From the IMG/VR virus record IMGVR_UViG_3300006480_000029, positions 1 to 21,629 of that record: 21,629 bases of DNA; one strand, given 5' to 3'. Shown here piece after piece: positions 1-21,629 of this stretch. Numbering within the stretch: position 1 is the first letter of the stretch; every line of letters begins with the position of its first letter. The translations under genes were made by a program, and so were the position numbers. The notes beneath the pieces are model-generated. The model was not told where the DNA came from and ran no database searches. It worked only from the letters and a program-made list of their open reading frames with translations. The stretch is from a virus.

Positions 1-977
1 AAGAAGCTAAATCATATTATTTGTATAATCCTGCAGGTAGTCAATTAAATAATACTTCTACTGGTATGAAGTTAACAGAAGATTCTGTATCATATTGTCC
101 TTCTGGACTTATTGACATGCACAAGGGTACTGTTTTATCATATCTAAATAAAGCAATCAAACCTGTTAATCAATTAAGAATGATAGAAGATGCTGTTGTG
201 ATATATCGTATTTCAAGAGCACCTGAAAGAAGAATATTTTACATTGATGTTGGTAACTTACCAAAAATAAAAGCAGAACAATATTTAAGAGATGTTATGA
301 ATCGCTATCGTAACAAACTAGTATATGATGCATCTACTGGTGAGATTCGTGACGATAGAAATCAAATGAGTATGTTAGAAGATTTCTGGTTACCAAGAAG
401 AGAAGGTGGTAGAGGTACAGAGATTACTACATTACCAGGTGGACAGAATCTTGGTGAGATTGACGATATAACATATTTTCAAAGAAAACTATATCGTTCA
501 CTTAATGTACCTATTTCTAGATTAGAAGCAGAATCACAATTTTCATTAGGTCGTTCTACTGAAATTACTAGAGATGAACTTAAATTTACAAAGTTTGTTG
601 CTAGATTGAGAAAAAAGTTTTCTGTATTGTTTACAGATATGCTAAAAACACAATTAGTGTTAAAAGGTGTGATAGCAGATGAAGAATGGAAAGATATGAA
701 AGAACATATTCAATATGACTTTCTACAAGATAATAACTTTACTGAACTTAAAAATGCAGAGTTAATGAGAGAAAGACTTGAAATGTTAGGACAAGTTGAA
801 AGTTATGTAGGTACATATTTCTCTAAAGAGTGGGTTAAGAAAAATGTTCTTAAATTTACTGATGAAGAAATAGAATCTATGGAAACTGAAATTGACCAAG
901 AAGGTGGTGGTGAAGATGACAACGACCTTATGGACCATAAATTAGGAGAAGATAATGAGTCAAGAAAAAATAAATAG
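1..977 (+). CDS. 20: Portal vertex protein gp20 (5'-truncated)
   Basis: This is the C-terminal part of the T4-type portal protein, which forms the ring at the unique capsid vertex through which DNA is packaged and to which the tail joins. The open frame enters from the left edge (first full codon at base 3), so the true start lies outside the window; about 324 residues are visible, against roughly 520 for T4 gp20. The visible region holds typical gp20 blocks: an RISRAPERRIFYIDVG segment, MNRYRNKLVYD, a FWLPRREGGRGTEI stretch and LYRSLNVPISRL. The tail is acidic and charged, as is usual in the family. Its last 23 bases overlap the next small gene, as expected for the 20-67-68-21 head operon. 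The assignment is secure from motifs and synteny. Confidence 0.95.
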   Translation, partial: EAKSYYLYNPAGSQLNNTSTGMKLTEDSVSYCPSGLIDMHKGTVLSYLNKAIKPVNQLRMIEDAVVIYRISRAPERRIFYIDVGNLPKIKAEQYLRDVMNRYRNKLVYDASTGEIRDDRNQMSMLEDFWLPRREGGRGTEITTLPGGQNLGEIDDITYFQRKLYRSLNVPISRLEAESQFSLGRSTEITRDELKFTKFVARLRKKFSVLFTDMLKTQLVLKGVIADEEWKDMKEHIQYDFLQDNNFTELKNAELMRERLEMLGQVESYVGTYFSKEWVKKNVLKFTDEEIESMETEIDQEGGGEDDNDLMDHKLGEDNESRKNK

Positions 978-1146
978 TTTAATTGATAATATCACTAAAG
1001 GTGATAATTTAAGTGCTGAAGCTGATTTTAAAAGTGTAATGTCAGATAAAGTTGGTGATTCTTTAGAGAATGAAAGAAAAATTATTTCTAAAGATATGGT
1101 TACACAACATATATCTGATACAGAGGCAAACGATGAAGAGGTTTGA
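955..1146 (+). CDS. 67: Small prohead core protein, gp67-like
   Basis: This 63-residue, acidic, lysine- and glutamate-rich protein starts inside the 3' end of the portal gene. Position, size and charge match T4 gp67, a minor component of the prohead core that is later cut up by the gp21 protease. Sequence conservation in this family is low, so the call rests mainly on synteny (between 20 and 21) and on composition. The middle contains charged stretches such as ENERKIISKDM. Its end overlaps the next gene by 14 bases, which suggests translational coupling. It could instead be an unrelated small core protein. Confidence 0.55.
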   Translation: MSQEKINSLIDNITKGDNLSAEADFKSVMSDKVGDSLENERKIISKDMVTQHISDTEANDEEV

Positions 1147-1384
1147 TAATTTATATTCAACTTTAATCGAGAAAGATGAACATAAGAAATCAAAAGAATA
1201 TAAAAGGTTAACACCTAAAATGAAGAATGCTATTGATTACATTTTCAATATTATGGACTCCAAGCCTTCAGATTTTATAAATAGTTTTGAGAAAACAATA
1301 GAATTAGCCTCAAAAAAATTCAAAGTTCAAAAAAATGATGTAATGAAATATTTTGAGCGAGAGATGTTAACGATAGGAAAGTAA
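1133..1384 (+). CDS. 68: Small prohead core protein, gp68-like
   Basis: This 83-residue basic protein starts MKRFDNLYSTLIEKD. A longer reading of the frame begins at base 1070, but it would lie almost wholly inside the preceding gene. The ATG at 1133 gives a normal short overlap and is preferred. T4 gp68 is a prohead core component that affects head shape. This copy is shorter than T4 gp68 (about 140 residues), and the match is by position, lysine richness and small size rather than by clear motifs. The C-terminal half (FINSFEKTIELASKKF) looks helical. The next gene begins one base after the stop. Confidence 0.45.
   Translation: MKRFDNLYSTLIEKDEHKKSKEYKRLTPKMKNAIDYIFNIMDSKPSDFINSFEKTIELASKKFKVQKNDVMKYFEREMLTIGK
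1276..1283 (+). promoter_or_regulatory. Possible internal T4-type late promoter box
   Basis: A perfect TATAAATA octamer lies inside the gp68-like gene, about 100 bases before the start of the 1386 gene. It is identical to the boxes in front of genes 22 and 23. Because it also reads as ordinary codons (FINS) in an AT-rich gene, it may be chance. If used, it would give extra late transcript of the 1386 gene and gp21. Confidence 0.25.
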
Positions 1385-1385
1385 T

Positions 1386-1772
1386 ATGGCTTACACAGTA
1401 AGAAATCTAAAAGATACAGACTTTGAAACGGTCGTTCATGTTACAATCACAGGAACAAATGGAACTGCAACTGAAATTGTAGATGCATCTGGACTTGCTG
1501 GTGCATCAACTGACCCTAGACTTTCAATAGTATCTTGTACTTGGAGTGTAAGTTCAACATTAGAAGTAGAATTTCATGCTACATCAAATGTAACAGCACT
1601 TACATTAAATGGTAATGGTAATTTTAATATTGGTAGTCAACAATTACCACCAATTACTAATAATGCTGGAAGTGGTGTATCTGGTGATATACATTTAGAA
1701 AACGATGCTGCTTGTGTTGGATTTATTATTTTAAAATTAAGAAAAGTTTCAGGTTATAATAATATAACATAA
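1386..1772 (+). CDS. Uncharacterised beta-rich protein in the head gene cluster
   Basis: I do not recognise this 128-residue protein. It is rich in Thr, Ser, Asn, Gly and Val, low in charge and alternates hydrophobic and polar residues over most of its length. This suggests an all-beta fold such as an immunoglobulin-like or jelly-roll domain. It has no signal peptide and no membrane segment. It sits between the gp68-like core protein (one-base gap) and the gp21 protease, so a virion role is likely; a capsid decoration or head-completion role would fit. T4 itself has no gene here. The composition differs sharply from the lysine-rich core proteins on either side, which argues against a scaffold role. 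The function is unknown. Confidence 0.75.
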   Translation: MAYTVRNLKDTDFETVVHVTITGTNGTATEIVDASGLAGASTDPRLSIVSCTWSVSSTLEVEFHATSNVTALTLNGNGNFNIGSQQLPPITNNAGSGVSGDIHLENDAACVGFIILKLRKVSGYNNIT

Positions 1773-1781
1773 GGAAGAATT

Positions 1782-2429
1782 ATGAAACTCATATCTGAAT
1801 CATTAGAAAATGTAAAATTTTTAAAAGAAGAAGACGATAACGGTAAAAAGAACTACAAGATTAAAGGTGTCTTTATGCAAGGTGGTATCAAGAACCGTAA
1901 TGGTAGAGTTTATCCTGTTGAAGTTTTACAAAAAGAAATCCAAAGATATAATGAGAAGTTCGTTGATGAAAATAGAGCATATGGCGAACTAGGACACCCA
2001 GAAGGACCAACTGTTAATCTAGATAGAGTATCACACATGGTTACTTCTTTAAAACAAGATGGTAAAGACTTTATAGGTGAAGCCAAAATTATGGACACAC
2101 CTATGGGTAAAATAGTTAAAAATATTATGGATGAAGGTGGTAAACTTGGTGTATCATCTAGAGGTATGGGTAGTCTAGAACAAAAAAATGGTGCCAATTA
2201 TGTAAAACCAGATTTTATGTTGGCAGCTGCGGCAGATATAGTCGCTGACCCATCTGCACCAAATGCCTTTGTTCAAGGTATTATGGAAGGTAAAGAGTGG
2301 ATTTGGGATAACGGACTTCTAAAAGAAGTTGAACTTCAAGAGATAGTAAACGATATCGAAACTGGTGTGCGTAAAAAAATACCAGGAATTCAATCTTTAG
2401 CGTTTGCAAAGTTTCTTAAAAAGTTATAA
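1782..2429 (+). CDS. 21: Prohead core protease gp21
   Basis: This 215-residue protein is the T4-type prohead protease, which digests the scaffold and trims the capsid proteins during head maturation. Hallmarks are KNRNGRVYP near residue 37, GELGHPEGP with the likely catalytic His at about 72, and LGVSSRGMG with the nucleophilic Ser at about 125-126, followed by a DIVADPSAP block. These match the herpesvirus-assemblin-like serine protease fold of this family. Length is normal (T4 gp21 is about 212 residues). A ribosome binding site (AAGGAAG) precedes the ATG. The gene lies directly before its substrates, the gp22 scaffold and gp23 capsid protein. Confidence 0.95.
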   Translation: MKLISESLENVKFLKEEDDNGKKNYKIKGVFMQGGIKNRNGRVYPVEVLQKEIQRYNEKFVDENRAYGELGHPEGPTVNLDRVSHMVTSLKQDGKDFIGEAKIMDTPMGKIVKNIMDEGGKLGVSSRGMGSLEQKNGANYVKPDFMLAAAADIVADPSAPNAFVQGIMEGKEWIWDNGLLKEVELQEIVNDIETGVRKKIPGIQSLAFAKFLKKL

Positions 2430-2432
2430 AAC

Positions 2433-2440
2433 TATAAATA
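2433..2440 (+). promoter_or_regulatory. T4-type late promoter for gene 22
   Basis: A perfect TATAAATA box lies between genes 21 and 22. In T4 this octamer is the -10 element recognised by RNA polymerase carrying gp55. By T4 spacing the transcript would start near 2446, giving a leader of about 22 bases with AAGGAG at 2455-2460, seven bases before the gene 22 ATG. The same arrangement recurs before gene 23. Confidence 0.85.
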
Positions 2441-2467
2441 AATATATGAATAATAAGGAGAAAGCCA

Positions 2468-3901
2468 ATGGCCGATTTAGACCAAACTATTGAGGAGTTG
2501 GAAAAGGAAGTAACGGCAGAATTAGAAGAAGCAGCTCATGATGCTCCTACTAAAGGTTCTGGTAAATCAGACCCTATGCCAAAAATGAAAAACGGCGAAA
2601 AGCCGGAAGAAATTCCTGGTCCTACACCTGAAAAAGATGCAAACATGGCTGGTGAGCCTGATGCAACTAAAAAAGTCAAGAAAGATTCAAGTGCTCCTAC
2701 TAAAGGCGCAGTTGCTCCAGAGAAAGCCGACAAGGTAAAAGCTGAAGGTTACTCTGATGACGAAATCAGAAAATTATGCCATTCTAAAGACCACGATTGT
2801 GCTACTGTCGTAGAACACCCAGTTTTTGGAAAAGGTAAACCAATTTTAAAATCACATGCTATTCCTGATGATAACGGATTTGTTGAGTGGTACGATGTAC
2901 AATTCAAACACGGTATCGAAAGAAAAGTTATGGCTGAAAATATGAAAATTCTAAACATGGGTCACCATGGTAAAGAAGAAGACATGGAAATGCAACCTGA
3001 AAAAATGAAAAAAGACGAACTCGTTACTGCTATGAAAGACATGACAGATGACAAACATACAAAAAAAGAGTTAGTCGCCATGTATAATGGTATGAAAGAT
3101 GCTATGAAAAAAGAAGTGGCTCATGATGATGAAAAAGAAGATGAAGAAGAAGTAGATGAAAAGGTTAAAAAAGAATACTATAAAGTTGATGTCAAAAAAG
3201 ATGTTGACGCTTTAGTAGAAGGTGAAAACTTTTCTGAAGACTTTAAAGCAAAAGCTTCTACAATTTTTGAAGCTGCAGTATCATCAAAAATCAAACAGAT
3301 TGAAGATACTCTTCAAGAAGACCATGAAAAATCACTTCAGGAAGCAAAAGAAGATATGGTTGACAAAGTTGACTCTTATCTAAACTATGTAACTGAAGAG
3401 TGGAAAAAAGAAAATCAACTTGCGATTGAAAGAGGTCTAAAAGGCGAAATTGCTGAAGACTTTATCACAGGTTTAAAAACTCTTTTTGAAGACCATTACA
3501 TTGATGTTCCTGATGAAAAATACGATATTCTTGAAGCACAATCTTTAGAGATTGATGAATTAAAGAAAAAAGTTAACGACCTAATGGAAAATACTAAAAC
3601 TAAATCCAATAGAATCGGTGAACTAGTCAGAGAATCTATGATTACTGAAGTATCAAAAGGTTTAGCTGAAACAGAAAAAGAAAAATTTAAATCTTTAACT
3701 GAAGATGTTGAATTCGCTGATGAAGCTTCTTTCAAAGATAAACTAGCTACATTAAAAAATTCTTACTTCCCTACTGAAGAGAAGAAAGAACAGGTTTTGT
3801 CTGAAGAAACAAATACAGAAAATGAAATTGATTCTTCTGATGCAATGGCGGCATACACGGCTGCGATTCAAAAAACCCATAAAAGGGCAGTAAATAAGTA
3901 A
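2468..3901 (+). CDS. 22: Prohead core scaffold gp22, enlarged
   Basis: This is the major internal scaffold on which the gp23 shell assembles before gp21 destroys it. The C-terminal half (about residues 240-477) is the recognisable gp22 core: highly charged, helical and coiled-coil-prone, with segments such as FSEDFKAKASTIFEAAV and RGLKGEIAEDF. The protein is 477 residues, much longer than T4 gp22 (about 270). The extra N-terminal part carries a proline-, lysine- and glutamate-rich linker with a repeated APTKG motif (residues 26-30 and 76-80). It also carries a compact segment at about 113-162 (VVEHPVFGKGKPI, then WYDVQFKHGIERKV) that resembles small SH3/Tudor-like barrels. A second acidic, methionine- and lysine-rich linker follows. 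A late promoter and strong ribosome binding site precede it. Confidence 0.9.
   Translation: MADLDQTIEELEKEVTAELEEAAHDAPTKGSGKSDPMPKMKNGEKPEEIPGPTPEKDANMAGEPDATKKVKKDSSAPTKGAVAPEKADKVKAEGYSDDEIRKLCHSKDHDCATVVEHPVFGKGKPILKSHAIPDDNGFVEWYDVQFKHGIERKVMAENMKILNMGHHGKEEDMEMQPEKMKKDELVTAMKDMTDDKHTKKELVAMYNGMKDAMKKEVAHDDEKEDEEEVDEKVKKEYYKVDVKKDVDALVEGENFSEDFKAKASTIFEAAVSSKIKQIEDTLQEDHEKSLQEAKEDMVDKVDSYLNYVTEEWKKENQLAIERGLKGEIAEDFITGLKTLFEDHYIDVPDEKYDILEAQSLEIDELKKKVNDLMENTKTKSNRIGELVRESMITEVSKGLAETEKEKFKSLTEDVEFADEASFKDKLATLKNSYFPTEEKKEQVLSEETNTENEIDSSDAMAAYTAAIQKTHKRAVNK
2542..2706 (+). repeat. Pair of 15-base direct repeats in gene 22
   Basis: TGCTCCTACTAAAGG occurs at 2542-2556 and again at 2692-2706, in the same reading frame, encoding APTKG both times. 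The repeat is a duplicated motif in the linker region of the scaffold. Whether it is functional (for example a peptide released by gp21) or simply repeat drift cannot be told. Confidence 0.7.
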
Positions 3902-3905
3902 ATTA

Positions 3906-3913
3906 TATAAATA
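3906..3913 (+). promoter_or_regulatory. T4-type late promoter for gene 23
   Basis: A perfect TATAAATA box lies just after the gene 22 stop. The predicted start near 3919 leaves a leader of about 19 bases containing AAGGAG at 3925-3930, seven bases before the capsid gene ATG. Spacing and ribosome binding site nearly copy those of gene 22, consistent with very high late expression of scaffold and capsid. Confidence 0.88.
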
Positions 3914-3937
3914 AAAGTAGATATAAGGAGAAACAAA

Positions 3938-5278
3938 ATGTTTCAAACACAACATTTACAAGAAAAGTGGCAGCCCGTATTAGACCATCCTGATTTACCA
4001 AAAATCAACGATGCGTATAAGAGAGCCGTAACCACTGTTATATTAGAGAACCAAGAAAAGGCACTTCGAGAAGATGCTTCTTTCTTGTCAGAAGGTGCTC
4101 CAGTAAACGCTACAGCTGCGGGTGCAAACCCAATGGCTAACTGGGACCCAATCTTAATTTCATTAGTTAGAAGAGCTATGCCAAACTTGATTGCATATGA
4201 CATTTGTGGTGTGCAACCAATGACTGGCCCAACTGGTTTAATCTTCGCAATGCGTTCAAGATTCGATGACCAGTCTGGTGCTGAAGCATTAGTAGATGAA
4301 GCTGATGCAGAACATTCTGCTGACAACGCATCATCTGGACTAACATCTGCACAACAAGGTACTAACCCAAGTGTGTTGAATGATTCACCAGAAGGTACTT
4401 ATACTTTTTCACAAGGTATGACTGCTGCACAGGCTGAAGCATTAGGTGATAGTTCTCAAAACAATTTCGCTCAAATGGCTTTCTCAATCGAGAAATCAAC
4501 TGTTACTGCGAAATCAAGAGCTTTAAAAGCCGAATACACAATGGAACTTGCTCAAGACTTAAAAGCGATTCATGGTCTTGATGCAGAAACAGAATTAGCT
4601 AACATTCTATCTGCAGAGATTCTTGCTGAAATCAACAGAGAAGTAGTTAGAAGAATTTACAGAACTGCCGTTGAAGGTGCTGCTGTAAACACTACTACTG
4701 CTGGTACTTTTGATTTAGACACAGATTCTAACGGTAGATGGTCTGTTGAAAAATTCAAAGGTTTAATGTTCCAAATAGAAAGAGATGCTAACGCTATCGG
4801 TCAAAAAACAAGAAGAGGCAAAGGTAACATTATCTTATGTTCTGCTGATGTTGCTTCTGCATTACAAATGGCTGGTATTTTAGATTACACTCCTGCATTA
4901 AACAACAACTTACAAGTAGATGACACTCAAAACACTTTCGCTGGTGTAATGAATGGTCGTTACAGAGTATATGTTGACCCATATGCTGCCAATGTAGCTG
5001 CAAGTCAATACTATGTTGTTGGATATAAAGGTACTTCACCTTACGATGCTGGTACTTTCTATTGCCCATATGTTCCACTACAAATGGTGAGAGCAGTTGG
5101 TGAGCAAACTTTCCAACCAAAAATCGGTTTCAAAACTAGATACGGTATGATTGATAACCCATTCGCTGTTGACGCTGGTGCGTTAGCTGACGGTAATGAT
5201 GCTGGTTCTTCAAATACTGCATTTACTAAAGAAACTAACCAATATTACAGAAGAGTTAAAGTCGCTAACTTAATGTAA
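3938..5278 (+). CDS. 23: Major capsid protein gp23
   Basis: This 446-residue protein is the T4-type major capsid protein, an HK97-fold subunit that builds the hexamers of the head. It opens with MFQTQHLQEKWQPVLDHPDL, typical of marine gp23 sequences, followed by NPMANWDPILISLVRRAMPN, TGPTGLIFAMRSRF and, near the C-terminus, the FKTRYGMIDNPF block. The short N-terminal delta region should be removed by gp21 at the L/I-x-E motif; LSE at residues 50-52 is the best candidate site. The length is a little below T4 gp23 (521 residues), as in other marine relatives. Codon use is less AT-biased than in neighbouring genes, as expected for a highly expressed gene. A strong hairpin terminator follows. 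Confidence 0.97.
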   Translation: MFQTQHLQEKWQPVLDHPDLPKINDAYKRAVTTVILENQEKALREDASFLSEGAPVNATAAGANPMANWDPILISLVRRAMPNLIAYDICGVQPMTGPTGLIFAMRSRFDDQSGAEALVDEADAEHSADNASSGLTSAQQGTNPSVLNDSPEGTYTFSQGMTAAQAEALGDSSQNNFAQMAFSIEKSTVTAKSRALKAEYTMELAQDLKAIHGLDAETELANILSAEILAEINREVVRRIYRTAVEGAAVNTTTAGTFDLDTDSNGRWSVEKFKGLMFQIERDANAIGQKTRRGKGNIILCSADVASALQMAGILDYTPALNNNLQVDDTQNTFAGVMNGRYRVYVDPYAANVAASQYYVVGYKGTSPYDAGTFYCPYVPLQMVRAVGEQTFQPKIGFKTRYGMIDNPFAVDAGALADGNDAGSSNTAFTKETNQYYRRVKVANLM

Positions 5279-5301
5279 TAAATACAATCTACCACACCAC
5301 T

Positions 5302-5331
5302 AAAAAGGGGAGTTCGCTCCCCTTTTTTTTT
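5302..5331 (+). terminator. Rho-independent terminator after gene 23
   Basis: GGGGAG (5307-5312), a TTCG loop, then CTCCCC (5317-5322), extended by A-T pairs (five A before, T run after) and ending in nine T. It closes the head transcription unit and insulates the tail gene promoter that starts four bases further on. Confidence 0.95.
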
Positions 5332-5334
5332 GAT

Positions 5335-5342
5335 TATAAATA
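5335..5342 (+). promoter_or_regulatory. T4-type late promoter for the tail-tube-family gene
   Basis: A perfect TATAAATA lies directly after the terminator. By T4 late-promoter spacing the transcript would begin at about 5348, which is the A of the only plausible ATG. There is no room for a ribosome binding site, so the message looks leaderless. Confidence 0.75.
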
Positions 5343-5347
5343 ATAGT

Positions 5348-5938
5348 ATGACAGATATAAACGCACTCACACGACAACCAGAGGAAATAGACTATTCTGC
5401 ACCGAGTCAGTATAGGTTCTCTATTATACAATTACCCAAAGTACAATTCTTCACTACTGCGTGTAATATACCTGGCGTAAATATGGGTGATGCAATATTT
5501 CCCACACCATTTAAAGATATTCCAATATTACCAGATAAAGTAACATTTGAAAATCTTGAGATAACATTTTTAGTAGATGAAAAGTTACAAAACTATCAAG
5601 AACTCTTTAGGTGGATTATGGCGATTGGATTTCCAGAAGATAGAGCACAGTTCAAAAGTTTTAGACAAGAAAATGTAGGTCAGTTTCCTACATCTCAATC
5701 AAAGATAAATGCACCATCAGATACACCTAAACCTAGAACACCAGACGGTGCAATGTATTCAGATGCAACATTAACAATACTATCTAATAAGAATAATCCA
5801 GTATTAAATGTAAACTTTTCAAATGTATATCCAGTATCACTTTCTGCGTTACAATATACAAATGACCAATCAGACACTCAATATATGAGTGCAACTGCAA
5901 CTTTTCAATATCAATTATTTAAATTTGAATCGTTATAA
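5348..5938 (+). CDS. Tail tube-family protein (gp19-like fold; possibly the gp3 tail-completion protein)
   Basis: This 196-residue protein has the layout of T4-type tail tube proteins. An N-terminal PSQYRFSIIQLPKVQFFTTAC segment leads into the IPGV loop, then ILPDKVTFENLEITFLVDE, YQELFRWIMAIGFPED, and a C-terminal beta region with VYPVSLSALQY. Such subunits stack as hexamers to form the inner tail tube. From memory, the gene between 23 and uvsY in marine T4-like phages is often labelled gp3, which joins the tube end to the neck; the fold visible here is tube-like, so I leave the symbol open. The frame can be read back to a TTG at 5330, but that lies inside the terminator and promoter, so ATG 5348 is preferred. 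Confidence 0.7.
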   Translation: MTDINALTRQPEEIDYSAPSQYRFSIIQLPKVQFFTTACNIPGVNMGDAIFPTPFKDIPILPDKVTFENLEITFLVDEKLQNYQELFRWIMAIGFPEDRAQFKSFRQENVGQFPTSQSKINAPSDTPKPRTPDGAMYSDATLTILSNKNNPVLNVNFSNVYPVSLSALQYTNDQSDTQYMSATATFQYQLFKFESL

Positions 5939-5941
5939 GAC

Positions 5942-5970
5942 TTGACAACTTTTTAATTATAGTATATAAT
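5942..5970 (+). promoter_or_regulatory. Perfect sigma70-type promoter for uvsY
   Basis: TTGACA (5942-5947), a 17-base spacer, and TATAAT (5965-5970): both hexamers and the spacing are full consensus. The expected start, about seven bases after the -10 box, falls at 5976-5978, on the uvsY ATG itself, so the mRNA appears leaderless. It should be read by host polymerase early, before gp55 acts. Confidence 0.85.
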
Positions 5971-5975
5971 ACCGT

Positions 5976-6386
5976 ATGGACTTACAAAAAATACAAGAAA
6001 TGTTTGATAAAGATTCCAAGATTGATGAAACTAACATCAATCTAGAGGAGACTAGAAGTCCAGCATTACTTAATAAATATTTAAAACTTTATACTAATTT
6101 TAGACTTATGTTAAGTAAAGCTGAAACTGATATGAAAATATTAAAAAAACAAAAATGGGAATACTATTCTGGTAAATCAGAGAAACCATTTGAGTTGAAA
6201 ATTCTTAGACAAGATATTCCAACATACTTAGAATCAGATGAAGATATGGTTAGATTACAATCTAAACTAGATTATCTTAAAGTTGTTTCTAGTTATTTGG
6301 AACACATAGTGAAAAATCTACACAATAGAGGATTCCAACTAAGAAACATAACAACTTGGATTAAATATACGGAGGGTGCATTATGA
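5976..6386 (+). CDS. uvsY: Recombination mediator UvsY
   Basis: This 136-residue protein matches T4 UvsY (137 residues) along its full length. It starts MDLQKIQEMFDKDSKID, has the central WEYYSGKSEKPFE block (YYSG is highly characteristic) and ends with the helical LHNRGFQLRNITTWIKYTEG. UvsY loads the UvsX recombinase onto single-stranded DNA covered by gp32 and so starts strand exchange and recombination-dependent replication. The start at 5976 aligns with the T4 N-terminus, so the lack of a leader is not an artefact of start choice. The stop overlaps the next gene as ATGA. UvsX is not in this window. Confidence 0.93.
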   Translation: MDLQKIQEMFDKDSKIDETNINLEETRSPALLNKYLKLYTNFRLMLSKAETDMKILKKQKWEYYSGKSEKPFELKILRQDIPTYLESDEDMVRLQSKLDYLKVVSSYLEHIVKNLHNRGFQLRNITTWIKYTEGAL

Positions 6387-7246
6387 GTATATGTGAAAAT
6401 AGTTACTATTATTTCATAGGTGCATTAAATGACCAACAATGTAATGCAATTATAGAGAGAGGGTTGTCTGACATGACTCTCACAGAACAAAAGAGTGGTA
6501 AACACGCCACAGATGCTACCACTTTTGATTTTAGACAAAAAGGTGGTGAAACATCTAATGCTGGTAATATCGCACAAAATCATTTGACTGCACAAGGCAG
6601 AAGAAAAAAAGGTATTAAAGAAGAAGATGTATATGTTAGAGATACTAAAGTTGGGTGGTTAGCAGATAAATGGATATATGATTTAATGCACCCATATATA
6701 CACGAAGCAAATCAAAAAGCAAACTGGAACTATCAATGGGATTTTTCTGAAACTTGTCAGTTTACAGTTTACAATCCAGGCCAATTTTATTCGTGGCATA
6801 CTGATGGTGGTTCAAGACCATATATACCATTTGACCCAACAGTAAAGGAACAAAGAAGAAAAGATAGTAATGGTAACTATATGATTGCAAAAGATGATAC
6901 TGGTAAAGAAATAAAGTTTGATAAAACATATAGAGACGGAAAATTTGAAGGTTTACCTAGATATATTCCAGCGCCTGGTTTTGTGGATAATCCAAATCAG
7001 TTCTGGAAGACTAGAAAATTATCCGTAACGGTAAATTTAACCAATCCAAAAAATTACAAAGGTGGTAATCTTAAATTTGATTTAGGGCCTCATATGGGTA
7101 ATAAAAGATATCACACTTGTACGGAAATAAGACCAAGAGGTTCTATCATAGTATTTCCATCATTTATACACCACTTGGTTACTCCAGTTACAGAGGGGAC
7201 TAGATATTCTTTAGTAATATGGAATTTAGGAAAGATGTTTAGATGA
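6383..7246 (+). CDS. 2-oxoglutarate/Fe(II)-dependent oxygenase (prolyl-hydroxylase-like)
   Basis: This 287-residue protein has the double-stranded beta-helix signature of Fe(II)/2OG dioxygenases. The metal ligands are in SWHTDGG (H139, D141), and the distal histidine is in FIHHLVTPV (probably H264). The 2OG-binding arginine follows in GTRYSLVIW (R274). This resembles PKHD-type hydroxylases that modify proteins or small molecules. About 60 extra residues (roughly 145-205, charged and proline-containing) separate the HxD motif from the second half of the fold and may shape the substrate pocket. It follows uvsY by an ATGA overlap, with GGAGGGTG at 6371-6378 as ribosome binding site. Such genes are common in marine T4-like phages; the substrate is unknown. 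Confidence 0.9.
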   Translation: MSICENSYYYFIGALNDQQCNAIIERGLSDMTLTEQKSGKHATDATTFDFRQKGGETSNAGNIAQNHLTAQGRRKKGIKEEDVYVRDTKVGWLADKWIYDLMHPYIHEANQKANWNYQWDFSETCQFTVYNPGQFYSWHTDGGSRPYIPFDPTVKEQRRKDSNGNYMIAKDDTGKEIKFDKTYRDGKFEGLPRYIPAPGFVDNPNQFWKTRKLSVTVNLTNPKNYKGGNLKFDLGPHMGNKRYHTCTEIRPRGSIIVFPSFIHHLVTPVTEGTRYSLVIWNLGKMFR

Positions 7247-7977
7247 TTGATACTGTAAAATTTTTCAAAGAAAAAAAGTATGTTCTCATAAAAGAGATGA
7301 TACCTAGAGATATTGCAAAAGTAGCAACTCAATATTCTCATTATGATAGAGCAAGTAATTTTCAACCAGAATCAGAAGGTGCTCAAATTCCAGGCAGTCA
7401 TAGTGTTTATGGTGACCCACTTATGGAAACACTTTTGAATTTTGGAAGAAAGACAATAGAAAAATCTACTGGATTAGAATTGTGGCCTACTTATTCTTAT
7501 TATAGATTATATAAAGTAGGTGATGTATTAAAAAGACATAAAGATAGACCATCTTGTGAGGTATCTATTACTTGTTGTTTAGGATATGATTACAAGGGTA
7601 AAAAAGATTACAACTGGGGTATGTTTGTTGGCCCAGAAGATGGTGAGAGAGGTGCAAAAGGAAAGATGATTCCAATGGAGCCTGGTGATGGAGTAATATA
7701 TCGTGGGTGTGAAGTAGAACATTGGAGAGAAGCGTTTAACGCACCAGAGGGTGCATGGCAAACACAAGTATTTTTACATTATGTAGACAAGAACGGCCCA
7801 TATGGTGATTTTTGTAAATTTGATTCTAGACCAGCACTTGGTCTTCCACACACCACAAAAGATAAGGAAAAGGTCAGAGCTGCAAATGAAGCAGATGCTA
7901 ACCAAGATAATAAAAGAGATGCTTTTCCAGAATTGAATAAAGAAGAAGTACCTTATGAAAATAGAGAAAAAAAATGA
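7243..7977 (+). CDS. Second 2-oxoglutarate/Fe(II)-dependent oxygenase-like protein
   Basis: This 244-residue protein follows the first oxygenase by ATGA overlap. Visible motifs are LKRHKDRPSCEVSIT with the HxD pair (H99, D101), then MEPGDGVIYRGCEVEHW with the distal His (H160). The C-terminal strand is WQTQVFLHYVD. The usual 2OG-binding arginine is not obvious: the expected place holds glutamine, and R162 or another residue may take its part. A charged tail of about 55 residues follows the domain. The two oxygenases are only distantly alike, so they are not a recent duplication. The 3' end overlaps uvsW by 23 bases. Substrate unknown; activity should not be assumed. Confidence 0.82.
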   Translation: MIDTVKFFKEKKYVLIKEMIPRDIAKVATQYSHYDRASNFQPESEGAQIPGSHSVYGDPLMETLLNFGRKTIEKSTGLELWPTYSYYRLYKVGDVLKRHKDRPSCEVSITCCLGYDYKGKKDYNWGMFVGPEDGERGAKGKMIPMEPGDGVIYRGCEVEHWREAFNAPEGAWQTQVFLHYVDKNGPYGDFCKFDSRPALGLPHTTKDKEKVRAANEADANQDNKRDAFPELNKEEVPYENREKK

Positions 7978-9394
7978 AGTATACATACGAATTGAAACAG
8001 AACCACATATTGCAAGAGAACTCTCAGAGTATTTTACCTTTGAAGTGCCTGGTGCAAGATTTATGCCCAGTTATAGAAACAAAGTATGGGACGGAAAAAT
8101 ACGATTATTCTCAGTTGCTACTGGACAAATCTATTTGGGATTGTTACCATACATCAGAGAGTTCTGTAAACGAAATGACATTAGATACGAATTAGATTTC
8201 AATACAAGACCAGAGGACATTGATGAATCAACTATTAAGTCATTTATTAAACACCTTAAAGTTCCATACAAAGCTCGTGATTATCAGATTTCTAGTATTC
8301 TTTATGGTGCCAGAAAATGTCGTGGTCTTTTTGTTTGTCCTACTGCATCTGGTAAATCGTTAATCATTTACGGTCTTACAAGATGGTGTCATTCAAAGAA
8401 TCTTAAAACTTTAATATTAGTACCTACAACAAGTTTAGTAGAACAAATGTATTCTGATTTTTTAGATTATGGTTGGTTAGAATCTTACATGCAAAAGATA
8501 TATCAAGGTCATGATAAAAGAGTTACCAAAGATGTTGTCATATCAACATGGCAATCATTATATAAGTTTCCCAAAAAATATTTTGAACAGTTTGGTTGTG
8601 TAATTGGTGACGAGGCACATACTTTTAAATCTAAATCTTTAACATCTATTATGAATAAATTACATTTATGTAAATATCGTTTTGGTTTGACAGGTACACT
8701 TGATGATTTACAAACACATAAACTAGTATTAGAAGGTGTATTTGGTGCAGTCAATAAAGTAATATCAACAAAAGAATTGATTGATAAAAAGACTTTATCA
8801 AATTTAAAAATTGATAGTTTGATTTTAGGATATAATGATAATGAATGTAAAATAGTAAAAGATTTAAAATATGCAGATGAGATAGATTATATTGTTAGAC
8901 ACAAACCGCGGCTTTTTTTTGTTAATAAATTATTGTCACCACTAAAAGGTAATACTTTAGTATTATATCAATTTGTAGAAAAACACGGAAAGCCTTTATA
9001 CGATTTAATATTGAACACTTATAAAGACAGAAAGGTATTTTTTGTAAGTGGTGATGTTGATGCATTGACTAGAGAAAAGATTCGTGCCATTACAGAAAAA
9101 TCATCTAATGCTATAATTGTAGCATCATACGGAACTTTCTCTACTGGTATTAATATTAAGAATTTACATAATATTATTTTTAGTTCACCATCTAAAAGTA
9201 AGATAAGAGTATTACAATCAGTAGGTCGTGGTTTAAGATTAGGTGATAATAAAAATGAATGTAAATTATTTGATATTGCTGATGATTTTACTTACAAAAG
9301 TAGACAAAATTTTACACTTCAGCATTTTATGGAAAGAATAAATATATACAACCAAGAACAATTTGACTATACAATTCACAGGATAAAATTATGA
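7955..9394 (+). CDS. uvsW: DNA/RNA helicase UvsW
   Basis: This 479-residue superfamily 2 helicase matches T4 UvsW end to end. The N-terminal substrate-binding domain contains the FxFxxPGARFMP and WDGKIRLF segments. Helicase motifs follow: Q-like DYQ (109-111), Walker A PTASGKS (129-135), DEAH (219-222), GLTGT (244-248), VASYGTFSTG (389-398) and the arginine-finger motif QSVGRGLR (421-428). UvsW unwinds R-loops and branched DNA, ending origin-dependent replication and driving branch migration. Length matches T4 (about 500 residues). It is translationally coupled to genes on both sides. Confidence 0.96.
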   Translation: MKIEKKNEVYIRIETEPHIARELSEYFTFEVPGARFMPSYRNKVWDGKIRLFSVATGQIYLGLLPYIREFCKRNDIRYELDFNTRPEDIDESTIKSFIKHLKVPYKARDYQISSILYGARKCRGLFVCPTASGKSLIIYGLTRWCHSKNLKTLILVPTTSLVEQMYSDFLDYGWLESYMQKIYQGHDKRVTKDVVISTWQSLYKFPKKYFEQFGCVIGDEAHTFKSKSLTSIMNKLHLCKYRFGLTGTLDDLQTHKLVLEGVFGAVNKVISTKELIDKKTLSNLKIDSLILGYNDNECKIVKDLKYADEIDYIVRHKPRLFFVNKLLSPLKGNTLVLYQFVEKHGKPLYDLILNTYKDRKVFFVSGDVDALTREKIRAITEKSSNAIIVASYGTFSTGINIKNLHNIIFSSPSKSKIRVLQSVGRGLRLGDNKNECKLFDIADDFTYKSRQNFTLQHFMERINIYNQEQFDYTIHRIKL

Positions 9395-9639
9395 TATCAC
9401 AAAAAGATTATGAAAATTTAAAAGAAATGTATGATTATAAAAGAAAAATAGAATACAATAAAGAGAAAACAAAAAAACGAATAGATGAAATGTATAAAGA
9501 GTTTAACATTCTTGGTGGAACAAAAGAAGAAATGTTTGACCATTTTTGGAGTAATGTTAATTATAACAATACAGAATTTGATGACCCACCAGCTGATTGG
9601 GTACCTGAAAACCAAGAATTAAGGTTATGGAATGAGTAA
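9391..9639 (+). CDS. Small charged protein downstream of uvsW, unknown
   Basis: I do not recognise this 82-residue protein. The first half is a lysine- and glutamate-rich, probably coiled-coil helix (YDYKRKIEYNKEKTKKRIDEM). The second half is more structured, with GGTKEEMFDHFW and a C-terminal FDDPPADWVPENQE segment. There is no signal peptide or membrane segment. It starts within the uvsW stop (ATGA) and ends overlapping the next gene (ATGAGTAA), so it is part of the uvsY-to-9632 unit. A role as an accessory to the recombination genes is only a guess from position. Confidence 0.75.
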   Translation: MISQKDYENLKEMYDYKRKIEYNKEKTKKRIDEMYKEFNILGGTKEEMFDHFWSNVNYNNTEFDDPPADWVPENQELRLWNE

Positions 9640-10072
9640 AGAAATGCAACCTAGAATATTTAAACTTTCAAATGGTGATGAAATCATTTGTATGGTACAC
9701 GATACATTAAATGATTATTTTAAAGTTTCATTACCTTTAAAGTTAGTAAATTTAACATCGATGAATAAAAAAGGTGAATATGAAGAAAATCTTGCTCTTC
9801 GTAAATGGACAACTTTTACTGATGAAAAAACATTTGCTATACAAAAAAGTCAAGTTGTAGTTCATCATAGTGTTACTTTAGGTTTAACAAAATATTATGA
9901 GTATATAATCAAAAGATTTAAAGATTTTGATAATCATTCTAGTTTAAAAAAAGCAAATGATGAATTAGAAAGTAAAATGTCTAAAGAACCAGATATATCA
10001 GAAGAAGATAAGTTTGAAGAACTAATTGATGAATATTGTAATTATTATCCAGAATCTAAATTTAAGAATTAA
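9632..10072 (+). CDS. Sm/Lsm-like protein, probable
   Basis: This 146-residue protein begins with FKLSNGDEIICMV, followed by DYFKVSLPLKLVN. That pattern resembles the Sm1 motif of Lsm/Hfq-type beta-barrels (hydrophobic, N/D-G, strand, turn). A second strand-rich segment (TFAIQKSQVVVHHSV) could be the Sm2 half. The C-terminal 50 residues are acidic and probably disordered or helical. Lsm proteins form rings that bind RNA; here that function is inferred from the fold-like pattern only. It is the last gene of the uvsY-uvsW unit. Its 3' end faces a perfect antisense promoter at 10091-10119. Confidence 0.7.
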   Translation: MSKEMQPRIFKLSNGDEIICMVHDTLNDYFKVSLPLKLVNLTSMNKKGEYEENLALRKWTTFTDEKTFAIQKSQVVVHHSVTLGLTKYYEYIIKRFKDFDNHSSLKKANDELESKMSKEPDISEEDKFEELIDEYCNYYPESKFKN

Positions 10073-10090
10073 TTCGTTGAATTCAAGAAG

Positions 10091-10119
10091 ATTATACCAA
10101 GTAAAAACCAATCTGTCAA
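10091..10119 (-). promoter_or_regulatory. Perfect antisense sigma70-type promoter
   Basis: Read on the minus strand: TTGACA (10119 to 10114), a 17-base spacer, and TATAAT (10096 to 10091), full consensus in both hexamers and spacing. Transcription would start near 10084 and run leftward, antisense to the 9632 gene and then towards uvsW. I see no minus-strand gene with a convincing ribosome binding site downstream, so the product would be an antisense or small RNA. It is divergent from the gp55 promoter, with 24 bases between the two -35 boxes. Confidence 0.7.
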
Positions 10120-10143
10120 TGCAAAATAAATATTAAAAGGTGA

Positions 10144-10171
10144 TTGACATATATTAAAAATATGATAGTAT
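10144..10171 (+). promoter_or_regulatory. Sigma70-type promoter for gene 55
   Basis: TTGACA at 10144-10149 with a likely -10 of TAGTAT at 10166-10171 (16-base spacer). The start would be near 10178, followed by AAAGGA and the gp55 ATG at 10191. The -35 box together with the antisense -35 box forms a 7-base inverted repeat, TGTCAAT (10114-10120) and ATTGACA (10143-10149). The -10 choice is less sure than the -35. Confidence 0.65.
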
Positions 10172-10190
10172 ATCATAAAGGAAAATATAG

Positions 10191-10733
10191 ATGGCTGCAA
10201 ATGCAAAACACTATGTTAATAATAAAGAATTTTTGGAGGCAATAATAGAGTGGAAAGAAAAGGTTAAAGAGGCAGAGTCCTCTGACGAAGATATACCACC
10301 AGTATCAGATTATATTGGTGAATGCTTTTTAAAAATTGCACAACACTTATCTTACAAACCAAATTTTATTAATTATACATTTAAAGAAGAAATGATTGGT
10401 GATGGTATTGAAAACTGTTTACAATATGTAAATAATTTTAATCCTGAAAAATCAAAGAATCCATTTTCATACTTTACACAAATAATATATTATGCTTTCA
10501 TTCGTAGAATTCAAAAAGAAAAAAAACAAACTCATGTAAAACATAAAATTATTGAGAAAAGTATGATGCCTACATTTGAACAGAATCCTTTAGACGAAAC
10601 CAATTATGGTAATCAGTATATGGATTATTTACAAAAAAATATGTTACCACAAGATGGTCAAGAGGTTTACAAAAGTAAATCTAAAAAAAAAGAAACTAAA
10701 AAAAGTTTAGAAAACTTTTATGAAGAGGAGTAA
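10191..10733 (+). CDS. 55: Late-transcription sigma factor gp55
   Basis: This 180-residue protein is the T4-type late sigma factor, which directs host RNA polymerase to TATAAATA late promoters. It matches T4 gp55 (185 residues): HYVNNKEFLEAIIEWK at the N-terminus, FKEEMIGDGIENC (about 64-76) and KNPFSYFTQIIYYAFIRRIQ (89-108), the last two being the compact sigma region-2-like core. The C-terminal SLENFYEEE resembles the short T4 gp55 tail that contacts the gp45 sliding clamp. It is driven by a host-type promoter, and its target boxes occur in this window before genes 22, 23 and the tail gene. A strong GAGGAG near its stop serves the next gene. Confidence 0.95.
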   Translation: MAANAKHYVNNKEFLEAIIEWKEKVKEAESSDEDIPPVSDYIGECFLKIAQHLSYKPNFINYTFKEEMIGDGIENCLQYVNNFNPEKSKNPFSYFTQIIYYAFIRRIQKEKKQTHVKHKIIEKSMMPTFEQNPLDETNYGNQYMDYLQKNMLPQDGQEVYKSKSKKKETKKSLENFYEEE

Positions 10734-10737
10734 TAAT

Positions 10738-10923
10738 ATGTTTAGTTTTATAACAAATTTATTTAAACCAAAACCTAAAAAACCAAGTAAAGCCGGTTTA
10801 ACCATGATGACTAAAAAAGAACTAGAAAAACTAGGTCGTAAATATGGTATTGAGTTAGATAGAAGGTTTACAAAAAGTGACCTTGTTGAAGAACTTTATG
10901 AACACTTAAATAAGAAAAAATAA
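10738..10923 (+). CDS. Small SAP/HeH-like domain protein
   Basis: This 61-residue protein has a short hydrophobic and basic N-terminus (MFSFITNLFKPKPKK). It is followed by a helix-extension-helix-like unit, MTKKELEKLGRKYGIELDRR followed by FTKSDLVEELYEHL. That pattern is typical of SAP/HeH/Rho-N-like domains that bind nucleic acid. A longer frame starts at 10720 within the end of gene 55, but ATG 10738 has the better ribosome binding site (GAGGAG at 10725-10730) and is preferred. Similar short proteins are, from memory, common in marine T4-like phages. The stop overlaps the next start (TAATG). Confidence 0.7.
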   Translation: MFSFITNLFKPKPKKPSKAGLTMMTKKELEKLGRKYGIELDRRFTKSDLVEELYEHLNKKK

Positions 10924-11354
10924 TGTACGAATATAAATGTGAAATCATAAGAGTTGTTGATGGTGATACAGTAGATGTTAATATTGATTTAGGCTTTAAC
11001 ACTTGGTTGTGGAAAGAAAGAATCAGATTAAAAGGTATAGACACACCTGAATCGAGAACAAGAGACCCAGAGGAAAAGAAAGCTGGACTATATGCAAAAG
11101 ATGTAGTTGAGAATTTTTTACCAGTAGGTTCTACACAAACACTAAAAACTTTTAAAGATAAAAGTGGTAAGTATGGTAGAACACTCGGTGACTTTGTTAT
11201 ATTTGATGGTCAAGAAGATAGACAAAGAACTTTGGTAGAATATATGATACAACATTATATTGGTGTTGCATATGAAGGACAATCAAAAGAACTTATAAAA
11301 GAACAACAATTAAAAAATATATCATATTTAAAAGCTGAAGGATTAATTGACTAG
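10923..11354 (+). CDS. Staphylococcal nuclease-like protein (thermonuclease family)
   Basis: This 143-residue protein is a complete SNase-fold domain. It contains VVDGDTVDV (residues 11-19; D13 and D15), RLKGIDTPE (35-43; R35, D40, E43) and DKSGKYGRTLGDF with R86. These are the calcium and catalytic positions of the family, in almost the same numbering as the Staphylococcus enzyme. It would cut DNA or RNA non-specifically. There is no signal peptide, so it acts inside the cell; host nucleic acid breakdown or repair are possible roles. It sits between gene 55 and gene 47, overlapping both neighbours by a few bases, so it belongs to the recombination/transcription operon. Confidence 0.9.
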   Translation: MYEYKCEIIRVVDGDTVDVNIDLGFNTWLWKERIRLKGIDTPESRTRDPEEKKAGLYAKDVVENFLPVGSTQTLKTFKDKSGKYGRTLGDFVIFDGQEDRQRTLVEYMIQHYIGVAYEGQSKELIKEQQLKNISYLKAEGLID

Positions 11355-12418
11355 TGAAAATTGCTTTAATTACTGATACTCATTTCGGTGCAAGAAATGA
11401 CCATGAACATTTTAATACTTATTTTCATAAATTCTATGAAGATATATTTTTCCCATATTTAAAAGAACACAATATTAAAACTTGTATTCATCTAGGTGAT
11501 GTAATGGATAGAAGAAAATTTATTTCTTTTAAGATTGCAAAAGACTTTAGAGAAAAGTTTTGTGAAACTTTTGTGACAAATGGCATAGATGTCCATATGA
11601 TAGTGGGTAATCATGATACATACTATAAGAACACTAATGATGTAAACTCACTTGACGAATTGATTGGAAAAAGATATCCATCAATAAAAATATATAAAGA
11701 AGCCACAACAGTTGAATTTGATGGTTTTCCTATATTTTTAATACCGTGGATTAATGCTACTAATTATAGCAAAACGATTGATGCAATGAATGAAACAAGA
11801 GCAACTCAAGCAATGGGTCATTTAGAAATCAAAGGTTTTGAAATGAATCATAATATGCGTTCTGAAACTGGAATGGATAAATCTATATTCAGTAAGTTCG
11901 AGGCCGTATTCTCTGGCCACTTTCACAAAAAATCTGACGATGGTCACATATTTTATTTAGGTACACCTTATCAAATATATTGGAATGATGATAAATGTCC
12001 AAAGGGTTTTCATATCTTTGATACTGAAACTAGAAGTATGGAAAGAATAATTAATCCTTATACAATATACAAAAAAATATATTATGATGATACAACAGGT
12101 ATACCAAGTAAAGATATAGAGTCTATTAAAGATAAGTTTATTAAATTAGTTGTTGTTAACAAAAACGATTTATATAATTTTGATAGATATGTTGATTGGT
12201 TACTAACAGAATCACAAGCACACGATGTAAAAGTTATTGAAGATTTTTCTGAATTAAAAGCTGAAAACATATCAGACGAAATAGTAGAGAACACTCAAGA
12301 TACTATGAGTATTTTAGAAAATTATGTAAATGATTTAGATGTTAAAAATCTCAACAAAGACAGACTAAAAGCTTTACTCAAAGGTTTGTATGTTGAGGCT
12401 AGTAATATGGAAATATAG
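11354..12418 (+). CDS. 47: Recombination nuclease subunit gp47 (Mre11-like)
   Basis: This 354-residue protein is the phosphoesterase subunit of the gp46/gp47 complex that resects DNA ends for recombination and degrades host DNA. The calcineurin-like metal motifs are all present: DTHFG (D8, H10), HLGDVMDRR (D49), VGNHDTY (N86, H87), GHLEIKG (H156) and SGHFHKK (H189, H191). Length is close to T4 gp47 (339 residues). It starts with GTG inside the stop of the preceding gene (TAGTG). Unlike a compact operon, its partner gp46 lies 2.7 kb downstream, after five inserted genes. Confidence 0.95.
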   Translation: MKIALITDTHFGARNDHEHFNTYFHKFYEDIFFPYLKEHNIKTCIHLGDVMDRRKFISFKIAKDFREKFCETFVTNGIDVHMIVGNHDTYYKNTNDVNSLDELIGKRYPSIKIYKEATTVEFDGFPIFLIPWINATNYSKTIDAMNETRATQAMGHLEIKGFEMNHNMRSETGMDKSIFSKFEAVFSGHFHKKSDDGHIFYLGTPYQIYWNDDKCPKGFHIFDTETRSMERIINPYTIYKKIYYDDTTGIPSKDIESIKDKFIKLVVVNKNDLYNFDRYVDWLLTESQAHDVKVIEDFSELKAENISDEIVENTQDTMSILENYVNDLDVKNLNKDRLKALLKGLYVEASNMEI

Positions 12419-12427
12419 GAGAAAAAA

Positions 12428-13399
12428 ATGAGAAATTTTCTATTTATACTTACATTATTATTTGCAACAACTTTGTTTGCACGAGACCAAATTAAAATAG
12501 TAGGTAGTTCTACTGTCTATCCATTTGCAACAACTGTTGCAGAACGATTTGGTAAGACTAGTGGATTTAAAACACCAGTAGTTGAGTCAACTGGTTCTGG
12601 TGGTGGATTAAAATTATTTTGTGCTGGACTAGGCACACAACACCCAGATATAACAAATGCATCAAGAAGAATAAAACAAACAGAAATAGATAATTGTAAA
12701 AAGAACGGTATCAAAGATATTACAGAAGTTAAAATAGGATATGATGGTATTGCGATTGCAAACTCAAAAAAAGGTGTAAACTTTCATTTATCAACAAGAG
12801 ATTTATATCTTGCACTTGCAAAAGATGTACCAGCAGATATTAATGGTAAAACTGTGAAACCTAATCCATACAAAAGATGGATAGAAATAAATCCAACATA
12901 TCCAGACTTACCTATTGTTGTTTACGGCCCACCACCAACATCTGGTACTAGAGATGCATTAAACGAACTTGGTATTGAAAGAGGTTGTAAAACTTATCCA
13001 GAGAGAAAAAAACTTAAAGAAAGTAATAAAAAATTATATAAATCCGAATGTCGTGCAATAAGAACAGATGGTGCATATATAGAGGCTGGTGAGAACGACA
13101 ATCTAATAATTGAAAAATTAACAACAAACCCAGATTCATTAGGTATATTTGGTTATTCCTTTTTAGATGAGAATAGAGATAAAGTAAAGCCTGCAACAAT
13201 TAATGGTGTTAGTCCAGAGTTTGAATTAATTAGTAATGGTACATATCCTATTTCTAGGTCATTATGGTTTTATGTAAAAGATGCACACGCAGCTGTAATT
13301 CCAGGCATTAGAGAATATACAAAAGAATTTACATCTGATAGAGCGATAGGTGAAGACGGATATTTAATAGATAAAGGACTCATACCACTTAATGACTAA
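12428..13399 (+). CDS. pstS: Phosphate ABC transporter substrate-binding protein PstS
   Basis: This 323-residue protein is a periplasmic phosphate-binding protein of the PstS family. It has a signal peptide (hydrophobic residues 3-18, likely cleavage after FA at 18). The phosphate-site motifs are VGSSTVYPF (25-33), STGSGGG (54-60), ASRR (78-81), YDGIAI (105-110) and PPTSGTRDA (169-177). It should raise phosphate uptake by the host's Pst transporter during infection. Viral pstS is well known in marine T4-like phages, where it is seen as a host-derived metabolic gene. An AGGAG at 12417-12421 precedes the ATG. I saw no PhoB-type box upstream. It overlaps the next gene by eight bases. Confidence 0.95.
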   Translation: MRNFLFILTLLFATTLFARDQIKIVGSSTVYPFATTVAERFGKTSGFKTPVVESTGSGGGLKLFCAGLGTQHPDITNASRRIKQTEIDNCKKNGIKDITEVKIGYDGIAIANSKKGVNFHLSTRDLYLALAKDVPADINGKTVKPNPYKRWIEINPTYPDLPIVVYGPPPTSGTRDALNELGIERGCKTYPERKKLKESNKKLYKSECRAIRTDGAYIEAGENDNLIIEKLTTNPDSLGIFGYSFLDENRDKVKPATINGVSPEFELISNGTYPISRSLWFYVKDAHAAVIPGIREYTKEFTSDRAIGEDGYLIDKGLIPLND

Positions 13400-13928
13400 A
13401 TCTAGTAAAATAAAAGATTTCATATCTGAAAATGTATCTGAATATCCTCGTTTAGAAGGAACAGAGTATGAGGGTTATCATCTCTTAGGACATAAGAAAA
13501 AGGGAGATTTGGGCGAACTCATTGTTACAAACAAGATGCAAGAATTTGGTTATAAAGTTACACCTCCAAAAATGTATAATGATACTTGGGATAAAAGAAT
13601 AGATGGTTTTGAAACAGAAATTAAACTTTCTGTTGGTGCAACAAAAGATGACAAATTTATGATTAATCATGTTAAGACAAAACTTAGTTGGGAAAGATTT
13701 ATATTTTATGGAGTAAATATAGACAAACCTAGTAGATTTGTTTGGTGTACTAAAGAAGATATGGAAAAGTGTTGGGAAGAAACTGATTTGTGGAAAAGAC
13801 AAGAGGGGGATGATGATAAGATGTTAACTGGTGCAAATGTGATAAAATGGATAAATTCACCATTTTGTAGAGATATAACCACATGGAAAACCCCCAAAAA
13901 AATAATTAATTTAGAACATTTTATGTAA
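13392..13928 (+). CDS. PD-(D/E)XK nuclease-like protein
   Basis: This 178-residue protein has a probable PD-(D/E)XK nuclease core. It shows KKGDLGELIVTNKM with E42, then WDKRIDGFETEIKLS with D71, E76 and K78, the spacing seen in restriction-endonuclease-like and resolvase-like enzymes (D-G-x3-E-x-K). The rest is rich in aromatic and charged residues, including WERFIFYGVNID and repeated tryptophans. It overlaps pstS by eight bases and lies in the insert between genes 47 and 46. The specificity is unknown; it could be a repair or structure-specific nuclease. The methyltransferase at 16857 is not adjacent, so I do not pair them as a restriction-modification system. Confidence 0.7.
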   Translation: MTKSSKIKDFISENVSEYPRLEGTEYEGYHLLGHKKKGDLGELIVTNKMQEFGYKVTPPKMYNDTWDKRIDGFETEIKLSVGATKDDKFMINHVKTKLSWERFIFYGVNIDKPSRFVWCTKEDMEKCWEETDLWKRQEGDDDKMLTGANVIKWINSPFCRDITTWKTPKKIINLEHFM

Positions 13929-13934
13929 AAAAGT

Positions 13935-14432
13935 ATGATTAAATTTAGTGAAATAAAAGATGTACATCCAAAAGGTTCTATTTGGATAGGTGAAAATCGT
14001 AATAAGAATGATAAAACTCTTTTGCATAGTCAAGCGTTATCCTTTCACGAGAATTTCCTTGATGTTGCAAAAGATGTTTTTACAGAAGATAAAAGGTTTG
14101 CAGATGTAACTGAACACGATTGGATGCAACCACTATTTGATAAACTAATGAAGTTATTAGAAGATGTTGGATTGGGTAAATATTATGTAGTTCAAGCTGA
14201 TTTCAATAAAGCAACAGATGTTCCATCACATTATAGAATGTTATATATACCTTGTTGTTCTCCAGATTGTATAGACTTAGATATTCAAACTGGTGAGAAA
14301 GGTATATTTAAACTACCATTAAAAGAGGGAAGTTTTATAGTAATGCCTCCTAACTCTGGTATTAGAATTATTGCACCACCAGGCAAAATGTTTTTAGGGT
14401 TGATTATGGGTATTTGTAAAGACGATGAATGA
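13935..14432 (+). CDS. Uncharacterised protein, possible cupin/beta-helix fold
   Basis: I do not recognise this 165-residue protein. The C-terminal half looks like alternating beta strands: YYVVQADF, SHYRMLYIPCC, CIDLDIQTGEKGIFKLPLKE, GSFIVMPPNSGIRIIAPPG and MFLGLIMG. The GSFIVMPPNSG-to-IIAPPG piece resembles the end of double-stranded beta-helix proteins (cupins, 2OG oxygenases). No HxD pair or distal histidine is evident, so it would lack that chemistry. It lies directly upstream of, and overlaps by ATGA, the oxygenase-like gene at 14429, so it could be a partner or a degenerate relative. Confidence 0.65.
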   Translation: MIKFSEIKDVHPKGSIWIGENRNKNDKTLLHSQALSFHENFLDVAKDVFTEDKRFADVTEHDWMQPLFDKLMKLLEDVGLGKYYVVQADFNKATDVPSHYRMLYIPCCSPDCIDLDIQTGEKGIFKLPLKEGSFIVMPPNSGIRIIAPPGKMFLGLIMGICKDDE

Positions 14433-14941
14433 TAATAACAAAAAATGACATATTATCAGAGGAAGATAGACTACTTATAGTAAAAGATATACAGTATGAG
14501 TTAAAACATAATCCTACTCCAAATAAACTTAAACCTTTATATCAAACAAAGGTTGACATACACAGAAAATATGTTAAGATACATAAACATTGGGATAATT
14601 TTTTCAAATCAATATATGATATGTTTATCTTAAACAAGATAGGATTTGGTGCTTTTACAATGTGTTGGGGTATGAAACAATCTAAAGAAACGATTAATAT
14701 GTATCACACTCATCAAAAACCAGACTTTGAAGGTAGTCCAGATTTAAGTATTATATATTATGCACAGAATAAATATCCTAAGTATGGAACTTATATAGGT
14801 ATTGGAGATATGAAAGAGGGTGTGCAAAATTCACTTGTAGTTTTTGATGCAAGTATTCCACATAGAGCTCCAGATTTACCTAAAGAAGTTTTAGAAGAAG
14901 AAGACAGAATAATAATCGCAATGGATTACATATATGACTAA
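14429..14941 (+). CDS. Third 2OG/Fe(II) oxygenase-like protein (HxH variant)
   Basis: This 170-residue protein looks like a compact double-stranded beta-helix oxygenase. MYHTHQKPDFEGSPDLSIIY supplies H93 and H95, followed by YGTYIGIGD. SLVVFDASIPHRAPDLPKE carries a likely distal His (H145), and EDRIIIAMDY carries an Arg (R160) at the place of the 2OG-binding arginine. The metal motif reads HTH instead of HxD; some phage-type 2OG oxygenase families also have histidine there, so it may still be active. It starts within the stop of the 13935 gene and overlaps the next gene. Substrate unknown. Confidence is good for the fold and modest for activity. Confidence 0.65.
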   Translation: MIITKNDILSEEDRLLIVKDIQYELKHNPTPNKLKPLYQTKVDIHRKYVKIHKHWDNFFKSIYDMFILNKIGFGAFTMCWGMKQSKETINMYHTHQKPDFEGSPDLSIIYYAQNKYPKYGTYIGIGDMKEGVQNSLVVFDASIPHRAPDLPKEVLEEEDRIIIAMDYIYD

Positions 14942-15176
14942 AAAATATATTCATGTAAATCAACATAAGATTCGTGCAAATAAAAAACACGGAACTAATG
15001 AACCAGTTATTACAATCAAAGAAGGTAAGAAAAATACATACTGTCATAGTGTGGAGATACTAGGGCCATCTAAAATGTATTATGGTGGTAATGATAAACC
15101 AATTTTATCTTGTGGTGCAAGAGTTGTTATTGAAACAGAAAGTGATATAAAGATTGATAATATTCAAGAAAGTTAG
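14934..15176 (+). CDS. Small conserved phage protein upstream of gene 46
   Basis: This 80-residue protein begins MTKKYIHVNQHKIRANKKHG and continues as a strand-rich domain (PVITIKEGKKNTYCHSVEIL, GPSKMYY, LSCGARVVIETES). I believe closely similar small proteins occur next to gene 46 in cyanomyophages, but this is from memory and no function is known to me. There is no signal peptide, membrane segment or obvious catalytic motif. Gene 46 starts (TTG) inside its last codons, overlapping by 23 bases, so the two are probably translationally coupled. Confidence 0.75.
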   Translation: MTKKYIHVNQHKIRANKKHGTNEPVITIKEGKKNTYCHSVEILGPSKMYYGGNDKPILSCGARVVIETESDIKIDNIQES

Positions 15177-16860
15177 ATGGAAGAATTTTCTATCTACTGG
15201 TAATTATTTCTTAGAAGTTCAATTAGATAGAAGTCCTACAACACTCATAGTCGGAGAAAATGGTTCTGGTAAATCAACAGTTCTTGATGCACTATGTTTT
15301 GTATTGTTCAATAAACCATTTAGAACTATAAGTAAATCACAACTTGTTAACTCTATTAACTTAGGGGGAACTATTGTTGAGATAGAATTTGTAATACAGA
15401 AAAATAATTTTAAAATTATTCGTGGTATGAAACCAAATATATTTGAGATATATTGTAATGGTCGTATGATGAATCAAGATGCAAATGCATTAGATACTCA
15501 AAAGATATTAGAACAACAAATCCTTAAATTAAATTATCGTTCATTTACTCAAGTCGTAATACTAGGCTCTTCAACATTTATTCCTTTTATGCAATTAAGA
15601 AGTAAAGATAGAAGAGAAGTAGTAGAAGATATATTAGATATTAAGATATTTTCTTTGATGAACTTTTTATTGAAACATAAAGTAAAAGAAGTTTCTGAAG
15701 AATTAAAATCAATAGAATATGAATTTAGACTATCAAAAGAAAAGATAGATTTACAAAACAAATACATTGAAGACATAAGAAAAAACAAAGAACGAATAAT
15801 AGAAGAGAAAGAACATTTAGTATTTGATAGTGAAAGAGTTGTGTTGTCAGAACAAGAGAAAGCAGATAAGATAAAATTAGAAATAAAAAGTTTAGAACCA
15901 GAAACATCGCAAAAAGAAAATGTTAAAAGTAGTATTCGTGAGTATCATAAAATGGAAGCTAAATTATCTAACAGAGTAGATGAGAATAAAAGACAAAAAG
16001 AATTCTTTGAGAATAACGAAACTTGTCCAGTTTGTACTCAAGACATAGAACTAGAATTAAAGAAACAAAAGATAGAAGAGAAGTCAAAAAGAATACAAGA
16101 ACTTAATAGTGGTATAGACAAACTTAAAGTAGAACTAGATGATAAAGAACAACTTCTTAAAGGTATAGAGATGTTATCAAAACAAATCAGAGAGAAAGAA
16201 GTTGAGGTTGCAAAGATAGGTACTTCTATAACACATATGGAAAGATTAATTAGACAAACAAATATACAGATACAAACTATGAAAAAAGGTGAGGTATCTG
16301 AAGAAGATAAAGTTAAACTTGCAAGACTATCAGAAAGATGTAAACTACAAGAAGAACAGATTACTAAGTTAAGAGAAGATAAATTTTATGTAGATGTTGC
16401 AAGAAATCTATTAATGGACACTGGTATCAAAACAAAGATAATCAACAAGTATTTACCGATTATGAATAAATTAATCAATGGGTACTTGACAAGTATGGAT
16501 TTTTATGTTAACTTTACACTGGACAATAATTTTAATGAAACTATTAAGTCCAGACACAGAGATGAATTTAGTTATTCGTCTTTTAGTGAAGGTGAAAAAA
16601 TGAGGATTGACCTTGCACTTCTCTTTACTTGGAGAGCTGTTGCAAAGATGAAAAACTCAACCAACACTAATTTACTAATACTAGATGAAATCTTTGATAG
16701 TAGTTTAGATACTACTGGTACTGATGATTTCTTAAAAATATTGCACACTTTTGCTGACCAAAATGTATTTGTCATAAGTCATAAGGGAGATACAATGTTT
16801 GATAAGTTTAGAAGTGTGATAAAGTTTGAAAAACAAAGAAACTTTAGTAAATTATTATGA
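15154..16860 (+). CDS. 46: Recombination nuclease subunit gp46 (Rad50-like ATPase)
   Basis: This 568-residue SMC/Rad50-type ATPase partners gp47 in DNA end resection and host DNA breakdown. Motifs in order: Walker A GENGSGKS (34-41), the FTQVVILGS Q-loop region (131-139), long coiled-coil arms (about 180-410) with a CPVC zinc-hook at 291-294, signature SFSEGEKMR (476-484), Walker B LLILDE (507-512), a D-loop SSLD and the switch histidine H543. Length matches T4 gp46 (560 residues). The start is TTG at 15154: the family-conserved N-terminal strand (IIFKKVRWKNFLSTGNYF) is otherwise lost, and no ATG is nearby upstream in frame. The end overlaps the methyltransferase (ATGA). Confidence 0.95.
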   Translation: MIIFKKVRWKNFLSTGNYFLEVQLDRSPTTLIVGENGSGKSTVLDALCFVLFNKPFRTISKSQLVNSINLGGTIVEIEFVIQKNNFKIIRGMKPNIFEIYCNGRMMNQDANALDTQKILEQQILKLNYRSFTQVVILGSSTFIPFMQLRSKDRREVVEDILDIKIFSLMNFLLKHKVKEVSEELKSIEYEFRLSKEKIDLQNKYIEDIRKNKERIIEEKEHLVFDSERVVLSEQEKADKIKLEIKSLEPETSQKENVKSSIREYHKMEAKLSNRVDENKRQKEFFENNETCPVCTQDIELELKKQKIEEKSKRIQELNSGIDKLKVELDDKEQLLKGIEMLSKQIREKEVEVAKIGTSITHMERLIRQTNIQIQTMKKGEVSEEDKVKLARLSERCKLQEEQITKLREDKFYVDVARNLLMDTGIKTKIINKYLPIMNKLINGYLTSMDFYVNFTLDNNFNETIKSRHRDEFSYSSFSEGEKMRIDLALLFTWRAVAKMKNSTNTNLLILDEIFDSSLDTTGTDDFLKILHTFADQNVFVISHKGDTMFDKFRSVIKFEKQRNFSKLL

Positions 16861-18041
16861 TGAGATTACATAACGGTGATTGTTTAAATGTTCTAAAGAT
16901 GATGATAGAAGATGAGGTCTTCGTTGATTCTATCGTTACAGACCCACCCTATGAATTAGGTTTTATGGGAAGAAGTTGGGATTCTACTGGTATTGCATTT
17001 CAAAAAGAAACTTGGGAACTATGTTTTAAGGTATTGAAGCCTGGTGGACATCTACTTGCATTTTCTGGAAGTAGAACATATCATAGAATGGCAGTTGCAA
17101 TAGAAGATGCTGGTTTTGAGATTCGTGACCAAGTAATGTGGTTATATGGTTCTGGATTTCCAAAGAGTATGAATGTTGGTAAAATAGTTGATAAGAAATT
17201 AAGAGGAGTTGGGGTTGGAAAATCTGACCCAAAATCCCCTCTACATGGAACTAAAAGACAAAAAATTGATGGTTCAAATGCTAAACATGATATGAGTCCT
17301 TTATACAAAACACAAAATGTAGAATATGAATATGAACATGATATTTCAAAACAATGGGATGGTTGGGGTACTGCACTTAAACCAGCACACGAACCTTTAG
17401 TTCTTGCAAGAAAACCTTTATCAGAAAAGTCTATCGCAGATAATGTATTAAAGTGGGGAACTGGTGGTATTAATATAGATGAATGTAGAGTTGAGGGTAA
17501 TGATGCAAAATATCCAGATAGTAATCCAGTTATGAACAGTGGAAAATATGCACAAAATGAAAATGCAAAAAGAAAAACGGTTGTTCGTAAATCAAGAGAT
17601 GAAAATGGTGTATGGACAAATGATAACTCTGGTATGAAAGCAGAGGGCAGTAAATATGCAGACGCAGACCCTAGAGGTAGATTTCCAGCAAATGTTATGC
17701 ATGATGGTAGTGATAGTATAAAAGAATTGTTTGAAGATAAATCAAGATATTTCTATTGTGCAAAAACATCAAAAGCAGAAAGAAATCAAGGAACAGAGAA
17801 GAAAAATATACACCCAACAGTAAAACCTATTAAGTTAATGAAATACTTATGTAGATTGATTACACCAAAAGGTGGTACAGTATTAGACCCATTTATGGGT
17901 AGTGGTTCAACTGGAATGGCTGCAAAAGAAGAGAACTTTGAATTTGTAGGTATAGAAAAAGAAGAACAATATTTTAATATTGCGAGTGCAAGAATAGAAT
18001 CAGTAGATACTAAATCAACATTAGAGGGGTTTTATGATTAA
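16857..18041 (+). CDS. DNA methyltransferase, DNA (N4/N6) type, orphan
   Basis: This 394-residue enzyme is an amino-methyltransferase of the D12/N4-N6 class. Catalytic motif IV VTDPPYELGF (DPPY 29-32) lies near the N-terminus. The SAM-binding motif I, LDPFMGSGSTG (about 343-353), lies near the C-terminus, preceded by HPTVKPIKLMKYL and followed by FEFVGIE. This motif order is beta-class. The middle (about 110-310) is the variable target-recognition region, with GSGFPKSMNVGK and FYCAKTSKAERNQG. No endonuclease is adjacent, so it is probably an orphan that protects phage DNA from host restriction or marks it. It starts in the gp46 stop; a second in-frame ATG three bases on is equally possible. 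Confidence 0.92.
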   Translation: MMRLHNGDCLNVLKMMIEDEVFVDSIVTDPPYELGFMGRSWDSTGIAFQKETWELCFKVLKPGGHLLAFSGSRTYHRMAVAIEDAGFEIRDQVMWLYGSGFPKSMNVGKIVDKKLRGVGVGKSDPKSPLHGTKRQKIDGSNAKHDMSPLYKTQNVEYEYEHDISKQWDGWGTALKPAHEPLVLARKPLSEKSIADNVLKWGTGGINIDECRVEGNDAKYPDSNPVMNSGKYAQNENAKRKTVVRKSRDENGVWTNDNSGMKAEGSKYADADPRGRFPANVMHDGSDSIKELFEDKSRYFYCAKTSKAERNQGTEKKNIHPTVKPIKLMKYLCRLITPKGGTVLDPFMGSGSTGMAAKEENFEFVGIEKEEQYFNIASARIESVDTKSTLEGFYD

Positions 18042-18486
18042 AAAGATTAGTGTATTGTGTTTACTACCAACATTTGTTTTCGCAACAAATCCTTGTGAAT
18101 ATGATAATCAAACTACATCTACAATGCAAGGCACAGTTGAATCAGTAATCGTAAAAGATAAAACAGTAACGGAATATTTTAGAGAAACAAAAAAATGTAA
18201 AGTATTAATCAAAGCAAAAATATTAGGTAAGTGGTATATGACTTCAGAGGATTATATATTCACACCAGATATGTCAGAAAACGAAGCTTGTCAAAATGCA
18301 GTTAATCGTGCAAAGGAAAGATTATTACAAAAGTTTGTTCCAGAAACATTAGAATCAACCAAGAATTTAAATTGTCAAGTTAGGGACTTGACAAAACAAA
18401 GAATTGAGTGTAGAATAGAGACACTTAATGTTGTAATGCCAGGTTTGGGATTGCAAGAAGTTAAACTTAAACAATGTAATAGGTGA
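18034..18486 (+). CDS. Exported cysteine-containing protein, unknown
   Basis: I do not recognise this 150-residue protein. It has a clear signal peptide (MIKKISVLCLLPTFVFA, cleavage expected after residue 17). The mature part of about 133 residues has five or more cysteines, suggesting disulphides in the periplasm. A helical ACQNAVNRAKERLLQKF segment is followed by NCQVRDLTKQRIECRIETL. It overlaps the methyltransferase by eight bases and heads a run of envelope genes (lipoproteins and membrane proteins to 19814). An 8-base palindrome and an internal promoter-like sequence lie near its 3' end (18372-18416). A role in the envelope is inferred from export and neighbours only. Confidence 0.8.
   Translation: MIKKISVLCLLPTFVFATNPCEYDNQTTSTMQGTVESVIVKDKTVTEYFRETKKCKVLIKAKILGKWYMTSEDYIFTPDMSENEACQNAVNRAKERLLQKFVPETLESTKNLNCQVRDLTKQRIECRIETLNVVMPGLGLQEVKLKQCNR
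18372..18416 (+). promoter_or_regulatory. Internal promoter candidate with palindromic -35 region
   Basis: TTGACA (18388-18393), a 17-base spacer and TAGAAT (18411-18416) give 11 of 12 consensus bases inside the exported-protein gene. The -35 box is one arm of a perfect 8-base inverted repeat, TTGTCAAG (18372-18379) and CTTGACAA (18387-18394), with a 7-base loop. Transcription would start near 18423, ahead of the lipoprotein genes. It could be an operator-controlled internal promoter or a chance match in coding sequence. Confidence 0.4.
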
Positions 18487-18489
18487 TAT

Positions 18490-18693
18490 ATGAATAAAAC
18501 TAAAGGCATTATAACTAATGTTTTAATTTTATGTGGAGTTGCTGCTCTACTTATATTTACACAGTCTTGTGGTACTGTTTCTGGATTCGGTCAAGATATA
18601 AAAGATGTATCTGATTGGTCAAAAGATAAACTACAAAATTCTGATGAAGAGGAGGTGAAAGACAATGGTTTCGAAGTTAAAGACATTGAGTAG
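18490..18693 (+). CDS. Entericidin-like small lipoprotein
   Basis: This 67-residue protein has an N-terminal export segment (VLILCGVAALLIF) and a lipobox-like FTQSC with lipidated Cys at about 27. The next residues, SCGTVSGFGQDIKDVSDWSK, closely follow the entericidin pattern (CNT-x-x-G-x-G-x-D-I), the family of tiny lipoproteins including the EcnA/EcnB antidote/toxin pair. An acidic tail (DEEEVKDNG) follows. The residue three before the cysteine is Thr rather than the usual Leu, so lipidation is likely but not certain. The 3' end holds a near-perfect Shine-Dalgarno sequence for the next gene and overlaps it by 29 bases. Its role in infection is unknown; membrane stress or lysis are possibilities. 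Confidence 0.7.
   Translation: MNKTKGIITNVLILCGVAALLIFTQSCGTVSGFGQDIKDVSDWSKDKLQNSDEEEVKDNGFEVKDIE
18650..18658 (+). promoter_or_regulatory. Very strong ribosome binding site for the LPP20-like gene
   Basis: AGGAGGTGA, a nine-base match to the 16S rRNA 3' end, lies six bases before the ATG at 18665 and inside the tail of the entericidin-like gene. It is the longest Shine-Dalgarno match I noticed in the window and suggests strong translation of the lipoprotein. Confidence 0.85.
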
Positions 18694-19408
18694 TTTTGCT
18701 CTCATCGGATTACTTGGTTCATGTGCAACTCAAGTAGATGAACCTACTCCCATCGTATTAAGTCCTGAAATAGAATATCAAACTAAAAAGGTTGAATCTC
18801 AATCAAGTATTATTCCAGATTGGTTTAAACAATTACCTGAACAAGAAGATATGATTTATTCTTCAGGTACTGCTACTGCACCTGATTTACAATTATCAGT
18901 AGATATTGCTGTAATGAATGCTAAATCAGTTCTGGCAGATAGAATCAATGGTAAACTTGATAGTATGACAAAACAGTTTGTAGCTAAAATGGGTACTGAT
19001 GATGCTGATACTTCAGTATTAGAAGAAATAGAAAAAGTATCTAAAAATGTAGTTGCATCTGTTGATGTTGCAGGCTATAAAGTAAAAGAGATGGAAGTAT
19101 ATCCATCTGGTCCACAATTTAGAACATTTGTTTTACTAGAATATTCTGATAAAGAAGCTAGTAAAATCATTATGAATAGAATGAAAAAAGATAGATTAGT
19201 ATATTCTAAACTTCGTTCTACAAATGCTTTTAAAGAATTAGAGAATAGTGTAAATGAGTCAAAGGCTCAAGATGAAGCACAATCTTTATCTAATATCGAA
19301 AGAGAACTAGATGATTTAGCAGATACATTTAATAGTCAAGTTCAAAATAGATATATTGACACAGTACCTTCTTATGGTCCTGATGAAAATAGATGGATAA
19401 CAGAATGA
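18665..19408 (+). CDS. LPP20-family-like outer membrane lipoprotein
   Basis: This 247-residue protein has a lipoprotein signal (FALIGLLGSC, lipidated Cys at 20). After a short proline-containing linker comes a domain like LPP20/FlgP lipoproteins: IPDWFKQLPEQEDMIYSSG, then a helix with repeated alanines (VDIAVMNAKSVLADRI) and, later, YPSGPQFRTFVLLEY. The C-terminal third is helical and charged. LPP20 proteins are outer-membrane-associated and in some bacteria act with surface or flagellar assemblies. A nine-base Shine-Dalgarno sequence precedes it. I recall a report of a cluster of curli-related proteins in pelagimyophages; whether this is the same locus cannot be told, and no CsgG is seen here. 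Confidence 0.75.
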   Translation: MVSKLKTLSSFALIGLLGSCATQVDEPTPIVLSPEIEYQTKKVESQSSIIPDWFKQLPEQEDMIYSSGTATAPDLQLSVDIAVMNAKSVLADRINGKLDSMTKQFVAKMGTDDADTSVLEEIEKVSKNVVASVDVAGYKVKEMEVYPSGPQFRTFVLLEYSDKEASKIIMNRMKKDRLVYSKLRSTNAFKELENSVNESKAQDEAQSLSNIERELDDLADTFNSQVQNRYIDTVPSYGPDENRWITE

Positions 19409-19752
19409 AGATAAAATGGATTATCTTTGGTTTCATCATTACTTGGTTATTCTTTTCTTATAAAGAAGCTATGTCTGATGATTGGTCTAGAAAAAGTGTA
19501 GGACAAGGTGTTGGTGGTTTCTTGGGTGTATTATCCACACAACTAATGGAAATCAACAACCCTTACGCTTTAGCAACAGGTGGTCTTTTAGGTATGTTTA
19601 TCGGTGGTGAAGTCGGTGAACATATGGATAATACCAGAGACCTTCACAAAATAGAATCGAATCGTTGTAAAGAATTTATTACAGGTGATAATCGTAAAGG
19701 TATGGCTTGTAGAGAAAACGGCGAATGGGTTGTTGTTAAAATGGAGAATTAA
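19405..19752 (+). CDS. Glycine-zipper membrane protein, 17 kDa surface antigen-like
   Basis: This 115-residue protein has an N-terminal hydrophobic segment (IKWIIFGFIITWLFFSY, residues 3-19). A glycine-zipper follows (VGQGVGGFLGVL at 32-43 and ATGGLLGMFIGGEVGEHMD at 57-75). The C-terminal module CKEFITGDNRKGMACRENGEWVVV (C88, C102) has two conserved-looking cysteines. This order resembles the Rickettsia 17 kDa surface antigen/SlyB group, though it lacks a lipobox. ATG 19405 overlaps the previous stop (ATGA) and is preferred to the upstream ATG at 19393. A membrane or outer-membrane role is likely. The alphaproteobacterial flavour of this family supports a SAR11-like host. Confidence 0.72.
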   Translation: MKIKWIIFGFIITWLFFSYKEAMSDDWSRKSVGQGVGGFLGVLSTQLMEINNPYALATGGLLGMFIGGEVGEHMDNTRDLHKIESNRCKEFITGDNRKGMACRENGEWVVVKMEN

Positions 19753-19754
19753 TT

Positions 19755-19814
19755 ATGTGGATTGCTGTAGCTGTCGTGGGGTATTTTTTACTTCCATATA
19801 TAGTAGGAAATTAG
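19755..19814 (+). CDS. 19-residue single-span membrane peptide
   Basis: A tiny open frame, MWIAVAVVGYFLLPYIVGN, starts two bases after the stop of the 19405 gene. GGAG at 19743-19746 is a properly spaced ribosome binding site (eight bases). Almost the whole peptide is a membrane helix. The stop codon touches the terminator stem, so the unit ends exactly here. Size, ribosome binding site and hydrophobicity argue for a real micro-protein, but a chance frame in a short gap cannot be excluded. Function unknown; it may assist the envelope proteins encoded upstream. Confidence 0.6.
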   Translation: MWIAVAVVGYFLLPYIVGN

Positions 19815-19842
19815 AAAAAGGGACTTCGGTCCCTTTTTTTTT
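19815..19842. terminator. Bidirectional rho-independent terminator
   Basis: AAAAAGGGAC (19815-19824), a TTCG loop and GTCCCTTTTT (19829-19838) form a ten-base stem with the very stable C(UUCG)G loop, followed by a run of nine T on the plus strand. On the minus strand the stem is followed by five T, so it can also end the minus-strand peptide gene. It separates the envelope cassette from that convergent gene. Confidence 0.95.
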
Positions 19843-19909
19843 AGTTAATTCCCATTCCTATACTCATAACAACAGTAAAAATTGACATTGCAATTGTAAA
19901 TAAATTCAT
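19841..19909 (-). CDS. 22-residue membrane peptide on the minus strand
   Basis: The only minus-strand gene I support in the window. It reads MNLFTIAMSIFTVVMSIG followed by MGIN and a TAA stop that overlaps the T run of the shared terminator. AGGAG (plus-strand CTCCT at 19915-19919) lies five bases before the ATG. Promoter-like boxes lie upstream at 19929-19966. The peptide is one hydrophobic span, rich in Met, Ile and Val. A complete set of promoter, ribosome binding site, frame and terminator in about 130 bases makes chance unlikely. The function is unknown; it could be a small toxin, a holin-like or superinfection-exclusion peptide, or a regulator of the facing unit. Confidence 0.6.
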   Translation of the reverse strand: MNLFTIAMSIFTVVMSIGMGIN

Positions 19910-19928
19910 ATTAACTCCTATGGCTTGG

Positions 19929-19966
19929 ATTATATCATTATATAGTTTACTTTATACGATTGTATA
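19929..19966 (-). promoter_or_regulatory. Minus-strand promoter for the 22-residue peptide
   Basis: On the minus strand, TATACA (19966 to 19961), an 18-base spacer and TATAAT (19942 to 19937). A second TATAAT lies at 19934 to 19929. Start sites near 19930 or 19922 would give a 13-21 base leader carrying AGGAG. The -35 box overlaps a dyad, TATAC-GATT-GTATA (19953-19966), which could be an operator. The -35 match is only four of six. Confidence 0.5.
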
Positions 19967-20010
19967 ATGTATATTCATAAATAAAATACCAAATAAATTG
20001 CACAGCACCC

Positions 20011-20039
20011 TTGACAATGTTATGAAAGCATAGTAATAT
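20011..20039 (+). promoter_or_regulatory. Early-type promoter with dyad in the spacer (copy 1)
   Basis: TTGACA (20011-20016), a 17-base spacer and TAATAT (20034-20039). It lies in a 28-base block (20008-20035) that recurs at 20982-21009 with four mismatches. The spacer carries TATG-AAAG-CATA (20021-20032), an inverted repeat where a regulator could bind. The start near 20046 precedes AAAGGA and the ATG at 20073. Confidence 0.7.
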
Positions 20040-20072
20040 AAAGACATAATTTCAGAAAGAAAGGACAAAAAA

Positions 20073-20252
20073 ATGTATAATGAAATTTGGAAAGAAGATA
20101 AAATTAAGATGAAAAATCTTATTAACAATTATAATGCTATGTTGGCTGGTCAGTATCCAGATGGTGAATACTTTGAAGAATTCAGTAACATTTGTAAAAA
20201 ATATGATTTCAATCCAGTGTTGGCTTGGGAATATTTTGAGGAGTGTGTATAA
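20073..20252 (+). CDS. Small acidic protein, unknown
   Basis: I do not recognise this 59-residue protein. It is helical-looking, rich in Glu, Lys, Tyr and Asn, with aromatic clusters (YNEIWKEDK, PDGEYFEEF, NPVLAWEYFEECV) and two cysteines. There is no membrane segment or signal peptide. AAAGGA at about 20058-20063 is the ribosome binding site, and the stop overlaps the next start (TAATG), so it forms a two-gene unit with the 20252 gene under the promoter at 20011. Small early host-takeover proteins of T4-like phages often look like this, but that is an analogy only. Confidence 0.8.
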   Translation: MYNEIWKEDKIKMKNLINNYNAMLAGQYPDGEYFEEFSNICKKYDFNPVLAWEYFEECV

Positions 20253-21007
20253 TGAGTGAAATAAATGTTTTAAGTAAAGAAGAGTTATCATTGATAGTAA
20301 GTGATACTACTGCTTATGCTTTTGGTAAAAGCAGATTAAGTGATAAAGATAAAACTTTCTGTAAAGGAATGTTATCTACTGGTATGGGTAGTATCATTAA
20401 AGAAAAAACAATTTTAAATTTTTCTGATTATGAAGACGATACTGCACTTCACGGTTTTGATGGTTTTGAAAAAGATACAAAGAGAGCTGTTGAAATTAAA
20501 ACTGAAACTTTTAGTGACCACGGAAAAACTATTTCTAAATGTTCAGGTACTATGAATTTTGGTGATAATCAAGAAAGTGCATATGAAAAGTTTTCAGAGC
20601 AGAACCCAATAATATCAGTTACATCTTTTGCACCTAACGGAAAAGTAGTTGCTACTATTGAATTTGATTTTGCAGATTCAACTCTAGAAGAAGAATTTAA
20701 AATATATCAAGAGAGAAGACAACAAGATGTTAAAGAAGGTAAAAATAAAAATACTTCTTTATCAAGAAATTATAAAACTTTTGAAAATGCTAAAAGCTTT
20801 AGAGTAAGATTTTATAATAGTAAGTATGGTGATATGTTAGTTGGTCCTTATAGAAAACTTATAGAGGATACCATTTTATCTAAAAATAAACAAAAACTAG
20901 ATAGTTTAGATGAAAAAGAAATTAACAAAATGATGAGTGAAACTCTGACTTTAGAAAAAAAGAAAAATATTTTAGCAATGTCCCTTGACAACGCTATGGT
21001 AGCATAG
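20252..21007 (+). CDS. Uncharacterised protein with possible PD-(D/E)XK nuclease motif
   Basis: This 251-residue protein contains ALHGFDGFEKDTKRAVEIKT, where D70, E81 and K83 fit the D...E-x-K active site of restriction-endonuclease-like proteins. Strand-rich stretches follow (PIISVTSFAPNGKVVATIEF), then KSFRVRFYN and a helical lysine-rich C-terminus. Overall similarity to a known family is not clear to me, so nuclease activity is tentative. The frame can be read from a GTG at 20243, but ATG 20252 overlaps the previous stop (TAATG) and is preferred. Its last codons contain the promoter of the next gene, so the C-terminal sequence is constrained by two functions. Confidence 0.75.
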   Translation: MSEINVLSKEELSLIVSDTTAYAFGKSRLSDKDKTFCKGMLSTGMGSIIKEKTILNFSDYEDDTALHGFDGFEKDTKRAVEIKTETFSDHGKTISKCSGTMNFGDNQESAYEKFSEQNPIISVTSFAPNGKVVATIEFDFADSTLEEEFKIYQERRQQDVKEGKNKNTSLSRNYKTFENAKSFRVRFYNSKYGDMLVGPYRKLIEDTILSKNKQKLDSLDEKEINKMMSETLTLEKKKNILAMSLDNAMVA

Positions 21008-21013
21008 TATAAT
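20985..21013 (+). promoter_or_regulatory. Perfect early-type promoter with dyad in the spacer (copy 2)
   Basis: TTGACA (20985-20990), a 17-base spacer and TATAAT (21008-21013), full consensus. The spacer holds CTATG-GTAG-CATAG (20994-21007), a 5-base inverted repeat. It lies in the 3' end of the 20252 gene. The start near 21020 leads to AAAGGAG at 21038-21044 and the ATG at 21054. Confidence 0.88.
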
Positions 21014-21053
21014 AATAAAATAAGAAAACTGTTATTGAAAGGAGAAACAAATT

Positions 21054-21629
21054 ATGGTAGCAGCAGTAGAAACAATGGCATATGCAGGGGAAGTTCCTTG
21101 GCATGGTCTAGGTACGAAAGTACCACACGATTTATCAACAGATGAAATGTTGAAAAAATCTGGTCTAGATTGGACAGTAGAAAAAATACCATCTATGGTA
21201 AACTTACCAATTAGTCAAGATAAACCTGGTGGGTATAGACCTACTGGTTCTTATTCATTAGTAAGAAGTTCAGATAATAAAATCTTATCACCTCATGTAG
21301 GTAAAGATTGGAATCCAGTTCAGAACAAAGAAGCATTTGATTTCTTTTCAGAGTATGTAGAACAAGGCGATTTAGAGATGCATACTGCTGGGTCTTTAAT
21401 GGACGGTAAGATTGTTTGGGCACTTGCTAAAATTAAACAAGGCTTTGAGTTATTCAAAGGTGATGAAGTAGAAAACTATATGTTGTTTTCTAATCCACAC
21501 AAATTTGGTAAATCTATCGACATTAGAATGACACCAATTAGAGTAGTATGTAATAATACTTTAACTTTATCATTGAGTCAAAATAGTGATAAGATGGTTA
21601 CTGTTACTCACAGAAAACAATTTGATGCA
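21054..21629 (+). CDS. DUF932 phage/plasmid-like protein (3'-truncated)
   Basis: The first 192 codons of a gene that continues past the right edge. The N-terminus contains YAGEVPWHGLGTKV, the conserved PWHGLG block of the DUF932 family (a phage and plasmid protein family of unknown function). Later come the characteristic YSLVRSSDNKILSPHVGKDW, a GSLMDGKIVWALAKI segment, FSNPHKFGKSIDIRMTPIRV and VCNNTLTLSLSQ. The full proteins are usually around 300 or more residues, so roughly half is visible. A perfect host-type promoter and AAAGGAG ribosome binding site (21038-21044) indicate strong early expression. The function is not established. Confidence 0.92.
   Translation, partial: MVAAVETMAYAGEVPWHGLGTKVPHDLSTDEMLKKSGLDWTVEKIPSMVNLPISQDKPGGYRPTGSYSLVRSSDNKILSPHVGKDWNPVQNKEAFDFFSEYVEQGDLEMHTAGSLMDGKIVWALAKIKQGFELFKGDEVENYMLFSNPHKFGKSIDIRMTPIRVVCNNTLTLSLSQNSDKMVTVTHRKQFDA

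Follow-up and report, generated by a model that had tools for sequence, protein, structure and literature searches.

The window, as we call the whole stretch of 21,629 nucleotides that was analysed, comes from a phage related to HTVC008M, Mosig and cyanophages. Its plus strand carries the genes for the major head protein (3938-5278), UvsY (starting at 5976), a 2OG oxygenase (starting at 6383), a ferrochelatase-like protein (starting at 7243), the UvsW helicase (7955-9394, PHROG 16), an 82-residue protein without a PHROG match (9391-9639), a 146-residue Sm-like protein (9632-10072, PHROG 471), the late sigma factor gp55 (10191-10733, PHROG 234) and gp47 (starting at 11354). A strong intrinsic terminator, AAAAAGGGGAGTTCGCTCCCCTTTTT, lies at 5302-5327, 3′ of the major head protein gene.

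Between the Sm-like and gp55 genes, the minus strand at 10119-10091 reads TTGACAGATTGGTTTTTACTTGGTATAAT, which matches TTGACA/TATAAT at all 12 hexamer positions with a spacer of 17 nt. The -35 hexamer is at 10114-10119, and the -10 hexamer is preceded by TGG, making an extended -10, (TGG)TATAAT, at 10091-10099. From the -10 spacing, transcription is predicted to start at G10084, 12 nt 3′ of the Sm-like stop codon. The forward promoter of gp55, TTGACA-N16-TAGTAT at 10144-10171, is a 10/12 match with a 16-nt spacer and is conserved in relatives; the two promoters are divergent, with their -35 boxes 24 nt apart. The original prediction, a perfect-consensus minus-strand promoter that is a better match than its gp55 neighbour (12/12 against 10/12) and has no gene to serve, was borne out: in the window there is no usable open reading frame within 120 nt of the predicted start.

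The gene facing this promoter had also been called Sm-like, and the label held. The protein encoded at 9632 matches PF16243 weakly (21.1 bits against a cut-off of 29.4), its S-RIM8 counterpart strongly (150.8 bits, 1.2e-44). The AlphaFold model of the window protein matches the Sm/Lsm-like structure 3BY7 in Foldseek (E 4e-6, TM 0.88 by target length), and as modelled the protein has an Sm/Lsm-like fold. The C-terminal third is of low confidence and fast-changing, and the last residue, histidine in most distant relatives, is different in the window.

Conservation of the reverse promoter

A consensus match alone is weak evidence here, as sigma70-like sites are at most mildly enriched in the window. 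The whole window holds 106 of them against 105.5 in shuffles, which is no excess, and 16 sites with no more than two mismatches against 9.6 expected. Two other sites are perfect, both on the plus strand (5942 and 20985). The first, TTGACA-N17-TATAAT at 5942-5970, has its -10 ending 5 nt before the uvsY ATG; transcription would then begin at the start codon itself, so the uvsY mRNA may be leaderless. There is a near-identical copy of this promoter in two relatives. The second, at 20985-21013, lies upstream of a gene at 21054 and shares with a promoter-like site at 20011-20039 a dyad within the spacer (TTATGAAAGCATAG, CTATGGTAGCATAG) that looks like a repressor site.

The deciding evidence for the putative antisense promoter is comparison among relatives. 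Scans with four gp55 proteins gave 333 usable gp55 loci of marine T4-like phages (Kyanoviridae: pelagimyophages and cyanophages), falling into 104 clusters at 90% gp55 identity. The best reverse site was scored within a fixed interval, the 85 nt 3′ of the Sm-like stop, with dinucleotide shuffles as the control. A reverse sigma70-type site of at least 11/12 was found in 77 of the 104 clusters, against 0.26% of shuffles, and one of at least 10/12 in 95 of 104, against 3.3%; the clusters are related by descent and so are not independent counts.

Conservation of both hexamers was also checked directly. In a MAFFT alignment of 12 sequences from the window's clade they are the main invariant blocks (TGTCAA for the -35 and TATA-C for the -10, as read on the plus strand), the -10 keeping its position, while the spacer drifts. 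Similarly, 18 contigs with Sm-like relatives have both hexamers on the minus strand, 16-17 nt apart, with varying spacer letters. Sites of 10-12/12 are present in S-PM2, P-SSM2, P-SSM4, S-SM2, S-CAM1, S-SSM6b, Syn10, S-RIM8, P-SSM3, HTVC008M and Mosig, and in these 11 phages the predicted start is 8-38 nt 3′ of the Sm-like stop. In the complete genomes of HTVC008M, Mosig and S-RIM8, checked by eye, it is the sole reverse site of at least 11/12 outside long genes; in Mosig an annotated 36-residue hypothetical reading frame overlaps it. Melnitz has only a degenerate reverse site, and one cluster (L264) has none.

We conclude that the antisense promoter is very likely genuine and of the host-sigma70 type. 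It faces antisense into the Sm-like gene, as predicted, and its conservation in relatives points to selection. Nearly all known Kyanoviridae very probably make an antisense RNA at the 3′ end of this gene. Our literature search, partial in its coverage, did not find an antisense promoter described at the uvsW-gp55 junction, and an earlier mention is possible.

Anchoring to the Sm-like gene and the start-site dyad

The promoter keeps its place behind the Sm-like gene despite inserts of up to 900 bp before gp55. The predicted start lies a median of 25 nt from the Sm-like stop (5-95%: 8-41), whereas its separation from gp55 varies between 33 and 254 nt and can reach 865 nt. The insertions in L174, L153, L168 and L365 are all between promoter and gp55. 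S-CRM01 has an insertion as well; its extra gene is 3′ of the Sm-like gene and the reverse site (10/12), with its start-site dyad, follows the extra gene. A constant distance to the Sm-like stop and a variable one to gp55 make the promoter part of the end of the uvsW-Sm-like operon. Service to gp55 was ruled out for the reverse promoter, as the site follows the Sm-like stop.

The predicted start is itself conserved. TGT is found there, immediately after the -10, in 92 of 97 clusters, as the centre of an NTGT that was not a search criterion, and the window's relatives have it at the same position. The arms flanking it form stems of 4 or longer in 46 of 95 clusters; when the arms were re-dealt among clusters the mean was 13.5 and the maximum 22. 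The dyad clusters contain 24 different stems whose arms covary, and the excess of pairing is limited to the start site. The cyanophages have AACCNTGTNNGGGTT in common at this element, and the window's own clade is without the dyad.

The extended element of promoter plus dyad is also found in the sense orientation before ordinary genes. One such copy in S-RIM8 (L345:41930-41973) is upstream of a gene annotated gp88, and further sense copies on contigs are upstream of CpeT-like and nuclease-like genes. Elsewhere (L401:1177, L418:11627, L397:5722 and L419:3971) the element lies in reverse orientation, next to large late genes of structural type or behind them, and reads antisense into them. In HTVC008M (KC465899) two reverse promoters, at 19434-19462 and 23543-23571, match the consensus perfectly and have similar spacers; they lie at or inside late structural genes. 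A pattern scan found 28 extended elements away from gp55, some of them before ordinary genes. The idea of a broad class of dyad-bearing early promoters was scaled down because complete genomes carry about one copy of the element.

The simplest reading of the dyad is a start-site operator. It may instead form a hairpin in the plus-strand mRNA, but there is no U-run after the dyad, and the sense copies of the whole element favour a role at the level of the promoter.

The predicted antisense RNA and its possible role

The first 200 nt of the predicted RNA (minus strand, 10084-9885) have no open reading frame or terminator and appear unstructured. The Sm-like gene is the closest target, followed along its path by the 82-residue gene and uvsW. 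The one minus-strand reading frame of at least 40 residues near the site, 10069-10206, opens with a TTG that lies upstream of the predicted transcription start and so could not be served by the promoter; with no conserved or usable frame downstream, a small-protein gene or coding divergent transcript was rejected. A short RNA bounded by its own terminator was ruled out too, as no terminator for the RNA was found in the window and a minus-strand search of 87 loci gave one match. Shuffled sequences fold better than these first 200 nt (z +1.8), no conserved structure or consensus pairs were found across relatives, and Rfam returned no family match. The sequence simply tracks the antisense of the fast-changing Sm-like C-terminus. 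Of the original suggestion, a conserved antisense promoter is supported and a structured regulatory RNA is not. The missing reading frame, terminator and conserved structure make antisense transcription itself, or a duplex in cis, a likelier agent than a trans-acting small RNA.

We suggest that this host-sigma70-type promoter fires leftwards from just 3′ of the Sm-like stop. The resulting antisense RNA would run through the Sm-like gene in the direction of uvsW and would most likely act in cis, through polymerase collisions, RNA duplex or both. While the host sigma70 polymerase is active, the Sm-like/uvsW end of a uvsY-uvsW-Sm-like operon would be restrained; once the polymerase switches to gp55, the antisense promoter would fall silent and sense expression be released. 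In many relatives a DNA-binding protein may shut the promoter off through the start-site dyad. We infer the transcription, its early timing, the repression and the end of activity with gp55, as we do any tie between the antisense RNA and the Sm-like protein, and we put the probability of early restraint, silent at late transcription, at about one half.

There are pointers to such timing. In T4, UvsW is expressed from a late promoter, and it removes the origin R-loops from which early replication is primed (PMC3016281), which gives a reason for keeping UvsW low early. Kyanoviridae have no MotA/Asi homologues; their early promoters are of the host sigma kind and their late ones are NATAAATA (PMC2984593). 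In the window a late-promoter-like AATAAATA is found in the 3′ end of uvsW (9337-9344, plus strand), 54 nt upstream of the gene at 9391, and in HTVC008M, Mosig and Melnitz a late-like NATAAATA precedes the Sm-like gene by 57-59 nt, so that the motif is 54-59 nt upstream of one or the other gene in all four phages. The motif may partly reflect coding constraint on uvsW, and it is absent near the Sm-like gene in most of the cyanophages examined. Against early restraint, a perfect sigma70 promoter stands directly before uvsY in the window, so the operon's sense transcription may also be early; the degenerate site in Melnitz and the lack of one in L264 also count against it.

The main rival, which we think rather unlikely, is that the reverse promoter serves as the operon's boundary, with bound or initiating polymerase acting as a roadblock to sense transcription that insulates the early gp55 module from read-through, the RNA being inert. 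This would fit an unstructured RNA and a start that keeps to about 25 nt from the last stop codon even where genes are inserted before gp55, as well as the position of the S-CRM01 element behind an inserted gene, and no plus-strand terminator was found in the upstream stretch. However, an ordinary terminator would do this more simply, and such terminators occur in these phages, as at 5302-5327; a roadblock by polymerase initiating at an ordinary promoter is generally only partial.

It is improbable that the antisense RNA serves to protect the sense mRNA against host RNase E. Protection of mRNA by antisense transcription was proposed for the unrelated cyanophage P-SSP7 (Stazic 2016, as cited in PMC10976474), and antisense transcription has been observed in Kyanoviridae (PMC10976474). 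With such protection one would expect each genome to have many antisense promoters, however, and this element occurs about once; in three genomes no other intergenic reverse site is strong.

Slightly less probable still is a replication origin, in which the divergent promoter pair would supply a reverse RNA whose R-loop primes the leading strand, as at T4 oriF. T4 origins combine a promoter with an AT-rich unwinding element, and oriE needs an early promoter (PMC3016281); the site here is AT-rich and adjoins uvsW. On the other hand, no conserved unwinding element was found and genes do not switch strand at the site. GC skew is also unchanged there in HTVC008M and the window, but coding strand dominates skew, hence this is uninformative. 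A chance match in AT-rich DNA, where sigma70-like sites are as frequent as in shuffles, or a remnant of a divergent gene since lost, as had been offered alternatively, is very improbable given hexamers, spacing and position conserved family-wide around a drifting spacer, in relatives that have no minus-strand gene there except a 31-residue hypothetical in Melnitz.

Early restraint of the operon end by antisense transcription can be taken one step further, and more tentatively: a single dedicated, family-wide antisense promoter with its own operator might time the Sm-like protein and UvsW and hence the change from origin-driven to recombination-driven replication. The predicted antisense RNA offers a first handle both on the timing of uvsW-region genes in phages without MotA/AsiA homologues and on the role of the Sm-like protein, which is conserved and unstudied in this context. 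Kyanoviridae infect the most abundant marine bacteria.

Comparison with known systems

In its hexamers and spacing the element resembles the host sigma70-type early promoters of T4-like phages, and its sense copies drive ordinary genes. Unlike ordinary early promoters, it reads antisense from the end of an operon and in many relatives has a dyad at its start site. It also shares with the T4 R-loop origins oriF/ori(uvsY) and oriG a promoter in AT-rich DNA; the R-loops of these origins are cleared by the UvsW helicase, whose gene adjoins the site here, but the origins differ in that we found no unwinding element at the antisense promoter.

Antisense transcription of T4 gene 32 (Belin 1987, as cited in PMC2988021) is a similar case in that a replication/recombination gene of a T4-type phage is the target, though the gene and the phage group are different. 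Closer is CfrI of S-PM2 (Millard 2010, as described in PMC2984593), an RNA of about 225 nt that is made during infection of Synechococcus and lies opposite psbA and a gene for a homing endonuclease. CfrI is a precedent for antisense RNA in Kyanoviridae. The element described here differs from it in lying behind the Sm-like gene, next to gp55, and in being nearly family-wide, S-PM2 included. Antisense RNAs in T4-like phages have so far been single cases; the one predicted here would be shared, at one fixed place, by almost all Kyanoviridae.

What the first reader, a model, noticed from the sequence alone, without database searches (positions are those of the whole stretch)
19841..19966. A complete 22-residue membrane-peptide gene on the opposite strand, sharing a terminator with the facing operon
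Every other gene I support in the window is on the plus strand. Here, within about 130 bases, the minus strand carries -10 boxes (two TATAAT), a partial -35 box with a dyad, AGGAG, an ATG, 22 hydrophobic codons and a stop inside a bidirectional terminator. That combination is hard to explain by chance and is too short for ordinary gene callers. A convergent single-span peptide could be a membrane toxin, a small holin-like or exclusion factor, or part of an RNA-level regulator.
Basis: partly seen in the sequence, partly recalled or inferred. Interest (0 to 1): 0.75.

Follow-up and report, generated by a model that had tools for sequence, protein, structure and literature searches.

The report
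Tiny phage membrane-peptide gene
A marine T4-like phage carries an unannotated 22-residue membrane-peptide gene on the strand opposite its neighbours, facing a second tiny membrane-peptide gene across one shared transcription terminator; what the peptide does is not known.

Summary
Window 19909-19841 (-) encodes MNLFTIAMSIFTVVMSIGMGIN, with AGGAG 5 nt before the ATG, a TATAAT upstream and the stop abutting a two-way terminator (19815-19838). It is not chance. Of 23 uncultured phage contigs that show the locus, 20 keep the same 22 codons without stop or frameshift; one (L110) has a very divergent peptide, also 22 residues, ending in the same SxGMGIN; two lack the gene. Among 8 distinct sequences 10 of 16 variable sites are third codon positions and pN/pS is 0.14. 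I found no structured RNA beyond the terminator. The minus peptide matched no Pfam, NCBIfam, PHROGs or PADLOC family, and tblastn found none in 50,697 phage records. One relative (L012) lacks just the minus unit, leaving terminator and early promoter nearly joined: it looks like a small self-contained accessory gene. Best reading: an inner-membrane micropeptide acting through its invariant C-terminal motif on a membrane partner. That a gene is there is well supported; the target is inference. Toxin, holin-like and exclusion roles stay open.

The parts
19841..19909 (-). 22-codon ORF, MNLFTIAMSIFTVVMSIGMGIN, with stop TAA
   Evidence: Frame kept in 20 contigs plus a divergent 22-codon copy in L110; pN/pS 0.14 over 8 distinct sequences
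19915..19919 (-). Shine-Dalgarno AGGAG in the conserved leader CAAGCCATAGGRG
   Evidence: Alignment of relatives; L110 has TTAGGAG instead
19937..19942 (-). Probable -10 box TATAAT of the minus-strand promoter
   Evidence: TATAAT in 9 of 14 distinct leaders, TATAAA or TATAAG in 5; ACTATATAAT also present in L011, which lacks the ORF
19961..19966 (-). Weak -35-like TATACA, spacer 18
   Evidence: 10 of 12 consensus matches together with the -10; poorly conserved in relatives
19972..19990 (.). Conserved AT-rich box, GGTATTTTATTTATGAATA on the minus strand; on the plus strand it contains CATAAATA, like a T4 late promoter
   Evidence: Alignment; CATAAATA at 19976 is CACAAATA in several relatives; the box is missing in L012 with the gene
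19815..19838 (.). Two-way terminator hairpin shared by both transcripts
   Evidence: Folds on both strands; stem kept with changed sequence in relatives
19755..19814 (+). Facing 19-codon ORF MWIAVAVVGYFLLPYIVGN, last gene of the plus-strand envelope operon
   Evidence: 14 distinct DNA sequences, variable sites 14/8/6 at codon positions 3/1/2, pS 0.47, pN 0.11; present also in L011 and L012, which lack the minus gene
20011..20039 (+). Early-type promoter (TTGACA, spacer 17, TAATAT) of the next plus-strand module, diverging from the minus gene
   Evidence: Scan

Best explanation
A self-contained accessory gene of a lineage of uncultured marine T4-like phages. A promoter on the minus strand (-10 near 19940) makes an RNA of roughly 115 nt: a leader of about 20 nt, AGGAG, 22 codons, then the terminator it shares with the opposing plus-strand operon. 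The RNA is translated. The uncharged, hydrophobic peptide should insert in the host inner membrane as one helix. The membrane span drifts while the C-terminal S-x-G-M-G-I-N stays fixed, so I infer that it works by docking its C-terminal end, and in most copies a face of small polar residues (T5, S9, T12, S16), onto a membrane partner and altering it, most likely a host inner-membrane protein during early infection. Shown: the gene, the frame, purifying selection on the peptide, the shared terminator, loss in two relatives. Inferred: promoter activity, timing, membrane insertion, partner.
For: Frame and length kept in 20 close contigs; 19 of the 22 contigs fetched through the neighbouring gene alone have it, 1 has the divergent copy, 2 lack it. 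pN/pS 0.14; 10, 5 and 1 of 16 variable sites at codon positions 3, 1 and 2; relocating the same changes at random gives as few amino-acid differences without a stop in 0.035% of 20,000 trials. L110: 7 of 22 residues shared with the window, including S16 and GMGIN, while 3 of the last 5 codons differ synonymously. No charged residue; GRAVY 1.4-1.6. Helical moment of the window copy exceeded by 0.1% of shuffles, and by 0.8-3.3% in five close variants. Two relatives lack the ORF: L012 by a clean absence, L011 keeping a promoter-like ACTATATAAT just before its terminator.
Against: No transcript, ribosome or protein data. The -35 is weak and poorly conserved. One opposite-strand frame is also open in 8 of 8 sequences (pS 0.21, pN 0.07), and frame +2 is closed in only 1 of 8, so openness alone is weak evidence; the pN/pS contrast is strongest in the annotated frame. 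L110 has no polar face by the moment test (62% of shuffles larger). The sequences are related and only 8 close ones are distinct. A host partner is inferred from nothing more specific than conservation.
Confidence: 0.45

Rival explanations
1. Lysis or envelope factor: the minus and plus micropeptides work with the lipoprotein and glycine-zipper operon that ends at the same terminator, as a holin-like or antiholin-like pair.
For: The facing operon codes for lipobox proteins (18490, 18665), a glycine-zipper-like membrane protein (Pfam 12.4 bits against cut-off 25) and the plus micropeptide. The Melnitz homologue of 18665 lies directly before a gene annotated cell wall hydrolase. In the contigs examined the minus gene was not seen without the plus gene, while the plus gene occurs without it in L011 and L012.
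Against: Opposite strand and own promoter imply separate control. No endolysin-like gene next to it. Entericidin likeness of 18490 is below cut-off (14.7 of 23.3 bits; 15.3 of 86). 22 residues is shorter than any holin I recall.
Confidence: 0.2
2. Superinfection-exclusion or other moron-type peptide carried for phage competition.
For: Own promoter-like and terminator signals, opposite orientation and clean absence in L012 are moron-like features.
Against: No PADLOC match. The lineage's life cycle is not known to be temperate. Nothing in the sequence points to exclusion.
Confidence: 0.15
3. Membrane-toxin peptide of the type I toxin kind (Ibs, TisB; recalled), harming the host membrane potential.
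For: Tiny, uncharged, hydrophobic, on a short autonomous RNA.
Against: No sign of an antisense RNA antitoxin: no leader structure and no Rfam match at its gathering score. The fixed C-terminus suggests a specific contact.
Confidence: 0.1
4. The conserved product is an RNA, and the ORF is incidental.
For: The transcript would be sRNA-sized; a weak Rfam match (STnc130, E 0.4, 24.3 bits against 55) covers the unit.
Against: Codon-pattern evidence; consensus fold of leader plus ORF reached or bettered by 123 of 200 column shuffles; single-sequence z between -0.88 and 0.81 in 12 sequences.
Confidence: 0.04

Closest known systems
Phage morons (recalled; papers seen in a search listing only)
   Same: Short unit with its own promoter-like and terminator signals, absent from some relatives.
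   Different: Shares the terminator with the opposing operon; classical morons are described mainly in temperate phages.
Promoter early stem-loops (PeSL) of T4-like phages (passage in PMC4503421; the defining paper PMC4122927 is not held)
   Same: In L012, without the minus gene, terminator and early promoter lie 10 nt apart, as in a terminator-promoter junction. Genes differ to the right of it between relatives.
   Different: Here an opposite-strand gene sits inside the junction; no mobility was tested.
Type I toxin peptides such as Ibs and TisB (recalled)
   Same: Tiny hydrophobic single-span peptide on a short RNA.
   Different: No antisense RNA found; no sequence comparison with them was made.
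Small single-span regulators of membrane proteins such as KdpF or CydX (recalled)
   Same: Size and presumed way of working through a membrane partner.
   Different: No sequence relation shown; partner unknown.

Membership tests
Phage moron | Own promoter and terminator | tested here: inconclusive
   Promoter-like -10 with weak -35; terminator shared with the facing operon
Phage moron | Present in some and cleanly absent in other close relatives | tested here: met
   Absent in L011 and L012, present in 21 of 23 contigs with the locus, counting the divergent copy in L110
Phage moron | Function outside the lytic programme (lysogenic expression) | not testable with these tools
   No expression data
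PeSL junction | Terminator stem-loop directly followed by an early promoter | tested here: inconclusive
   10 nt apart in L012; about 170 nt apart in the window, with the minus gene between
Type I toxin | Short hydrophobic peptide | tested here: met
   22 residues, GRAVY 1.56, no charge
Type I toxin | Antisense RNA antitoxin | tested here: inconclusive
   No structured RNA or Rfam match at gathering score; no transcript data
Holin or pinholin | Next to an endolysin gene | tested here: not met
   No endolysin-like family among the neighbours scanned in 18034-21629
Any curated protein family | Profile match of the minus peptide | tested here: not met
   0 families in PHROGs, Pfam, NCBIfam, PADLOC; profile searches are weak at 22 residues

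The most novel reading that the evidence does not exclude
The two facing micropeptides are a matched pair controlled by one shared hairpin: the minus peptide, not seen without the plus one, is the active membrane agent, and the plus peptide, which occurs alone in L011 and L012, is its partner or restrainer. Convergent transcription towards the common terminator would set their ratio during infection, making this a two-micropeptide membrane switch of a kind I know of in no phage.
Probability: 0.1. Interest if true: 0.7.

Novelty: new member of a known kind. Interest (0 to 1): 0.45.

Why it matters
It shows that a gene of 22 codons can be recognised as real from relatives alone, in a group of marine phages for which I found no cultured carrier. 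The facing arrangement of two micropeptide genes across one terminator gives a compact unit that can be tested in a laboratory strain, and it marks a kind of gene that length cut-offs of gene callers tend to drop.

Tried and rejected
RNA regulator: tested by consensus and single-sequence folding with shuffles and by Rfam, not supported. In the window leader and ORF end can pair (GTTAAT with ATTAAC) and a similar pairing is possible in some relatives, but 123 of 200 column shuffles fold as well or better.

Minus-strand T4 late promoter: TATAAATA occurs upstream of the scaffold and capsid genes (2433, 3906), but on the minus strand it is found in the window only at 12448, inside a gene. The plus-strand CATAAATA at 19976 may be a late promoter to the right, but several relatives have CACAAATA there, so this is left open.

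Wider relatives: tblastn of three micropeptide forms in 50,697 phage records gave no match at E up to 10 (short queries, low-complexity filter on, so weak evidence). The genome contigs pattern scan gave 18 stretches, none ending in GMGIN; one is a 22-residue chance look-alike in a Bacilli MAG (L143). Pattern scans of viral contigs gave 3 and 8 unrelated extra hits. Search by gene 20255 found no relative.

Same architecture elsewhere: a scan of Melnitz, Mosig and HTVC008M (10, 3 and 5 terminator-like strand sites) found no tiny gene ending at a terminator. In 7 uncultured contigs it found only these two families: the plus peptide in 7 of 7 and the minus peptide in 4 of 7. The other 3 carry the minus gene with AGGGG, which the scan's Shine-Dalgarno list misses.

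Structure prediction was not used: the peptide is below the tool's 30-residue minimum. Rows dropped: one unrelated MWIA ORF in L024 from the plus-peptide count (one search includes it, one search does not). One search aligned wrong coordinates and is not used; one search stopped half-way and was redone.

Full report
What is there. The window is an IMG/VR virus record of 21,629 bases. Its capsid protein is 72.5% identical to that of the SAR11 phage Mosig, 72.2% to that of the Methylophilales phage Melnitz, 70.6% to that of HTVC008M and 67.1% to the best cyanophage listed, so it is a Kyanovirus-like T4 relative whose host is not settled. On the minus strand, 19909-19841 reads MNLFTIAMSIFTVVMSIGMGIN, with AGGAG 5 nt before the ATG and TATAAT at 19942-19937. 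The stop codon abuts a hairpin (19815-19838) that folds on both strands. On the plus strand, directly before the same hairpin, 19755-19814 reads MWIAVAVVGYFLLPYIVGN. A mechanical scan for a hydrophobic tiny ORF with a Shine-Dalgarno-like site and a terminator finds these two in the window and none in 40 Markov windows.

Is it a gene. Relatives were fetched through the neighbouring genes (one search kept the best 80 of 172) and by DNA patterns. 23 contigs show the locus. 20 have the ORF in close form, one has a divergent form (L110, also fetched as L153), and two lack it (L011, L012). Counting only the 22 contigs fetched by the upstream gene 19405, which cannot favour the peptide, 19 have it, 1 has the divergent copy and 2 lack it (one search matched by contig name). 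One of the 20 is near-identical to the window. The contigs are related and come from overlapping ocean surveys, so the count of distinct sequences matters more: 8 close ORFs. Their 16 variable sites fall 10, 5 and 1 at codon positions 3, 1 and 2; pS is 0.34 and pN 0.049; random relocation of the same changes matches this in 0.035% of 20,000 trials. Against over-reading, one opposite-strand frame is also open in all 8 (pS 0.21, pN 0.07) and frame +2 is closed in only 1 of 8; the other three frames hold stops in all 8. The contrast is strongest in the proposed frame.

The divergent copy is the best single piece of evidence. L110 has MGYINSILILTVILVSAGMGIN at the same place, strand and length, with its own AGGAG. 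It shares 7 of 22 residues with the window, six of them S16 and GMGIN at the C-terminus, and 3 of those last 5 codons differ synonymously. The membrane span has changed while the C-terminal motif has not.

Transcription. Leaders were compared in 14 distinct forms. The first TATAAT is TATAAA or TATAAG in 5. The second is TATAGA in 12, so only the first is likely to serve. The -35 is weak. A different inverted repeat, CTATAT-NNNN-ATATAG, overlaps the -10 and is perfect in 6 of 14; it could be an operator or chance in AT-rich DNA. L011, which lacks the ORF, still has ACTATATAAT just before its terminator. L012 lacks the ORF and leader: its terminator and the next early promoter lie 10 nt apart, against about 170 nt in the window. 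The minus unit thus behaves as a removable element inside a terminator-promoter junction. Each absence rests on a single metagenome contig.

RNA or protein. Leader plus ORF shows no conserved structure: 123 of 200 column shuffles fold as well or better, and single-sequence z-scores run from -0.88 to 0.81 in 12 sequences. Three Rfam matches up to E 1 all lie far below gathering scores, one of them (STnc130, E 0.4) spanning the unit. The evidence favours a peptide.

Neighbourhood. The facing operon codes for a secreted protein (18034), two lipobox proteins (18490, 18665), a membrane protein with a weak glycine-zipper match (19405) and the plus micropeptide. 18490 resembles entericidin below cut-off (14.7 of 23.3 bits; 15.3 of 86). 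18665 has a 52.8% homologue in Melnitz, which lies directly before a gene annotated cell wall hydrolase, and weaker ones in HTVC008M and Mosig. The plus micropeptide is itself conserved: 14 distinct DNA sequences, variable sites 14, 8 and 6 at codon positions 3, 1 and 2, pS 0.47 and pN 0.11. In the contigs examined the minus gene was not seen without it; it occurs without the minus gene in L011 and L012.

How it may work. The minus peptide has no charge and a GRAVY of 1.4-1.6. In the window copy small polar residues T5, S9, T12 and S16 lie on one helix face (moment exceeded by 0.1% of shuffles; 0.8-3.3% in five close variants), but L110 does not share this (62%). I infer a single membrane helix that contacts a partner through the fixed C-terminal motif. 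I put the gene itself at about 0.9 and the full mechanism at 0.45, since partner and timing are unknown. Lysis-related, exclusion and toxin roles are the rivals.

What is known. The minus peptide matches no family in PHROGs, Pfam, NCBIfam or PADLOC, and tblastn found no copy in 50,697 phage records, with the caution that such searches are weak at 22 residues. The terminator-associated tiny-gene scan found nothing of the kind in the complete genomes of Melnitz, Mosig and HTVC008M. From papers I saw passages of PMC9004378 (Melnitz: curli pore, early and late promoters; lipoprotein and holin do not occur in the main text), PMC7029224 (pelagimyophages: curli operon; no mention of lysis, holin, lipoprotein or small protein) and PMC4503421 (PeSLs), and the outline and abstract of PMC11323111 (phage small proteins). 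Other papers were seen in search listings only (one search returned none). None of the titles or abstracts listed describes this gene, but I searched only those terms.

Noticed in passing
window 19755-19814: A second unannotated, conserved micropeptide gene (plus strand), present also in relatives that lack the minus gene.
   Followed up: yes
L011 1438-1704: An 88-residue protein with a sigma-70 region 4 domain (Pfam 62.6 bits, cut-off 24.1) sits right of the terminator, where other relatives have other genes.
   Followed up: partly
window 18034-18490 against L001: Contig 3300006332_000794 is 100% identical to the window in proteins 18490, 18665 and 19405 but only 60.6% in 18034: a sharp mosaic boundary.
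   Followed up: no
window 20011 and 20985: Two similar early-type promoters bracket inserted genes (20073, 20252) that other relatives lack; in L015 a DNA-methyltransferase-like gene sits there (by eye).
   Followed up: partly
window 18490-18690: Small lipobox protein with below-cut-off likeness to entericidin.
   Followed up: partly
window 19929-19945: Inverted repeat CTATAT-NNNN-ATATAG over the -10, perfect in 6 of 14 leaders, imperfect in the window.
   Followed up: no
window 2433, 3906, 19976: T4-type late promoter motifs: TATAAATA before the scaffold and capsid genes, CATAAATA right of the minus gene.
   Followed up: partly
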